Of a stretch of 64,000 nucleotides of DNA, positions 1 through 64,000 are shown one piece after another. Under the pieces are notes generated by a model. That model saw nothing but the letters and a program-made list of their open reading frames with translations, was not told the origin of the DNA and ran no database searches. Each line of letters starts with the position of its first letter. Within the stretch, counting starts at the first letter, position 1. This DNA is from Nitrospirota bacterium (lineage in GTDB: Bacteria; Nitrospirota; Thermodesulfovibrionia; Thermodesulfovibrionales; Dissulfurispiraceae). A program made the position numbers and the translations under genes. The DNA is taken from contig WSNO01000001.1 in the NCBI GenBank assembly GCA_009773415.1, forward strand, positions 1 to 64,000. The letters run 5' to 3'.

Positions 1-437
1 AGGAATCAGCAGAAATCAACTGGTGCGATGAGACAGGGATACGCAATGATGAGAAGCGGGCAAAGGGATATGCACCCAAAGGCAAGACACCTACCATACG
101 GCTCAACGCCAACCGTACGAGCATGAGCATGGTTTCCGCGATAACCAATCAGGGTAAAGTGCGGTTTATGGTGTATAAAGAGGCGATGAACGCCGCCCTG
201 ATGATACGGTTCATGAAGCGGCTTATCAAAGATACAGGGCGTAAGGTATTTCTGATAGTGGATAATCTGAAGACACATCATAGCAGGATCGTGAAGCAAT
301 GGCTCCAGGAGAACAAAGAACAGATTGAGGTTTTCTACCTTCCATCGTATTCACCGGAACTGAACCCTGACGAATATCTGAACTGCGACCTCAAGTACGG
401 AGTGCATTCTGGAGTCCCTGCAAGAAACGACAAGAAT
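1..437 (+). pseudogene. IS630-family transposase, N-terminal/central part (broken by IS256; 5' end outside window)
   Basis: The frame is open from base 3. It reads the DDE core of an IS630 transposase: WCDETG near the start (first catalytic Asp), then LIVDNLKTHHS (second Asp) and LPSYSPELNPDE (final acidic residue). The reading then runs into the IS256 left end at 438, where about 7 foreign residues are added before a stop at 459-461. The missing C-terminal segment is found at 1758-1863. The protein was therefore interrupted by transposition, not by point mutation. A DDE integrase core with the SPELNP motif is diagnostic of IS630/Tc1-mariner-like enzymes. Confidence 0.85.
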
Positions 438-463
438 GAGCCTGTAAAATATTTTGTGTAAAT
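438..463 (+). repeat. IS256 left inverted repeat
   Basis: It reads gagcctgtaaaatattttgt then gtaaat. Compared with the reverse complement of 1732-1757 it matches at 21 of 26 positions, including a perfect 12-base inner block ttttgtgtaaat. Confidence 0.8.
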
Positions 464-509
464 AGCCTTCAGGGGGTAGGATAACGGACTGCCCCGAAGA
501 AGGAGAGAC

Positions 510-1715
510 ATGACGATAAGGAACGAACTGCTGGACGAGCTGCTGAAGGGCTACCAGAAGCCTGAAGACTTGCTGGGCGAGAGCGGTATATTGAAGCAAC
601 TGACGAAGGCGTTGCTGGATAGGTGTTTACAGGGCGAGATGACACATCATCTTGGCTATGCAAAGAATGACCCCAAGGGCAAGCACAGCGGCAACAGCCG
701 CAATGGCAGCTACGACAAGACAGTAATCGGGGAGCACGGCGAGATGGCCGTCACCGTCCCGCGAGACCGTAAGGGGAACTTTGAGCCGCTGATAGTACCC
801 AAGGGAACGAGCCGCTTCACCGGGTTTGACGACAAGATCATCTCGTTGTATGCCCGAGGGATGACGACACGGGATATCCAGTGCCATCTGCAGGAGATGT
901 ACGGAGTGGAAGTTTCTCCTGCCCTGATATCGACGGTAACCGACGCTGTGGAAGAAGAAGTCAAAGCATGGCAGAACCGGCCATTGGAATCGATCTATCC
1001 GATCGTCTATCTGGATGCCATAAGAATCAAGGTGCGCAGCAGTAATCAGATCATCAACAAGGCAATCTATCTTGCCATAGGGATTACGACCGACGGAACC
1101 AAAGAAGTCCTGGGCATGTGGTCCTCGGACAACGAGGGAGCGAAGTTCTGGCTCCAGATACTGACGGAGCTGAAGAATCGAGGAGTGCAGGACATCTTCA
1201 TCGTCTGCGTTGATGGCCTGAAGGGTTTGCCTGAGGCAATAGAGGCAGCATATCCCAAGACACAGGTTCAGCTGTGCATGGTGCATATGGTCCGGCACAG
1301 CCTGAAATATGTCTCCTGGAAAGAGCGAAAGGTCGTGGCAGCAGACCTGAAGCTCATCTACAGCGCTGTAACAGCAGAACAGGCAGCTGAGAACCTTGAA
1401 GCCTTTGCCCAGAAGTGGGATAAGCGGTTCCCGACGATTAGTGCATCGTGGCGCAACAACTGGGAGCGAATCATCCCGCTGTTCGGGTATCCGCCGGAAA
1501 TCCGCAAGATCATCTATACGACCAATGCCATAGAGTCGCTGAACATGTCGCTGCGGAAAGTGACGAAAAACCGGGGTTCGTTCCCCACGGCGTTCAAGCT
1601 GCTCTATCTGGCACTGAGAAACATTGCAAAGAAATGGACCCTGCCGGTACGGGACTGGAAATCAGCCCTCAATCAACTAGCGATCCTGTTTGATGGAAGA
1701 TTGCCCTTGGCATGA
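510..1715 (+). CDS. IS256-family transposase, intact
   Basis: This is a 401-residue transposase of the IS256/Mutator type, the usual full length for the family. The DDE triad is visible at about Asp169 (YLDAIRIK), Asp235 (CVDGLKG) and Glu342 (TTNAIESLN). The family C/D(2)H-like signature CMVHMVRHSLKYV lies between the last two. The N-terminal third carries the helical DNA-binding region. A strong Shine-Dalgarno (gaaggagag, 4 nt before ATG) supports the start. It sits inside 26-bp inverted repeats, so it is likely able to move its own element. No frameshift or missing catalytic residue is seen. A 223-codon open frame on the opposite strand is a shadow of this gene. Confidence 0.95.
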   Translation: MTIRNELLDELLKGYQKPEDLLGESGILKQLTKALLDRCLQGEMTHHLGYAKNDPKGKHSGNSRNGSYDKTVIGEHGEMAVTVPRDRKGNFEPLIVPKGTSRFTGFDDKIISLYARGMTTRDIQCHLQEMYGVEVSPALISTVTDAVEEEVKAWQNRPLESIYPIVYLDAIRIKVRSSNQIINKAIYLAIGITTDGTKEVLGMWSSDNEGAKFWLQILTELKNRGVQDIFIVCVDGLKGLPEAIEAAYPKTQVQLCMVHMVRHSLKYVSWKERKVVAADLKLIYSAVTAEQAAENLEAFAQKWDKRFPTISASWRNNWERIIPLFGYPPEIRKIIYTTNAIESLNMSLRKVTKNRGSFPTAFKLLYLALRNIAKKWTLPVRDWKSALNQLAILFDGRLPLA

Positions 1716-1731
1716 CTACTATAGAAAAGGC

Positions 1732-1757
1732 ATTTACACAAAATTATTGACACGCCC
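1732..1757 (-). repeat. IS256 right inverted repeat
   Basis: This is the inverted partner of the repeat at 438-463. The outer base is 1757, directly followed by the probable target duplication caaagaat. Confidence 0.8.
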
Positions 1758-1863
1758 CAAAGAATTGAAAGGCAAGCTGGTTTCCCATATGAGAATGCTG
1801 CAGAAAAAGCCCGGACGCGTCCGGAAATACTTCGAGCATTCGAGAATCAGATATGCTGCGTAA
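1758..1863 (+). pseudogene. IS630-family transposase, C-terminal end (separated by IS256)
   Basis: Read from codon 1759-1761 this gives KELKGKLVSHMRMLQK and ends IRYAA before a TAA at 1861-1863. This is the typical C-terminus of IS630 transposases, which follows the NPDEYLNCDLKYGV region found at 1-437. It has no start codon or ribosome site of its own and is the 3' exile of the same gene. Confidence 0.8.
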
Positions 1864-1918
1864 CAATCCTATTTGGTTGCCGGATTAATAACAGGTTATT
1901 ACAGCACATCGACTACTC

Positions 1919-1938
1919 AACTTTGGGACACCACTGAT
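1919..1938 (+). repeat. 20-bp repeat, candidate IS630 terminal sequence (copy 1)
   Basis: aactttgggacaccactgat lies 55 bp after the IS630 transposase stop. A copy with 18 of 20 identical bases (aacattgggacactactgat) lies at 47564-47583. Its place just downstream of a transposase gene suggests an IS end. The matching left end cannot be checked because it lies outside the window. Confidence 0.4.
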
Positions 1939-1992
1939 ATTCGGTCCTTGTGGAATTATAGGGATTTATGTCTTTAGTCGGAGCAGGCTTAT

Positions 1993-2028
1993 GCCTGCAG
2001 ACATCGGACTCCTGCAGGCCCGATTTTT
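1993..2028 (+). terminator. Terminator-like hairpin before the polysaccharide operon, with a competing hairpin
   Basis: gcctgcag (1993-2000) pairs perfectly with ctgcaggc (2012-2019) over an 11-nt loop, and five T residues follow shortly (2024-2028). An upstream gcaggc (1983-1988) can instead pair with 1993-1998 over a 4-nt loop, so the two helices exclude each other. This layout matches a transcription attenuator ahead of manC. It may equally be a simple terminator for the IS region. No promoter was identified with confidence between 1864 and 2098. Confidence 0.4.
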
Positions 2029-2122
2029 ATACAATTATCTCCTTTCTGGTTGCGGCATGTAACCGGGAGGGCGGAGCAGTAAGAACTCAGTCATTATAAT
2101 GAGCAACGTGAGAAAGAGCGCC

Positions 2123-3548
2123 ATGAACAATCATATCACCGTGATTCCAACCATTTTGTGCGGCGGAGCCGGCACGCGCCTCTGGCCTCTGTCACGCGAA
2201 AAGCATCCGAAGCAACTGCTTCCTTTGTCAGGCCAGAATTCGCTGCTTCAGCAAACGGCTGTCAGGTCGGAGGGCATAAAAGGACAAGTCAATGTCTCCC
2301 CGAGAACTCTGATTTTATGCAACGAGCAATACCGTTTTCTTATTGCCGAGCAATTGCGCGAAATCGGTTTTGCCGGCGCAGAGATCATCCTTGAGCCCGC
2401 TGGCAGAAATACCGCGCCGGCACTTACTTGTGATGCCGTCCGATCATGTTATTGCAAATCTCGCTGCATTTCACGATGCAGTTATTCGAGGACTTCCGGC
2501 CGCTGCCCAGGGCGGCATAGTTACGTTTGGGGTGGTGCCTGAACGTCCTGAAACAGGCTACGGCTATATCAATGCCGGCTCGGCGGATGAGAGGGGGGCT
2601 TTACCGATCATCCGGTTTGTTGAAAAACCTGACAGCGTTACGGCGCAGCAGTATGTTGCGTGCAGCGGCTATTTCTGGAATAGCGGGATTTTTCTGGTGC
2701 GAGCCGATACCTGGTTAACTGTGCTTGCCGCATTTGCACCTGACATGGTGGACGCTTGTAGACACGCGCATGAAAACGGGGTTCGGGATATTGACTTCTT
2801 CCGTGTCAAGAGCGATGCGTTCATATCCTGCCCGGCTGACTCTATTGACTATGCGGTCATGGAGAAGCTGCCGTCCCGTCCGGACCTCGGCATCGGAGGA
2901 TTCGTCATTCCGCTTGATGCCGGCTGGTCTGATCTCGGCTCGTGGGACTCGGTCTGGACAGCTGCCGAAAAGGATGCCTCAGGCAATGCCGTGTCCGGAG
3001 ACGTCTTGCTTCAGGATACGAGGAATTCACTGGTACATGCCGGCGGCAGGTTAGTGGCATGTGTCGGACTAGATGACATTGTTGTGGTAGAAACTGCCGA
3101 TGCCGTTCTTGTGGCGCGCAAGGACCGGGTTCAAAACGTCAAGCATATCGTAGTGGAACTCAGGCGAACCGAACGCGTCGAGGCGGCACTGCATCGCAAG
3201 GTGGCGCGCCCATGGGGCACCTATGACTGCGTTGATGCAGGCGAGCGTTTTCAGGTCAAACGCATTATCGTAAAGCCTGGCGCTGTTCTGAGCCTCCAGA
3301 TGCACCATCACCGTGCCGAACACTGGATTGTGGTAAGAGGCACCGCCCGAATATCAAGGGGGGACGAGAGCATCCTCCTCTCTGAAAATCAGTCGACCTA
3401 TATTCCTCTTGGTGTTCGTCACCGGCTCGAGAATCCGGGTAAGGTTCCGCTGGAACTTATCGAAGTGCAATCCGGCTCCTATCTTGGCGAAGATGATATT
3501 GTGCGGTTTGAAGATCTGTACGGGCGCAGGAAGGACTCATCGACATGA
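2123..3548 (+). pseudogene. manC: manC: mannose-1-phosphate guanylyltransferase / mannose-6-phosphate isomerase, broken by a frameshifting deletion
   Basis: The enzyme would make GDP-mannose from mannose-1-P and GTP, and its C-terminal cupin isomerises mannose-6-P. The 5' part has the nucleotidyltransferase signature GGAGTRLWPLSR, the PKQLL motif and EPAGRNTAPA. The rest continues in another frame from LLVMPSDHVI through FVEKP and YWNSGIF to the cupin MHHHRAEHW. In E. coli ManC about 20 residues separate NTAPA and the LxxxDHVI motif. Here the two motifs abut near 2420-2445, so some 50 or more bases, not a multiple of three, are missing and the frame shifts. The start at 2123 follows agaaagag; ATG 2099 is an upstream alternative. 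The 3' end overlaps manB by ATGA. A true deletion and an assembly error are both possible. Confidence 0.85.
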
Positions 3549-4903
3549 CGCCTGCCGCGGCTCTTACGTGTTTCAAGGCCTATGACATCCGCGGACGCAT
3601 TCCGGATCAACTCAATCCAGATATTTGCTACAGGATAGGGCGGGCATACGGCGCGTTTCTGATGCCGAAAAGCACGGTTGTGGGGCATGACGTGCGCCTG
3701 ACCAGCCCAGTGTTCACCGATGCGTTGATACGGGGATTGACCGATGCCGGCAGTGACGTCATCGATATCGGTCTCTGCGGAACCGAAGAGGTCTATTTCC
3801 ATACATTCAACAGAAAGTCTGACGGCGGCATCATGGTTACGGCCAGCCATAATCCCATCGATTACAATGGTATGAAGCTGGTTCATGAAGAGAGCAGACC
3901 GATTAGCGGAGATTCCGGACTGTCCGACATCAGGGCATGTGCCGAGCTGAATGAATTTGCTTCTCCGCGCGTGAAAGGGTCCGTGCATCCGGACCGCGAC
4001 AAGTCGTCATATTTAAAACATCTTCTTGGATATGTTGACGCTTCTTTGCTGAAGCCTCTGCGCATTGTGACCAACGCCGGCAACGGCAGCGCCGGAATAA
4101 TCGTTGACGCGCTGGAAGATCATCTCCCCTTTGAATTCATCCGTATCAACCATGAACCGGACGGCGCCTTTCCGAACGGCATTCCAAACCCTCTGCTTCC
4201 CGAAAATCGCAGTGCGACAGAAGAAGCCGTCAAAAAGCACGGCTCGGCGTTCGGCATTGCGTGGGATGGAGACTTTGACCGTTGTTTCTTTTTTGATGAG
4301 AAAGGCCGCTTTATCGAGGGCTATTACATTGTGGGACTGATTGCGGCACAAATGCTGGCAAAACATCCCGGCGCGAAGATAATCCATGACCCCCGTCTCA
4401 CGTGGAACACGATAGAAACGGTGAAGGCGGGGGGCGGCATTTCCGTTCAAAGTAAAACGGGGCATGCCTTCATCAAGGAGCGGATGCGCGAAGAAGATGC
4501 AGCATATGGCGGAGAGATGAGTGGCCATCACTATTTTCGTGATTTCGCGTATTGCGATTCGGGCATGATACCGTGGCTTTTTGTTGCCGAGTATATGAGC
4601 ATGACGAATCAAACACTTTCTTCACTCGTTGATGAACGCATCGCCGCCTATCCTTGCAGCGGCGAACTGAACTTCCGGATTTCGGATGCGGAAGCAGTGC
4701 TGGAGAAAACTGCGGCGTATTATTTCGATCAGCATCCGAAGATTGACCGGACGGACGGCCTGAGCATGGAATTCTCTGACTGGAGATTCAACCTCAGATC
4801 GTCGAATACCGAACCGCTCCTGCGACTCAACGTCGAGACGAAGGGAGATTCCCGACTGCTGGAGCAGCGAGTTGCCGAGCTGTCCGGGATGATTAGGCAA
4901 TGA
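3545..4903 (+). CDS. manB: Phosphomannomutase / phosphoglucomutase (ManB/CpsG type)
   Basis: It interconverts mannose-6-P and mannose-1-P, feeding GDP-mannose synthesis. All four alpha-D-phosphohexomutase signatures are present: the phosphoserine loop TASHNP (near residue 100), the metal loop DGDFDRC, the sugar-binding loop [12 protein letters not shown] and the C-terminal phosphate-binding [12 protein letters not shown]. The length of 452 residues is usual for CpsG/ManB enzymes. The start overlaps the manC stop (ATGA), so translation is probably coupled. It lies with manC, gmd and fcl, the classical GDP-fucose gene set. Specificity for mannose over glucose is inferred from this context. Confidence 0.93.
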
Positions 4904-5004
4904 TAGTGGTGACAGGCAGCGCAGGACTCATCGGCTTCACCTTTGCGTCCGACTGGTTTGGCTCATGCGATGAGCCAGTGCTCTCTCTGGACGCTCTAAG
5001 CTAA
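4900..5004 (+). pseudogene. 5' stump of a dTDP-glucose 4,6-dehydratase (rfbB) gene
   Basis: An ATG overlapping the manB stop (ATGA) opens a 34-codon frame. It reads [12 protein letters not shown], then a hydrophobic stretch, then [13 protein letters not shown] and a TAA stop. This matches the N-terminus of RfbB-type dehydratases: the Rossmann GxxGxxG loop, then a DEP-V-LDxLT strand. It stops exactly where the family would continue with TYAGN. Nothing else of rfbB follows before gmd, so only the first tenth of the gene is left. The second Gly of the loop has become Ser (GSAG for GGAG). It is too short to be functional. Confidence 0.6.
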
Positions 5005-5083
5005 TATCTTTTCTATCGAAAATATGGGTGGAAAGTGTTTTGACGGTTCTGCCCCGGGTTATTTACACAAGAAGGAGCATTTG

Positions 5084-6166
5084 ATGAAAAAAGCACTTAT
5101 CACTGGCATAACTGGACAGGATGGAGCGTATCTTGCCGAATTTCTTTTGCAGAAGGGGTATGAGGTTCACGGCATTAAACGACGGTCCTCTCTTTTCAAT
5201 ACGGCGAGAATAGACCATATTTATCAGGACCCGCATGTGAATAATCGACGGTTCATTCTGCATTACGGAGATCTGACTGATTCAACAAATCTGATTCGGA
5301 TAATTCAAGAGGTCCAGCCTGACGAGATCTACAATCTTGCCGCCCAGAGTCATGTTGCGGTCAGCTTCGAATCTCCGGAGTATACTGCCAACTCGGACGC
5401 ACTGGGTGCCCTGCGTTTACTTGAGGCAATTCGTATTCTCGGCCTTGCTGCGAAAACACGGTTTTATCAGGCGTCTACTTCCGAGTTGTATGGTCTTGTG
5501 CGGGAGACTCCACAGAGGGAAACGACTGCTTTCTACCCCCGCTCGCCGTATGCTGTTGCCAAGCTCTATGCATATTGGATTACGGTCAATTACCGGGAAG
5601 CTTACGGGATGTTTGCGTGTAACGGCATTCTTTTTAATCATGAATCTCCCTTACGTGGAGAGACGTTTGTGACAAGAAAGATTACTCGTGCTCTTGCACG
5701 GATAAAACTCGGACTTCAGGATACTTTGTATCTTGGGAATTTATCTGCCAGGCGCGATTGGGGTCATGCAAGAGATTATGTGAAGGCCATGTGGTTGATG
5801 CTGCAGCAGGAAACTCCCGAAGATTTGGTTATTGCGACCGGAGAGCAGCATAGTGTAAAGGAGTTTATTGAAGCGGCAGCGCGTGAATTGGAAATTGCAA
5901 TAGACTGGCGGGGGGAAGGTATTGATGAGAGGGGATATGATCAGTCCGGAAAATGCATCGTCTCTGTCGACCGGCGATATTTTCGGCCGACCGAAGTCGA
6001 AACGTTGCTCGGCGATGCCACAAAAGCCGGAGAAAAACTTGGTTGGTATCCGACAATCTCGTTTTGTGAGCTTGTCGCCGAAATGGTCCGGGAAGACCTG
6101 AGATGTGCAGCGCGTGACGAGCTTGTGAAAAAACATGGCTTTGATTCTTATAATTATCACGAATAG
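5084..6166 (+). CDS. gmd: GDP-mannose 4,6-dehydratase
   Basis: It converts GDP-D-mannose to GDP-4-keto-6-deoxymannose, the first step to GDP-L-fucose, in the cytoplasm. It is an extended SDR of 360 residues. It has the NADP-binding [16 protein letters not shown] and the RR loop [16 protein letters not shown] that characterises Gmd. The catalytic S/T-E is in ASTSELYG and the YxxxK is in [12 protein letters not shown], followed by FNHESP and [11 protein letters not shown]. The start at 5084 is preferred over an upstream ATG at 5024 because gaaggag lies 6 nt before it and the Rossmann strand begins at once. fcl follows after 6 bp, so the two enzymes are likely co-translated. Confidence 0.96.
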
Positions 6167-6172
6167 ATAAAG

Positions 6173-7150
6173 ATGAACAGGAAATCAAAAATCTATATAG
6201 CAGGCCACAAGGGACTTGTCGGTTCCGCGATGATACGCAATTTAACAAAGAACGGATTTGCAAACCTCTTGATCCGCACCCATGTCGAGCTGGACTTGAC
6301 AGAGCAGTCCGCAGTGAATGCCTTTTTCTCCCGGGAGAAGCCCGATTACGTTTTTCTCGCTGCCGCCAAGGTGGGTGGCATCCACGCCAACAACACCTAC
6401 CCTGCTGAATTCATACGCGACAATCTTGCCATTCAGAACAATGTCATCCACGCTGCATATCTGCATGGTGTCAGGCGACTGCTTTTTCTCGGATCTTCCT
6501 GCATTTACCCGCGTGACTGCCCACAACCAATGAAAGAAGAGTATCTTCTGGCCGGTTCTCTTGAACCGACCAATCGCCCGTACGCGGTGGCCAAGATTGC
6601 CGGAATCGAAATGTGCTGGGCTTACAATCGGCAATACGGCACCAATTTTCTCGCTGTAATGCCGACGAATCTGTATGGTCCCGATGATAACTATCATCCG
6701 GAAAACAGCCATGTTATTCCTGCCCTCATCCGGAAGTTTCATGAGGGTAGGGTTAACAACGATCCAAATGTCATTGTCTGGGGCACCGGCAACGCTAAAC
6801 GCGAGTTCATGTATGTCGACGACATGGCTGGCGCCTGCGTCCACCTGATGAACCTGATAGATGAGAAATTTCAGCCCCTGCTTGCGGCAGACCGCAACGA
6901 CGGTCTGCCGCCTCTTGTCAACATCGGATCAGGGGAAGACCTTACCATTAAGGAACTTGCCGAGCTGGTCAAGGTCGTTGTCGGTTACCGCGGCGGCATT
7001 GTTTATGACACCACCAGGCCGGACGGCACGCCGAGGAAACTGCTCGATGTCCGGCGTTTGAGATCCCTTGGTTGGCAGAGCACAAGCAGGCTGGAGGACG
7101 GTCTGGCGCTTGCATATCGACAGTATCAGGAAATATCAGGACGAACATGA
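6173..7150 (+). CDS. fcl: GDP-L-fucose synthase (GDP-4-keto-6-deoxymannose epimerase/reductase)
   Basis: It carries out the 3,5-epimerisation and 4-reduction that complete GDP-L-fucose. The 325-residue SDR has [14 protein letters not shown] for NADP binding, the serine loop [14 protein letters not shown], the catalytic YxxxK in [10 protein letters not shown], and the family motif [21 protein letters not shown]. This last motif distinguishes Fcl from other epimerases. The gene begins 6 bp after gmd. If manC is truly inactive, substrate must come from another GDP-mannose source. The stop overlaps a 14-codon stump (7147-7191). Confidence 0.96.
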
Positions 7151-7191
7151 GAATAGTGCATGCAGCACTGCTTCTGACTGCGGCTCCATGA
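7147..7191 (+). pseudogene. 14-codon stump overlapping the fcl stop, possible glycosyltransferase start
   Basis: ATGA coupling with the fcl stop opens [14 protein letters not shown] and then a TGA. Sequences of the form M(R/K)IVHxx are common N-termini of glycosyltransferases, and translational coupling of such a gene to fcl would be ordinary. It is too short to identify, and it could be chance. I list it because the same pattern, a coupled 5' stump followed by a new module, is seen after manB. Confidence 0.25.
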
Positions 7192-7231
7192 AGAAGACTC
7201 TTTATTAAGATATAGGCCAGTCGACACAACC

Positions 7232-8560
7232 ATGCTTACCGTGATCCGAAATGCCTTTGTCCGACTCGCCGCCCATCAGGGGTTCCGCAGGTATTTCTTC
7301 AATACCTCGTGGATGTTTGGCGAACACGTCCTGCGCATTATCGCCGCGCTGTTTGTCGGGATTTTCGTTGCTCGCTATCTGGGGCCTCAGCAGTTTGGCG
7401 TCTATAGCTATGCATTGGCCTTCGTGGCGCTGTTCGGCGCCGTCGCCGGTCTGGGGCTCAACAGCATTGTGGTGCGCGACTTGCTCAACTATCCGGAAAA
7501 ACGCCGTGTTTATCTGGGCACGGCATTCTGGCTCAAGCTGGCAGGCGCCTTGCTAACGATGGTGCTTCTGGCAGGCGCCTTGCAATTTACCGGAAACGAT
7601 GACACCACCAATCTCTATATTTACATCATCGCCGCCGGCCTGATTTTCCAATCTTTCGATGTGGTTGATTTTTATTTCCAGTCGCAGGTGCTTTCCAAAT
7701 ATGTATCCATAGCCAAGCTGATCCAGCTGTCGCTGTCTTCCGCGCTCAAGCTGTATTTCATCTTCACTCAGGCTGATTTGATCTGGTTTGTGCTGGTGAG
7801 CCTAATCGATCAGATAAGCTTGGCGCTTGCCTTGGTTTTCGCGTTTTGGCGTCAGAAAATCGGCAGCTTTTTGTGTTGCTTTGACCTGAGCACTGCCAAG
7901 TCAATGCTCAGAAACTCATGGCCGCTCATCCTGTCAGGCGTCGCGGTTATGGTTTACATGAGAATTGATCAGATTATGATCAAAGAGATGCTCGGGGATC
8001 GGGAGGTGGGGGTATATTCGGCCGCAGTCAGACTATCTGAGGCATGGAATTTCGTGCCGGGGATTATCACGGCATCCGTCTTTTCCGCCATTGTGAATGC
8101 AAAAAAAATCAGCCATGCGCTCTACAGCCAAAGACTGCAAAGACTCTTCACCCTGTTGACGTGGCTTGCTATCGGCGTCGCCCTGCCCATGACATTCCTG
8201 GCAGATTCGATGGTCAGCATGCTGTTTGGAAGTGCCTATCAGGAGGCAGGCAGCATACTTGCAATCCATATTTGGGGGGCGGTGTTTGCGTTCCTCGGCA
8301 TTGCCTCTGGTGTTTTTTTTACGGTAGAGAACTACACAAAGAAGTCGCTTTATCGCACGGGATTCGGCGCTGCTTCCAAAGTATTGCTCAATCTTGCCTT
8401 GATTCCGCATTACGGCGTGAACGGGGCTGCCGTTGCAACCGTACTCAGTCAATTGATAGCAAACTGTCTCTATGATATCTTTGACGGCACCACACGGGAG
8501 CTATTCATAATTAAATTAAGGGCATTGTTCCCGATTCATTATGTTTGGAGACAGGGATAA
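7232..8560 (+). CDS. Polysaccharide flippase of the Wzx/MOP family
   Basis: This 442-residue polytopic membrane protein belongs to the oligosaccharide flippase family, which moves undecaprenyl-PP-linked repeat units across the inner membrane. Near the N-terminus are FNTSWMFGEHVLRII and FVARYLGPQQFGVYSYA, the typical opening of the family, followed by about 12 hydrophobic segments. The MR(I/V)DQIMI motif at mid-protein (with GEVGVYSAA-like GDREVGVYSAA) is the conserved start of the second half. It pairs functionally with the ligase/polymerase-like protein at 14324. An 80-bp gap separates it from fcl, and 194 bp without a gene follow (8561-8754), so it may end the first transcription block. Confidence 0.9.
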   Translation: MLTVIRNAFVRLAAHQGFRRYFFNTSWMFGEHVLRIIAALFVGIFVARYLGPQQFGVYSYALAFVALFGAVAGLGLNSIVVRDLLNYPEKRRVYLGTAFWLKLAGALLTMVLLAGALQFTGNDDTTNLYIYIIAAGLIFQSFDVVDFYFQSQVLSKYVSIAKLIQLSLSSALKLYFIFTQADLIWFVLVSLIDQISLALALVFAFWRQKIGSFLCCFDLSTAKSMLRNSWPLILSGVAVMVYMRIDQIMIKEMLGDREVGVYSAAVRLSEAWNFVPGIITASVFSAIVNAKKISHALYSQRLQRLFTLLTWLAIGVALPMTFLADSMVSMLFGSAYQEAGSILAIHIWGAVFAFLGIASGVFFTVENYTKKSLYRTGFGAASKVLLNLALIPHYGVNGAAVATVLSQLIANCLYDIFDGTTRELFIIKLRALFPIHYVWRQG

Positions 8561-8754
8561 TAGATTGCAGTCTTTGCTCCCTCAGCAGACCGTGCGAGCA
8601 GGCAATCGAATGAATTCTGAATAGCTGATGTGCATACGCTGGATGTATTATTGTTGAGACAAAAGACGAAAATGTGAACCGTGGCTAATAGGCGATTATT
8701 TTAAATTGTCGGTTTGGCAATACATATCTTGCCAGGAATGAACGGGATAAACAA

Positions 8755-9693
8755 ATGAAACGGATTTTAATCACCGGGGGTGCCGGTTTTCTCGGCTCGC
8801 ATCTCTGTGACCGTCTGATCAAGGATGGGCACGACGTGCTGTGCGTGGACAACTTCTTCACCGGCAGTAAAACCAACATCGCCCACCTGATCGGTCACCC
8901 CTATTTCGAGTTGATGCGTCACGACGTGACCTTTCCTCTCTATGTGGAAGTTGATCGCATCTTCAACCTGGCCTGCCCAGCCTCACCCATTCATTACCAG
9001 CATGATCCGGTACAGACCACCAAGACCAGTGTGCATGGGGCCATCAACATGCTCGGACTGGCCAAGCGCCTGAAGGCGCGTATCTTCCAGGCGTCCACCT
9101 CGGAAGTATACGGCGACCCGGAGGTGCATCCTCAACCGGAAAGTTATTGGGGTCGGGTCAACCCGATTGGCCCGCGGTCTTGTTACGACGAGGGCAAGCG
9201 CTGCGCCGAAACATTGTTTTTCGATTACCAGCGCCAGCACAACATGGACATCAAGGTGGTGCGCATCTTCAACACCTACGGACCGCGCATGCATCCGAAC
9301 GATGGCCGGGTGGTTTCGAACTTCATCGTACAAGCTTTGCGCGGTGACGACATCACTATTTATGGGGATGGCCAGCAAACACGATCCTTCTGCTATGTGG
9401 ACGACATGATCGAAGGCTTCATGCTCATGATGGATAGCGAACGCGGCTTTACGGGACCGGTCAACATGGGCAACCCGGGCGAATTCACCATGCTGGAGTT
9501 GGCGGAAAAAGTGCTGAAATTGGTCGGCGGCTGTTCGAAACTCACCTTCAAGCCGCTGCCAACGGATGACCCGCGGCAGCGGCGGCCAGACATCACGTTG
9601 GCAAAGGAAAAGTTGGGCTGGGAACCGAAGGTTTGTCTTGAGGATGGGCTACAAGAAACGATTACATACTTCAGGAAGTTGCTGGATGCCTGA
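8755..9693 (+). CDS. uxs: UDP-glucuronic acid decarboxylase (UDP-xylose synthase)
   Basis: It converts UDP-glucuronate to UDP-xylose (or its 4-keto intermediate) with bound NAD. This is a 312-residue extended SDR with [15 protein letters not shown]. Family-specific blocks are [20 protein letters not shown], the serine loop [27 protein letters not shown] with the catalytic YxxxK, and [21 protein letters not shown]. The Arg of the last block belongs to the UXS signature. It begins a new segment after a 194-bp gap and is followed by a glycosyltransferase overlapping by 8 bp. No UDP-glucose dehydrogenase is in the window, so UDP-glucuronate must come from elsewhere. Coding is visibly richer in G and C than in gmd or the flippase. 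Confidence 0.95.
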
Positions 9694-10603
9694 TTTTCAA
9701 CTGACCACCCCAGTCGCCTTTATTATCTTCAACCGGCCGGACACGACCGAGCAGGTTTTTGCGGAAATCGCCAGGGCAAAGCCGACCAAGCTGCTGATAG
9801 TGGGTGATGGGCCGCGAGCCAGTCGACAAGGCGAGGCCGATAAGGTCGCAGCCGCGCGCGCCATCATCCGGCACGTGGATTGGAATTGCGAGGTGTTGAC
9901 CAACTTTTCCGACGTAAATCTGGGTTGCAAGCGGCGGGTATCCAGTGGCATCGATTGGGTATTCGAGCGGGTGGAAGAAGCAATTATCCTGGAAGATGAT
10001 TGCTTGCCTGATCCGACTTTCTTCCGCTTTTGCCAAGAGCTTCTGGAACGTTATCGTCACGATCAGCGCATCGGCATGATCAGCGGCGACAACTTCCAAT
10101 TTGGCCGACGCCGTAACAGCGATTGCTATTACTTCTCGAAATATGTCCATATTTGGGGTTGGGCAACATGGCGAGATCGCTGGGCTGGAAGCTACGATGT
10201 GACCATGTCCAAATGGCCGCGCATTCGGGATGGGGGTTGGCTGGCCGATATGGTTGGCAATGAGCGCGAAGCGCGCTATTGGCACAAGATATTCGAGCGC
10301 GTGCATCGTGGCGGGATCGACACATGGGATTATCAGTGGGTATTTGCCAACTGGATAGAGGGCAGGGTCTCTATCCTTCCTTCGGTAAATATGATCTCCA
10401 ATATTGGGTTCGACGGAAATGCTACACACACTACCGGGGATAGTGAATTGGCCAATTTGCCAAGGGTTCCGACAATCTTTCCTTTGGCTCACCCGCCCGG
10501 CGTGTTCAAAAATGCCCAAGCAGACATGCTGTCAGAAAAAAAATGTTTTCGCATCCCCTTTATCAAACGTGTCCAGAACAAGCTAGCTGGCCTGCTTCGA
10601 TGA
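9686..10603 (+). CDS. GT-A fold glycosyltransferase (HlpA-like family)
   Basis: The 305-residue protein starts [18 protein letters not shown] and contains the nucleotide-sugar/metal motif [19 protein letters not shown] and the aromatic [11 protein letters not shown] follow. This is the family often labelled nucleotide-diphospho-sugar transferase or 'hemolytic protein HlpA-like'. It is expected to transfer a sugar to a lipid-linked glycan on the cytoplasmic side; donor and acceptor cannot be told. Start 9686 overlaps the uxs stop by 8 bp and has aggaag upstream. An in-frame ATG at 9566 lies inside uxs and is rejected. Translational coupling with uxs makes a xylose-related donor a reasonable guess only. 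Confidence 0.8.
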
Positions 10604-10632
10604 AGCCGTTGATTGTGTTGAGGGGTTAAGAG

Positions 10633-11424
10633 ATGATGTGCCCTATTTGTTCTGGGGGTATGAATCCCTGCTTTACTGCTCATGTTTTGGGCAAATATCC
10701 AGCGTTGTACGAGGTTTGCGAGACATGCGGTTATTTGCATGCCGCCAATCCCCATTGGCTTGATGAGGCATACACACGGGCAATTGCGGCGGCTGACACC
10801 GGTCTGGTCATGAGAAATATCGCCAACGCGTGCAAACTTGCCGGGACACTTTATTGGGTGCTGGGCGAGCGTGGTGCAGGACGCTATCTGGATGCCGCAG
10901 GTGGCTACGGTATGCTGACGCGGCTGATGCGTGACATCGGATTCGACTTTTATTGGTCGGATAAATATTGTGATAACCTGCTTGCCCCCGGCTTTGAATA
11001 CTGTCAGGCTCTGGGGGTTTGCAGGGCCGTCACGGCGCTGGAGGTGATGGAGCATCTGACCGATCCAGCCGCATTTATAGAAGAAACGCTGGCTTTTTCC
11101 GGCGCACAGGTATTGATATTTACTACAGAACTGTACGAAGGGAGACCACCGCAACCAGACGACTGGTGGTACTATGCATTTGCTGCCGGACAGCATATCG
11201 GTTTTTTCCAGCGGCGAACCTTTGAGATCCTGGGTGCGCGGTTTGACCTCCAGTTCACCAGCGCCAACGGAATTCATGTTCTTTCCAGGACGGCGATTAA
11301 CAAGCGCTTGCTGAGTGCTGTTACGGGGCGTTGGGTTTCGCGTATCGCGCCGTGGTGGATTCGTCGGCGTCTTGGTTCAAAAACAATGGACGACCATCAA
11401 TTGATGCTTCGGAAGATTGCTTGA
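10633..11424 (+). CDS. SAM-dependent methyltransferase with N-terminal zinc-ribbon
   Basis: The 263-residue protein opens with CPICSGG and, about 25 residues later, CETCGYLH: two CxxC knuckles likely holding zinc. The methyltransferase motif I is LDAAGGYGML, and the post-core TALEVMEHLTDP resembles class I enzymes acting on small molecules or sugars. Proteins of this build occur in O-antigen and capsule loci and methylate sugars or transfer terminal caps, but the substrate here is unknown. The gene sits 29 bp after the glycosyltransferase and 23 bp before a GT4 enzyme. GTG/ATG alternatives are minor: a second Met directly follows the first. Confidence 0.75.
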   Translation: MMCPICSGGMNPCFTAHVLGKYPALYEVCETCGYLHAANPHWLDEAYTRAIAAADTGLVMRNIANACKLAGTLYWVLGERGAGRYLDAAGGYGMLTRLMRDIGFDFYWSDKYCDNLLAPGFEYCQALGVCRAVTALEVMEHLTDPAAFIEETLAFSGAQVLIFTTELYEGRPPQPDDWWYYAFAAGQHIGFFQRRTFEILGARFDLQFTSANGIHVLSRTAINKRLLSAVTGRWVSRIAPWWIRRRLGSKTMDDHQLMLRKIA

Positions 11425-11447
11425 TTGCATTGCTGGGTACTGAATAG

Positions 11448-12581
11448 ATGAAGATCGCTTACGACTCGCAAATATTCTGTGCGCAGTCCTATGGTGGTGT
11501 TTCCAGATATTTCTGCGAGATTGCCTCCCGCATTGCCAAGGAGCCGGGTGTCCAGGTTTCCATCACCGCACCGATGCACATCAATGCCTATCTCGAGTAT
11601 GTGCCGTCGGGTATTGTTTCTGGGTTTCGTGCGTTTAACACGGATCATTTCCAGACCGGTTCGGGCAGAAATTATCCGCGCTTGGCGCTGCGGGGATTGG
11701 GGTTGCTGATTGGTGACTGGATGCTGCGCGTGAAGTCGCCGGATATCGTGCATGAGACGTACTTTTCGCCTTTTCGAATCGGGCCATGGCGTGGAAGGCG
11801 AATTTTGACTATTTTCGATATGATCCATGAAAAGTTTTCATCAAGTTTTCCAAACTCTGATAAAACCGCTCGATACAAGGCGCAGGCGGCAGCTCGCGCG
11901 GACCACGTTATATGTATTTCCAAATCGACACAGCGTGACGCGATAGAAATTCTTGGGCTGAATTCTGAGAAAACCTCTGTGATTTATTTAGGATTTGATT
12001 TGATGAACACGGCAGAGGAGAATGTCGATAAAAAGGTTTTGGCTATGCATGCTCCTTTTTTGTTGTATGTCGGCAATCGCGGCGGGTATAAAAACTTCAC
12101 ATCTTTGCTTATATCATATGCTGCTTCGCCAGGATTGAGAACCGATTATAAACTGGTCTGTTTTGGCGGTGGCGCATTTCAATCGAACGAATTACAAACA
12201 ATCCAATCCCTGGGGCTGAACAATGCGCATGTAATGCAGTTTGGAGGCAATGATCAATTGCTGGCCGCTCTTTATCAGCGCGCCAGCGCGTTTATTTACC
12301 CATCCATGTATGAGGGATTTGGTATTCCGCCGCTGGAAGCCATGTCGCATGATTGTCCTGTTGTTTGCAGCAATACAGGTTCAATTCCAGAAGTTGTGGG
12401 CGACGCCGGTGAATATTTCGATCCTATCGATACTGGAAACATGCGCGCAGCTATTGAGCGTGTCCTCACGTCGGATAGCTACCGGAAATCGTTGGTGGCA
12501 AAGGGGCGTGAGCGTTTGAAGTGTTTTTCATGGGATCGCTGTGCTGTTGAAACTCTCGATATTTACAGAAAGCTGGTGTGA
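11448..12581 (+). CDS. Glycosyltransferase family 4
   Basis: This 377-residue GT-B enzyme starts MKIAYDSQIFCAQSYGGVSR, with the glycine-rich acceptor-side loop. The donor-side core is FLLYVGNRGGYKN, followed by FIYPSMYEGFGIPPLEAM, which holds the E-x7-E motif that positions the nucleotide. The GSIPEVVGDAGEYFDP tail is typical of mannosyl/rhamnosyl-type GT4 transferases. It should add a sugar to the lipid-linked repeat unit. It is followed after 3 bp by a Gmd-like dehydratase, which hints that its donor could be a GDP-linked 6-deoxyhexose; this is inference from context. Confidence 0.88.
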   Translation: MKIAYDSQIFCAQSYGGVSRYFCEIASRIAKEPGVQVSITAPMHINAYLEYVPSGIVSGFRAFNTDHFQTGSGRNYPRLALRGLGLLIGDWMLRVKSPDIVHETYFSPFRIGPWRGRRILTIFDMIHEKFSSSFPNSDKTARYKAQAAARADHVICISKSTQRDAIEILGLNSEKTSVIYLGFDLMNTAEENVDKKVLAMHAPFLLYVGNRGGYKNFTSLLISYAASPGLRTDYKLVCFGGGAFQSNELQTIQSLGLNNAHVMQFGGNDQLLAALYQRASAFIYPSMYEGFGIPPLEAMSHDCPVVCSNTGSIPEVVGDAGEYFDPIDTGNMRAAIERVLTSDSYRKSLVAKGRERLKCFSWDRCAVETLDIYRKLV

Positions 12582-12584
12582 AAG

Positions 12585-13550
12585 GTGTCGAAAACGAGAA
12601 AAGCACTGATATGCGGCGTCTCGGGGCAGGACGGCACTTATCTTGCCCGACTTTTGCTCGAAAAAGGCTATGAGGTGTGGGGTACGTCACGCGATGCGCA
12701 GGCTTCGTCTTTTGCGAATCTGTCGTGTCTGGGCATACTGGATCGCGTCAAAACCATTTCAATGGCTGTAAATGATTTCAGAAGCGTGCTTCAGGCGATC
12801 AGCCGAAGCGAGCCTGACGAAATCTACAATCTGTCAGGCCAAAGCTCGGTGGGACTCTCTTTCGAACAACCCGCAGAAACGCTTGAAAGTATTGCCACCG
12901 GAACTCTCAATCTTCTTGAGGGAATGCGTTTTCTTGGCTTGCCCATCCGATTCTACAATGCGGGTTCAGGCGAGTGTTTTGGGGACATCAGTGGTTTTGC
13001 TGCGGACGAGGGTACGCCATTTCGTCCGCGCAGTCCTTATGCAGTCGCTAAAGCGACTGCGCATTGGTTGGTTGCCAACTATAGGACGGCATACGGGCTC
13101 TTTGCCTGTACCGGAATTTTATTCAACCATGAGTCGCCCTTACGTCCGCTGCGATTTGTGACAAGAAAGATCATCCGGGCAGCAGTGAGAATATCCAAGG
13201 GAAGCAATGAAAAGCTTGCGCTGGGGAATACTGACATCACGAGAGACTGGGGCTGGAGCCCGGAATATGTCGATGCCATGTGGCGAATGCTGCAGACTGA
13301 TAACCCCGATGATTTCGTTATCGCAACCGGTGAATCCAATTCACTTGAAAAGTTCGTCCAGACATCCTTTTCGGAAGTTGGACTGGACTGGCGCCACCAT
13401 GTCGTTCAGGATCTAGGGTTGTTTCGACCCGCAGAGATCCTTTACAGCTGCGGAAATGCCGAAAAAGCAAAGCGCATTCTGCGATGGGAAGCCAGTTTCA
13501 AAATGCCGGACGTCGTGCGAGAAATGATACGTCACGAACAGCGGATGTAA
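12585..13550 (+). CDS. Second GDP-mannose 4,6-dehydratase-like SDR
   Basis: This 321-residue extended SDR clearly belongs to the Gmd group: CGVSGQDGTYLARLLLEKGYEVWG, SEPDEIYNLSGQSSVGLSFE, SPYAVAKATAHW and [10 protein letters not shown] are all Gmd-like. It lacks the RR-x-FNTxRxDHIY loop that contributes to NADP binding and the tetramer interface in true Gmd. Its active-site Thr is replaced by Ser (AGSGECFG against ASTSELYG). It may be a dehydratase with another substrate, or a reductase acting after gmd. The start is GTG, 3 bp after the GT4 stop; no ATG fits. The paralogue at 5084 is the better candidate for the fucose pathway. Confidence 0.8.
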   Translation: MSKTRKALICGVSGQDGTYLARLLLEKGYEVWGTSRDAQASSFANLSCLGILDRVKTISMAVNDFRSVLQAISRSEPDEIYNLSGQSSVGLSFEQPAETLESIATGTLNLLEGMRFLGLPIRFYNAGSGECFGDISGFAADEGTPFRPRSPYAVAKATAHWLVANYRTAYGLFACTGILFNHESPLRPLRFVTRKIIRAAVRISKGSNEKLALGNTDITRDWGWSPEYVDAMWRMLQTDNPDDFVIATGESNSLEKFVQTSFSEVGLDWRHHVVQDLGLFRPAEILYSCGNAEKAKRILRWEASFKMPDVVREMIRHEQRM

Positions 13551-13598
13551 AAAAGGATGATCGTTATCAGGCACTTGAACTGTTAAGATGAGGCAGGC

Positions 13599-14327
13599 AT
13601 GTTGAATAACGCAAAGCAACAAATCAAAAAAGCATTGCATGCGATGGGCATCGAGGCTCACCGTTTTCATCCTGGTACTTCTCCGTTAGCTCGGCAGATG
13701 GTCGCATTACGCGCCTTCGGCGTCGATGTAGTTCTGGATATTGGCGCTAACGATGGACAATACGCCAAAGAATTACGGACTGGCGGGTATGCGGGGCATA
13801 TTGTTTCCTTCGAACCCTTGACGGCAGCCCATTGCTACCTTCTGCAAAAAAGTAAAAGCGATCCGAGATGGCAAGTGCACCCACGGTGCGCGTTGGGTGA
13901 TCGGACAGGCGAGATCGAACTCAATATTGCGGGAAACTCGGTCAGTAGCTCGATCCTTCCCATGCTCGCTACGCATAGCAACGCAGCCCCAGAATCTGCT
14001 TATCTTGGCCATGAGCCGGTTTCGCTGATTACACTGGACTCGGTTGCGCCATCTTATATCGAAGGTGCGCAAGCACCGTTTCTCAAGATCGATACCCAAG
14101 GTTATGAGTGGCATGTCCTCGACGGTGCGCTAGCCACATTGCCCAGGCTGCGCGGTCTCCAGATGGAACTTTCACTGGTTCCGCTGTATGAAGGCCAGCG
14201 CCTTTGGCGCGATTGTATTGATCGCCTGGAAGCAGAAGGTTTCGTGTTATGGTCATTGCAACCGGTATTCGTTGATCCGGTGAATGGGCGCACCCTGCAA
14301 TGGGATGGCTTGTTTTTTCGGCCATGA
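13599..14327 (+). CDS. FkbM-family methyltransferase
   Basis: The 242-residue protein contains VVLDIGANDGQYAKELR (SAM-binding motif I), FEPLTAAHCYL, the family motif LKIDTQGYEWHVLDGA and LQMELSLVPLY. The FkbM family O-methylates hydroxyls, often on sugars of surface glycans. The stop overlaps the next start (ATGA). From here to mtaB every gene is translationally coupled to its neighbour. The G+C-rich, Leu-CTG-rich coding of this gene and the next two contrasts with 17.1-20.6 kb and suggests a different origin. Confidence 0.88.
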   Translation: MLNNAKQQIKKALHAMGIEAHRFHPGTSPLARQMVALRAFGVDVVLDIGANDGQYAKELRTGGYAGHIVSFEPLTAAHCYLLQKSKSDPRWQVHPRCALGDRTGEIELNIAGNSVSSSILPMLATHSNAAPESAYLGHEPVSLITLDSVAPSYIEGAQAPFLKIDTQGYEWHVLDGALATLPRLRGLQMELSLVPLYEGQRLWRDCIDRLEAEGFVLWSLQPVFVDPVNGRTLQWDGLFFRP

Positions 14328-15589
14328 GCCCCGCCTATCCGTCTGCATGGCTGCTGTTCGGTTTGATGTTCGCCATGGCAGCAGCCCATTTTCTGTCCTT
14401 ACCTTGGCATAGGTTGGCAACGGTGGCCATTTATTCGGTTCCGGTCGTATGGTGCCTGATAATCCTTCGTGACCGCATTGGATTGCTCAGTAAACTGAAC
14501 GGCATCGATGTCGGTTTTGCTGCCTTTGTTCTCGCCGTACTGATTAGCGCGACCTTTCTACCAGGGCCGGATGAAAACGGAGCCGTGTCGAAATACATCC
14601 GCTTTTTGCCTTTCATGATGATCACGCCCTATATGCTTGGGCGTTTGATGGATTTGCCGGACCTTGATTTATTCGCGCGCATCACCCTGTTTGCAGGTCT
14701 TGCACTGCTGCCGCTGCTGGTCTTCGATCGCCTTTCGGCTGCTGAGCGCGCGTGGCGTTTGCCGATCTTTGGGCTAGATCATGGCCCGCTGCTCGTGGGA
14801 GGGCTGTTGGCGCCCTTGTTGCTGGCGCTATGCGTGCGGGTGTTGGATCGGCAACAGACCAGCACGAAAAATCACACCCAGTGGCCGTTGATCTGGCTGG
14901 GGCTGACCGGCCTGGTCACGGTGTTTCTCGTGCTGCTGATGGCGCGTGGATGGGTTATCGCAAGCATGGCGGGTGTGGCCGTCGTGTCTTTGTCGATGTA
15001 CACCCGACCACTTGCACTGCGCGCGGGGCTTTTTGCCTATGTTGTCGCCGTTGTAGCGTTAACTCTGGCGGTTCTGCCTGCATCCTCTTTCTATTCCTTG
15101 ATTTTGACCGCCCCCGCCCCTGCCCCCGTAACGGAGTTTTGTCCCATTCTGGGCGAGGCGAGTTGCCAGCCATTCAGGGACGGCGTCAATTCCGTGGCCA
15201 TACGCTGGGTGATGTACCGTGAAGCTGCGACCATGTTTATAGATAATCCTGTTTGGGGTGTGGGCGCGGCCCGGTTTGGTGAATGTTCCTGCACCGGGCC
15301 GGGGTGGTATCCCCACAGTACGATTCTGCAAGGGCTTGCAGAATTGGGCATGGTTGGCGGCGGATTGCTACTTGGGCTTTTTGTGTTTGCCGCAGTGACG
15401 CTGGTGCGGCCACTCATGGCCGCTAGACAGGGCGAGAACGAGCCAACACATGCGTTTGTTCTCGCCCTGTTTGCGGTGTTTCTTGCGATAGATCAGGTTT
15501 ATGGCAATTACTTCATGGCGGCTGGCACATGGTTGATGTTGGGAATTGCCGCCAGCCTGCGCGCCCATGCGGGGGGGGTTGAGCCATGA
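14324..15589 (+). CDS. O-antigen ligase/polymerase-like membrane protein (Wzy/WaaL type)
   Basis: The 421-residue protein has about ten to twelve hydrophobic helices and one larger extracytoplasmic loop. It shows the family feature NPVWGVGAARFGECSC followed by PHSTILQGLAELGMVGGG, the conserved H-(S/N) after the loop seen in the O-antigen ligase domain (Wzy_C). In a Wzx-type locus this protein either polymerises repeat units or ligates the chain to its acceptor; sequence alone does not separate these. The start at 14324 overlaps the FkbM gene stop. An in-frame ATG at 14300 would overlap further and is less likely. Four cysteines in the loop are unusual and could form disulfides. Confidence 0.82.
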   Translation: MSPAYPSAWLLFGLMFAMAAAHFLSLPWHRLATVAIYSVPVVWCLIILRDRIGLLSKLNGIDVGFAAFVLAVLISATFLPGPDENGAVSKYIRFLPFMMITPYMLGRLMDLPDLDLFARITLFAGLALLPLLVFDRLSAAERAWRLPIFGLDHGPLLVGGLLAPLLLALCVRVLDRQQTSTKNHTQWPLIWLGLTGLVTVFLVLLMARGWVIASMAGVAVVSLSMYTRPLALRAGLFAYVVAVVALTLAVLPASSFYSLILTAPAPAPVTEFCPILGEASCQPFRDGVNSVAIRWVMYREAATMFIDNPVWGVGAARFGECSCTGPGWYPHSTILQGLAELGMVGGGLLLGLFVFAAVTLVRPLMAARQGENEPTHAFVLALFAVFLAIDQVYGNYFMAAGTWLMLGIAASLRAHAGGVEP

Positions 15590-16386
15590 GTGACCTCCCC
15601 CGCATCACGGTCGTTACCCCTTCCTTCAATCAGGCCGCGTTTTTGGAGCGCACCATCCGCTCGGTGCTCGACCAAGGCTACCCCAATCTCGAATACATCA
15701 TCGTCGATGGTGGATCTACGGACGGCAGCGTGGACATCATCCGCCGTTACGCGGATCGCCTTGCTTGGTGGGTGAGCGAACCTGATCAGGGGCAATCGCA
15801 CGCCATCAACAAGGGCTTGCAACGGGCGACCGGGGAGTGGGTGGGCTGGCAGAATTCGGACGATGTGTATTTTCCGGGAGTCTTCGCGCAACTGGCCGAA
15901 GCCGCGCGGTGCTGGCCGCGCGCGGAACTTATCATCGGCGACATGCAACTCATCGACGAGCATGACAGGCTTATCCGGGAAATGCGCTATGTGCGGCCGA
16001 CGTATGAATCCCTGCTTGCAGAGGGCATGGTGTTAGCCAATCAGGCTGCTTTTTGGCAGCGAGCCCTGCATGGTCGAATCGGGTGGCTGGACGAATCGCT
16101 GCATTATGGTTTCGACTACGAATGGTTCCTGTGTGTATTAAGGGAAACCGATCAAGTGGTGCATGTGCCGAGATGTCTGGCAGCCTTGCGTTATCACGAT
16201 GCGAGCAAGACCAGTCTCAGCCAGAGATTGTTTGATGCGGAGTTTCGCAGTATTCTTGCCGGAAAGATGTTGCCCGGATGGAAAAAGACTCTCTATCGGG
16301 CAAGGAGAATGTTCTTGACTCTTGGGAATGGCCATTTTGGGTATGTTTTGCGGGGCATCATGCGACGTTCGGGTTTGGTCAGATGA
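15586..16386 (+). CDS. Glycosyltransferase family 2
   Basis: This 266-residue GT-A enzyme has ITVVTPSFNQAAFLERTIRSV, the nucleotide-binding YIIVDGGSTDGS, the SEPDQGQSHAINKGL block and the DxD equivalent QNSDDVYFPG. The acceptor-side region ends in a basic tail (WKKTLYRARR) that can touch the membrane. It transfers one sugar of the repeat unit; donor unknown. It is coupled by ATGA on both sides. It is distantly similar to the next gene, perhaps an ancient duplication. Confidence 0.9.
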   Translation: MSDLPRITVVTPSFNQAAFLERTIRSVLDQGYPNLEYIIVDGGSTDGSVDIIRRYADRLAWWVSEPDQGQSHAINKGLQRATGEWVGWQNSDDVYFPGVFAQLAEAARCWPRAELIIGDMQLIDEHDRLIREMRYVRPTYESLLAEGMVLANQAAFWQRALHGRIGWLDESLHYGFDYEWFLCVLRETDQVVHVPRCLAALRYHDASKTSLSQRLFDAEFRSILAGKMLPGWKKTLYRARRMFLTLGNGHFGYVLRGIMRRSGLVR

Positions 16387-17132
16387 AGATTTCGGTCATC
16401 ACCGTCTGCTTTAACAGTGAGCAAACTATCAAAAGCACACTGCGCTCCGTCGCCACTCAAACCTGGGGAGAAAGAGAACATATAGTTGTGGACGGAGCTT
16501 CTACAGATTGCACATTGGCAATTTTACATGAACATCTTTCGCAACTCACGCAGGTTATTTCGGAACCCGATATCGGCATTTATGACGCAATGAACAAGGG
16601 CTTAAATGTCGCCACCGGCGATATAATAGGATTTCTTAACGCCGACGATGTTTATGCCCATCAGAACGTTCTCGCTGCGGTGGCTGAGGTAATGAAGCGT
16701 GAACGCTTGGACGCCTTGTTCGGCGATGTGGAGTTTTTCCGTCAGGAAGATCCGGCAAAGACAGTACGTCGTTATTCATCATCGCACTTTTCTCCCGAAC
16801 AAATTGCCTGGGGCTGGATGCCGGCTCATCCGGCGCTTTTCCTCAGGCGCAGCGTCTATGAGCGTTTCGGTGTGTTTCAACCCGACTATCGAATTGCCGG
16901 CGATTTCGAGTTAGTGGCAAGAATTTTCAAGAGCGGAAGTCTGAAATACCGATATGTGCCTGAAGTGCTGGTGCGCATGCGAACCGGGGGAATCAGCACG
17001 AGAGGGTTTTCTCATACAATCCTGCTCAATCAGGAAGTTCTTCGCGCCTGCCGCGAAAACGGCATATCGACCAATTGGTTCAAAATCCTGCTCAAGTACC
17101 CATTAAAATTTCTGGAGTTTTACCGCAAATGA
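16383..17132 (+). CDS. Glycosyltransferase family 2 (WcaA-like)
   Basis: The 249-residue protein has ISVITVCFNSEQTIKSTLRSV, HIVVDGASTDCTL, SEPDIGIYDAMNKGLNVATGD and the metal-binding NADDVYAHQN. This set is typical of small GT2 enzymes in colanic-acid-like loci. The start at 16383 (ATGA with the previous stop) places the first beta strand at residue 3. An upstream ATG at 16278 lies inside the previous gene. Codon use shifts here toward A/T compared with the two genes before it. The last residues again overlap the next start by ATGA. Confidence 0.9.
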   Translation: MKISVITVCFNSEQTIKSTLRSVATQTWGEREHIVVDGASTDCTLAILHEHLSQLTQVISEPDIGIYDAMNKGLNVATGDIIGFLNADDVYAHQNVLAAVAEVMKRERLDALFGDVEFFRQEDPAKTVRRYSSSHFSPEQIAWGWMPAHPALFLRRSVYERFGVFQPDYRIAGDFELVARIFKSGSLKYRYVPEVLVRMRTGGISTRGFSHTILLNQEVLRACRENGISTNWFKILLKYPLKFLEFYRK

Positions 17133-18076
17133 TTGTTTTTCTCTCAGGCGCAACCGGCTTTGTCGGAAGTGCGCTCTGCAGACGTCTATCCACTGACGGC
17201 ATCCGGGTGCGCGCCGCGCTTCGCACCTTCCAACAGGATTTTCCGGCAGAGCAGGTAATCATTCCGGGTATTGATCCGCAGACCGACTGGGCGGATGCGC
17301 TTGAATCGGTCGAGGCGGTTGTGCATCTTGCAGCTCATGTCCACGTCATGAAGTCAGGAGCTGAAGATGAGCGACTTTTCAATGAGGTTAATGTTGCAGG
17401 CACCCGTCATCTCGCCGAGTCCGCCGCCGCTTCTGGCGTCAGAAGATTCATTTATCTGAGTACTGTGAAGGTGCATGGTGAACAGACAGAGGAACAACCT
17501 TTTTCCGAGCAGTCGCCTTTTTCCCCGCAGGATGCATATTCGCGTTCAAAAGCCGAGGCAGAAGCTATATTGAAACGAATAGGGCAGGCCAGCAGTATGG
17601 AGATTGTAATTATCAGGCCGCCGCTGGTGTATGGCCCGGGAGTGAAGGCGAATTTTTTACAGCTGCTGAAGCTCGTACATCGCCGGATTCCGCTACCGCT
17701 CGGGGCGATTCATAATGCACGGAGCCTTATTTATCTGGACAATCTTGTCGATGCGGTGATGACATGCATACAACATCCCTCGGCAGCAAACGAGGCGTTC
17801 CTCGTCAGCGATGGTGAAGACCTATCGACTGCCGACCTTGTTCGTATGATAGCGAAAGCTATGGGCGTGCGCGTTTTTTTGCCTCCGGTTCCTCCAGACC
17901 TTCTGCGATTTGGTGGAAAAATGCTCGGCAAAGGCGATATTGTTGGCAGATTAACTGAGTCTCTGCAAGTTGATTCCTCATTCATACAAAATAAATTAGG
18001 CTGGATTCCGCCGCATACCGCAGAAGAAGGATTGCGAAAGACTGTTCAGTGGTTTCTTAGGTCATCCGGCAGATGA
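17129..18076 (+). CDS. NAD-dependent epimerase/reductase, WbpV/WreQ-like (probable UDP-4-keto-QuiNAc reductase)
   Basis: This 315-residue SDR has IVFLSGATGFVGSALCRRL, HLAAHVHVMKSGAEDE, STVKVHGE and the catalytic YxxxK in DAYSRSKAEAE. The sequence VHLAAHVHVM followed by a Ser-Thr-Val-Lys-Val-His loop is typical of the WbpV/WreQ group. That group reduces the 4-keto sugar made by WbpM-type dehydratases to UDP-N-acetylquinovosamine. The downstream neighbours are a small phosphoglycosyl transferase and a WbpM-type dehydratase, the trio known from Rhizobium etli (WreQ, WreU, WreV). Function is inferred from family and context; a 4-epimerase activity is the alternative. Confidence 0.75.
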   Translation: MIVFLSGATGFVGSALCRRLSTDGIRVRAALRTFQQDFPAEQVIIPGIDPQTDWADALESVEAVVHLAAHVHVMKSGAEDERLFNEVNVAGTRHLAESAAASGVRRFIYLSTVKVHGEQTEEQPFSEQSPFSPQDAYSRSKAEAEAILKRIGQASSMEIVIIRPPLVYGPGVKANFLQLLKLVHRRIPLPLGAIHNARSLIYLDNLVDAVMTCIQHPSAANEAFLVSDGEDLSTADLVRMIAKAMGVRVFLPPVPPDLLRFGGKMLGKGDIVGRLTESLQVDSSFIQNKLGWIPPHTAEEGLRKTVQWFLRSSGR

Positions 18077-18633
18077 AGCGTCTGTTTGATTTCTCGTGTT
18101 CGTTGTTATTATCTTTGGTTTTTGCCGTTCCAATGCTACTGATTGCAGCGGCGATTCGTCTCACCTCTCATGGTCCGGCACTCCATTGGTCAAAGCGTAT
18201 CGGGATGAACAATTCCATCTTCCTCATGCCGAAGTTCCGCACGATGCGCTGCGATGTCCCGTCGGTTGCGACGCATTTATTGCAGAATCCGGAAGCCTTT
18301 ATTACACCGACAGGCCGTTTTTTGCGGAAAACAAGCCTTGATGAATTACCCCAGCTTTACAGCATACTAAAAGGTGATATGACTTTTGTGGGCCCAAGAC
18401 CGGCGCTGTTCAATCAGGATGATCTGGTAGTGTTGCGGACAGAGCAGGGCATTCATCGCCTTGTCCCCGGACTGACAGGGTGGGCTCAGATAAACGGCAG
18501 GGACGAATTGCCGATTCCGGTGAAAGTTTCCTATGACAAGTATTATCTTGAAAACCGGTCTTTTCTGTTTGATCTCAAAATACTTTTCCTCACTTTTTTA
18601 AAAGTAATGAAAAAAGAAGGGGTTAGCCACTGA
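18073..18633 (+). CDS. Small undecaprenyl-phosphate sugar phosphotransferase (PglC/WreU type), initiating enzyme
   Basis: The 186-residue protein has one N-terminal re-entrant hydrophobic helix followed by the bacterial sugar transferase core. Key motifs are MPKFRTM, the catalytic Asp-Glu in KTSLDELPQL, DMTFVGPRPAL, and PGLTGWAQINGRDELP followed by VSYDKYYL. It moves a sugar-1-phosphate from a UDP-sugar to undecaprenyl phosphate and so starts the repeat unit. The short form without the N-terminal transmembrane bundle is the PglC-like monotopic class, which prefers UDP-HexNAc donors. Its neighbours point to QuiNAc. It is coupled to both flanking genes. Confidence 0.9.
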   Translation: MKRLFDFSCSLLLSLVFAVPMLLIAAAIRLTSHGPALHWSKRIGMNNSIFLMPKFRTMRCDVPSVATHLLQNPEAFITPTGRFLRKTSLDELPQLYSILKGDMTFVGPRPALFNQDDLVVLRTEQGIHRLVPGLTGWAQINGRDELPIPVKVSYDKYYLENRSFLFDLKILFLTFLKVMKKEGVSH

Positions 18634-20564
18634 TGCCTGAACCGCTTTCACTGGGCAGTCGAATATTGAAGCCGACACGTGAAAAGAGGATTGGTTTTTT
18701 CATGCTCGGAGATGCGGTGCTGATATCGTGCGCCCTTGTGCTGTCATTTTTCGTGCGTTTCGATTTTCAGCTTCCTGATGGATATGATGCGGTGCTGTTG
18801 AATGCGCTTCCCTTTTTTATCTGCGTCAAGCTTGTTGTTTTTATTCTTTTTGGTGTTTATCGCATGACATGGCGGCATGCCGGCATTCACGATCTCTTTA
18901 ATCTTATGAACGCGATGGCGACAGCGCAGCTGCTGCTTGCTGTCGGAGTTCTTGTGCCTTTGGGCGATAAACTTCCCGCGTTGTCGTTTTTGCATATTCC
19001 AGGCTTTCCGAGAAGTGTTTTCCTTATGGATTTCTTCATTTCCGGGTTATTTATCGTTTCGCTGCGCATCTCCAAACGCCTCTATCTTGAGGCATTCCGG
19101 CATAAGGCCCGCACCAAGGGAGGCAAGCGAACGCTGATAGTAGGCGGCGGCGTATCAGGGGAGATGATTATACGCGATCTAATGCGCACTGCTTCCGCGT
19201 ACACGGCGGTTGCCATTCTTGACGATAATCCGGAGCGCAACGGGCAGTATATTCATGGAGTGCCGGTAAAGGGGCAGGTCAGAGACCTTCCGCATCTGAT
19301 TGCCACGCTGCATGCTGAAGCGATTATTATTGCCAATCAGAAACTCGACCACCGAACGCTGAGAACTATCTATGAACAGGCCGTAAACAGCGGCATTTCG
19401 ACTATCAAGTCGGTATCTGCGGTTGCGGACCTCGGGCAGCCCGGCGTTTCGCTTAAAAATCTCGAAGAAATTTCTATTGAAGATCTCATCGGGCGACAGG
19501 CGGTCGAGGTTGATCGTGAAGAAATTCAATCGTTCCTTTCCGGCAGAGTTGTGCTCATCACCGGAGCGGGAGGCTCGATTGGTTCGGAACTAGTGACGCA
19601 GGTATGCGCTTTTCGCCCGCAAATGCTGGTTCTGCTTGATATCGATGAAACGGAATTGCATGCTCTTCAGCGTAAGCTCGAAAAGGACCACACAACGCAG
19701 GGCTTTTCCGTCCAGTATATTACCGGAGATGTGCGCGACCACCTGCGTATCAAAGAGGTATTCAGCAGGTTTCGTCCTGAAATAGTCTTTCATGCAGCAG
19801 CCTATAAACATGTTCCCATGATGGAGATGAATCCTCTGGAAGCGCTCAAAGTGAACGTTGTTGGCACAAACATACTGAGCCGGGCCGCAAAAGAGTTTGA
19901 TGCGCGCACGTTTGTCATGATATCGACCGACAAGGCAGTCAGACCGACGAGCATCATGGGGGCGTCGAAGCGCCTTGCAGAGGAAATCTGCCGGGCTGAA
20001 AACGAAACAGGCGATACAGCCTTTCTCTCAGTGCGATTTGGAAACGTGCTCGGCAGCAGAGGCAGTGTGCTTCCGATTTTTATGGAGCAGCTGAAAAAGG
20101 GCGGTCCGCTTACGGTTACACACAAAGATATGCAGCGCTATTTTATGACTATCCCTGAGGCTGTATCGCTGGTGTTGCAGGCCTCAGTTGCAGGGAAGGG
20201 CGGCGAGGTGATGGTGCTTGACATGGGGGATCCGGTCAGGATTGTATCACTGGCTGAGGAGCTCGTCCGGATTCATGGACTCGAACCATATCGTGATATC
20301 GATATTATCTTTACCGGCATACGTCCCGGAGAAAAACTTTTTGAAGAGATTTTGACGGCAGAAGAAGGCATCAGCGCGAGCAGGCGTCATAAGATATTTG
20401 TTGCAAACAGCGGGAAGGGCCTGGCTTTAACCGACCTGCATCACGTTCTTGATGAGTGTGCGCGGCTGATTTCGAAGCCTTTTGCTTCATCATCAGAGGA
20501 ACTTCATGCCGCAAAGACCTATCTTCGCAAATATATCAAGCATTATCAGCAGGACATCTCGTGA
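18633..20564 (+). CDS. UDP-HexNAc 4,6-dehydratase, membrane-anchored (WbpM/CapD/WreV type)
   Basis: It removes water from UDP-GlcNAc to give the 4-keto-6-deoxy sugar used for QuiNAc or FucNAc. The 643-residue protein has four N-terminal membrane helices (to about residue 150), a first Rossmann-like region with LIVGGGVSGEMI, and the catalytic SDR domain starting ITGAGGSIGSELV near residue 308. The STDKAVRPTSIMGASKRLAE segment carries Met-x3-Lys where most SDRs have Tyr-x3-Lys, which is normal for WbpM-type enzymes. The start shares one base with the previous stop. The 3' end overlaps miaB (GTGA), tying sugar genes to tRNA modification genes. Confidence 0.93.
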   Translation: MPEPLSLGSRILKPTREKRIGFFMLGDAVLISCALVLSFFVRFDFQLPDGYDAVLLNALPFFICVKLVVFILFGVYRMTWRHAGIHDLFNLMNAMATAQLLLAVGVLVPLGDKLPALSFLHIPGFPRSVFLMDFFISGLFIVSLRISKRLYLEAFRHKARTKGGKRTLIVGGGVSGEMIIRDLMRTASAYTAVAILDDNPERNGQYIHGVPVKGQVRDLPHLIATLHAEAIIIANQKLDHRTLRTIYEQAVNSGISTIKSVSAVADLGQPGVSLKNLEEISIEDLIGRQAVEVDREEIQSFLSGRVVLITGAGGSIGSELVTQVCAFRPQMLVLLDIDETELHALQRKLEKDHTTQGFSVQYITGDVRDHLRIKEVFSRFRPEIVFHAAAYKHVPMMEMNPLEALKVNVVGTNILSRAAKEFDARTFVMISTDKAVRPTSIMGASKRLAEEICRAENETGDTAFLSVRFGNVLGSRGSVLPIFMEQLKKGGPLTVTHKDMQRYFMTIPEAVSLVLQASVAGKGGEVMVLDMGDPVRIVSLAEELVRIHGLEPYRDIDIIFTGIRPGEKLFEEILTAEEGISASRRHKIFVANSGKGLALTDLHHVLDECARLISKPFASSSEELHAAKTYLRKYIKHYQQDIS

Positions 20565-21871
20565 TAAAGAGAACCTATTACCTGGAAACCTTCGGCTGTC
20601 AGATGAATGTTCATGACTCGGAAAAAATGGCCGGCATTCTTGAACATGAAGGATATACGCGAACTCTTGAGCCAAAACTTGCTGATTTGATTCTGTTCAA
20701 CACCTGCAGTATTCGCGAAAAGGCTGAACAGAAATTTTACAGCAGGCTCGGGAGAATCAAAACGATTAAGGCTCGGAACCCTCTCGCAAAAATAGTGGTT
20801 GCCGGGTGCATCGCCCAGCAGGACGGAAAAAAACTGACTGCAAGGGCACCCTATGTCGATTTTGTGTTCGGGCCTGATAACCTCAAGTATATAAGAGATA
20901 TCGCTGCGGAAGTAGCGAAGGAGCAATTTGTGCTCTCCGAAAACCCAGCTCTCACAGATGAAGCGCTTCCGTCGTTGCGCGAAGATGGCATAAGGGCTTG
21001 GGTAAATATTATGTATGGCTGTAATAATTTCTGCAGTTATTGTGTTGTGCCATATACTCGCGGACGCGAGCGGAGCAGGCCGAGTAGGGACATTCTCATG
21101 GAATTGCGAGATCTGGCAGGGAAGGGCTATAAAGAGGTGACCCTTCTGGGACAGAATGTAAACTCGTACAGAAGCGATTGCGATTTTCCTGAACTGCTAA
21201 GGCATGCAAACGACATTAAAGGGATTGAACGTATTCGTTTTGTGACGTCTCATCCGAAAGACCTCTCTTCAGGACTGATCCATGCGATAAAATGTCTTGA
21301 TAAGGTCTGCGAACATATCCATCTGCCGCTCCAGTCGGGATCAACGCGGATACTGCAGCTCATGAATCGCAGATACACCTTTAATGAATACCGGGAAAAA
21401 GTAGAAATATTAAGAGAAAACATTCCAGACATCGCCATTACGTCAGACATTATTGCCGGATTTCCCCAAGAGAATGATCTCGATCATGAGGCCACACTTC
21501 AGGCGATTAGCAGCATAGGGTTTGACGGACTCTTTGCATTTAAGTATTCATCACGGCCTGGCACGAAGGCAGAAGCCATTTCCGGACATCTGGACGAATC
21601 TGAAAAATCAAAGCGACTGAACGACATTATAACTTTACAAAACAACATTACAGATAAGAAAAACAAGCAGTTGGAAGGAACAGTTCAGACTATACTTATA
21701 GATCGACCCGATGCAAAAATGAAGCCCGGACAGCTGACGGGAAGAACGACAACAAACAAAATCGTTCTAGTAAACAATGCCGCGTCAATTCCTCCCGGCA
21801 CAATTCTTTCTGTGCGTATAGTACGGGCTCATCGCCACTCCCTGATCGGAGAGCGTATTTCTTCGAGATGA
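20561..21871 (+). CDS. miaB: tRNA-2-methylthio-N6-dimethylallyladenosine synthase
   Basis: A radical-SAM methylthiotransferase that adds the ms2 group to i6A37 of tRNAs. The 436 residues comprise an N-terminal UPF0004 domain with three cluster cysteines (ETFGCQMN, LFNTCSIREKA, VAGCIAQ), the radical SAM CxxxCxxC in YGCNNFCSYCVVPYTRGRE and a C-terminal TRAM domain ending near IGERI. The start is GTG at 20561, overlapping the upstream stop (GTGA). A longer frame from 20456 would lie inside the dehydratase gene. The RCNNFCSYCVVPxTRG version of the motif separates MiaB from RimO. No miaA is in the window. Confidence 0.95.
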   Translation: MIKRTYYLETFGCQMNVHDSEKMAGILEHEGYTRTLEPKLADLILFNTCSIREKAEQKFYSRLGRIKTIKARNPLAKIVVAGCIAQQDGKKLTARAPYVDFVFGPDNLKYIRDIAAEVAKEQFVLSENPALTDEALPSLREDGIRAWVNIMYGCNNFCSYCVVPYTRGRERSRPSRDILMELRDLAGKGYKEVTLLGQNVNSYRSDCDFPELLRHANDIKGIERIRFVTSHPKDLSSGLIHAIKCLDKVCEHIHLPLQSGSTRILQLMNRRYTFNEYREKVEILRENIPDIAITSDIIAGFPQENDLDHEATLQAISSIGFDGLFAFKYSSRPGTKAEAISGHLDESEKSKRLNDIITLQNNITDKKNKQLEGTVQTILIDRPDAKMKPGQLTGRTTTNKIVLVNNAASIPPGTILSVRIVRAHRHSLIGERISSR

Positions 21872-23112
21872 AAATAGCTGTTGTGACGATGGGGTGCCGC
21901 TCAAACCAGGCTGAAAGTGCTCAGATTGAAGCAGGCCTGCTTCGTCTTGGACATAGCCTTGCCAATGCATCTGAGCAAGCTGATATCTGCGTTTTAAACA
22001 CCTGCACTGTAACTGCTAAGGCTGACGCTCAGTGCCGCCGGATGATACGCAAAGCGGTTAACGCCGGTCAGCGCGTCATTGTCACCGGCTGTTCAGCTGA
22101 AATGAACAGGGCAAGACTTCTACAGGTGTTCCCTGAAATTGAGCTGTTTGGAAATGATGATAAACAGAATATAATCAATGTTATCGGGCGATCTTCCAAG
22201 ATATTACATGAAATTATAACGCCGCCGACTCGCCACCGTCCTGTGGTAAAAGTACAGGATGGTTGTGATAACTTTTGTTCATACTGCATTGTTCCATATG
22301 CGCGCGGCAGGTCGAGAAGCAGATCGATGCACGAAGTCGTCTCTGAAGTTGCAGAACTCGAGAGCATGGGGTTCAATGAAATAGTCCTGAGCGGCATACA
22401 TCTAGGCATGTATGGACAAGATACCGGCGGCCATACAGATCTGCCGCAATTGCTGAAGGAGTTGCTTGTTAAAACAAAGATTCCGAGAATTCGCCTTAGT
22501 TCACTTGAGGTGAATGAAATTAACGATGAGTTTCTTGAAGTGCTTTCTGAGGAACGTATCTGTAACCATTTGCATTTGCCGTTGCAAAGTGGTCACGATG
22601 CGATACTAAAGGCTATGAATCGACGCTATACTTCTCGTGATTACGAGGCATGCTTACTTTCCATCAGGAATCGCAGTCCGGATATTTGCCTTGGGTCTGA
22701 TGTCATTGTCGGCTTTCCCGGTGAAAACGATGCATCATTTAACGAGTCGGAATCGTTCATAGAGAGATTGCCTTTGTCCTATCTTCATGTATTTCCTTAC
22801 TCGCGTAGAGAAGGTACGCCTGCGGCTAAAATGTCGGGTCAGATACAGGAAACCATAAAGAAGGAGCGATCTCAGAGACTCAGGCAGGCAGGAGCAGTGA
22901 TGAGAAAAGACTTTATCCGGTCCCAGGCCGGGAAGATCGAGACAGCTCTAGTCGAATCAGTACGCCTTGGAGAGTGCTGCGCGACGACGGGAAATTATAT
23001 CAAGGTTATATTTGAGTCGAGGGAACGTCTTATCAAGGGAAGCCTTGTTACAGTTAGGCTTGATGAGGGCTTCAGTGATTACTGTCGTGCACATGTTGCA
23101 AATGGACGATAA
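21868..23112 (+). CDS. mtaB: tRNA (t6A37) methylthiotransferase, MtaB type
   Basis: A 414-residue relative of MiaB that should convert t6A37 to ms2t6A37. It has the N-terminal cysteines in VTMGCRSNQAES, LNTCTVTAKADAQCR and VTGCSAEM. The radical-SAM cluster is in QDGCDNFCSYCIVPYARG, and LSGIHLGMYGQD is the MtaB version of the following strand, where MiaB has LLGQNVNSY. TRAM-like residues close the protein. Its ATG overlaps the miaB stop. It is the last member of a nine-gene chain joined by stop-start overlaps from 13599. Choice of MtaB over a generic methylthiotransferase rests on these motifs. Confidence 0.88.
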   Translation: MKIAVVTMGCRSNQAESAQIEAGLLRLGHSLANASEQADICVLNTCTVTAKADAQCRRMIRKAVNAGQRVIVTGCSAEMNRARLLQVFPEIELFGNDDKQNIINVIGRSSKILHEIITPPTRHRPVVKVQDGCDNFCSYCIVPYARGRSRSRSMHEVVSEVAELESMGFNEIVLSGIHLGMYGQDTGGHTDLPQLLKELLVKTKIPRIRLSSLEVNEINDEFLEVLSEERICNHLHLPLQSGHDAILKAMNRRYTSRDYEACLLSIRNRSPDICLGSDVIVGFPGENDASFNESESFIERLPLSYLHVFPYSRREGTPAAKMSGQIQETIKKERSQRLRQAGAVMRKDFIRSQAGKIETALVESVRLGECCATTGNYIKVIFESRERLIKGSLVTVRLDEGFSDYCRAHVANGR

Positions 23113-23239
23113 CACATTCAGGTTGCTGTATTTTTTTAATGCCCACACATTAGACGTGTTTGATGCATCCGTTACTGCTCGGAGCTTTGCGCCGACAGCA
23201 CACGGGTAAAGTAACAGCTTTTCAACATTTTCTGTTTAC

Positions 23240-23268
23240 TTGAAGAGTCTGATAATGTATATTATGTT
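23240..23268 (+). promoter_or_regulatory. Possible sigma-70 promoter for proS
   Basis: ttgaag (23240-23245), 17 bp, tatgtt (23263-23268). An alternative -10 tattat overlaps at 23260-23265. The 248-bp gap after mtaB is A/T-rich here. No T-box consensus was found although the gene is an aminoacyl-tRNA synthetase. Confidence 0.3.
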
Positions 23269-23292
23269 AAATAATAGAAGGTCATTGCAGAT

Positions 23293-23364
23293 ATGCGCAT
23301 CGGGCATGCTATTATGTTAGGTACCTTTTATTTAGATTACGCTTCGGAGGCAATAAAGAAATGA
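23293..23364 (+). CDS. 23-codon upstream ORF coupled to proS (possible leader peptide)
   Basis: ATG at 23293 is preceded by agaagg at a loose distance. It opens 23 codons (MRIGHAIMLGTFYLDYASEA, then IKK), ending in a TGA that overlaps the proS ATG (ATGA). The strong Shine-Dalgarno of proS (cggagg) lies inside this frame. It has no proline codon, so classical attenuation by proline is not suggested. Coupling by overlap is seen directly; expression is not known. Confidence 0.3.
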   Translation: MRIGHAIMLGTFYLDYASEAIKK

Positions 23365-25073
23365 AGTTTACTCAACTATTCATTCCAACCACTCGGGAAA
23401 CACCGTCCGATGTTACTGCAGTCTGTCAGGCGCTCAGCCTGCGTGCTGGATATGTTCGGCAGCTTGCAGCCGGATTGTACATATTTCTCCCTCTCGGATG
23501 GAGAGTTCTGAATAAAATCAACAGAATCCTCAAAGAAGAGATGGAAAAGATTGGAGCGCAGGAGATATCGATGCCGATTCTCCATCCGGCAGAAATATGG
23601 CAGCAGACAGGTCGCTGGTTCTCTATCAAGGAGGAAATGTTCCGCCTCAAAGACAGAAATGGGCGCGACATGTGCCTCGGCATGACACATGAAGAAATTA
23701 TGACCTGGGTTGCTGCAAAGGAGCTGCGTTCCTATCGCGACCTCCCTCAGATATGGTATCAGATCCAGACAAAGCTTCGGGACGAAGCCAGACCCCGCGG
23801 CGGCATTCTCCGCACCCGCGAGTTTATCATGAAGGACAGTTACAGTTTTGATGTTGATCAGGCGGGGTTGGATCGAAACTATCAGAAGCACGCGGAGGCA
23901 TATCACAGGATTTTTCAGCGCTGCGGCCTTTTGTTTTATCAGGTTGAGTCGGATGCAGGCATGATGGGCGGTGCGATGTCTCATGAGTTCATGGCCCCTA
24001 CCCCTGCCGGTGAAGATGAAATTGTTATTTGTAAATCATGTGGTTATATGGCTAACACTGAAGTAGCTTATTCACAGTTTGCTTCTTCCGGTGGGCATGA
24101 AATGCCGTTTGAAGAGGTACATACACCGGGAAAGAGAACGGTCAGGGAAGTATCTGAATTTCTTAATCTCACCCCCGCTTCTTTCCTGAAGAGCATCCTC
24201 GTGATTGCGGAGAGCGGTCCGGTACTGGCTCTTCTCAGGGGCGATTACGAACTTCATGAGAAAAAGCTCGCGAAGATTATCGGCTCGTTTCGACCAGCCA
24301 GCAGGGACGAAATTCTTCAGCATCTTCAGGTTGAGCCAGGGTTCATCGGACCGGTCGGTCATTCCGCTTTCAGAATTGTTGCCGACCCTTCGGTTCAAAC
24401 TGGCACCTTCGTTTCGGGTGCAAATAAGGAAGATTACCACGTGACAGGCATTAAAGCAGACAAGCATTTTGCTGCAGAATGGCATGACATAAGAGGTGTG
24501 AAGCCGGGAGACACCTGCTCCTCATGTAATTCCTCATTGTTAATTGAAAAAGCCATTGAAATTGGAAATATATTTAAGCTTGGAACAAAGTATTCTGAAC
24601 CGCTCCGGGCTGTGTATCTGGATAAGGAAGGCCAAGAGCAGCTCATGATTATGGGAAGTTACGGCATAGGTCCTGCACGTATCGCTGCCGCAGTTATTGA
24701 ACAGAGTTATGATGCAGACGGAATAATCTGGCCGAAAAGCATTGCGCCGTTCGACATTGAAATTATCCCGCTCAATGTGATGGATGCACGCACTATGGAA
24801 GTGGCTGAGCATCTTCATCAGAACCTGTCTGCCATCTATAACAGCCTGTCGAAGAGGTCCTTTGAAGTTCTTATGGACGACCGGAATGAACGACCGGGCG
24901 TAAAGTTCAAGGACGCTGATCTGATTGGCATTCCGCTTCATGTTATCATAGGTGAGCGCGGACTGAAAGACAACCTTATTGAACTAAAGACCCGTCGGAC
25001 AAAACAGGCGGTCAAGGTTCCTCTGGACCTGGCGGTAAGCGAGATATTTAAGGTTTATTACGAATCAGAGTGA
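23361..25073 (+). CDS. proS: Prolyl-tRNA synthetase (bacterial type with editing domain)
   Basis: It charges tRNA-Pro. The 570-residue length is standard for the long bacterial ProRS. Class II motif 1 lies near LPLGWRVLNKI, motif 2 in FRLKDRNGRDMCLGMTHEE to TKLRDEARPRGGILRTREF, and motif 3 in GSYGIGPARIAAAVIEQ. The INS editing domain occupies about residues 225-400, between motifs 2 and 3, and should remove mischarged alanine. The anticodon-binding domain closes the protein. The start has cggagg 11 nt upstream and overlaps a small upstream frame. A single-copy housekeeping gene without visible damage. Confidence 0.97.
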   Translation: MKFTQLFIPTTRETPSDVTAVCQALSLRAGYVRQLAAGLYIFLPLGWRVLNKINRILKEEMEKIGAQEISMPILHPAEIWQQTGRWFSIKEEMFRLKDRNGRDMCLGMTHEEIMTWVAAKELRSYRDLPQIWYQIQTKLRDEARPRGGILRTREFIMKDSYSFDVDQAGLDRNYQKHAEAYHRIFQRCGLLFYQVESDAGMMGGAMSHEFMAPTPAGEDEIVICKSCGYMANTEVAYSQFASSGGHEMPFEEVHTPGKRTVREVSEFLNLTPASFLKSILVIAESGPVLALLRGDYELHEKKLAKIIGSFRPASRDEILQHLQVEPGFIGPVGHSAFRIVADPSVQTGTFVSGANKEDYHVTGIKADKHFAAEWHDIRGVKPGDTCSSCNSSLLIEKAIEIGNIFKLGTKYSEPLRAVYLDKEGQEQLMIMGSYGIGPARIAAAVIEQSYDADGIIWPKSIAPFDIEIIPLNVMDARTMEVAEHLHQNLSAIYNSLSKRSFEVLMDDRNERPGVKFKDADLIGIPLHVIIGERGLKDNLIELKTRRTKQAVKVPLDLAVSEIFKVYYESE

Positions 25074-25161
25074 AACACCCGAACTGCATCTCAGCGACCT
25101 TGCTCCGGGCTGGTTGCAAGGTTGACGCACTGACTGCTCTTTAAGAAAGGACATTGCGGAT

Positions 25162-25614
25162 ATGCCCATCAGGAAAGCCCGCATGGCTGATATCAAGGCG
25201 ATTCAGGCACTGGTAAATGACTTCGCAAAGAGAGATCAAATGCTGCCCCGCTCGCTCAATGAATTATATGAAAGCGCACGAGACTTTATTGTCTACGAAG
25301 AAAAAGGCTCGCTTGTCGGCGTATGTGCCTTGCGGATAATGTGGGATGATCTTGGTGAGATACGTTCTCTTGCCGTCCGTCCGCAGCACCAAAAAAAGGG
25401 TATCGGCAAAAAACTGGTGAAGCGCTGCCTGAAAGAGGCTGGCGAACTCGGACTGAAAAGAGTATTTGCACTTACCTATCACCCGCTTTTCTTCAAAAAA
25501 CTCGGGTTTCGCGATATCGACAAGGCAAAACTCCCGCAAAAGATCTGGAGCGACTGCATTAAATGCCACAAGTTTCCCGAATGCGACGAACACGGCGTGA
25601 TTCTTTCTCTTTAG
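25162..25614 (+). CDS. argA: Short amino-acid N-acetyltransferase (ArgA-type GNAT)
   Basis: The 150-residue GNAT protein has IRKARMADIKAIQALVNDFA at the N-terminus. The acetyl-CoA loop is EIRSLAVRPQHQKKGIGKKL (Q/R-x-x-G-x-G/A form). The family tail FFKKLGFRDIDKAKLP leads into a C-terminal CIKCHKFPECDE. This matches the stand-alone N-acetylglutamate synthases found outside Proteobacteria of the E. coli type, such as mycobacterial ArgA. It would make N-acetylglutamate, the first step of arginine synthesis. The function is a family inference; no other arg gene is close by. It ends 4 bp into the convergent gene. Confidence 0.78.
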   Translation: MPIRKARMADIKAIQALVNDFAKRDQMLPRSLNELYESARDFIVYEEKGSLVGVCALRIMWDDLGEIRSLAVRPQHQKKGIGKKLVKRCLKEAGELGLKRVFALTYHPLFFKKLGFRDIDKAKLPQKIWSDCIKCHKFPECDEHGVILSL

Positions 25615-26111
25615 AAAAGAACCGCAATATCGGCGACTTCCCGTAAACGCTGAATGTGCTCTTTCAGAAGCTGTGTTGTTTCCTGTTCCGTCAGGTATTT
25701 TTCAATCTCCTCGCGAACCAGCCTGAACTCAACCCCGCCCAGTTTTTCACGATTTTCCCGGTAGTAACTGAGAATTGCATCCTCCTGCACAACAACTGAA
25801 GTCCGGATTTTCAGATCAATATATGTTGCGATAAGCTCGTCCGGAGTATCCCCTTCGATGCGCATATGACGGGCTTTTTCGAGCAGCAACTGAGCATGTA
25901 TCATTGACTGAAGCGCTTCATTTTCTGTTAGCGCGGGAATGCTTTTTCTCATGGCAGCGTGTTTTTCACGCAACTCGGACAACGTGATGGCGGTATCGTT
26001 TACAGAAGCAACAACCCTGTCGATAATCTCGCCGTCTGCACAGGAGAGAAAAAAGAATAGTGTGCACAGAGTCGTCACTGTCATAACGAACAGAAAACGT
26101 CTAAAACGCAT
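25611..26111 (-). CDS. SurA N-terminal-like periplasmic protein without a PPIase domain
   Basis: It is about 166 residues from the chosen ATG at 26111; ATG 26138 is a longer alternative. A hydrophobic signal segment (FVMTVTTLCTLFFFLSCADG) is followed by IIDRVVASVNDTAITLSELR. That is the opening of SurA/PrsA-like chaperones (VVAxVNxxxIT-xEL), followed by a helical core and an extra helix. Parvulin domains are absent. The lipobox is poor, so signal peptidase I is more likely than lipidation. It is the last gene of the glnD-tamB-omp85 run and overlaps omp85 by 11 bp. A role in outer-membrane protein transit is inferred from neighbours. Confidence 0.65.
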   Translation of the reverse strand: MRFRRFLFVMTVTTLCTLFFFLSCADGEIIDRVVASVNDTAITLSELREKHAAMRKSIPALTENEALQSMIHAQLLLEKARHMRIEGDTPDELIATYIDLKIRTSVVVQEDAILSYYRENREKLGGVEFRLVREEIEKYLTEQETTQLLKEHIQRLREVADIAVLF

Positions 26112-28782
26112 GACCAATGCTGAAATGCAGCGCCCCACGGCTCTCGCCCTCCTCTTTTTGCAGTTTTAGGCCGTAGTCAATCCGCACCGGTCCCACTGGC
26201 GTGTTGTAGCGGATCCCGAGACCAGTCGAATATTTCAGATCATTCAGCGAGAAATCGTTTGCTCTGCTCCATACATTCCCCCAGTCCAGAAACATGACAA
26301 GCCCCAACTCCTTCCAGATGCTGGTCCGGAATTCGAAATTTCCCATAAAATAGGCGTTCCCGCCGACGGGGTTCCGGTCCGCGTCTTTCGGTCCGAGCAG
26401 ATCCTGTTGATACCCACGTACCGTTGTCCGGCCCCCGAGAAAAAAACGTTCCACAATCGGAAGGTCTTTTGTGCTGCGAAAGCCCCCAGCCGCCCCTCCC
26501 CGAAGCGAGAGCGCAGCAATAATGCGTTTATTCAGGCCGACATATAAGTTCGAAAAGAGGCTCAGTTTATTGAAACCGGTTTCAGAGAATAGCCAGGGGG
26601 CAGCTGACTTCCAGGTCGCTCCCAGAAGATAGCCGCTTTTTGGATCAACTGTATTATCACGCTTGTCGAAAGTCATGCTTGCGTGCAGGCTGCTGATAAT
26701 GAGCGTTCCGGTATCTTCCTTTGATAAAACAATGCCAGGTTTCATATCATAGGTATGCACATTTGACAGCTCATAACCGGCCTCGCCCTTCAGTGCATCT
26801 GAAAAGCGCTTTTCGAAACCGACACTGAACCCATACCGGTCGGAACGGTAAAGAGTAGAATGATCAGCAGCATTCAGTTCTCTTTTCGTCTCGCCGATCA
26901 AAAGAGCCTTCAATGCAAGATCCCGCTCTCCGAAGACCCAAGGCTGATAGTAGGAAAGCGTTGACCGCTTCAGCAGCGAACTCACGTCGATGCGAAATGC
27001 AGCCTGGCTGTTCACCCCGCCTACATTTCGGTACCCGACATCAAAGAAACCCCTGAAGCGCTCATATTCGGCATACCCGAACCCGAACTCTACAGCCCCG
27101 GCAGGACTCTCCTGGACACGGTAAATAACGTCCCGGACGTCGCCTTCCAGAACATCTGTTTCAATGTCGATTGAAGAAAAAAGACCTGTCCTGCTGAGAG
27201 CAACCCTTTCATCAAGAAGCTTTTTCGGGTCGAACGAAGCCCCCTCAGTGTGAAGAAATTCCCGTCTTAGCACAATTTCTTTCGTCTTTTCATTCCCCAC
27301 AATTACGCTCTTGCCAAAGCGGTTCAAGGCGCCTTCCCTTACAGTAAATGCAACGGAGGCTGAGTTTCCGGCAAGCTCGCGAATTGCCGCAACATCGACA
27401 TTGCTGTATCCCTGACGCTGATACCACTCTGCCAACTGGATTTTCGCGTACGCGAGGGCGGCATCGCTGTATGCATCGCCTGGCTTCAGCGAGACAGCCT
27501 TCAGCGCTTCCTGATGCCGGAGAGGATCAACGCCGCTGAGCTTTACGCTTTCGACAGAGGTTACGAAGCCCTCCTCCATGGTGAACAGAAGGTCGACCCC
27601 CCCATCATCACGAGAAGCAGCGGTCGTCTGCACAACTGCAGAGAGATAGCCTGCATTGCGGTAATAGCGCTCCAGAGATTCACGATTCGGCTCAAGCATG
27701 TCGGGGTTAAATGGTTCTTTCACGACATAGGAAATCTGCTCCCGAAGCTTTTTTTCGGACAGGGCATTTCCGGAAAAACGTATTGATTTTACAAGCTGCT
27801 GTTCACCTTCCGCTATAAAATAAGTTAATACAGTCTGATCCGGCAACTGCTCAATGAGCGGAACTATCTGAGCTCCTGAATAGCCGGCTTCACGGTATCG
27901 CACATGCATCCTTGAGATGGATTCTTCAATCAGGTTGTCATCAAACCCGTTGACGACAAAAAAACTGGTTTCTCCCCTGAGGACCGCATTGCCCAATGCC
28001 CTATTCCCCGAAAAAGAGAGAGAAAGCCTGTGACCCGGAAGAACAGTAATGCTAAGAACGCCGTTTTCAAATCTCGAGCTAATCCGGGACTGAACGATGC
28101 CTTGTTTTTCCATGCGCGCTTTTGTTTTGGCAAGCGCCTGCTCAAGAACTGCAGCATCATATACATCTCCTTCTGATAAGCCCAAATGCAGCGGCAGATG
28201 GTTCTCCGGATCCTCGACGACTATTTTTGAGACAAGCTCAGGCGATCCTTCGGATATCGTTATAAACAAAGCAATTTCATTTGCCCGCTCTTCGACGTCA
28301 TAACGGGCTTGCGCATTTCTGTATCCCCGACGGTTCAACTCTTTCAGAATTAACGCTATGCCCGCTTCCGTGCGTGAAGGACGAAAAAGCTCCCCCCGCC
28401 GCAGACCCATCCAGGTTATCAGCTCTGTGTCAGAATAACGCCGGTTTCCGGCAAAACGAATACTTCCAATCTTTTTCCGCTCCAGCACGATGACTTTCAA
28501 CGAAAGAGGTATTTCTTGGACCCGTTCGATGCGAATATCATCGAAAAGACCCTTCAGAAACGCACGCTTAATGCCAAAACGGAGTTTTGCCGCATTGAAT
28601 GCTTGACCTTCTCTGATGTCCAGCAGCCGGAGCAGTTCTTCCTTCCCTGTTGCACTCAGACCTTCAACCGTTACGGAATGAATGACCGGCGGCTTTTCCG
28701 CAGAATAGGCGACAGAAGCCCCTCCGATAGCGAGCAGAGCTGCAAAAGCAAAAAAAAGAATCATGCACAGTGCCCGTTTCAT
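26101..28782 (-). CDS. Omp85-family outer-membrane protein with seven apparent POTRA repeats (BamA/TamA-like)
   Basis: The 893-residue protein has a signal peptide ending about SVAYSA. Then come repeated POTRA-like units beginning near IHSVTVEGL, IGSIRFAGNRRY, VSKIVVED, LSLSFSGNRAL, VKSIRFSGNAL, VESVKLSGVD and FGKSVIVGNEKT. That makes seven by eye, where E. coli BamA has five and TamA three. The last third is a beta-barrel with the lid motif VRGYQQD and a C-terminal aromatic signature ending HAF. Next to tamB it is the likely outer-membrane partner of TamB. It could also be the main BamA of the cell. It follows tamB by 14 bp. Confidence 0.9.
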   Translation of the reverse strand: MKRALCMILFFAFAALLAIGGASVAYSAEKPPVIHSVTVEGLSATGKEELLRLLDIREGQAFNAAKLRFGIKRAFLKGLFDDIRIERVQEIPLSLKVIVLERKKIGSIRFAGNRRYSDTELITWMGLRRGELFRPSRTEAGIALILKELNRRGYRNAQARYDVEERANEIALFITISEGSPELVSKIVVEDPENHLPLHLGLSEGDVYDAAVLEQALAKTKARMEKQGIVQSRISSRFENGVLSITVLPGHRLSLSFSGNRALGNAVLRGETSFFVVNGFDDNLIEESISRMHVRYREAGYSGAQIVPLIEQLPDQTVLTYFIAEGEQQLVKSIRFSGNALSEKKLREQISYVVKEPFNPDMLEPNRESLERYYRNAGYLSAVVQTTAASRDDGGVDLLFTMEEGFVTSVESVKLSGVDPLRHQEALKAVSLKPGDAYSDAALAYAKIQLAEWYQRQGYSNVDVAAIRELAGNSASVAFTVREGALNRFGKSVIVGNEKTKEIVLRREFLHTEGASFDPKKLLDERVALSRTGLFSSIDIETDVLEGDVRDVIYRVQESPAGAVEFGFGYAEYERFRGFFDVGYRNVGGVNSQAAFRIDVSSLLKRSTLSYYQPWVFGERDLALKALLIGETKRELNAADHSTLYRSDRYGFSVGFEKRFSDALKGEAGYELSNVHTYDMKPGIVLSKEDTGTLIISSLHASMTFDKRDNTVDPKSGYLLGATWKSAAPWLFSETGFNKLSLFSNLYVGLNKRIIAALSLRGGAAGGFRSTKDLPIVERFFLGGRTTVRGYQQDLLGPKDADRNPVGGNAYFMGNFEFRTSIWKELGLVMFLDWGNVWSRANDFSLNDLKYSTGLGIRYNTPVGPVRIDYGLKLQKEEGESRGALHFSIGHAF

Positions 28783-28796
28783 GCAGGTTGCCTCAT

Positions 28797-31700
28797 TTAT
28801 TTGAACTCGAACCTGAATTTTATATCTCCGCCAATGCCGCCTTTTTCGTCGCGCTGCCCAACCAGTGACATATGTTTTCCAAGCAGATACTCCAGTTTCC
28901 AGACCTGCTCCTCTCCTGTACCTGCAGCCGCGCTGTAAGTGACGACCAGTTTGTCATCAAGCAGTCTCTTTTGCGCTGATACGCGGGGGGTCATTGTCCC
29001 TGTTGTTCGCGATACTACCGGCTCTACGACAATACGGTCGATGCCGGTAACGGTCCTGATGCGCTCTTCAATGGTACTTTGCAATTGCCCGGCAAGAAAT
29101 GACGTTGCCCCCCCGGCGCCAAGCGTAGCGGAGGATTCCTTGCCGCCCTGCCCCGTCTGGCCGAAAGCGAGCAGGCTGAATATGTCATTTTCGCTTAAAG
29201 GTGGGTCAGACGAGAGCGCAAGAGAAAACTGATCAAGGTAGCCGTCGAGATGCAGTCTGACCTGGTAGTTGCTGACACGGGACGAGGCAAGAACCGAAAA
29301 ATAGGGCCGGTTCTTTGCAGGGTCCGCAAAATCGAGGTTTGCGCGCTGTATTCTGAATTCATTTCCACGAAAGAACGCGAGCCCATGCGTTGCCTCAACA
29401 CGGCCAAGAAGAACCGGCTGGGCGACTGATCCGCGCAGATAGGCGTCCAGAAGAAGAGTCGCGCGGGCCATGTTATTGTCAACGGAAAGATTCTCTCCCG
29501 ACAGCTTGATGTTAAGCAGAGCCCGCTCAATCGCCGAAAGTTCGCGGTTTGGAACATCGCGCGGCTTTGTTTTCAGAAGGAGCCCGATCAGGTCAATTCG
29601 TTCGGTATAGCTTGCCCGCCGTATCCGGACATCTCCGGTGATATGTTGTTTCTCGGGCGTCCCCTGATAAATCAGATCGCTGTCCAGATTGACGACAAGA
29701 CGCTGCGGTGATGCGAATGTCGCTCCGGCAAGTCTGGTTTCAACAAAAAACCTGTCCAGTCCGAAGCCCCTGAGAGTTGCTGAGCCTGAAGCGGTAAGGT
29801 GCCCGCCGGACAGTTTGCCAGAGGCATTCTTCAGTATGATTTTGTCCTCGTCGAAATATGCATAGCCGTTGACATCCGTAATCCTGTGAGGAATGCCGAC
29901 CGCGCCGAATGTGGCATTCTTCATCTCAATGCCGCCGCTGACTCTTGGAGAATCCCAAGTGCCGCTGACTGTCATAACAAAACTGCTGTTGCCCTTTGCG
30001 GCGTCAAGTTCGCGGAAAACAAACCTGAGCGGTCCGAGAGAAGAAGTCCCTTCGGCATAGAAATCAAGATGCTTGCCAAGCAGAGCGGTGCCGCGAACAC
30101 TGAACTCCGCAAGATCTCCTCGCAGCGTCATCGGCGATACAGCGAGATGTCGGTCTTTCAGCGTCGCATGTACCGGAGCAGTGTTGACCAGACTCGTGCC
30201 GAATGCATACAGCAGGGCTTTGTCGAGCAACAGCCTTCCGTCCATCGAGTTTTTGGTTCCGGCTGCCTCAAGGCGACCTTTCAGATTTACAATCAAATCA
30301 TCAGGAGTTCCTCTGAAAAAACTCGTAAGAAGAAAATCGGCACGTGCAGAGTTCAGATCAAGAACGGCTCGCCACGGATAGGGGTCTGCAAGAGAAACCT
30401 CCCCTTCAAGAAGCGCCCGGTTGTCGATGAGCTTTGCAGAGACGGCAAGCGATTTGTTCTGAAGCGCTCCCGAAAAAATCCCCCTCCCGAGAGACTGCCC
30501 GCGCACGGCGGTAGTGAACAGGGTTCCCTTCAGCAATACTGACGGGTTATCGAAGCTTCCGCTACCGGAGGCATCCACCGAAGAAAGCATTACTGTCTTT
30601 AAGTTTTTATTCCGCAGAGCAGTGCGTTGAGCAGTAGGGAGCAGTTCAATCAGATTCAATTGCGACCCGGTCGCTGAAAATGCGTAGGTGCCGTCAAATG
30701 AAACACTCCCCTCCCCCCGAACATCCGAGAGGCCGTCTTTCAGGTGGAATGCAGAAAGTGAAAAGCGATTCCTTTCATACACAAAGGCAGCTTCGGCTTC
30801 GGCAACAGAAAAATACGGATCAAACGCAAAGCGGGAGGCAGACAGGTTGCCCTTCAACCGCAAGGTGCGCGGCAATCCCGACACTGTAAACCGCGTATCC
30901 ATGGTGCCGCCAAAGGCTGGCACATGCCGAAAAGCGCCGGCAACGTTGCTCACGCCGAGATTCTTGCCTGAAACGGTCAGAGCGTAGTCCGGATTTCTGA
31001 TATCAAAAAGGTGTTTCGCATTGCGAAACACCACCGTTCCGGCTGCTTTTATTGTTTCATCTCCCCGTTTCGTAGACAGTTCATGGAGTGTCAGCACATT
31101 CTTTTGATACCGAACCGAACCGCTGAACTGGTCGATTGGGTAGACGACGGTATGCAGGAAATCGGGTATCTCCGGGCCGGTCGTAACAAAGGCGTCGTTC
31201 TGCCCTCTGAATCTGACGGAGAGCACCGGGTTATCCAGATCGCCTGACAGCGTCGTTTCAAACGATGCGGGCCCGGAAAGAGAGGTGAAATACGGAGCAA
31301 AGAAATCACGAAGATTCCCTGTCGATCCATGTGCCGCAAACTCGATTTTTTTCTTTTCGAGATCAACAGTGCCTGCTGTCGAAGCCCTGGATTCAGCAGT
31401 AGACACATGCATTTCCGGGAATGTGATCGATTGCCCCCTCATCGAAAAGGCGCCGGAAACAGCACGGACCCGGCCGAGAATATCCTTGCCTTCATGAACA
31501 CTGCGGAAGTCGAATTTTCCGTCAGGCTGGAACAGGCGTCCAGATGTTATCAACTCCCCCGACACTTTTCCCGGAGCAATGCCCGGATCCCATCGAATAA
31601 GTTGGAAAACGCCGGAACTGTCGACATCATGTGCATGGACCGCCAGCCGGAAAGTATGCACTACCGGCAACATTATCGTCGCTTCCGCCGTGGCCGTGCC

Positions 31701-32801
31701 GCCGTACAATTCGGCGACCCCTTTTGTAAAATGCATTTCCCCGCGGGCATAGGAAACTCCGCACTTAATCGATTCTGCTTCAACATCAAACAGATTTCCC
31801 TTTTTGAGTTCAGCCAGTCCGCTTCCGCGCAGGTCGGAAAGAGGCCCGGTCACGGTTCCTTCGGCATGAAGCCATCCGCGCAGCTTTTCCTTAACCTTGA
31901 GCAGTTCCATGAGCGTTTCAAGAAAGAAGTCCCCGCGAACTTTGAGATCCAGAACTATACGATCCAAAAGCGTTTTGCCTTCCATGAGCGCCACCTTGCC
32001 GCTGACATTCAGAAGACCGTCGCCGCTCCGTTTCAGGCCAAAAGAGTGTTTAATCGTATCAAGAGCAAGGCTGATTTCCGTCGACAAGGAAGCTGCCTGT
32101 TTTAGCGTATCGACCAAGCCTTCTGCTGTGATGTCGCTTTTTCCGGAAACAAGACGAATTTTTTTTATATCGAGCGTATTGTCCTTGAGGGTAAAAATGG
32201 TTTCGAGCGAAGACTGAAATGAAGAGGAATTCTGCAGGCGGGCCACAAGCTTGTCTGCCGTTATACGAAAACGGGGAGTCTTTCCGAGCATGATATCGGC
32301 ATGCAGACCGCTCGCTGCAAATTCAGCCCCTCCCGACTGATGCTGAAGCTCCGCATTGTCAATCAGCACAGACTGAATGACGAGCTTGAACGGGAATTTG
32401 CTCTCCTGCTGCAGGTAGGCGGTAATGTGCTTCACCGTTGCTTCAACCTGCTGATCATCGGCATATACCTGAGCTCTTTGTATCGAGAGACGCTTGATGA
32501 CAATCTGCTTATCCAGAAAACCGGTCAGGCTTATGTAGCCTTTTACACGCTCAGCGGTCAAAACCTTGGTGCCGGCCTCGTCAAATGCCTTTAACTCTTT
32601 TATCTCAATAAAAAAAGGCACGAGATTGATGTATATCTTATGAGCGACAAACTTTTTGCCGGTTGCCGCCTCAAGCTCGGGCAGTATAAGCTTCTTGAGT
32701 TCATTCGAGATATTGGGACCGCGCAGCACATAGAAGATGATCGCCAGAAAAACTGCGAGAACCGCATAATAGAGGAGCTTCTTTTTGTTCGGAATCTTCA
32801 T
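28797..32801 (-). CDS. tamB: TamB-family translocation/assembly or lipid-transport protein (DUF490)
   Basis: The very long protein (about 1334 residues) has one N-terminal membrane anchor (LLYYAVLAVFLAIIFYVL) followed by repetitive beta-strand sequence. It ends in the DUF490/TamB domain, where LDGYLDQFSLALSSDPPLSE and DIFSLLAFGQ are characteristic and the last residues are FRFEFK. TamB-like proteins span the periplasm as a hydrophobic groove and work with Omp85 partners in outer-membrane assembly or phospholipid transport. The start at 32801 is preferred, 4 bp after glnD, because the anchor follows at once. The longer frame to 32927 would overlap glnD by 122 bp. The opposite-strand frames are shadows. 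Confidence 0.9.
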   Translation of the reverse strand: MKIPNKKKLLYYAVLAVFLAIIFYVLRGPNISNELKKLILPELEAATGKKFVAHKIYINLVPFFIEIKELKAFDEAGTKVLTAERVKGYISLTGFLDKQIVIKRLSIQRAQVYADDQQVEATVKHITAYLQQESKFPFKLVIQSVLIDNAELQHQSGGAEFAASGLHADIMLGKTPRFRITADKLVARLQNSSSFQSSLETIFTLKDNTLDIKKIRLVSGKSDITAEGLVDTLKQAASLSTEISLALDTIKHSFGLKRSGDGLLNVSGKVALMEGKTLLDRIVLDLKVRGDFFLETLMELLKVKEKLRGWLHAEGTVTGPLSDLRGSGLAELKKGNLFDVEAESIKCGVSYARGEMHFTKGVAELYGGTATAEATIMLPVVHTFRLAVHAHDVDSSGVFQLIRWDPGIAPGKVSGELITSGRLFQPDGKFDFRSVHEGKDILGRVRAVSGAFSMRGQSITFPEMHVSTAESRASTAGTVDLEKKKIEFAAHGSTGNLRDFFAPYFTSLSGPASFETTLSGDLDNPVLSVRFRGQNDAFVTTGPEIPDFLHTVVYPIDQFSGSVRYQKNVLTLHELSTKRGDETIKAAGTVVFRNAKHLFDIRNPDYALTVSGKNLGVSNVAGAFRHVPAFGGTMDTRFTVSGLPRTLRLKGNLSASRFAFDPYFSVAEAEAAFVYERNRFSLSAFHLKDGLSDVRGEGSVSFDGTYAFSATGSQLNLIELLPTAQRTALRNKNLKTVMLSSVDASGSGSFDNPSVLLKGTLFTTAVRGQSLGRGIFSGALQNKSLAVSAKLIDNRALLEGEVSLADPYPWRAVLDLNSARADFLLTSFFRGTPDDLIVNLKGRLEAAGTKNSMDGRLLLDKALLYAFGTSLVNTAPVHATLKDRHLAVSPMTLRGDLAEFSVRGTALLGKHLDFYAEGTSSLGPLRFVFRELDAAKGNSSFVMTVSGTWDSPRVSGGIEMKNATFGAVGIPHRITDVNGYAYFDEDKIILKNASGKLSGGHLTASGSATLRGFGLDRFFVETRLAGATFASPQRLVVNLDSDLIYQGTPEKQHITGDVRIRRASYTERIDLIGLLLKTKPRDVPNRELSAIERALLNIKLSGENLSVDNNMARATLLLDAYLRGSVAQPVLLGRVEATHGLAFFRGNEFRIQRANLDFADPAKNRPYFSVLASSRVSNYQVRLHLDGYLDQFSLALSSDPPLSENDIFSLLAFGQTGQGGKESSATLGAGGATSFLAGQLQSTIEERIRTVTGIDRIVVEPVVSRTTGTMTPRVSAQKRLLDDKLVVTYSAAAGTGEEQVWKLEYLLGKHMSLVGQRDEKGGIGGDIKFRFEFK

Positions 32802-32805
32802 GCTC

Positions 32806-35292
32806 TCAATCCTGATGAGCCGACAGCTCAGATTGCCAGAGTGCAGCAAGCAAACTGCAAATGAGCTGCGGCGGCAGTTTCCTCCCGTCATAGTGCAGGT
32901 AAAAGACATCCTCAGCCATGTCGTCATCGGTGTTGATTACGGCTGATGCGATATCCAGATTCATAGTACTTAATATATTCGTAATATCATACAACAAGCC
33001 GATGCGGTCTGGAAAATGCACCTCGAGAATCGTAAATATTTCGGAACCCTCGTTATCGACCTCGGCGAAGACCTCAAAGCGGCGGGCAACGAGGTCTGCT
33101 GAACTCCGGTGCGAAGTGAGCATAAGAGAACGACATGCTAGTATTCCTTCATGCAGGTCATGCTCAAGCCGACCGATAAGACCTTCCCAGTGAAGCTCAG
33201 ACCAGTTGGAAATAATAATCTTGCGGACGGCCAGACCCTCAGTCGATGTGTAAAGGCGGGCTCTGGCTATATTCAGCCCACGGCAGGACAGAATGCCGAC
33301 TATCTTCGAAAAAAGCCGCGTCATTTGAAAGCTGACAACCGTTAGTTCCATCGTCCCGTCGGGACGACCTGAAAAACTGCTCACAAGTCGCTCCCGCCGC
33401 GCGCGCACGCTCAGCACATAATCATTCCGAATTGCATCGGCAGCCTGCAGTAGGATATATCGTTCCGGCATGGTATTCAGAAAGGCAAGAACTTCCGGTT
33501 CCTCTATCCTCGGAATGTCATTATGCACTCCCTGCAGCATATCCTTGGTGCGCTTGTAGACTTCCTGAAACAAATACGCCTTCCACTCTGACCAAAAGCC
33601 GGGCTTCACAGCAGACATGTCGGCATAGGTCATCAGGTAGAGCGCATTCAGATTGTCCTCTGTACCGACGAGTTCAGCGAGCTGCCTGATAGTTTCGGGC
33701 GATTCCGGATCCCGACGAAGGGTTAGTTGGGAAAAATAGATATGGTTTTTGACCAGAAAAGCAATTCTGCTTCCATCGTCTGCGCCGATTGAAAAGCGCT
33801 CAATAATCCCTTTCAGCATGCGGTATCCGATACCTTCGTGGCGACGGGAGATTCCTTTTCCAATATCATGCACAAGAAGAGCGAAAAAAAAGAGCTCCGG
33901 TTTAATAGTCATAAAGAGCTCGCGTAAATCCGAAAGACGCTTTTCGTTGCTCAGGCGGACAGCCTCGGCATTCCGCACTGCCATTAAGGTATGTTCATCG
34001 ACCGTATAACGGTGATACATTTCGAAAATCACAAGGTTTCGCAACCGTCCAAACTCAGGTAGTATCTTCTCGAAAAGACGAATCCGGTGCATTGCCGCAA
34101 GAGTCTCGTAAACGCGTCCGCTTTTCAGAATGCTCCAGAAGTGATTCAGTGCGTTTCGGGAGTGAACAGCGGGCGGCTTTGTATGCATCGCAGACCGTCT
34201 TATCTGTTCGATGAGATTATGGCTCAGGTTTTTCCCGGTCATCGCATAAAATTGGAACGCCTCAAGCATCATTTCCAGCGATAGAGACGGAACCTGTTGT
34301 CTCACAATTATTTCCTCTCTTGCGAGAGCGAAGTTTTCACTCAGTCTCCTGATAGTAAAGGTGAAAGGTACCTGAAAGTATTTCGTGCTGCAGAGATGCA
34401 TCGCCCCGTTCAGGACTTCAGCAATCACCTGGGCCTTCCGGTAATAAACACGGAGCAGAAGTTCTGCCGCAAGGTAGTCGCGGGTGTCACGGAATCCGAG
34501 CAGGCCTGCTACGCTGCCCTGCACTTCAAATGAAAGGACCTCGTTCTTTCGTCTCGATACGCAGTGAAGTGCGGAACGGATGCGGAGAAGCCAGGCAAAA
34601 GCGTCTAAGAATTCCCGGTCGTTCCGGTGCGGGAAAAGACGCGAATATTCGCGAAAGAGATCGACGGAAAGAGTCGAACGCACCAGCCATGACGCTGAAT
34701 GCACGTCCCGTAAGGCGCCCCGCCCTTCCTTTACGTTCGGCTCGAGCAGGTAGACAGAGTTACCGTATTTGTTATGACGGCGATCAATTTCCCTGAGCAA
34801 CTCTCCGAGAAACTTCCGCTTGTCGTTATAAAGAACTCGCGATTGGACATCCTGCCGGAAACGCTCATAGACAACAGCGTCTCCGGCAACCAGGCGGACA
34901 TGAAACAGCGATGTGCGAATCTGGAGGTCCTTCAGCGCATCGTCAGCACATGTCTTGAGATCCCGAAACGCATGACTAATCTGGATACCGTGATCCCACA
35001 GGGAGTACAGGACTTTCTCTGCGGCCTCCCGCGACTTACGGTCGTCCCGCATGCACAGAAGCAGTATGTCTACGTCAGAGAAAGCGGCCTGTTCGCGCCT
35101 CCCGTACCCTCCGACTGCGAGCAGGGCAAGGCCAGGCGTGTCAGTTCCGAGCGTTTCGCAATAGCGCTGATGCACAATCTGATCGACATGATCGCTTAAA
35201 GACGCAGCTATCAGGCGTCCGTCAGCAAAACGGGAGAGGATGGTTTCAGCAACCGAGCAGAGATTATTATTAATAGTATCTTTCATTTTCAA
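32806..35292 (-). CDS. glnD: [Protein-PII] uridylyltransferase / uridylyl-removing enzyme
   Basis: It senses glutamine and modifies PII proteins, controlling nitrogen metabolism. The 828 residues hold a nucleotidyltransferase domain with AVGGYGRREQAAFSDVDILL (Gly-rich loop and DxD), the GlnD linker region, and an HD domain with FALLVHDIGKGISRRHEG for deuridylylation. Two C-terminal ACT domains (SFQMTRLFSKIVGILSCRGL; VHFPDRIGLLYDITNILSTM) bind glutamine. It is slightly shorter than the E. coli enzyme but complete. It is the first gene of the minus-strand operon, divergent from the formate dehydrogenase genes. No glnB is in the window. Confidence 0.94.
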   Translation of the reverse strand: MKMKDTINNNLCSVAETILSRFADGRLIAASLSDHVDQIVHQRYCETLGTDTPGLALLAVGGYGRREQAAFSDVDILLLCMRDDRKSREAAEKVLYSLWDHGIQISHAFRDLKTCADDALKDLQIRTSLFHVRLVAGDAVVYERFRQDVQSRVLYNDKRKFLGELLREIDRRHNKYGNSVYLLEPNVKEGRGALRDVHSASWLVRSTLSVDLFREYSRLFPHRNDREFLDAFAWLLRIRSALHCVSRRKNEVLSFEVQGSVAGLLGFRDTRDYLAAELLLRVYYRKAQVIAEVLNGAMHLCSTKYFQVPFTFTIRRLSENFALAREEIIVRQQVPSLSLEMMLEAFQFYAMTGKNLSHNLIEQIRRSAMHTKPPAVHSRNALNHFWSILKSGRVYETLAAMHRIRLFEKILPEFGRLRNLVIFEMYHRYTVDEHTLMAVRNAEAVRLSNEKRLSDLRELFMTIKPELFFFALLVHDIGKGISRRHEGIGYRMLKGIIERFSIGADDGSRIAFLVKNHIYFSQLTLRRDPESPETIRQLAELVGTEDNLNALYLMTYADMSAVKPGFWSEWKAYLFQEVYKRTKDMLQGVHNDIPRIEEPEVLAFLNTMPERYILLQAADAIRNDYVLSVRARRERLVSSFSGRPDGTMELTVVSFQMTRLFSKIVGILSCRGLNIARARLYTSTEGLAVRKIIISNWSELHWEGLIGRLEHDLHEGILACRSLMLTSHRSSADLVARRFEVFAEVDNEGSEIFTILEVHFPDRIGLLYDITNILSTMNLDIASAVINTDDDMAEDVFYLHYDGRKLPPQLICSLLAALWQSELSAHQD

Positions 35293-35328
35293 GCAGTTTC
35301 GTTGAGTTTGCCGCCTGCCATCAGTGTA

Positions 35329-35357
35329 TCGACGATCGGGCTGCTTTCTGCTATAAT
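35329..35357 (+). promoter_or_regulatory. Probable sigma-70 promoter of the formate dehydrogenase operon
   Basis: A perfect tataat (35352-35357) follows tcgacg (35329-35334) with a 17-bp spacer, in the 82-bp gap divergent from glnD. Transcription would start around 35364, leaving a leader of only about 10 nt. No Shine-Dalgarno is visible before ATG 35375. Confidence 0.45.
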
Positions 35358-35374
35358 AAACATTCTAAAACGTT

Positions 35375-35842
35375 ATGAAGGTCGATATCCAGCCATTTCT
35401 CGAACGGTATCGCGATACCGAAGGCAACATCATCACTCTGCTCCAGGATATTCAGCAGAAATGCGGGTATATTCCGGAACAGGCGGTGTTTGATCTTGCC
35501 GACGCCCTCGATATTCCGGCGAGCCAATTTTTCGGGGTGGCAACGTTTTATACACAGTTTCACCTCGCCCCGCGGGGAGAAAATATCGTAACAGCCTGCT
35601 GCGGAACAGCCTGTCATGTCAGGGGAGCTGAGCGTCTCATCCGTGCGGCAGAGCGTGAACTCGGCGTAACTGAAGCTGAACCGACCTCGGCTGACGGCAA
35701 ATTTACCCTTGAACGAGTTGCCTGTCTCGGAACCTGCAGCCTGGCTCCGGTCGTCCTCCTCAATGGGTCGGTCAATGCCAAGCTCTCACCTGACAAGCTT
35801 CGCAAAGCCATCGCCCGGCTGAAGGAAATGAACAATGTCTAA
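35375..35842 (+). CDS. NuoE-like [2Fe-2S] subunit of NAD-linked formate dehydrogenase
   Basis: The 155-residue protein of the 24-kDa/HydC family has an N-terminal helical part (YRDTEGNIITLLQDIQQKCG) and a thioredoxin-like domain. That domain has four cluster cysteines: two in CCGTACHVRGA and two in CLGTCSLAP. It passes electrons between the flavin subunit and other partners. It starts a tight three-gene set (8-bp overlap with the NuoF-like gene, ATGA to fdhA) that lacks the membrane and proton-pumping Nuo genes. It is therefore a soluble diaphorase module, not complex I. Start ATG 35375 has almost no ribosome site; a near-leaderless message is possible. Confidence 0.9.
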   Translation: MKVDIQPFLERYRDTEGNIITLLQDIQQKCGYIPEQAVFDLADALDIPASQFFGVATFYTQFHLAPRGENIVTACCGTACHVRGAERLIRAAERELGVTEAEPTSADGKFTLERVACLGTCSLAPVVLLNGSVNAKLSPDKLRKAIARLKEMNNV

Positions 35843-37610
35843 TCTGATTGTTCGTGTCTGCATGGGAACCGGAGGAATCGCCGCAGGAGGAGTCGTTGTG
35901 CTCGAAGCCTTCAGTTCTGAACTCGCCGCTGCACAGATATCTGCGACAGTCGAAAAGAAATGTACTGTGCATAAAGTCGGCTGCCGCGGTTTGTGCGCAA
36001 AGGATGTCCTTGTCGACGTCATCATCGACGGGGTGAAAACCACCTATGAACACATAAATCCTGCGATGGTTCAACGAATAGTCACAGAGCATCTCGTCGG
36101 CGGAACAGCTGTTGCAGAGTGGGCGGTAAAAGACGATTACACGGCTTTCCACAGCAAACAGGTCAAGGTTGTGCTTGCCGACTGCGGCGTGGTCGATCCT
36201 GAATCGATTGATTCATATATTGAGGCTGGCGGATATCAGGCAATAAAAAAGGTGTTGTCCAGTCTTACTCCGGAAGAGACCGCGCTGGAAATTAAAAAAT
36301 CCGGCCTGAGAGGTCGCGGCGGCGCCGGATTCCCGACCGGCGTGAAGTGGGAAACATGCCGAACCGTTCTTTCCGACACAAAATATATTATCTGTAATGC
36401 CGACGAAGGGGATCCAGGTGCATTCATGGACCGGGCAGCACTCGAAGGTAATCCGCACGCAGTGCTGGAAGGCATGATTATCGGCGCATATGCAATAGGA
36501 GCGCATATCGGGTATGTTTATGTTCGGGCTGAATACCCGCTGGCGGTCGAACGTCTTACTATCGCCATCAGGCAGGCAACTGATCGGGGATATCTCGGGG
36601 AAAACATTCTCGAAACCGGCTTTACTTTCAATGTGCGCATCAAACTCGGAGCTGGAGCCTTTGTCTGCGGAGAAGAGACGGCGCTGATTGCTTCAATTGA
36701 AGGCGAACGCGGCATGCCGCGTCCGAAACCGCCGTTCCCGGTCTTTAAAGGCCTCTGGGGCAAGCCGACCGTCATAAATAATGTTGAGACGCTTGCCAAT
36801 ATTCCGCACATTATACAAAACGGAGCCGCATGGTTTTCATCGTACGGAACCGAAAAGTCACGCGGCACCAAAGTGTTTTCGCTCACGGGAAAGGTAAGGA
36901 ACACCGGTCTGATTGAAGTGCCGATGGGCATTACGCTCCGCGAGATTATTCATGAAATAGGCGGCGGCATCGAACATGGCAGGCAGTGCAAGGCGGTGCA
37001 GGCAGGCGGCCCTTCAGGTGGTTGTATTCCGGCTTCGATGTTCGACCTGAGTGTTGATTATGAATCGCTCAGCAAAGCAGGAGCTATTATAGGGTCGGGC
37101 GGCATGATTGTTCTGGATGAAGATGACTGCATGGTGAGCATGGCGAAGTACTTTCTGCAGTTCACGCAGACCGAATCGTGCGGGAAGTGTGTTCCCTGCA
37201 GAGTCGGAACCAAGAGGATGCTCGAAATCATGGAGCGGATTGTGTGCGGTGACGGCTGTGAAGGCGACCTGGACCATCTCATGAAGCTCGGAAATGATAT
37301 CCGCCAGACCTCTCTCTGCGGTCTTGGCATGACGGCTCCAAATCCTGTTCTTAGTACAATCAGGTACTTCCGTGATGAATACGAGGCACATATACGCGAT
37401 AAAAAATGTCCGTCACATGTCTGCAAGGACCTTGTGACCTTTTCGATTCTTACCGAACCCTGCAACGGTTGCGGGGCCTGTCTTCGCGCATGTCCGGCCA
37501 ATGCCGTCACCGGCGAACGGAAAAAGCTCCATAGCATCGACCAGACGCGGTGCGTGAGGTGCGGAGCCTGTTTTGATGCGTGCAAATTCAAGGCGGTTGC
37601 GAAAATATGA
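35835..37610 (+). CDS. NuoF/HydB-like NADH-binding flavin subunit with extra Fe-S domains
   Basis: The 591 residues run in order: an N-terminal thioredoxin-like [2Fe-2S] domain, then the FMN/NADH domain with GLRGRGGAGFPTGVKW, NADEGDPGAFMDR and GAGAFVCGEETALIASIEG. The N3 [4Fe-4S] site follows (SCGKCVPCRVGTKRM plus a later SLCGLG). Last is a C-terminal two-cluster ferredoxin (CNGCGACLRACP; CVRCGACFDACK). This is the HydB layout of soluble, sometimes electron-bifurcating enzymes. In the first domain the usual C-x4-C is CMGTGG, so one of its four cysteines is absent; the other pair is VGCRGLC. Translation is coupled to its neighbours. Confidence 0.92.
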   Translation: MSNLIVRVCMGTGGIAAGGVVVLEAFSSELAAAQISATVEKKCTVHKVGCRGLCAKDVLVDVIIDGVKTTYEHINPAMVQRIVTEHLVGGTAVAEWAVKDDYTAFHSKQVKVVLADCGVVDPESIDSYIEAGGYQAIKKVLSSLTPEETALEIKKSGLRGRGGAGFPTGVKWETCRTVLSDTKYIICNADEGDPGAFMDRAALEGNPHAVLEGMIIGAYAIGAHIGYVYVRAEYPLAVERLTIAIRQATDRGYLGENILETGFTFNVRIKLGAGAFVCGEETALIASIEGERGMPRPKPPFPVFKGLWGKPTVINNVETLANIPHIIQNGAAWFSSYGTEKSRGTKVFSLTGKVRNTGLIEVPMGITLREIIHEIGGGIEHGRQCKAVQAGGPSGGCIPASMFDLSVDYESLSKAGAIIGSGGMIVLDEDDCMVSMAKYFLQFTQTESCGKCVPCRVGTKRMLEIMERIVCGDGCEGDLDHLMKLGNDIRQTSLCGLGMTAPNPVLSTIRYFRDEYEAHIRDKKCPSHVCKDLVTFSILTEPCNGCGACLRACPANAVTGERKKLHSIDQTRCVRCGACFDACKFKAVAKI

Positions 37611-40312
37611 TAACCCTCAGCATTGACAATGCTTCCATCACCGTCCCCCCCGGCACGACCGTGCTTCAGGCTGCCCGCCGGCTGAATATCAGGATACCGA
37701 CGCTCTGCCATCATCCCAAACTCACTCCGTCCGGCGGATGCAGGCTCTGTATAGTTCGGATTGAAGGGGTGCCGCGACCCGTCTCCTCATGCACAACCCC
37801 GGTGTCCGAGGGGATGGTCGTCACGACAGCTTCGCCTGAAATCGAAGCGCTCCGGAAAACCGTTCTTGAGCTGATTCTCTCTGACCATCCAAATGACTGC
37901 ATGACCTGTGAAGGTGCCGGCTCATGTGACCTCCAGAACTTTGCATACGACTTCGGCATTCGCCAAAATCCGCATGCCGGAGAAAGAAGAAAATATGAGA
38001 AACAGGACGGCAATCCCTTTGTCAAGCGCGAGATGGAAAAGTGCATTCTCTGCGGAAGATGTGTAAAGGTCTGCACCGAAGTTCAGGGAGTCGGTGCTAT
38101 CAATTTCACCTATCGCGGATTCAAATCGAAGATCTGCCCTCCGTTTGAGCGCGATCTTGACTGTGAGTTTTGCGGTCAGTGCATCACGGTCTGTCCGACC
38201 GGAGCGCTTACCGGCAAAGCATCGGCTGGAAACGGCCGCACCATCGATGTGCTCGCAGTTCGTTCTGTCTGCGGCTATTGCGGGGTGGGATGTGAAATTA
38301 CGTTTCATGTCGCGAACAATCGGATCGTCAGGATAACGTCACCGTCCGACTCGTGGAATGACGGCTGGCTCTGCGTCAAGGGAATGTTTGGCTATGGATT
38401 TGTCGAAAGCCCGGAACGCCTCACGCTGCCGCTTGTCCGCAAAAATGGTGAGTTGCAGGAAACGTCCTGGGATGAGGCGCTCTCGGTCGTCGCCGGGCGG
38501 CTTCGCGACATCAAGCAACGTTTCGGAGCCGACTCGATTGCCGGACTCGCTTCAGCGCGATGCACCACAGAAGAAAACTATGTGTTTCAGAAATTCATGC
38601 GCGCGGCAATCGGCACAAACAATGTAGACCACTGCGCGCGTCTCTGTCACGCGCCGTCAGTGGCAGGACTGGACGCCGTTTTCGGCTCAGGAGCGATGAC
38701 AAACAGCATCGCGGAGATTCCGGGAATGGACATGCTGTTCATTATCGGATCCAACACTAAGGAAACCCACCCGGTCGTTGCCAACCGGATGATTGAGGCG
38801 CGACGCAACGGCGCTAAAATCGTGATTGCCGACCCCAGGCGCGTTCCGATGGTTCGCTTTGCCGACCTTCATTTGCAGCTGAAGCCAGGAACTGATGCAG
38901 TACTTTTGAACAGCATTGCACATGTCATTCTGAAAGAGCAACTCTTTGATGCCGGGTTCATCGGCGAACGCACCGAAGGATTTGAGCGATTTCGCACATC
39001 GGTCGAAGCCTTCACCCCTGACGTGGTTGCTGGCATCACGGGAGTTCCCGCGGCATCAATCATCGCAGCAGCCCGACTGTACGGCAGTTCGCGCAAATCC
39101 GGAATTTTCTACACCATGGGGATTACCCAGCATTCAAACGGCACCGACAACGTCTTGGCTATCGCCAACCTTGCACTTCTGACGGGCAATATCGGCAGGC
39201 CATATGCCGGCATCAATCCACTTCGCGGCCAGAATAATGTGCAGGGCTCATCAGATGCAGGCGCATTGCCGGACGTCTTCCCCGGGTATCAAAGCGTGAA
39301 GGCTCCCAGAATCAGGGAGAAATTCGAACAAGCATGGGGCGTTCCTCTTTCAGCCCGTCCCGGACTGACCTTGACGGAAATGATGCCTGCCGCGATCAAG
39401 GGCGAACTCAAGGCGCTGTATATTATGGGTGAGAATCCTGTTATCTCCGACCCGAATGCATCGCATACCGTCCAAGGCTTGCATGCGCTGGAATTTCTGG
39501 TTGTTCAGGATATTTTTCTGACTGAGACGGCAAGGATTGCAGATGTTGTCCTGCCTGCGGCCTGTTTTGCGGAAAAAAACGGCACCTTTACAAATACAGA
39601 GCGCAAGGTGCAGCTCATCCGTCAGGCGGTTTATGCTCCTGGTTCGGCACGAAGCGACCTCGAGATTCTTATCGATCTTTCTAGGCATCTTGGCTTTGAT
39701 ATGCGTGCTGATTCTTCGGAATCCGTCTTTGCGGAATTCGCTTCCCTCTGGCCGGCACTTGGCGGAATTACCTATCATCGGCTTGAAAAGGGAGGGCTTC
39801 AATGGCCCTGCCCTGACCTTCAGCACCCCGGCACCCAATATCTTTATGCTCGGGGCTTTCCTTGCGGGAAAGCAGAATTTTCTGCGGCTAGTCAGACTCA
39901 TGCGGCCGAGGAGCCTGATGAAGCATTCCCGTTTATTCTTACAACCGGGCGAAACCTGTTTCAGTACCATACCGGCAGCATGACAAGGCGGGTCCAACCC
40001 ATCGAGCTTCGGGCTGGATCCCCCTATGCTGAAATCAATGCCGTGGATGCCGCCCGCCTCGGCATCAGCAACGGGGAACCGGTGACGGTGTCCTCACGCA
40101 GAGGACAGATTGAAATCGCGGCACGGATATCGCCGGGCATTGCAGAAGGGGTTGTTTTCATCCCGATGCACTACCGCGAGGCAACGGTGAATCTGCTGAC
40201 CAGCTGCGCTCTTGATCGCTCAACGAAAACCCCTTCATTCAAGACCTGTGCGGTGAGCATCAGGCATGCGGGAGCAGTGAATACCCATCATAAAAACTCA
40301 GACCTTATATGA
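37607..40312 (+). CDS. fdhA: NAD-linked formate dehydrogenase catalytic subunit, Cys form
   Basis: The 901-residue molybdo- or tungsto-bis-PGD enzyme interconverts formate and CO2. It has an N-terminal NuoG-like [2Fe-2S] domain ([17 protein letters not shown]), the His/Cys D-cluster ([15 protein letters not shown]), two [4Fe-4S] sites ([22 protein letters not shown]), the cubane near CGYCGVGC, and the catalytic domain. The active-site residue is Cys347 (TGT at 38645-38647) in [12 protein letters not shown]; no in-frame TGA occurs there, so it is not a selenoprotein. The Mo-pterin C-terminal domain is complete. It overlaps the NuoF-like gene by ATGA. fhs follows, pointing to CO2 fixation or formate use via the Wood-Ljungdahl pathway. 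Confidence 0.94.
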
Positions 40313-40391
40313 TGCATTGGCGGCGGAAACATGCTTTTGCATATATATTTCTTCTAACTGCCGCGTTCTGATTACTTCATTTGGAGGATAT

Positions 40392-42155
40392 ATGCCGCTT
40401 GATCCGATAAACAACGCCGACTGGCAGATTGCGGAAGCTGCTGAAAGAAACATGAAAACAGTCTATCAGCTGGGAGAACAGCTTGGACTTGAACACCGTG
40501 AGCTTCTGCCGCATGGCCACCATATCGCCAAAATAGACTTCAAGTCCGTGCTTGAGCGCCTCGGTTCGAGGCAGAACGGAAAGTATGTCGATGTAACAGC
40601 AATTACCCCGACGCCGCTGGGCGAGGGAAAATCGACCACGACAATCGGCCTGACGCAGGGCCTCGGCAAGCGCGGCAAAAACGTTATTGCCACTATCCGC
40701 CAGCCTTCAGGCGGTCCTACCATGAATATCAAGGGATCCGCGGCAGGCGGCGGGCTTTCGCAATGCATACCGCTCACGCCGTTTTCGCTCGGCCTCACGG
40801 GCGACATCAATGCAATTATGAATGCACATAATCTTGCGATGGTCGCCCTGACCTCGCGGATGCAGCATGAATATAACTACAATAATGAACAGCTCGCAAA
40901 GCGCAACCTGAAGCGCCTGGACATTGACGCCCGCAACGTGCAGATGAAGTGGATCATCGACTTCTGTGCGCAGTCTCTCCGCGATATCGTTATCGGAATC
41001 GGCGGAAAGAGCGACGGTTTCATGATGGGGTCGGGTTTTGCGATTGCGGTTTCATCGGAAGTCATGGCAATTCTTTCGGTGGCAAACGATCTGAAAGACA
41101 TGCGGGAACGAATGGGCAAGATAGTCGTTGCATACGATCGCAGCGGCAGCCCGGTTACCACCGAAGACCTTGAAGTAGCCGGTGCCATGACCGCATGGAT
41201 GGTCGAAGCGCTTAATCCGAATCTGATGCAGACAATTGAAGGCCAGCCGGTCTTTGTGCACGCCGGACCGTTTGCCAACATAGCCATCGGTCAGTCCTCC
41301 ATCATCGCCGACCGCATTGCGCTGAAGCTGAGCGATTATGTGGTTACTGAATCAGGTTTCGGAGCCGACATCGGTTTTGAAAAATTCTGGAATCTGAAGT
41401 GCCGCTTCTCCGGACTTGTGCCGAACGCCGCGGTCATTGTCGCCACCATTCGGGCGCTTAAGTGCCACGGCGGCGCGCCTTTACCGGTGCCGGGCAAGCC
41501 GATGCCGCAAGAGTACGGTTCCGAAAATATTGCGTGGGTCGAACATGGATGCGCAAACCTTGTCCATCACATCCAGACCGTGAAAAAAGCCGGTATCAAT
41601 CCTGTTGTGTGCATCAATGCTTTCTCCACCGACACAGAAAACGAGATCAGTGCCGCAAAGCGCATCGCAGAGTTCGCAGGAGCGCGCGTTGCAATCTCGA
41701 AGCATTGGCTTATGGGTGGCGACGGCGCAACAGATCTCGCTGATGCCGTTATCGATGCCTGCAGCGAACCGGGCCGCTTCCGGTATCTGTACGAACTGGC
41801 CATGCCGCTCCGCACCCGTATTGAATTAATGGCAAAAGAAGTGTACGGTGCAGACGGGGTTGATTACAACGACGAATCCATTGCCAAGGCAAAGCAGATC
41901 GAAAACGACCCGGAGTTGTCCAGGCTCGGAACCTGCATGGTGAAGACGCATCTCAGCCTGTCGGACAACCCCAACATCAAAGGTGTGCCCAAAGGCTGGA
42001 GACTAAACATCAGGGACATCCTGACATATAACGGTGCCGGCTTTGTTGTTCCTGTGGCCGGAGCAATCAAGCTCATGCCCGGAACAGCGTCAGACCCCGC
42101 CTATCGCAGAGTTGATGTAGATGTGGAAACCGGGAGGGTGAAGGGGTTGTTTTAA
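40392..42155 (+). CDS. fhs: Formate-tetrahydrofolate ligase
   Basis: It activates formate to 10-formyl-THF with ATP, the second step of the Wood-Ljungdahl methyl branch. The 587 residues include the P-loop [33 protein letters not shown], the [16 protein letters not shown] block and the C-terminal [17 protein letters not shown]. The start 40392 has a near-perfect ttggagga 5 nt upstream. An in-frame upstream start at 40317 lacks one. It lies 79 bp after fdhA. The pairing of formate dehydrogenase with Fhs suggests that formate is a channelled C1 intermediate here. Confidence 0.97.
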
Positions 42156-42192
42156 CCGGACAAACAGTACTCATAACTCTCTGATGGTGCTC

Positions 42193-42624
42193 TTACAGCC
42201 ACCCCACCCGCTTTTCGGAAATGAGTTCCCGCTCGCGGTGAAGAACGTACGCGGTTATGATACCGAGAACCCGCTCATCTATATCGAAAAACTTCACCGC
42301 AACGCCGGAATGATTCGGATAGTTCTCAACGCGGACGACCTCTCCATAGGCCAGGATAATATCCGCCTGTACCTGTTCAAGAAAGAGTTTTATTTCGAGG
42401 ATATCGCCGAGTTGATAGCGTTCGTACGCTTCAAAAAAAACACCTCTCCCGCTGAGATTCACCTTCTTGACCTTCAGTTCATGCCAGGTAGCAAGATCAG
42501 CTTCCGAAAGCAGTCGTGATTGTAAGTGGGCCGTCTCGACAGCAGGGTCTAGACGCCGGACTGATGCGGGCACGTATCCGAAAACCCGGAAAAAATCCCT
42601 GCGGTTCTTGTCGTCTCTTGTCAT
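42193..42624 (-). CDS. PilZ-domain protein (c-di-GMP binding)
   Basis: The 143-residue protein has the two c-di-GMP contacts of PilZ domains: an arginine-rich start (KNRRDFFRV, RxxxR) and, about 45 residues later, VNLSGRGVFFEA (the (D/N)xSxxG site). The beta-barrel sequence continues to GVAVKFFDID. It should bind c-di-GMP and alter a partner, perhaps in motility or glycan export. The start at 42624 overlaps the stop of the upstream small protein (ATGA) and has gggtgagg nearby; a TTG two codons earlier is an alternative. A c-di-GMP turnover enzyme lies at 52696 but is not linked. Confidence 0.85.
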   Translation of the reverse strand: MTRDDKNRRDFFRVFGYVPASVRRLDPAVETAHLQSRLLSEADLATWHELKVKKVNLSGRGVFFEAYERYQLGDILEIKLFLEQVQADIILAYGEVVRVENYPNHSGVAVKFFDIDERVLGIITAYVLHRERELISEKRVGWL

Positions 42625-42815
42625 CGGCAACCCTCACCCTGCTTCTTAAAGTTCTTTAGACTGAACGCCAGGCACGATGTCCCGGATATGCGCACAACAT
42701 CCTGGGCAGGCATGTCCGGCGATTCAAATCCCAGCGCCTTGCAGCCATAAGGCCGCTGTTGCCTGTGCGTTATGTAAAAATGACCGCATTGATAACAGTC
42801 CGGCTCGCATCGCAT
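42621..42815 (-). CDS. Small cysteine-rich conserved protein
   Basis: The 64-residue protein has the pattern [30 protein letters not shown] and a later SGTSCLAF: four or five cysteines in a CxxC...C...C arrangement likely to hold zinc or a cluster. Such short proteins are widespread in anaerobic bacteria and are sometimes wrongly named uracil-DNA glycosylase. The true role is unknown. It is coupled by ATGA to the PilZ gene, so the two are made together. Confidence 0.65.
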
Positions 42816-42931
42816 GTTTACAATCTATCATTTGCGCATATAGGAGTGTCAAGGCACTGAAAGTGGCTGGAAAGGAAAGAGCAGCATAGGTTACATTAAA
42901 AGTTATCGATTGCGAGGAGGTTAATGATACT

Positions 42932-45469
42932 GTGCAGAATGCGATTATTGTAAGCGGCGCGCGCGAACACAATCTGAAGAACATAACAGTCGTCATCCCC
43001 CGCGACCGGATCACCGTTATTACCGGTCCTTCAGGCTCCGGAAAGTCGTCGCTTGCAGTGGACACCATTTATGCCGAAGGACAGCGACGCTATGTGGAAA
43101 GCCTGTCCGCATATGCGCGCCAGTTTCTTGATCAGATGCAGAAGCCGGAGGTCGATGCTATTGAAGGGCTGTCTCCTTCAATAGCGATAGATCAGAAAAC
43201 AATCAGCAGAAGTCCACGTTCGACCGTTGGAACCATTACAGAAATCTATGATTACATGAGGGTACTGTATACTCGAATCGGCACCCCCTACTGTTATCAA
43301 TGCGGCGTCGGTATATCCTCCCAGGATATTCAGAATATTATTCAATCGGTCATGCATCTGCCGCCCGGAACAAAAATTCAGGTGCTCTCACCCATTGTCC
43401 GCGAACGCAAGGGGGAGTATAAAAAAGAACTGCAGAAAATGCGCAATGAAGGGTTTGTTCGGGCAAGAATCAACGGAGTCATGGTTGACCTCACGCAGGA
43501 CATTCCGCTGAAAAAACAGACGCGACATACCATAGAGATTGTGATTGACCGATTCATCATCAAGCACTCGATAGAAAAGGCGCTTCGCCACGCCATAGAT
43601 GCAGCGCTCAGACATGCGGAGACCGTCGTCATAAATATAATTGATGAAGCCAGAGATATCCTGTTCAGCAAAAAGTCCGCATGCCCGCAGTGCGGCATAA
43701 GTTATCCTGAGCTTGACCCGCGCCTCTTTTCTTTCAACAGTAAATACGGCGCATGTCCTGCTTGCAGGGGATTGGGAGTGCAGATTGAACTGCCGGGTGA
43801 CGGTATCGACTTTCTGCAGGATACCTTTGAAGGACATGACTATGAGAACTTGAAGATCTGTCCTGCATGCCAGGGGCAACGCCTGCGAAGAGAAGCCCTG
43901 AATGTCACAATAGCGAATACCGGCATCGGCGATTTTTCGCGCATGTCCGTCGCCGAAGCGAAATCCTTCATAGAGTCTCTTGAGCTCTCTGTTCGGGAAC
44001 TCGCCATCGGGCGGCGCATTCTCAAGGAGGTGAAGGACAGGCTCTCCTTCCTGCAAAAGGTCGGACTTGAATACCTCACGATCAATCGCCCTTCTCTCAC
44101 ACTTTCAGGCGGCGAGGCGCAGCGTATCCGTCTGGCAACTCAGCTCGGCTCCTCGCTGACCGGTGTGCTCTATGTACTTGATGAGCCGAGCATTGGGCTC
44201 CATCATCGAGACTGCGCCCGCCTCAATGAAAGTCTTGCAGATATTCGCGATGCCGGAAATACCGTCATCATCGTCGAACACGATGAAGATACGATTCTGG
44301 CTTCTGACCATGTCATCGACATGGGTCCTGGAGCCGGGAAAAATGGGGGGTGGATCGTTGCGGAAGGCACTCCCGAAGAATTGCAGAAAAATGAGCGTTC
44401 ACTCACCGGCGGATATCTTTCCGGGCTGCTTTCCATTGCCGTCCCATCACAACGCAGGACTCCGCAGGAATATCTTTCGATTCGCGGAGCTTCGGAGTTC
44501 AATTTGCGGAGCATCGACGTTGCTCTTCCGCTCGGAGTGCTGACCTGTATTACAGGAGTCTCCGGCTCCGGCAAAAGCACACTGGTGTATGAAATCCTGT
44601 ACAAGGCCCTTGCACGGAAGATTGCCAAAGCGCATACCCGTCCTGGAAAACACAAATCTATTGAGGGAGCAGATGCCATAGACAAAGTTATCAGCATTGA
44701 TCAATCGCCCCTCGGCCGCACCCCTCGCTCCAACCCCGCGACCTATTCTGGAATTTTTACCATTATTCGCGATCTGTTTTCATTGCTGCCGGATGCCAAA
44801 GCCAGAGGATATACGGCATCACGTTTCAGTTTCAATGTTTCCGGCGGGAGGTGTGAGTCTTGCTCCGGCGACGGACTGAAAAAAATAGAGATGCATTTTC
44901 TCCCGAACGTCTATGTAACCTGTGACACCTGCAAGGGGAAACGATATAACCGGGAAACGCTGGACATCCGGTACAAGAACCGCACTGTCGCCGGCGTACT
45001 CGACATGACAGTCGCCGAAGCACGGGAGTTTTTTGATGCCATCCCTCCGCTCAGGCAGCGGCTCGCTGTTCTGGAAGAGATTGGGCTCGGCTATCTGAAG
45101 CTCGGACAGCCTGCAACCACGTTATCGGGTGGTGAGGCTCAACGCCTCCGGATTTCAAAGGAACTAGCGCGAACAGCGACCGGCAGAACCCTGTACATCC
45201 TTGATGAACCGACGACCGGTCTTCACTTTGTAGATATCCAGCGACTTCTGCATGTCTTGAATCGCTTGGTCGAAATGGGCAATACTGTCATTGTGATTGA
45301 GCACGATATGGATGTTATCAAATCAGCGGATTATATTGTAGACTTAGGACCTGAAGGCGGCAGGAAGGGCGGCAAACTGATTGCATCGGGCACCCCTGAG
45401 CAGGTAGCAGGAATCAAGTCATCCTATACCGGTCAGTATCTTGCCAAAAAACTAGGAATTATACACTAA
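42932..45469 (+). CDS. uvrA: Excinuclease ABC subunit A, short form lacking most of the insertion domain
   Basis: The damage-recognition ATPase of nucleotide excision repair. At 845 residues it is about 95 shorter than usual. Both ATPase halves are complete: Walker [15 protein letters not shown] and [14 protein letters not shown], with two SGGEAQR signatures and two DEP(S/T)(I/T)GLH motifs. The zinc knuckle CPQCG...CPAC and the UvrB-binding region between residues 120 and 250 are present. Between CPACRGLG (near 43780) and CPACQGQRL (near 43860) only about 31 residues remain, where canonical UvrA has over 100 forming the lesion-sensing insertion domain. The reading frame is intact. The start is GTG 42932 after gcgaggagg. 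apbE follows by 13 bp. Confidence 0.93.
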
Positions 45470-45482
45470 AGGAGAATTCACA

Positions 45483-46502
45483 ATGACACGGATACAGCGC
45501 CGCCTGCATGCGGTAATGCTGCTGATGGTTTTGGTTATACTGCTCGCTGCATGCGGCAAGAAGCCCGAAGGGATGGTTAAGGTTACCCGTTCTTCACTCT
45601 ACACCCTCGTAAGCATGACTGTCGTGACAAATGATGAAGCAAAAGCGCAGCAGGCGATAGAGAATGCTTATAAAGAACTTGAAAGGTTGGAACAGCTTCT
45701 CAACTTTTACGCTGACGACAGCGAGCTGTCTGAAATCAACAGGAATGCCGGGGTAAAACCGGTGAAGGTTTCCCCTGAGGCCTTTGAAGTCATCGAAAAG
45801 GCAGCCTTTACATCAGAGATGACGGAAGGTGCTTTTGATGTTACAATCGGCCCGCTGGTGAAGCTCTGGGACTTCAAAAAAGGCGTTATCCCTGAAAAAG
45901 CCGCCATAGCGGAGAGCCTGAAGCGCGTGGGCTACAAGAATATAGTTCTGGACAAACCAGCTGGCACGGTATATCTCAAAAACAGCGGCTCACAGATGGA
46001 TCTCGGAGGCATTCTCAAAGGGTATGCCGCCGATAAGGCAACGCATATTCTGAAGAAGAACGGATTCCTGTCCGGCATTGTCACGGTTGGCGGTGAAGTT
46101 CGTACATTCGGGACAAAGCCTGATGGAACCCCGTGGATAGTCGGGATACAGAACCCGAGACAGAAAGATCAGTCTGATGAAGTCGTTGCGACGATTGCCG
46201 TTTCCGACAAGGCGCTCTCCACATCCGGAGATTACATCAGGTTCTTTGAAAAGGACGGCTCAAGATATCATCATCTGCTGAATCCCCGGACCGGGTATCC
46301 GGCTGATCAGTGCGGAAGCGTTACGATTGTTGCCGAAGATGGCGTGACCGCAGACGGTTTCGCAAAAATCTTTGTGCTCGGCCCTGAAAAAGGATTGCAG
46401 ATTGCGAAGAAGGCAGGATTTGATGCCCTGTTCATTGACTGTAATGGTAAGATCCTGATGTCAGAAGGACTCCAGGGCAAAATCAGGCTGCAAAAGCACT
46501 GA
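45483..46502 (+). CDS. apbE: FAD:protein FMN transferase, lipoprotein
   Basis: It attaches FMN covalently to threonines of exported flavoproteins such as RnfG/NqrC subunits. The 339 residues start with a lipoprotein signal ([15 protein letters not shown], lipobox LAAC), so it is anchored at the membrane facing the periplasm. Typical ApbE blocks follow: [32 protein letters not shown], the nucleotide-binding [11 protein letters not shown] and [14 protein letters not shown], with [11 protein letters not shown] near the C-terminus. aaaggag precedes the ATG. It sits in a short operon uvrA-apbE-yacG-dapB; its own flavoprotein targets are not in the window. Confidence 0.94.
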
Positions 46503-46512
46503 AGGAGCCGAA

Positions 46513-46692
46513 ATGCTGCTGACGTGTCCGTGCTGCAAAAGCAAGACAACGTGGGAAGAAAATCCGTGGAGGCCGTTCTGTTCGGAGCGCTGCAAAATGA
46601 TTGATTTAGGCAGATGGGCTCTGGAAGACTATCGCATCGAAGGTGCAGCTATGGATAAACCCGAAAATAAACCGGATCAGGATGCGTCCTGA
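46513..46692 (+). CDS. yacG: YacG-like zinc protein (DNA gyrase inhibitor family)
   Basis: The 59-residue protein reads [20 protein letters not shown] then [14 protein letters not shown], with the four zinc cysteines (CPxC...CSxRC), the [11 protein letters not shown] block and the LGxW of YacG. E. coli YacG binds the GyrB C-terminal domain and blocks gyrase. It has ggagccg upstream and lies between apbE (10 bp) and dapB (16 bp). The C-terminal tail is charged and probably disordered. Confidence 0.85.
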
Positions 46693-46708
46693 CCCAAGGA
46701 GGTCTGAC

Positions 46709-47500
46709 ATGACGAGAATTATCGTGGCCGGAGCAACCGGCAGAATGGGCAGCAGGATTTCGGCACTTTCCTTTGAGTATCCTGAACTTGTACTGGCTGG
46801 AGCGTTTGAGCGCGCAGGGCATAAGGATACCGGGAAAAATTTGGGCGTCGGGGAAAGCGGGATAAAGCTTGCTGACAGCATTGCAGCTGTCCTGGATGCC
46901 GGAGATGTTATTATCGATTTCACCGCTCCACAGGCAACTGTGGCGAATGTTGCAACAGCGGCGGCACATAACAAAGCGATGGTTATCGGCACGACAGGCC
47001 TTGAAAAAGATCAAATCGAACTCGTGCGGAATGCTTCGCGGCAGATTCCGATAATCTTCGCTCCCAATTACAGTGTCGGCGTCAATCTCCTTTTGAAGGT
47101 ACTTCAGGACGTTGCCCGCGTCCTCGGAGATGAATACGACATTGAAGTCATCGAAGCTCACCACCGGCTCAAAAAAGATGCACCGAGCGGAACAGCGATC
47201 AAGCTGGCTCAGGTTGTTGCCGAAGCGGTGAATCGGAATCTTGATGAAGTCGGTGTCTATGCTCGGAAAGGAATCATCGGCGAACGGAAACAGAAGGAGA
47301 TCGGCATACAAACAATTCGCGGAGGAGATATCGTAGGGGAACATACCGTAATGTTCTGCGGTCTTGGCGAGCGTATCGAGATCACCCACAAGGCTTCAAG
47401 CCGCGATACTTTTGCCCGTGGCGCACTACGCGCTGCGGGATGGATCGTCAGGCAGAAGCCGGGACTGTACGATATGCAGGATATGCTGGGCCTGAAATAA
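46709..47500 (+). CDS. dapB: 4-hydroxy-tetrahydrodipicolinate reductase
   Basis: It reduces the DapA product in lysine and diaminopimelate synthesis. The 263 residues include the NAD(P) motif IVAGATGRMGSRI, the GTTGL strand, FAPNYSVGVNLLL and the catalytic EAHHRLKKDAPSGTA with its His-His and Lys. The start at 46709 follows a textbook aaggaggt 6 nt upstream; the longer frame from 46643 overlaps yacG and is rejected. A strong terminator follows the stop by 10 bp, so dapB closes the uvrA-apbE-yacG-dapB operon. dapA is not in the window. Confidence 0.96.
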   Translation: MTRIIVAGATGRMGSRISALSFEYPELVLAGAFERAGHKDTGKNLGVGESGIKLADSIAAVLDAGDVIIDFTAPQATVANVATAAAHNKAMVIGTTGLEKDQIELVRNASRQIPIIFAPNYSVGVNLLLKVLQDVARVLGDEYDIEVIEAHHRLKKDAPSGTAIKLAQVVAEAVNRNLDEVGVYARKGIIGERKQKEIGIQTIRGGDIVGEHTVMFCGLGERIEITHKASSRDTFARGALRAAGWIVRQKPGLYDMQDMLGLK

Positions 47501-47510
47501 CTGCTGGCGG

Positions 47511-47549
47511 AAAAGACCGCGCAGTTTAAGGATGCGCGGTCTTTTCTCT
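47511..47549 (+). terminator. Rho-independent terminator after dapB
   Basis: aaaagaccgcgc (47511-47522) pairs perfectly with gcgcggtctttt (47534-47545) around an 11-nt loop and runs into tttt-c-t. The A-rich 5' arm makes it usable in both directions. Confidence 0.85.
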
Positions 47550-47563
47550 TGCGTATCCAGTTA

Positions 47564-47583
47564 AACATTGGGACACTACTGAT
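47564..47583 (+). repeat. 20-bp repeat similar to the candidate IS630 end (copy 2)
   Basis: aacattgggacactactgat matches 1919-1938 at 18 of 20 positions. No transposase gene is near, so it could be a scar of a lost IS or a chance match. Confidence 0.35.
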
Positions 47584-47641
47584 GCCTTCTATTAACCCGG
47601 AATAGTCATTTGTCCGACAGGACGAGCAACGCCGCTCATTC

Positions 47642-47670
47642 TCGGAGGACGGCATCCAGCCGTCCTCCGA
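47642..47670. repeat. Perfect 12-bp inverted repeat
   Basis: tcggaggacggc (47642-47653), loop atcca, gccgtcctccga (47659-47670). There is no T-run on either side, so it is not a classical terminator. The very G+C-rich stem suggests a repeat-element hairpin. Confidence 0.6.
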
Positions 47671-47783
47671 GGCATTCGCTTGTCACCTGCGCCGCTTCGC
47701 CGGATAAATCCGCTTTGTTGCCCGCCCCGCCGTGCTTTGAGCGTTTTGGACTATTGCAATGACAATTCCGGCTAAATACAAAA

Positions 47784-47815
47784 AAACACCGGGCAGCGTT
47801 CGCTGCCCGGTGTTT
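47784..47815 (-). terminator. Rho-independent terminator of the rubredoxin/rubrerythrin operon
   Basis: aaacaccgggcagcg (47784-47798) and cgctgcccggtgttt (47801-47815) are perfect inverted copies. Read on the minus strand the stem lies just past the rubrerythrin-like stop and is followed by a run of T. Flanking A-tracts on both sides allow action in both directions. Confidence 0.85.
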
Positions 47816-47837
47816 AAAAAAAATATGCAGACCTCTT

Positions 47838-48323
47838 TCAGCCTTCGATAACTCCTCTTTCTTCCCACAAATACCAACCGCTGTTGTTCTGCATGAACTC
47901 AAAGGTGTTGGAAAATACCCTGAAGTGCTCTTCTTCCTCTTCGGCCAGGGTTTCAAAGAGTTTCTTCTCAAGCGGCGTGGGGGCATCTGAAGCAGATTTC
48001 CGATAAAAATCTCGGCCCTGTTTTTCCATTTCCATTGCTACCCTGAAGGCTTCCATTTCATCAGTCGTTGCAGCAATGCGGGAGACCATCGCATCTTTCA
48101 TTTCGGCAAATATGCTCTGGATGGCCTTTATCGGGCTTGCCTTCTCAACCGTCATGTCGAGCTTCTTCAAAAGCTTGCCCAACAATTCGATATGCCGCTT
48201 CTCATCCTCAGCAATCGAGAGAAACATCTTTTTGCCGACCGGATTCTGCACCTTTTCGGCACACTTGGTATAGAATTCAACAGCATCAGACTCCATTTTC
48301 ACAGAAATCTCAACAGAATTCAT
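47838..48323 (-). CDS. Rubrerythrin-like ferritin-fold protein without rubredoxin domain
   Basis: This 161-residue four-helix diiron protein has two E-x2-H type motifs, EDEKRHIELL and EEEEEHFRVF. Earlier glutamates lie in KMESDAVEFYTKC and EMEKQGRDFYRK. This is the YhjR/rubrerythrin-type fold, used for peroxide removal or iron handling in anaerobes. The usual rubredoxin tail is missing, but a free rubredoxin gene lies 33 bp upstream in the same direction. Start 48323 has a strong gggaggag; the longer frame from 48347 lacks one. It ends before a strong terminator. Confidence 0.88.
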   Translation of the reverse strand: MNSVEISVKMESDAVEFYTKCAEKVQNPVGKKMFLSIAEDEKRHIELLGKLLKKLDMTVEKASPIKAIQSIFAEMKDAMVSRIAATTDEMEAFRVAMEMEKQGRDFYRKSASDAPTPLEKKLFETLAEEEEEHFRVFSNTFEFMQNNSGWYLWEERGVIEG

Positions 48324-48356
48324 GATCTCCTCCCGAAAAAAAGCCATGATTTTTAC

Positions 48357-48515
48357 TTATTCTTTTTCGAACATGTCCTTACCGGCCCCGCAAATAGGGC
48401 ATGCCCATTCATCAGGAACCTGATTGAACGGCGTTCCGGCAGCAACGCCGTTGTCAGGATCGCCATGCTCAGGGTCATACACATAGCCACAAACGCTACA
48501 CTTATACTTTTCCAT
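48357..48515 (-). CDS. Rubredoxin
   Basis: The 52-residue protein [19 protein letters not shown], then [19 protein letters not shown] and [12 protein letters not shown], is a typical small rubredoxin. One iron is held by CxxCG near the N-terminus and CPxCG near the C-terminus. The start has aaggaggg 6 nt upstream. It probably donates electrons to the rubrerythrin-like protein encoded 33 bp downstream, giving an oxygen/peroxide defence pair. Confidence 0.95.
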
Positions 48516-48540
48516 ATGTCCCTCCTTGATATGTTCTCGA

Positions 48541-49833
48541 TTATTCTAACGCGTCGCGCTCCACCTTTTCCATCTTGACCTTTGAAATTCTCTGACCAAC
48601 CATCTCGACGATGCGAAGCCTCATGCTCTCAAGTTCGACCAGATCGCCAGTTTTCGGTATACGCTGCAACTGCGCAAGGATAAAGCCTCCGAGCGTATCA
48701 TAGTCCGGCGATTCAGCGAGTTCCATGCCGTGATCTTCATTCAGATCGCGGATGCTCAGAGACGCATCAATAATCATGGAACCGTCCGGCAGATGAATAA
48801 CCGGGCTTTCAGTATCATATTCGTCCCGAATCTCCCCAACAATCTCTTCAATCATGTCTTCCAGAGTCACAAGACCGTCGACTGCTCCGTACTCGTCGAT
48901 AACAATCGCCATATGGACACGGCGTTTCTGCATGTCCCGGAGCAGGTTGCTGATCTTCATCGTCTCAGGCACAAAGATCGGAGGTTTTACAATCTTGCGG
49001 ATATCTGAGAGTCCGCTGGCCGAAAAGAAGTCTTTTGCATAAAGAATGCCTCTCACATCGTTCATTTCCCGACCGATGACCGGATAGCGGGAAAACTTTT
49101 CTTCCGTTATCAGTTTCCGCACTTCATCCCATGGCATTGAAATCCGGATGGTGACCATTTGCGTTGCAGGAATCATGACTTCGCGGACGGAGGTGTCGAT
49201 GAACTCAAACACACTGTGAATGAGCTCTTTCTCCTGGGCTTCAAAAACGCCCTGCTTGCCGCCCTCTTCAAGCAGGAGCCTCACTTCTTCCTCAGAAATA
49301 TACCCCCGCTCGGTAAAAGCCTTTCGCCCGAAAGGCTTGAGCAGGAAGTTCGTACTTGCTGTCAGAAGCCACACCAAAATGGTGGCGATGCGCGAAAAAC
49401 GATCGATAATCGGCGAAGTGCGAAGCCCTATTCCTTCAGGATTTGCAATTGCCAGAGACTTGGGAATCAGTTCCCCGAAGATCAAGGAAAAATAGGTAAT
49501 CACCAGAACAACCGCCCCGATAGCAATCGCTTCGCTTGACTTTGCAATAATGGGAAAGGGGACCGTTTCTATAAGCGGTTTAAGAGCAGTAATCGCCGCT
49601 GCGCCACCGATTGTCGATGCCAGAGCGCCTGACAGCGTCACACCAACCTGCACCGTGGCAAGAAAACGGTCAGGATTGTCCTTGAGACGAAGCAGAGTTT
49701 CCGCATGTGTACGCCCTTCGTCAATCAGCTGCTTGATTTTTGAGCGGCGCGATGTGACAACGGCAATCTCTGATGCGGAGAAAAACGCGTTGATTACAAT
49801 ACAGATGGAAATGAGGATAATGTCCAGTGTCAT
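48541..49833 (-). CDS. CNNM/CorC-HlyC family membrane protein with CBS pair
   Basis: The 430-residue protein has an N-terminal CNNM domain with three to four membrane helices ([37 protein letters not shown]). Next come [20 protein letters not shown] and the CBS pair starting [12 protein letters not shown]. The C-terminal CorC_HlyC domain includes [20 protein letters not shown] and [10 protein letters not shown]. Homologues such as YfjD, CorC and YtfL are linked to magnesium/cobalt efflux or resistance; the old name hemolysin is historical. No clear ribosome site precedes the ATG. Confidence 0.9.
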
Positions 49834-49963
49834 CGGCTGTCGGCTATATAGGTTAAGAGAACGCGCCGGAACGAATAATTCGTGCTTTCATCAGAGTCCA
49901 TTCGTGTTCATTATACCATGCTTTCAGAGGATAAAAAGCGCGGAGTGCATATCGACGCTCGCC

Positions 49964-50260
49964 TCAGCTGTTCCTCTCTTCTTCGAAAACGACCTTAGGA
50001 TGCTTCCGGGCAGATCCCGGCGGGCGGGCAGGAAAGCGCAATTTATCATCGGCAAGCGGCTTCTGCGTGCGCAGGTTGGCAAGTTGCGCCAATTCGAGCA
50101 CAGCCTTCGCTTCAGCATCACCGGCAAACTCGATGCCGGGCTTGCTGTAAACGCAAGATACGGGTGACTGAACGCCGTCCCGGTTCGTGACGTCGACGAG
50201 ATAGACTTTTGAACTGCTCGCAAAAAAACGCCTGAACCATATGCCCTGCAGAGAACGCAA
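49964..50260 (-). pseudogene. Remnant of an HMGL-type synthase (isopropylmalate/homocitrate synthase family), two ends joined
   Basis: Directly after the ilvN stop a 98-codon frame with a TTG start reads SSSKVYLVDVTNRDGVQ, the N-terminal strand and catalytic R-D of the HMGL-like TIM barrel. It jumps at once to SKPGIEFAGDAEAKAVLELA and then NLRTQKPLADDKLRF with HPKVV. The second half looks like the C-terminal end of this synthase family rather than the barrel. About 270 residues that should lie between are missing, with no frame break at the joint. It cannot be catalytic. Position after ilvBN suits a leucine- or isoleucine-pathway synthase. The identity of the second part is from memory of the family. 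Confidence 0.6.
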
Positions 50261-50749
50261 CTACTTCTTTCGCGCAATCTCCCGCGCGATTGCAACCTTG
50301 CCGGTGCGGACGACTTCCTTGATGCCGAGCGGTTTCATCAATTCGGTAAATGCCTCAAGCTTGCTCTCGTTGCCGGTAATTTCAATGGTATAGGTGTTCT
50401 GGCTGGAATCTATGATTCTCCCGCGAAAAATTTCAGCGGTTCTCAGCACCTCTACACGGTTTTCTTTCTTGGGTGCCACCTTGATCAGCATCATTTCGCG
50501 CTCAACATGATCAAGTTCAGTCAGGTCGACAACCTTGATCACATCAATCAGCTTGTTCAGCTGCTTGGTAATCTGTTCGATAATCGCATCATCACCGAAC
50601 GTTACGATGGTAAGTGTCGTGAACTGCGGATCAATGGTCGTTCCGGCCGTGATGCTTTCGATGTTATAGCCCCGCGCACTGAAGAGCGCCGCCACCCGGG
50701 AAAGAACACCAAACTTATTTTCAACGAGAATAGAAATGGTATGTCGCAT
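50261..50749 (-). CDS. ilvN: Acetolactate synthase small (regulatory) subunit
   Basis: The 162-residue subunit has the N-terminal ACT domain ([31 protein letters not shown]), which binds valine for feedback inhibition, and the C-terminal ALS_ss_C domain ([19 protein letters not shown]). The length is standard. It follows ilvB by 8 bp on the minus strand. Just past its stop lies the decayed HMGL-type gene at 49964. Confidence 0.96.
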
Positions 50750-50757
50750 GGCGCCCC

Positions 50758-52491
50758 CTATTTTACCGCTTTCAGGCGTTTTTCAGATTTTTTCTCTTTC
50801 TCCTCAAACAGCATGGTGTCAAGCGTGGCACCGGCAGGGACCATCGGATAGACCTTTTCCTTCCAGTCGATGACAAAGTCCATCATGACCGTCTTTTTCA
50901 CCTTGAAAGCTTCCCTGAGGACAGGCTCAACCTCAGAAGGCTTTGTCGCCCGGAGTCCGATTGCTCCATACGCCTGTGCAAGGAGCACAAAATCAGGCAC
51001 CGTATCAAGATTGGTCGACGAGTAACGTTCATTGAAGAAGAGTTCCTGCCATTGGCGCACCATGCCGAGATAGCGGTTATTCAGAATGGCAACCTTCACC
51101 GGAAGCTTGTTGATCACTGCCGTAGCCAGTTCTTGAATATTCATCTGAATGCTGCCGTCGCCGGCAATATCAATCACAAGTTTGTCGGGATGCGCCAACT
51201 GTGCTCCAATGGCAGCCGGAAAGCCGTATCCCATGGTTCCCAGTCCTCCCGACGAGAGCCAGCGGCGCGGCTTGTCATATTTGAAGAACTGGGCGGCCCA
51301 CATCTGGTTCTGGCCGACTTCGGTCGCGATAATGGCATCGCCCTTTGTGATTTCATAAATCTTCTCTACGACGAACTGCGGCTTGATGACATCGGCGCTT
51401 GGCGTGTAGGTCATCGGATGCTCCTGATTCCACTCATCAATCTGCTTCAGCCAGGACTTGCTTACCTCTTCCCACTGAGACTGTTCGCTCTCCTTGAGCA
51501 TTTTGTTCAGCTGTACGAGAACGCGCTTTACATCTCCGACGACCGGGACATCGACACGGACATTCTTGCGGATTGAGGTCGGGTCAATATCGATATGCAC
51601 TATGCGAGCATGCGGCGCGAATCCTTCTATTTTGCCGGTCACGCGATCATCGAAGCGCATGCCGATAGCGATGAGAAGGTCTGCATTCTGGACGCTGCGG
51701 TTTGCACAGAATGTGCCGTGCATACCGAGCATACCGATGGAGAGCTTATGATAGCCCGGAAATGCGCCGAGTCCCATGAGTGTAGTCGTAACCGGAATAT
51801 TCGCATATTCGGCAAGTTCCCTGATTTCGTCAGCAGCGTCGGACATTATGCAGCCGCCACCTGCAATAATAAGCGGTTTTTTCGCTCGAACGATTTCATT
51901 GACCGCCTTTTCTATCACCCATCGGTTTCCATCGTACGTCGGATTATAGCTGCGGATGAACACCTTTTCGGGCCATTCAAATTCCGCCTTCCCGACCGTG
52001 ACGTCCTTGGGAAGATCAATCAGGACCGGGCCGGGCCGCCCGGATGTTGCGATAAAAAAAGCTTCACGCATGATACGCGCAAGGTCATTGATGTCTTTCA
52101 CAAGGAAATTGTACTTCGTACAGGAACGGGTGATGCCGACAATGTCGGCTTCCTGGAATGCATCGTTTCCGATCATTCCGGTCGGCACCTGGCCGGTCAT
52201 CACCACAAGCGGGATTGAGTCCATATGGGCAGTTGCCAGCCCGGTGACCGTATTTGTAGCACCCGGTCCGGAGGTGACCAGGACGACTCCCGTTTTGCCG
52301 GACGCTCTGGCATATCCATCAGCTGCATGCACGGCTCCCTGTTCGTGTCGCGTAAGGATAACCTGCAGATCCTTTTCATCGTACAACCGGTCAAACAAAT
52401 TGAGAACAACGCCGCCCGGATACCCGAATACATGCCTGACGCCTTCGCGTTTGAGGCATTCGATAATGATTTCTGCGCCTGTCATCTTCAT
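50758..52491 (-). CDS. ilvB: Acetolactate synthase large subunit
   Basis: The TPP enzyme forms acetolactate or acetohydroxybutyrate for branched-chain amino acids. The 577 residues include [23 protein letters not shown] with the TPP-activating Glu region ([18 protein letters not shown]), the FAD middle domain, and the GDG...N TPP/Mg motif in [17 protein letters not shown] followed by [14 protein letters not shown]. It is the first gene of an ilvBN operon. The 204-bp divergent gap to the GGDEF-EAL gene is A/T-rich; I saw no clear leader peptide with branched-chain codons or T-box. Confidence 0.96.
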
Positions 52492-52651
52492 TGCAACTCT
52501 CCCATAATGTCGAATTTCATTGATATACCAAGCACTAAATAAATATAGACAGAGTTATAATTTATCACATCCATGCCGTTTATTTCCATCAAAATCAATG
52601 TATTTATACATATCTTTCACAGAACGCGACGTATGAAACTCTCTAAAATGC

Positions 52652-52657
52652 TATAAT
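52652..52657 (+). promoter_or_regulatory. -10 box of a probable promoter for the GGDEF-EAL gene
   Basis: A perfect tataat lies 39 bp before the ATG. No good -35 hexamer is found at 16-18 bp, so an activator or extended contact may be needed. Confidence 0.35.
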
Positions 52658-52695
52658 GAGGACAATATACAGATTTCAGCAAGGAGTTAGAGCAG

Positions 52696-54384
52696 ATGAC
52701 GAGAAACGACACGTATTATTCGGATATTTATAACAGTCTCGCCGACGCCGTCCTTGTCATTGATTCCAGCACTGCAATTATTGATGTCAACGAAGGAGCG
52801 CTCGCCGACGTTTTCGGTTATGCCGTATCCGACGTTGTCGGGCAGAGCTGCCGCATGCTCTTCGCTGATGATGAGTCGTTCAGACGCGCGCACAGGGAGG
52901 CTTTTTTAATCGGAGATCGTCCGTGTACAAAATTCTTCGAAGGAAGTTTCCGCAGGAAAAACGGGGAATACTTTGCCGGTGAGATCCGGACATCTCCTCT
53001 TTCGGCAGGCAACGGCTCTGTAGTCGCGATGGTCAGAGACATTTCGGAAAGGAAGCGGGTCGAAGAGCAATTGCTGAAAGGCGCCTTGCACGATTCGCTG
53101 ACCGGGCTTCCGAGCAAGGGCCTCTTTCGGGATCGTGTGCACCGCATGTTTGTGCGCGCCCGCCGGAGGCATGGTCATGCCTTTGCCGTGGTATTTATGG
53201 ATCTCGACCATTTCAAGATCATCAACGATACGCACGGTCATGACACAGGAGATCAGGTGCTCATCGCTACAGCGCGCCGCATAGAAGCTTTTTTGCGTCC
53301 AGGAGACACCGTCGCACGCTTCGGCGGCGATGAGTTCGGAATGGTGCTTGACGACATCGACGCAGTAAGCGGAGCGCTGAATGCTGTTGAGCGCATTATC
53401 GAAGAGCTAGCAAAACCGGTGAGGGTCAACGGACTGGATATAACGGTTACAGCCAGTGCTGGTATTTCTGCGAATCTGCAGCACTACGAAAATCCTGATG
53501 ATCTGATTCGTGACGCAGACATGGCGATGTACCGTGCAAAGGCGCATGGCCGAAATCGGTGCGAAATTTTCGATGAAACCATGCGCGCGCGCGCGATGAA
53601 AAGAAGCGCTCTTGAAAAAGATATGCGCGAGGCTCTAGACCGCGAAGAATTTGTCCTGCACTACCATCCTATCGTCGGACTCGATACGATGAAGATTGCC
53701 GGGGTCGAGGCGCTGATTCGCTGGCATCATCCGGAGCGCGGTCTGCTTCCAGCAAAAGACTTCATTGCGGTTGCAGAAGAAACCGGGCTCATTATCCCCA
53801 TCGGCGAATGGATTCTGAAGCGCGTCCTTCTGCAGCAAAAAGAATGGTCCCACCGGATGCACATAGCCATAAACATCTCATCCTGGCAGTTTGAAAACCG
53901 AGCGTTCTTTGAAACATTCACCCGCATACTCCGCGAAGAGCAGGCAGATACGAACCTTCTTCGTCTCGATATTACGGAAATGACCATAATGAAGGACCTT
54001 GATTACACCATCAGGGTTCTGAACGGGCTGACCGCTCTCGGCATCGAGATTCTCATCGACGATTTCGGCACCGGCTATTCTTCGCTTGGATCGCTGAAAA
54101 ACCTCCCCATTTCCTGTCTTAAGATAGACAGGAGTTTTGTCAGGGAAATCCCTGAAAACAGAAATGATGCGAAGGTGGTCAAGGCGGCAATCACCCTTGC
54201 GCACTGTCTTGAACTGAGCGTGTGCGCAGAAGGCGTCGAAAACATCGCGCAGCTTGAGTATCTGAAGACGTTCGAATGTGACCAGGCGCAGGGCTATTAC
54301 TTCAGCAAGCCGATAAGCGCGGAGGAATTAACCGGAATGCTTCGCACAATGCCGCATGCGTTTGTGCAAGACTTATCACGATAA
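52696..54384 (+). CDS. PAS-GGDEF-EAL c-di-GMP turnover protein
   Basis: The 562 residues carry a PAS sensor (about 5-120: SLADAVLVIDSSTAIIDVNE, ending MVRDISERKRVEE), a diguanylate cyclase domain with intact RFGGDEFGMV, and an EAL phosphodiesterase domain. A potential RxxD inhibitory site (RPGD) lies five residues before GGDEF. The EAL domain has GVEALIRWHHP, the DDFGTGYSSL loop and CDQAQGYYFSKP. Both active sites look complete, so it could make or break c-di-GMP depending on its sensor state. There are no membrane helices; it is likely cytosolic. aaggag precedes the ATG. It overlaps the convergent radical SAM gene by 9 bp. Confidence 0.95.
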   Translation: MTRNDTYYSDIYNSLADAVLVIDSSTAIIDVNEGALADVFGYAVSDVVGQSCRMLFADDESFRRAHREAFLIGDRPCTKFFEGSFRRKNGEYFAGEIRTSPLSAGNGSVVAMVRDISERKRVEEQLLKGALHDSLTGLPSKGLFRDRVHRMFVRARRRHGHAFAVVFMDLDHFKIINDTHGHDTGDQVLIATARRIEAFLRPGDTVARFGGDEFGMVLDDIDAVSGALNAVERIIEELAKPVRVNGLDITVTASAGISANLQHYENPDDLIRDADMAMYRAKAHGRNRCEIFDETMRARAMKRSALEKDMREALDREEFVLHYHPIVGLDTMKIAGVEALIRWHHPERGLLPAKDFIAVAEETGLIIPIGEWILKRVLLQQKEWSHRMHIAINISSWQFENRAFFETFTRILREEQADTNLLRLDITEMTIMKDLDYTIRVLNGLTALGIEILIDDFGTGYSSLGSLKNLPISCLKIDRSFVREIPENRNDAKVVKAAITLAHCLELSVCAEGVENIAQLEYLKTFECDQAQGYYFSKPISAEELTGMLRTMPHAFVQDLSR

Positions 54385-55680
54385 TTCCTCATTATATCGC
54401 TTGACTGAAAGCCTGAGCGCCCGAAGCTTTTCAGTGTCATATCCGCAAAAGAGTTCCGCAAAAATTGAATTATTGGTCAGCAACGGATCAAGGGTATCGG
54501 GAATGATTTCATGCTTCACCAGTGCGTCCCATGCGGCGGTGCCCCTCACCGGCGAAAATTCCGTCAGGCAGATACGCACACCAAGCGAACTAACAAGCTC
54601 CACTCCTTCATTCACTTCCGCGAGCGACTGCCCGGGCAGTCCATACAGGAGATAAACTCCGAGTCGTGACGGGGGAAATCCGGCTCGCAGCAAGGCAGCG
54701 ACCGCGCGCTGCAAATCTTCGCAGGAAACCTTTCCGCCTGTTTCGCCCTGACGAACTGGATCTGCCGTTTCAAGACTCAAGCGAATCGTCGCAAATCTTG
54801 ACTTCCGCATGAGCACCGCCAGTTCGTCATCCAGAAAACGCGCATGCAGGCCATTCGGAGTATGGAAGCGCACACCGACGCCGCGTTCAAGGAGCTTTCG
54901 CAACAAGGGCTTAATCAACGTTTCAGCGTTTGCCAGCAAAGCGTCATCATAAAAGGCAAAATCCAAAACACCCGCGCCAGCCAACATGGATATTTCATCG
55001 GCAACCTCCTCAGGACTCCGCTGTTGCCAGCGCGGAGCAAGGAGCGGAGATGCGCAATAAGTGCAGCGAAACGGGCAGCCTGTTGAAGCCAGTATGGGGG
55101 CAATGCGCGATTCCCGCGCAACATGCTTGAGCGACTGAGGTGTGTGCCGCCGACTTCGTTTCAACCGAAGCCCGAAGGTTCCGAGAAGATGAAGAAAACC
55201 GTCGTCAATGCTGCCTGCATAAACGGCGTCTGCACCGCTCACTGCTGCGGCATGGTCCCGGTAAAGGGACGCATAAATGCCGCCGAGAATAATCGGGACA
55301 TCTCCGAGCATCTCCCTTGCCAGCGACACAACGTGCTGGACCCCCGGATACCAGTACGACATCGTAGACCCGACACAGACAATGTCTGCATGGCCGAACG
55401 AATGTATTTCTCTGGCGACAGCAGCCGGTGATTTTCCGTAGCGTCGGTATTGCCGTGGCACATGAGACAAGACCGGTGGCTTCGGAACCGGTGTGCTCAG
55501 ATACTGTCCTGCTGCAAATCGTTTCGGCGTGTATGCGTCGGTGCAGTCAATGAGATGCGTTTCCACATGAAACCGGGCGAGATACTTCATTACCCTCATC
55601 AGGCCGAGCGGTTTCGCCCACATGTTGTATGCGGCAAAGTCGTAGATCCATGGATTGATCAGAAGAATGCGCAGTTTCAT
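54376..55680 (-). CDS. B12-binding-domain radical SAM protein
   Basis: The 434-residue protein has an N-terminal cobalamin-binding-like domain (LRILLINPWIYDFAAYNMWA; ADIVCVGSTMSYWYPG) and a radical SAM core. The cluster motif CxxxCxxC is in STGCPFRCTYCAS. RLSLETADPVRQGETGGKVS and VYLLYGLPGQSLAEV follow, typical of this group. The DxHxxG cobalamin ligand is not evident, so B12 may bind base-off without a histidine ligand, or not at all. The substrate is unknown. It overlaps the GGDEF-EAL gene tail to tail and lies divergent from prmA. Confidence 0.82.
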   Translation of the reverse strand: MKLRILLINPWIYDFAAYNMWAKPLGLMRVMKYLARFHVETHLIDCTDAYTPKRFAAGQYLSTPVPKPPVLSHVPRQYRRYGKSPAAVAREIHSFGHADIVCVGSTMSYWYPGVQHVVSLAREMLGDVPIILGGIYASLYRDHAAAVSGADAVYAGSIDDGFLHLLGTFGLRLKRSRRHTPQSLKHVARESRIAPILASTGCPFRCTYCASPLLAPRWQQRSPEEVADEISMLAGAGVLDFAFYDDALLANAETLIKPLLRKLLERGVGVRFHTPNGLHARFLDDELAVLMRKSRFATIRLSLETADPVRQGETGGKVSCEDLQRAVAALLRAGFPPSRLGVYLLYGLPGQSLAEVNEGVELVSSLGVRICLTEFSPVRGTAAWDALVKHEIIPDTLDPLLTNNSIFAELFCGYDTEKLRALRLSVKRYNEELS

Positions 55681-55734
55681 GGCTGTTTGTCATCATTGCG
55701 AAGATAGAGCTATATTACACGATTGGAGGAGATG

Positions 55735-56577
55735 ATGAGTTATTATGAATTCATATTTGAGGTTGTTCCCGAAGCTGCCGAAACGCTGACACAACTCCTT
55801 TCGGACAGAGGCTGCCTTGGAGTCTACGAGCGCGAACATCGCCTGTTCTCCTACTTTCCGGATTCCATGGGCATTGAGCGTATCAGGAAGATGGTTGCTG
55901 AATCCTCACTCGCTATCATGACTTCCGGGCTTCAGTCTGATCTTTCGTATTCATACTCCTATCTTTCGGAACGCGACTGGAATGAGACCTGGAAAAAGAA
56001 ATATCAGCCCATTGATGTCGGCGAGACGCTTACGATCATTCCTCCATGGGAGACCGCGCCGGATGGCCGCACCGCCATTATTATCGATCCTGGAATGGCC
56101 TTCGGCACAGGGCATCATGAGACGACCCGTTTCTGCCTTGCCTCGATTGAGCGCCTCTGCAGGCAGGCATCACACGGGCGGTTTTGCGATATCGGCACCG
56201 GCACCGGCATACTCGCCATTGCCGCCCGAAAACTCGGCTTTGCCGAGGCGGCTGGAGTCGATATCGACCCGCTCGCCGTTGATGCAGCGCGGCGCAATGT
56301 CCGTCTGAATGAACTTGATAATGTGATTATTTATGAGGGAAGTATTGAAAAAACAACAGGTCATTTTGATTTGGTCGCTGCAAACCTGCTGTCCGAGACA
56401 CTGAAAGCATTGGCGCATGAAATTGAAGCCCGCATGAAGCCGCACAGCCTCGCACTTCTCTCCGGCATCTTGACCGGTCAGGAAGATGAGGTCATTGAAG
56501 TGTTTTCAGCTCTGGGCACAGCAGTTGAAGAGAAACTGTCAGACGGCCGCTGGATTTCGCTCGTGATCAGACGTTAA
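55735..56577 (+). CDS. prmA: Ribosomal protein L11 methyltransferase
   Basis: It trimethylates ribosomal protein L11. The 280-residue protein has an N-terminal substrate-recognition domain starting SYYEFIFEV, and the family signature IIDPGMAFGTGHHETTRFCL. The SAM motif CDIGTGTGILAIAARKLG is followed by GVDIDPLAVDAARRN and AANLLSETL, the Asn-Leu (NxL) motif. The start is ATG 55735 after ttggagga; ATG 55732 is one codon earlier, and a TTG at 55723 is within the ribosome site. It overlaps ychF by 11 bp tail to tail. Confidence 0.94.
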   Translation: MSYYEFIFEVVPEAAETLTQLLSDRGCLGVYEREHRLFSYFPDSMGIERIRKMVAESSLAIMTSGLQSDLSYSYSYLSERDWNETWKKKYQPIDVGETLTIIPPWETAPDGRTAIIIDPGMAFGTGHHETTRFCLASIERLCRQASHGRFCDIGTGTGILAIAARKLGFAEAAGVDIDPLAVDAARRNVRLNELDNVIIYEGSIEKTTGHFDLVAANLLSETLKALAHEIEARMKPHSLALLSGILTGQEDEVIEVFSALGTAVEEKLSDGRWISLVIRR

Positions 56578-57658
56578 ATCTGAAATTAATGATATCCCCG
56601 TCCTTGACTTCGTATGTCTTGCCTTCGAGCCGGAAGTGGCCATTGTCGCGTGCGGCAGCGGTGCTGCCGGCGGCCATGAAGTCGTCATAACCGACGACTT
56701 CTGCCCGAATGAAGCCGCGTTCGATATCAGAATGAATCTTTCCGGCTGCCTGGTGTGCTGCAAGCCCTTTTCTGATTGTCCATGCACGCACTTCATCCTC
56801 GCCCGTGGTAAGAAATGAGATGAATCCAAGCAGTTTATAGCTCACATGGATGAGCTTGTTCAAAGCAGGCTCCGAAATGCCGAGATCCTCAAGAAAAGCC
56901 CCCGCTTCGTCCGGTTCCAGCTGCGCAATATCCATCTCGACCTTCCCGCAGAGCGCCACAACTCTTGTCGTGTTCGCCGAGCCCCTGTCGGCAAAATATG
57001 CCTCCGCCTGCAGTTGCACCGCTGCACCGCTGTTCAACATGTCCTCAGCGATATTCAGAACAACAACTTCAGGCTTCATCGAGATAAACTGCATGTGACG
57101 CATGGCTTTTATCTCTTCGTCAGAAAACTCGACGTTTCTGAGCGGAATCTCCTTTTCGAGCGACTCCCTGCATTTTTCAAGAAGCTTTTTCTCATCTTCG
57201 CCCGGCTTCTTGCCTTTTTTTGCCGCCTCTGCCAGCCGCTCAAGCCGTTTTTCGATAAACTCGAGATCGCCGAATATCAGCTCAAGCTCAAGCGTCTCAA
57301 GGTCGCGCATCACATCGACCGACTGTATCGGATGCATAACCGTATCGTCCTGGAATGCGCGGACCACATGAACGATTGCATCAACATCTTTTATCAGATC
57401 AAAGACCTTCCGGTTCTGGGCAGCATCACCCTTCGTAAGTCCGAGATAGTCAACATATTCAACCGTTGCATGCGTTGTCTTCTTCGGCTTATAGATCGCG
57501 GCCAGGGCGTCGATGCGGCTGTCGGGCACCTTGACGACGCCGTAGCTTGGCTCTCCCGTTACCGTTGCGTATAATGTGGTCTCTATGTTCTGACCTGTCA
57601 GCGCGTTGAATATCGTGGTCTTGCCGGAGTTCGACAGACCGATGATGCCTAATTTCAC
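56567..57658 (-). CDS. ychF: YchF/Obg-family ATPase
   Basis: The 363-residue P-loop protein binds ribosomes and prefers ATP. The G1 loop is GLSNSGKTTIFNALTG. The G4 equivalent lies near VLNIAED, where YchF has NxxE instead of NKxD, and a coiled-coil insert is visible in EKRLERLAEAAKKGKKPGED. The C-terminal TGS domain is FLTTGEDEVRAWTIRKGLAA and onward, ending IINFRFNV. The usual N-VGKS is SNSGKT here. The small unknown gene lies 8 bp upstream, then tatC. Confidence 0.94.
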   Translation of the reverse strand: MKLGIIGLSNSGKTTIFNALTGQNIETTLYATVTGEPSYGVVKVPDSRIDALAAIYKPKKTTHATVEYVDYLGLTKGDAAQNRKVFDLIKDVDAIVHVVRAFQDDTVMHPIQSVDVMRDLETLELELIFGDLEFIEKRLERLAEAAKKGKKPGEDEKKLLEKCRESLEKEIPLRNVEFSDEEIKAMRHMQFISMKPEVVVLNIAEDMLNSGAAVQLQAEAYFADRGSANTTRVVALCGKVEMDIAQLEPDEAGAFLEDLGISEPALNKLIHVSYKLLGFISFLTTGEDEVRAWTIRKGLAAHQAAGKIHSDIERGFIRAEVVGYDDFMAAGSTAAARDNGHFRLEGKTYEVKDGDIINFRFNV

Positions 57659-57666
57659 ACTGCCTC

Positions 57667-57939
57667 CTAATAAATGACTATTTTCTTGTCGCGGGCGTGA
57701 TTTCTGATGATGACCATTGCGCTGTGCAGGCGCTGTATGCGGATGTTTCTCCGGCGGATAGGATCGGCTTTCCCATATGGGAAAGGCTCGGACCGAACCT
57801 CCATCAGGCGGCGGTCAATGGCCTTGAACAGCTTGACCACATCGTCTCCCTGAAAGTGCTTCAGAAATATCGGATTGATCGAAACCATTCCCTCCGCAAC
57901 ATCAGTTGCTATTGACTTAAAGTTCCTGAGTTCCGCCAT
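57667..57939 (-). CDS. Conserved small protein of unknown function between tatC and ychF
   Basis: A 90-residue basic, helical protein with no signal or cysteine. Notable blocks are VSINPIFLKHFQGDDVVKLF, SEPFPYGKADPIRRRNIRIQ and SAMVIIRNHARDKKIV. It overlaps the tatC stop by 23 bp and precedes ychF by 8 bp, so it is clearly within the tatB-tatC-x-ychF operon. I do not recognise the family. The Arg-rich RRRNIRIQRL stretch could bind nucleic acid, which is only a guess. Confidence 0.6.
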   Translation of the reverse strand: MAELRNFKSIATDVAEGMVSINPIFLKHFQGDDVVKLFKAIDRRLMEVRSEPFPYGKADPIRRRNIRIQRLHSAMVIIRNHARDKKIVIY

Positions 57940-58765
57940 CAGGGGTTTTCTTTCTGAAAAAAGGGACTATCCAGATGCCGAGCTCATACAGCAGAATCAT
58001 CGGCACCGCCATCAGTGTCTGGTTGAACATATCAGGCGTCGGTGTCAGAAACGCCGAGAAAACAAATGAAAGCACGACCGCAACTTTTCTGTTTTTTGCG
58101 AGCGTCTCCGGCTTTACCAGTCCGAGCTTGACGAGGAAAATCATTATTATAGGCAACTCAAAGACAACGCCGAACGCCAGGATGAACTTCAGTGAAAAAT
58201 CGACAAACTGACCGACCGAGAGCATTGGAGTCAGAAAGTCCCCGACGTTGTATGTCAGGAGAAATTCGAGCGCAAACGGTAGCACCAGGATGAAACAGAA
58301 GGCGGCACCGAACAGAAACAGCAGCGTTGCCACACATACAAATGGGACAACGTACTTTCTTTCGCTCTGATGCAGTCCCGGTCGTATGAAGCTCCAGAGC
58401 TGGTAAAAGAGCATTGGCATTGAAAGGAAAAGGGCTGCGACAAAGGAAACTTTCATGCTCATCCAGAACGCCTCTGCAGGAGCGAGAAATACGAGTTTCA
58501 GACCGTGCAGCTTTTCCTGCGGCGTAAATCTCACAAACATGTCCTGGGAAACAATCCCGAAAATCTTCTGGGAGAAGTCCAGATGCAGCTTAATCGGCAA
58601 CGCAAAATCCAGGCGGTACTTCATCGGAAACATGACAAACCTGAAGAGGTCTTCCGCAAAGGAAAACGTTACGAAGAAAATGCCGAGAATAAAGATGAGA
58701 GAAAAAAGAATGCGTTTCCTGAGTTCCTTAAGATGTTGAGTGAGCGGCTGCTTCTCATCAGACAT
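57917..58765 (-). CDS. tatC: Sec-independent protein translocase subunit TatC
   Basis: The 282-residue inner-membrane protein has six hydrophobic helices. The N-terminal LTQHLKELRKRILFSLIFIL is the twin-arginine signal recognition region with its conserved Glu. MKVSFVAALFLSMPMLFYQL and FIRPGLHQSERKYV follow, and the conserved FELP motif is in VFELPIIMIFLVKLG. It receives folded cofactor proteins with RR signals, fitting the Fe-S and molybdo-enzymes of this genome. It overlaps the upstream tatB-like gene by 8 bp. Confidence 0.95.
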   Translation of the reverse strand: MSDEKQPLTQHLKELRKRILFSLIFILGIFFVTFSFAEDLFRFVMFPMKYRLDFALPIKLHLDFSQKIFGIVSQDMFVRFTPQEKLHGLKLVFLAPAEAFWMSMKVSFVAALFLSMPMLFYQLWSFIRPGLHQSERKYVVPFVCVATLLFLFGAAFCFILVLPFALEFLLTYNVGDFLTPMLSVGQFVDFSLKFILAFGVVFELPIIMIFLVKLGLVKPETLAKNRKVAVVLSFVFSAFLTPTPDMFNQTLMAVPMILLYELGIWIVPFFRKKTPDGGTQEL

Positions 58766-59174
58766 TCCCTGTTCCCCTGCGCCGTTCGTTCATAAGTTTC
58801 AGGACCCGCTGCTTTTCAGCAAGTCGGGCTTCTTCAGCGTCCCGGCTCAAGTCAATTTCCGTGTCCTGCGCCGGGCGCTTCTCTTCACTGACCGCGGTTT
58901 CCGCCGGAGCGGTTCTCTTCGTGTCGCTCGCAAAAAGATCATTTGAGCTGAACAGCTGATTCTTCAGCTCAAGGGGGTCCTTGATGTCTTTCAGTTCATC
59001 CTTGACTTTGTTCACTTCAGTATCAAGCTCATCTTTTGCGCCGCGCAGGGCGCGCTGCAGATCGCCGATTCCCTTGCCGAGTACCTTTCCGACCTCCGGC
59101 AGCTTGTCAGGGCCGAACACAACAAGAGCAACTATGAATATAACAATGAGTTCCTGAATGCCGAGATCGAACAT
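58758..59174 (-). CDS. tatB: TatA/TatB-family translocase subunit
   Basis: The 138-residue protein from ATG 59174 starts MFDLGIQELIVIFIVALVVF and GPDKLPEV, the single membrane helix, hinge and amphipathic helix of TatA/TatB. A long charged C-terminal tail makes TatB the better name. An in-frame ATG at 59183 and a longer frame from 59276 precede it, but the family start is exactly at MFDLG. It overlaps tatC by 8 bp. The -10-like tataat lies only 8-13 bases before this ATG, so the mRNA may be nearly leaderless. Confidence 0.88.
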   Translation of the reverse strand: MFDLGIQELIVIFIVALVVFGPDKLPEVGKVLGKGIGDLQRALRGAKDELDTEVNKVKDELKDIKDPLELKNQLFSSNDLFASDTKRTAPAETAVSEEKRPAQDTEIDLSRDAEEARLAEKQRVLKLMNERRRGTGNV

Positions 59175-59181
59175 AATTTTC

Positions 59182-59209
59182 ATTATAGCACAGTGCCGGA
59201 TATCACCAA
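59182..59209 (-). promoter_or_regulatory. Possible promoter of the tatB-tatC-ychF operon
   Basis: On the minus strand ttggtg (59204-59209), 16 bp, tataat (59182-59187). The predicted transcription start is within a few bases of the tatB ATG. Confidence 0.35.
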
Positions 59210-59443
59210 TAACACGGGGGAAGGTCTTCTCAGCGGAAAGAAACACATCAACTGCGAGGAACATATTGATTTTCAAGCATTATTTTACATGGTTTAATTT
59301 ACGAAAAATTAACGCTGCTTTTACTTCATATTTACTTCAAAGAGCGGTAGAATTGCATCAGGATCGTGATAAAGGAGGTGAGCAACAACAGAGTTTAATA
59401 CCGTGCTGTACTCTGTATAAACATTGTGAAGGGAGGTGTTTGA

Positions 59444-61084
59444 ATGCAGCGCTTAAAAACATGGAGTCTGCTCATAATGGTTGTTGTTGCTGTTTCGCTG
59501 ATCGGCAGTGCGGCAATGGCAAAGAAAGAGACAGGCCTGGCACCGAAAGCGGTCAAGTCAGAGGACTGTTTTCAGTGTCATGATGAGATCAAGCAATTTG
59601 TAAAGAAAGGCAAGCATGCCAAGCTAAGCTGCATAACCTGCCACGAAATGCTCGACAAACACATGCAGGATCCGGGCAAGAAGCCGGTCACCAAGATGGA
59701 TCATGCAACATGCGGAAAATGCCATAAAGAACAGTATGAATCGTATGTCGAGGTGAACCACGAATCAAAGGCCAAGGTCGAAAAGTCGAGCTTCAAGAGC
59801 AGGTCGCCGCTGTTCGACAAACTGATGGCTCCGCATGGGTTTACGAAGGAACACGGGGAGCCGCGCAGTCATGTCTTTATGCTTGTTGACCAGTTCATCG
59901 TAGACCGCGCTTTTGGCGGCCGATTCCAGCTCAAAGACTGGACAAAGATTAGCGACGCGAAAAGCATCGAAAAGTCCGCATGGAGCGTTCTGTTCGACAA
60001 GGAGCCTAATACGTCGGATCAGAAGATATTCATTCCCCAGACTGCACTGGCGGCCAATCCGGTTTGCTATCAGTGTAAAACCGCCGACATGATTCTCGAC
60101 TGGAAGTATATGGGGGACAATGACCCGCGCGCAAAGTGGGACCGAACTTCAAAAGTTGTTGATTTCGCCAGAGCAATGCATCATCCCGCGAACTGTTTTA
60201 CCTGTCATGATCCTCACTCGGCGCAGCCCCGGGTAGTGCGCGATGCGCTGATTGAGGCTGTCGTTGATCGCGGCGAAGGAACGTATCCGTACGACAAGGA
60301 AAAATCAAAAAAAATCACGATGCAGAAAGTTTCATTTCGCGACTTCCGCTCTATCGGCATCCTGAACAAGAAGGATTCCAACCTGATGTGCGCACAGTGC
60401 CACGTTGAGTACAACTGCAATCCGGGACACAATCCAGCGACCGGTGAGGCCATCGGCATGGCTGACCGCCGCACGAACCTTATTCAGTGGGTCAACGTCT
60501 TTGATTACAACAAGGCCATGACCGAAAAGTATCAGTTCAAGGATTTCAGGCATGCCGTTACCGGCGCATCCCTGAACAAGCTTCAGCATCCGGAAGTGGA
60601 AACATTCTGGATGTCCAAGCATGAGCGTGCCGGCGTGGAGTGCAAGGACTGTCATATGCCGAAGGTAAAGAAAGGCAGCAAGAGCTACACCTGGCACGGA
60701 CAAAAGAGTTCGCGCTATATGCTGAAAGACACATGCACAAAGTGCCATACAGGCTGGACAGCCAAAGACGCTGAGTATCAGGTCGACGCAATCCAGAACT
60801 ATGTCAAGGGGAAGTTGACCAAGGCTGAATTCTGGCTCGGTCAGCTGATAGACACCTTCGCAGAGGCAAAAAAGGCGGGAGTATCGGAAGATGTTCTCAG
60901 GGACGTCCGCAAGATGCACGACCAAGCGCATATATACTGGGAGTGGTGGACCGCGGAGAATTCTGACGGGTTCCATAACCCCGAAGCAGCCCGAGAGTCG
61001 CTTACCCGCTCCATCGATCTTTCACAGAAGGGCATCAAGATGCTGAACGATGCCATGGCTCCAAAGAAAACAGCAGCAAAGTAG
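59444..61084 (+). CDS. Octaheme cytochrome c nitrite reductase (ONR/NrfA-like) with CxxCK heme
   Basis: The 546-residue periplasmic protein has a signal peptide (cleavage near GSAAMA) and eight heme motifs: CFQCH (42), CITCH (63), CGKCH (90), CYQCK (208), CFTCH (251), CAQCH (316), CKDCH (400) and CTKCH (431). The lysine-ligated fourth heme is the NrfA catalytic site. KLQHPEVETF holds the catalytic Gln381-His382, and Tyr323 is in HVEYNC. Three hemes before the NrfA-like five-heme core is the Thioalkalivibrio ONR layout. There the Tyr-x-Cys pair is covalently linked, and Y323-N-C325 matches it. It should reduce nitrite to ammonium, possibly also hydroxylamine or sulfite. gggaggtg precedes the start. 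Confidence 0.9.
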   Translation: MQRLKTWSLLIMVVVAVSLIGSAAMAKKETGLAPKAVKSEDCFQCHDEIKQFVKKGKHAKLSCITCHEMLDKHMQDPGKKPVTKMDHATCGKCHKEQYESYVEVNHESKAKVEKSSFKSRSPLFDKLMAPHGFTKEHGEPRSHVFMLVDQFIVDRAFGGRFQLKDWTKISDAKSIEKSAWSVLFDKEPNTSDQKIFIPQTALAANPVCYQCKTADMILDWKYMGDNDPRAKWDRTSKVVDFARAMHHPANCFTCHDPHSAQPRVVRDALIEAVVDRGEGTYPYDKEKSKKITMQKVSFRDFRSIGILNKKDSNLMCAQCHVEYNCNPGHNPATGEAIGMADRRTNLIQWVNVFDYNKAMTEKYQFKDFRHAVTGASLNKLQHPEVETFWMSKHERAGVECKDCHMPKVKKGSKSYTWHGQKSSRYMLKDTCTKCHTGWTAKDAEYQVDAIQNYVKGKLTKAEFWLGQLIDTFAEAKKAGVSEDVLRDVRKMHDQAHIYWEWWTAENSDGFHNPEAARESLTRSIDLSQKGIKMLNDAMAPKKTAAK

Positions 61085-61091
61085 CCGCATC

Positions 61092-61114
61092 GGGGCGGTG
61101 CAATGCACCGCCCC
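61092..61114. repeat. Perfect 10-bp inverted repeat after the octaheme cytochrome gene
   Basis: ggggcggtgc (61092-61101), loop aat, gcaccgcccc (61105-61114), 7 bp past the stop. No T-run follows, so it may protect the mRNA end or be a dispersed G+C palindrome rather than a terminator. Confidence 0.6.
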
Positions 61115-61148
61115 ACCCTGAAATATGCAGCTTACGAGACGTTAGCTC

Positions 61149-61577
61149 TTGAATTTTCGGCTGCTTTGGCGGCTGCATCGGCAATCGGGCTTGAATTCCC
61201 GGTTCCGGAAAAGGATCAGGCTGCCGCAGGCGCAGATAAGCACAGCGGCATTCGAAAGCACCGTCGGTCTTGAAGCCGGCATCATCGGACTTATTCTCAT
61301 CGGTGAATTTTTTATTCTTCGCCGATTCTGGTGCAAGTATATCTGTGCCGTAGGCACAACTCTATGCTTCTTCCGATGCTCCAAAACGCTCAAGGTCGTT
61401 TTCAGCGAAGACGCAGACCGGAAATGCATCCAGTGCGGTGCATGCATTAAGGCGTGCCAGTTAGACCTTAAGCCGACAAAAGGAAAAATCTACCCGATGT
61501 GCCATAACTGCGGAGACTGCATCGCTGCGTGTGAGATGTCTACAAAGGACAAAAATCCGCTGCGTTTTCGGTTCTGA
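61149..61577 (+). pseudogene. Truncated NapH-like membrane ferredoxin
   Basis: The readable part starts TVGLEAGIIGLILIGEFFIL, a membrane helix, then RRFWCKYICAVG (NapH/RdxA-type cysteine motif, with Ala where Pro is usual: CxxxCP). Two [4Fe-4S] sites follow (CIQCGACIKACQ; CHNCGDCIAACE). Full-length relatives of about 250-300 residues have three or four more helices before this point. Here an in-frame stop (61143-61145) and only a TTG start (61149) precede about 35 unlike residues, so the N-terminal half is gone. It probably once passed quinol electrons to the octaheme cytochrome encoded upstream. A short functional protein is possible but unlikely. Confidence 0.6.
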
Positions 61578-61630
61578 ATTTCCTTCGGCACAGCTTCTGC
61601 AGCAATTGACCGTGCAGGTCATGCATATCT

Positions 61631-62134
61631 TTACTTTCTGAATCCTTTTACCGAAGCGCAGGTCGGCCAGCCCGCCTGTTTGCCGTATTCCTGGCAAAGA
61701 ACGGCAAGAAACTCTTCCATTGCATTAGACGAAATCGATGCCGACAGCGGTATACTGTCCTGCACCCTGCATGCACTGAAAATACTCGTGACGAGCCGCG
61801 CAGGACCGGCTGCCGCCACTTCACGAACAAGATCTTCCGCGGCATTGTCGATGAACAGCAACTGCCGGTACCAGTCGCCGGATTTGGGGACAAGAATATC
61901 GCACGGATTTCCCTTCACATTCTTCGTTTGCGCGCCGCTTTCATGCAACTGCTGCCGCATGCGCAAATCGCTCAGCTGCAGACCACGCATTGCCGGATTT
62001 GAAGCCAGCCCGTGGCGGCCACGTGTAATGGGAAGAAACTGCGACAGGGAAACGCCGGAGCAATAAAGCCATGAAGCGTCGACCTCACTGACTATAAAAT
62101 ACATGAACCTATTCATGTACTTGAATGTATTCAT
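61631..62134 (-). CDS. Hypothetical protein, unknown family
   Basis: A 167-residue soluble protein without signal peptide or recognisable motif. The N-terminus is MNTFKYMNRFMYFIVSEVDA, then TRGRHGLASNPAMRGLQLSD, KGNPCDILVPKSGDWYRQLL and a C-terminal FLAVLCQEYGKQAGWP. agggaggttct precedes ATG 62134, supporting translation. It is the last gene of the minus-strand run HK-RR-YbaN and may be regulated with it. I do not recognise the family. Confidence 0.55.
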   Translation of the reverse strand: MNTFKYMNRFMYFIVSEVDASWLYCSGVSLSQFLPITRGRHGLASNPAMRGLQLSDLRMRQQLHESGAQTKNVKGNPCDILVPKSGDWYRQLLFIDNAAEDLVREVAAAGPARLVTSIFSACRVQDSIPLSASISSNAMEEFLAVLCQEYGKQAGWPTCASVKGFRK

Positions 62135-62164
62135 AGAACCTCCCTGTTGAAGTCTTTCATCAGT

Positions 62165-62575
62165 TCATGTGCGAGTGCGGCCGGATACAGGCACATCATC
62201 CTCCCTGCACCTGGTGGGAATGCCGACGAGAAGATATCCGGATACTGCAATCCATATTATCGTCATGACAACCTTGACAGCCGGCATGTCTGCCGTCAGC
62301 AAAACATATGCTTCTGATGCCGTAACCATTGCTACCGCGATAAGTTTTGTCCGGAACGAAATGCCCTTCCCATCATAATAGTCCCGAACCTGCTGCCCGA
62401 AATACGGGTTGTTTATGAGCCATGCATGTGCCCGCGGCGAACTTTTCGTAAAGCAGAATGCCGCAAGAATCATGAAGGGCGTTGTGGGGAGAACCGGAAG
62501 AAATGCCCCGAGACCGCCGAGAACAACTGAACAGGCGCCAATACTGAACCACAGCCATCGGGCTATCAGCTTCAT
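62165..62575 (-). CDS. YbaN-family (DUF454) inner-membrane protein
   Basis: The 136-residue protein has helices WLWFSIGACSVVLGGLGAFL and, near the C-terminus, VKVVMTIIWIAVSGYLL. The diagnostic block is LPVLPTTPFMILAAFCFTKS followed by SPRAHAWLINNPYFG. The biochemical role of this family is unknown; in proteobacteria it is sometimes near heme or iron genes. It lies 10 bp after the response regulator and is probably co-transcribed with it. Confidence 0.88.
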   Translation of the reverse strand: MKLIARWLWFSIGACSVVLGGLGAFLPVLPTTPFMILAAFCFTKSSPRAHAWLINNPYFGQQVRDYYDGKGISFRTKLIAVAMVTASEAYVLLTADMPAVKVVMTIIWIAVSGYLLVGIPTRCREDDVPVSGRTRT

Positions 62576-62585
62576 GCATGCACCC

Positions 62586-63266
62586 TCAGTCCCTGAAGCG
62601 GTATCCGACGCCCGGCACCGTCAGAATATATTCCGGGGAGGACGATTCTGATTCTATCTTCTGACGAAGGTGCTGGATATGCACATCAATGACACGGCTC
62701 CATGAGTAAATATCCGACTCTTTCCAGAGATGCTTCCGTATTTCATCGCGACTGACGACCTTTCCGCGGCGCATGATGAGAAGACTGAGCAGATCGAACT
62801 CCTTTGACGTAACGACTACACCTTTGTCCTTTACTAATACCTGCCGCCGCTCAAAGTCAACCGCGATATCGCCCACGTGAACACTCTGGGCAGGCGTCGG
62901 CTGCAGACGACGCAGACAGACCTTGATTCTGGCGATCAATTCAAGGGTTTCAAATGGCTTAACGATATAATCATCAGCCCCGCTCTCAAGGCCGATAACC
63001 TTGTCCGAGATCTTGTCCCGGGCAGTCAGCATGATTATCGGGAGCGACGGGTGCTGCTCGCGAATCTGCCGGCAGATTGTAAATCCATCTCCGTCAGGCA
63101 GCATGGCATCCAGCACCACGAGGTCCGGCGATATCTGAAGCTGCTTCTGACCGCCCTCCCACGTTTCAGCAGTCAGCACAGTGAACGAGTGAAGTTCGAG
63201 GTTTGCTTTCAGAACTTTCAGGATATCAGCGTCGTCATCTACCAGAAGAATGTGAGCGTTTTTCAT
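62586..63266 (-). CDS. OmpR/PhoB-family response regulator
   Basis: The 226-residue protein has a receiver domain (HILLVDDDADILKVLKANLE with the acidic pair; phospho-acceptor Asp in LVVLDAMLPDGDGF; Thr and Lys in IIMLTARDK and YIVKPFETLEL). A winged-helix DNA-binding domain (VTSKEFDLLSLLIMRRGKVV; VIDVHIQHLRQKIE) follows. Its ATG overlaps the stop of the histidine kinase gene, forming a coupled two-component system. The regulated genes are unknown; the adjacent ybaN and the octaheme cytochrome region are candidates. Confidence 0.95.
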   Translation of the reverse strand: MKNAHILLVDDDADILKVLKANLELHSFTVLTAETWEGGQKQLQISPDLVVLDAMLPDGDGFTICRQIREQHPSLPIIMLTARDKISDKVIGLESGADDYIVKPFETLELIARIKVCLRRLQPTPAQSVHVGDIAVDFERRQVLVKDKGVVVTSKEFDLLSLLIMRRGKVVSRDEIRKHLWKESDIYSWSRVIDVHIQHLRQKIESESSSPEYILTVPGVGYRFRD

Positions 63267-64000
63267 AACTCGTCTATTTTACAATAAACCTGTTTCCGTG
63301 GCAGGGTGAATGTGATGCAGGCACCTGCCGGCGTATTGGCAGATGCCCAGATTTTACCGCCATGCGCTTCGATGATGCTCTTGCAGACGGCCAGGCCGAG
63401 ACCGCTTCCTTCTTTCTCTCCGATACGATAAAAACGTTCAAAAATGCGGCCTCGTTCGCTTTCAGGAATTCCCGGCCCTTCATCGCAGACGCTCACGCGG
63501 AGAGAAGTCTCGTCCCTGACAACGCGGACAGCAATGCGTGCATTGTCGGGAGAAAACTTCATGGCATTGGAAAAAAGGTTTATCAGCACCTGCCGCATAC
63601 GATCCTCATCGGCACAGACCGGAATCGGCCCGACACTGGCAAGTTCCAGGCGGATACCCCGCGATTCAGCGTCCAGAGAAAAGTATGCAATGACCTCATC
63701 CATGAGTCCGCTCAGATCCGTTTCACAGAACCGCAGCTCTGATGCGCCGATTTCAATCCGCTCTATATCGAGCATATCGTTCACCATGCGAATAAGCCTG
63801 TCGGAATTTTTGCGTATGAGTTCGAAAAATACCATCAGATCATCAACGGAGGACGGCGATGCTGCCGGCGCTCCGGAGGACGCTTTCATGCGGATAGCTA
63901 TGTAATCCATCGCTCCCTTTATCGATGTGAGCGGCGTTCTCAACTCATGGGAAGCACGCGCGACGAAGTCAGACTTGCGCTGATTCGCTTCGTGAAGGAG
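63263..64000 (-). CDS. Sensor histidine kinase, C-terminal part (5' end outside window)
   Basis: The frame is open to the window edge. It contains the dimerisation/phospho-acceptor box ARASHELRTPLTSIKGA, the N-box NLFSNAMKFSPDN, G1 CDEGPGIPESERGRIFERFY and G2 GSGLGLAVCKSIIEAHGG, so a complete catalytic core. The sensor region lies outside the window. It is coupled by ATGA to the response regulator downstream. An internal TTG at 63943, inside the H-box, is not a real start. Confidence 0.95.
   Translation of the reverse strand, partial: LLHEANQRKSDFVARASHELRTPLTSIKGAMDYIAIRMKASSGAPAASPSSVDDLMVFFELIRKNSDRLIRMVNDMLDIERIEIGASELRFCETDLSGLMDEVIAYFSLDAESRGIRLELASVGPIPVCADEDRMRQVLINLFSNAMKFSPDNARIAVRVVRDETSLRVSVCDEGPGIPESERGRIFERFYRIGEKEGSGLGLAVCKSIIEAHGGKIWASANTPAGACITFTLPRKQVYCKIDEL

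Follow-up and report, generated by a model that had tools for sequence, protein, structure and literature searches.

A genuine octaheme nitrite reductase gene retained beside a probable nap deletion scar in a Nitrospirota bacterium

The octaheme cytochrome gene and its family

The window, the whole 64,000-nucleotide stretch of Nitrospirota DNA that we analysed, carries the gene onr on its forward strand (59444-61084), followed by a hairpin, relics of napA and napH, a 167-residue open reading frame, and genes for a response regulator and a histidine kinase. The onr reading frame is intact and encodes 546 residues, which the ORF, PDB and Pfam matches and a phylogenetic tree assign to the octaheme cytochrome c nitrite reductases (ONRs). 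Heme motifs start at residues 42, 63, 90, 208, 251, 316, 400, and 431 and run in the order three CxxCH, one CYQCK, and four CxxCH. The sequence-only reading had described eight hemes of which the fourth is lysine-ligated, and the seven CxxCH motifs and CYQCK of the translated ORF bear this out. The pattern is that reported for 106 ONRs in a screen of 1 million genomes (PMC10716430). Of 17 cysteines, 16 fall inside heme motifs and C325 is the sole non-heme cysteine. An apparent Sec-type signal peptide, judged by eye, occupies about residues 1-26.

The family was assigned by several comparisons. Searched against the PDB with phmmer, the protein matched the ONR of Thioalkalivibrio (2ot4) over residues 34-539 at E=3.1e-203, far beyond chance, and the stretch CAQCHVEYNCNPG is identical in the two proteins in that alignment. 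An octaheme nitrite reductase of a second type, 8rv0, matched over the full length at E=1.5e-159, whereas pentaheme NrfA chains gave E=1e-27 or weaker with partial coverage only. The Pfam match is Cytochrom_C552. With the two NCBIfam NrfA models the protein scored 94.7 and 76.1 bits, below their cut-offs of 595 and 692.5. An identity as NrfA was rejected on these scores together with the eight hemes and the presence of an N-terminal triheme part. In a tree of 93 ONRs, the window protein included, and 8 NrfAs, the two families separated at 100% SH-aLRT. The window protein fell inside the ONR clade, among Nitrospirota ONRs, while the Thioalkalivibrio ONRs occupy a separate branch. This was the phylogenetic check that had been proposed for the earlier assignment, and the assignment survived it.

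The catalytic residues are all in place. In the alignment, 93/93 ONRs share the Tyr, Gln, His, Lys, and Arg. These residues include K212, the lysine ligand of catalytic heme 4 within CYQCK (60065-60079, forward strand, like all residues given here), which is also present in 8/8 NrfAs, and R141 (59864-59866), the expected active-site arginine, which aligns with the Arg of the Thioalkalivibrio nitratireducens enzyme (TvONR or TvNiR; PDB 2ot4, 2zo5, and others). Q381-H382 (60584-60589) supplies the calcium-site Gln and the catalytic His, with R-H at this position in the 8 sampled NrfAs. Both this pair and Y323-N-C325 stand at the residue numbers first given for them. Similar to TvONR, the window ONR has eight hemes with CxxCK as the fourth, full-length similarity, the Arg/Tyr/Gln-His active site, and Tyr-Asn-Cys, but it belongs to the Nitrospirota cluster of the ONR tree and is without five linker residues after heme 2. 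The TaNiR-type ONR 8rv0, which we take to be the Trichlorobacter ammonificans protein, is likewise octaheme and matches over its full length, but is more distant in sequence than TvONR. A role in nitrate ammonification has been described for the octaheme enzyme of T. ammonificans (PMC12142623). Pentaheme NrfA shares the C-terminal five hemes, CxxCK, and the active-site Tyr and His with the window ONR, but has no N-terminal three hemes. With the ONR-clade placement and every catalytic residue tested present, the description of a TvONR-type octaheme enzyme holds, and, as far as its sequence can tell, onr encodes a genuine octaheme nitrite reductase, a further member of a known family and ordinary as an enzyme.

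The Tyr-x-Cys pair

Residues Y323-N324-C325 (60410-60418) align with those that are cross-linked in TvONR. The catalytic Tyr is followed two residues later by Cys in 92/93 ONRs and in 0/8 NrfAs, which have Ile (7) or Val (1) at that position, so that the lack of this Cys in NrfA, as first claimed, was seen in all eight sequences. The same counts tell against a second claim, that the pair is a special likeness to Thioalkalivibrio. Since nearly all ONRs carry Tyr-x-Cys and no sampled NrfA does, the pair marks the ONR family and not a Thioalkalivibrio tie; the window protein, moreover, lies outside the Thioalkalivibrio branch and groups with Nitrospirota, and a special link to Thioalkalivibrio was rejected on both grounds. 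A published review describes three main differences that set ONR apart from NrfA, the Tyr-Cys link among them (PMC12285233). By analogy with TvONR, Tyr323 is probably covalently bonded to Cys325. The bond is established to tune the tyrosine in TvONR and may do the same in the window ONR.

An intact ONR from a genome of the same family (G003; L146, 464-2245, reverse strand) sits on a long branch and has Gly in place of the cross-link Cys (VEYIGNPG). Judging by this substitution it is unable to form the Tyr-Cys bond, and as a natural Cys-less ONR it offers a way to test the purpose of the cross-link. With the window enzyme, a well-studied family gains a Nitrospirota member, and Tyr-x-Cys proves common to nearly all of this family.

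A nap scar downstream of onr

Directly after the onr stop codon lies a perfect 10-bp hairpin (61092-61114, forward strand; z = -3.3) that lacks a T run. A same-genus genome has a hairpin at the corresponding place, in which the outer stem GGGGCG/CGCCCC is kept and the inner (upper) stem is different.

The sequence-only reading described the onr product correctly, was borne out in part in its interpretation, and missed what follows the gene. A relic of napA (61125-61239, forward strand) has a start codon, a TAG at codon 7 (61143-61145), and a 1-nt deletion near 61152, past which out-of-frame homology continues up to NapA residue 39. Aligned with the start of napA from the same-genus genome G001, it scored 104, compared with 24 for the best of 1000 shuffles. 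Abutting it directly, with the junction at about 61233-61239, is the C-terminal part (~115 residues) of napH (61233-61577, forward strand). The 4Fe-4S motifs of NapH are kept and the N-terminal membrane part is gone; identity is 57% to residues 149-264 of NapH from a relative, G006, and about 70-71% to the G001 NapH. A NapH-like ORF at 61149-61577 was rejected as a real gene because it has no N-terminal membrane half and is fused to the out-of-frame napA start. The scar in total spans 61125-61577 and holds three separate lesions, the TAG, the frameshift, and the deletion. On its right side the deletion is anchored by orf167 (61631-62134, reverse strand), a 167-residue ORF of unknown function with an orthologue of 59% identity behind napH in G001, and on its left side by onr; both flanks are collinear with G001. 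What has dropped out between these collinear flanks is the gene for a NapM-like cytochrome, napG, the greater part of napA, and half of napH. An intact napA with napM, napG, and napH is thus absent beside onr in the window, where only the napA'-'napH relic is found.

The relatives show what would have stood here. In G001, ONR is followed by a 129-residue tetraheme cytochrome and then by napA, within which the contig (L061) ends; another contig of G001 (L161) carries napG-napH intact. The order ONR-tetraheme cytochrome-napA was seen in L061, L098, and L100. In G006 (L117), onr, the tetraheme cytochrome, napA, a napG-like gene, and napH are followed by a response regulator and a histidine kinase on the opposite strand. 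The small tetraheme cytochrome agrees in place and heme number with NapM of the napMADGH clusters of Thermosulfurimonas, a type of nitrate reductase cluster known from T. dismutans (PMC5276818), and a pathway of Nap plus ONR has been described in Desulfurivibrio (PMC12142623). The relatives hold the same kind of set, with ONR, NapM-like tetraheme cytochrome, NapA, NapG, and NapH, and in them ONR carries out the second step of nitrate-to-ammonium conversion by a nap-onr module, whereas in the window the nap genes are shrunk to the napA'-'napH scar. In G046 (L151, 470-6699, forward strand), nrfH-nrfA stands at the onr position ahead of the tetraheme cytochrome-napA-napG-napH set, which suggests that ONR and NrfHA are interchangeable within the nap module. 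In other relatives the partner of onr is NapA-like but enlarged, at about 1110 residues.

Further variation around onr was noted in these genomes. The ~1110-residue NapA-like proteins adjoining onr (L002, 8377-11712, forward strand, and similar genes in several relatives) have long insertions relative to NapA, and their genes are preceded by a gene for a one-heme 'choice-of-anchor V' protein. By eye only, norC- and norB-like genes (NO reductase) were seen downstream of onr in L084 (G054) and L096 (G043), and L095 (G004) has a second, truncated onr-like ORF of 315 residues beside a full-length onr.

Beyond orf167 the window contains genes for an OmpR/PhoB-type response regulator (62586-63266, reverse strand), which adjoins onr/nap in relatives, and for a histidine kinase with a Tll0287-like (CxxCH) sensor domain (63263-64000, reverse strand), which continues past the window to contig position 64909. 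The two are a candidate nitrate/nitrite-responsive pair. Such a pair also stands beside onr/nap in L002, L117, L118, L119, and L126, and partly in L150.

The host genome is a 2.46-Mb draft in 61 contigs, scored 100% complete with 0.24% contamination. Short-read assemblies may collapse or misjoin sequences, and for a 61-contig draft we considered whether the scar is an assembly artefact in an organism that retains full nitrate-to-ammonium respiration. We judge this very unlikely. An assembly error would not create the TAG stop and the 1-nt frameshift that the napA piece has besides the deletion, and the sequence on either side is collinear with G001. In a genome-wide search no copy of NapA or of a NapM-like cytochrome was found elsewhere, and the remaining NapH-like matches are distant (36-37%). 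The genome has a single PF02335 gene, onr itself, and three PF00384 genes, none of them NapA or NarG; searches of this draft found no other NapA, NarG, or NrfA. The most likely account of the sequence is that the nap genes were deleted in the host genome, leaving the napA'-'napH scar, and that onr was retained.

Function of an ONR without nap

We compared onr with its G001 orthologue over 331 shared codons. Residues are 91% identical and dN/dS is 0.044 (bootstrap 0.024-0.067), compared with 0.15 (0.06-0.26) for the napH remnant against G001; dS is above 1 and near saturation in both comparisons, which makes the values rough. Each dN/dS averages over the time before and after the nap deletion, so that little can be read from it about selection since the loss. 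Even so, onr keeps an open reading frame and all of its catalytic residues. These results bear on the possibility that onr is an unused leftover of the lost module, heading to decay. The partners of ONR in the module are lost, among them NapM, a possible electron donor, as such a leftover would have it. The intact frame and catalytic residues and the low dN/dS argue the other way, and G007, G009, G050, and G054 also have such an ONR without a standard-type NapA or NarG at the thresholds used, so that a nap-less ONR may be a recurring state. We therefore regard an unused leftover as unlikely.

The host has dsrA with an adjoining second dsr-like gene, and sat. The use of formate, predicted before the genome was searched, is upheld by an NADH-linked formate dehydrogenase and a formate-THF ligase encoded within the window; the genome also encodes a PhsA-like enzyme and an FdnG-like one whose gene contains an in-frame TGA. 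Most likely, the host is an anaerobe of the Nitrospirota that metabolises sulfur and has lost nitrate respiration.

The sequence-only reading had left the substrate as nitrite or sulfite. TvONR reduces sulfite in vitro (PMC8840924) and dissimilatory sulfur genes are present in the host, which would suit a periplasmic reductase of sulfite or another sulfur oxyanion. However, relatives hold the gene in nap operons, nrfHA replaces it in one genome, the host has its own DsrA, and no sulfur gene was seen adjoining onr. Physiologically a sulfite role is thus improbable, and we give a sulfur oxyanion in place of nitrite hardly any weight. The nap operon contexts point instead to nitrate-derived nitrite as the natural substrate of the ONR family in the host's order.

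From the family and its characterised members we infer how the enzyme may work. ONR would be periplasmic, and electrons from the quinone pool would reach it via a periplasmic cytochrome and run along the eight c-type hemes to lysine-ligated heme 4. There nitrite would be bound and reduced to ammonium with six electrons, with Arg141, Tyr323, and His382 as active-site residues, and hydroxylamine and NO are likely side substrates. No dedicated electron donor is encoded adjoining onr, the NapM-like cytochrome being lost, and candidate donors are two multiheme proteins elsewhere in the genome. Both have a NapC/NrfH-like N-terminus, one with 15 hemes (L113, 8747-10243, reverse strand) and one with 10 (L114, 5467-6315, reverse strand), and each is a possible donor to ONR.

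Having lost nap, the host depends on an external supply of nitrite, and ONR may serve to respire this nitrite or to protect against it. Nitrite inhibits dissimilatory sulfite reductases, which makes a protective role plausible. Collectively, the evidence makes us confident in a genuine ONR, retained when nap was deleted and most likely acting on outside nitrite, in respiration or protection, in an anaerobic sulfur-metabolising Nitrospirota bacterium. The more specific proposal, to which we give about even chances, is that a nitrate-to-ammonium module was cut to its nitrite half, a lone ONR that would be under selection, scavenge or respire nitrite, and receive its electrons from some periplasmic cytochrome different from NapM.

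The nap scar matters more than the enzyme itself. In its light the host probably reduces nitrite only and no longer ammonifies nitrate, and the scar has a bearing on marker-gene surveys in which onr is taken as a sign of nitrate ammonification. It documents directly, at the level of the genome, that an organism can lose nitrate respiration and keep its nitrite reductase.
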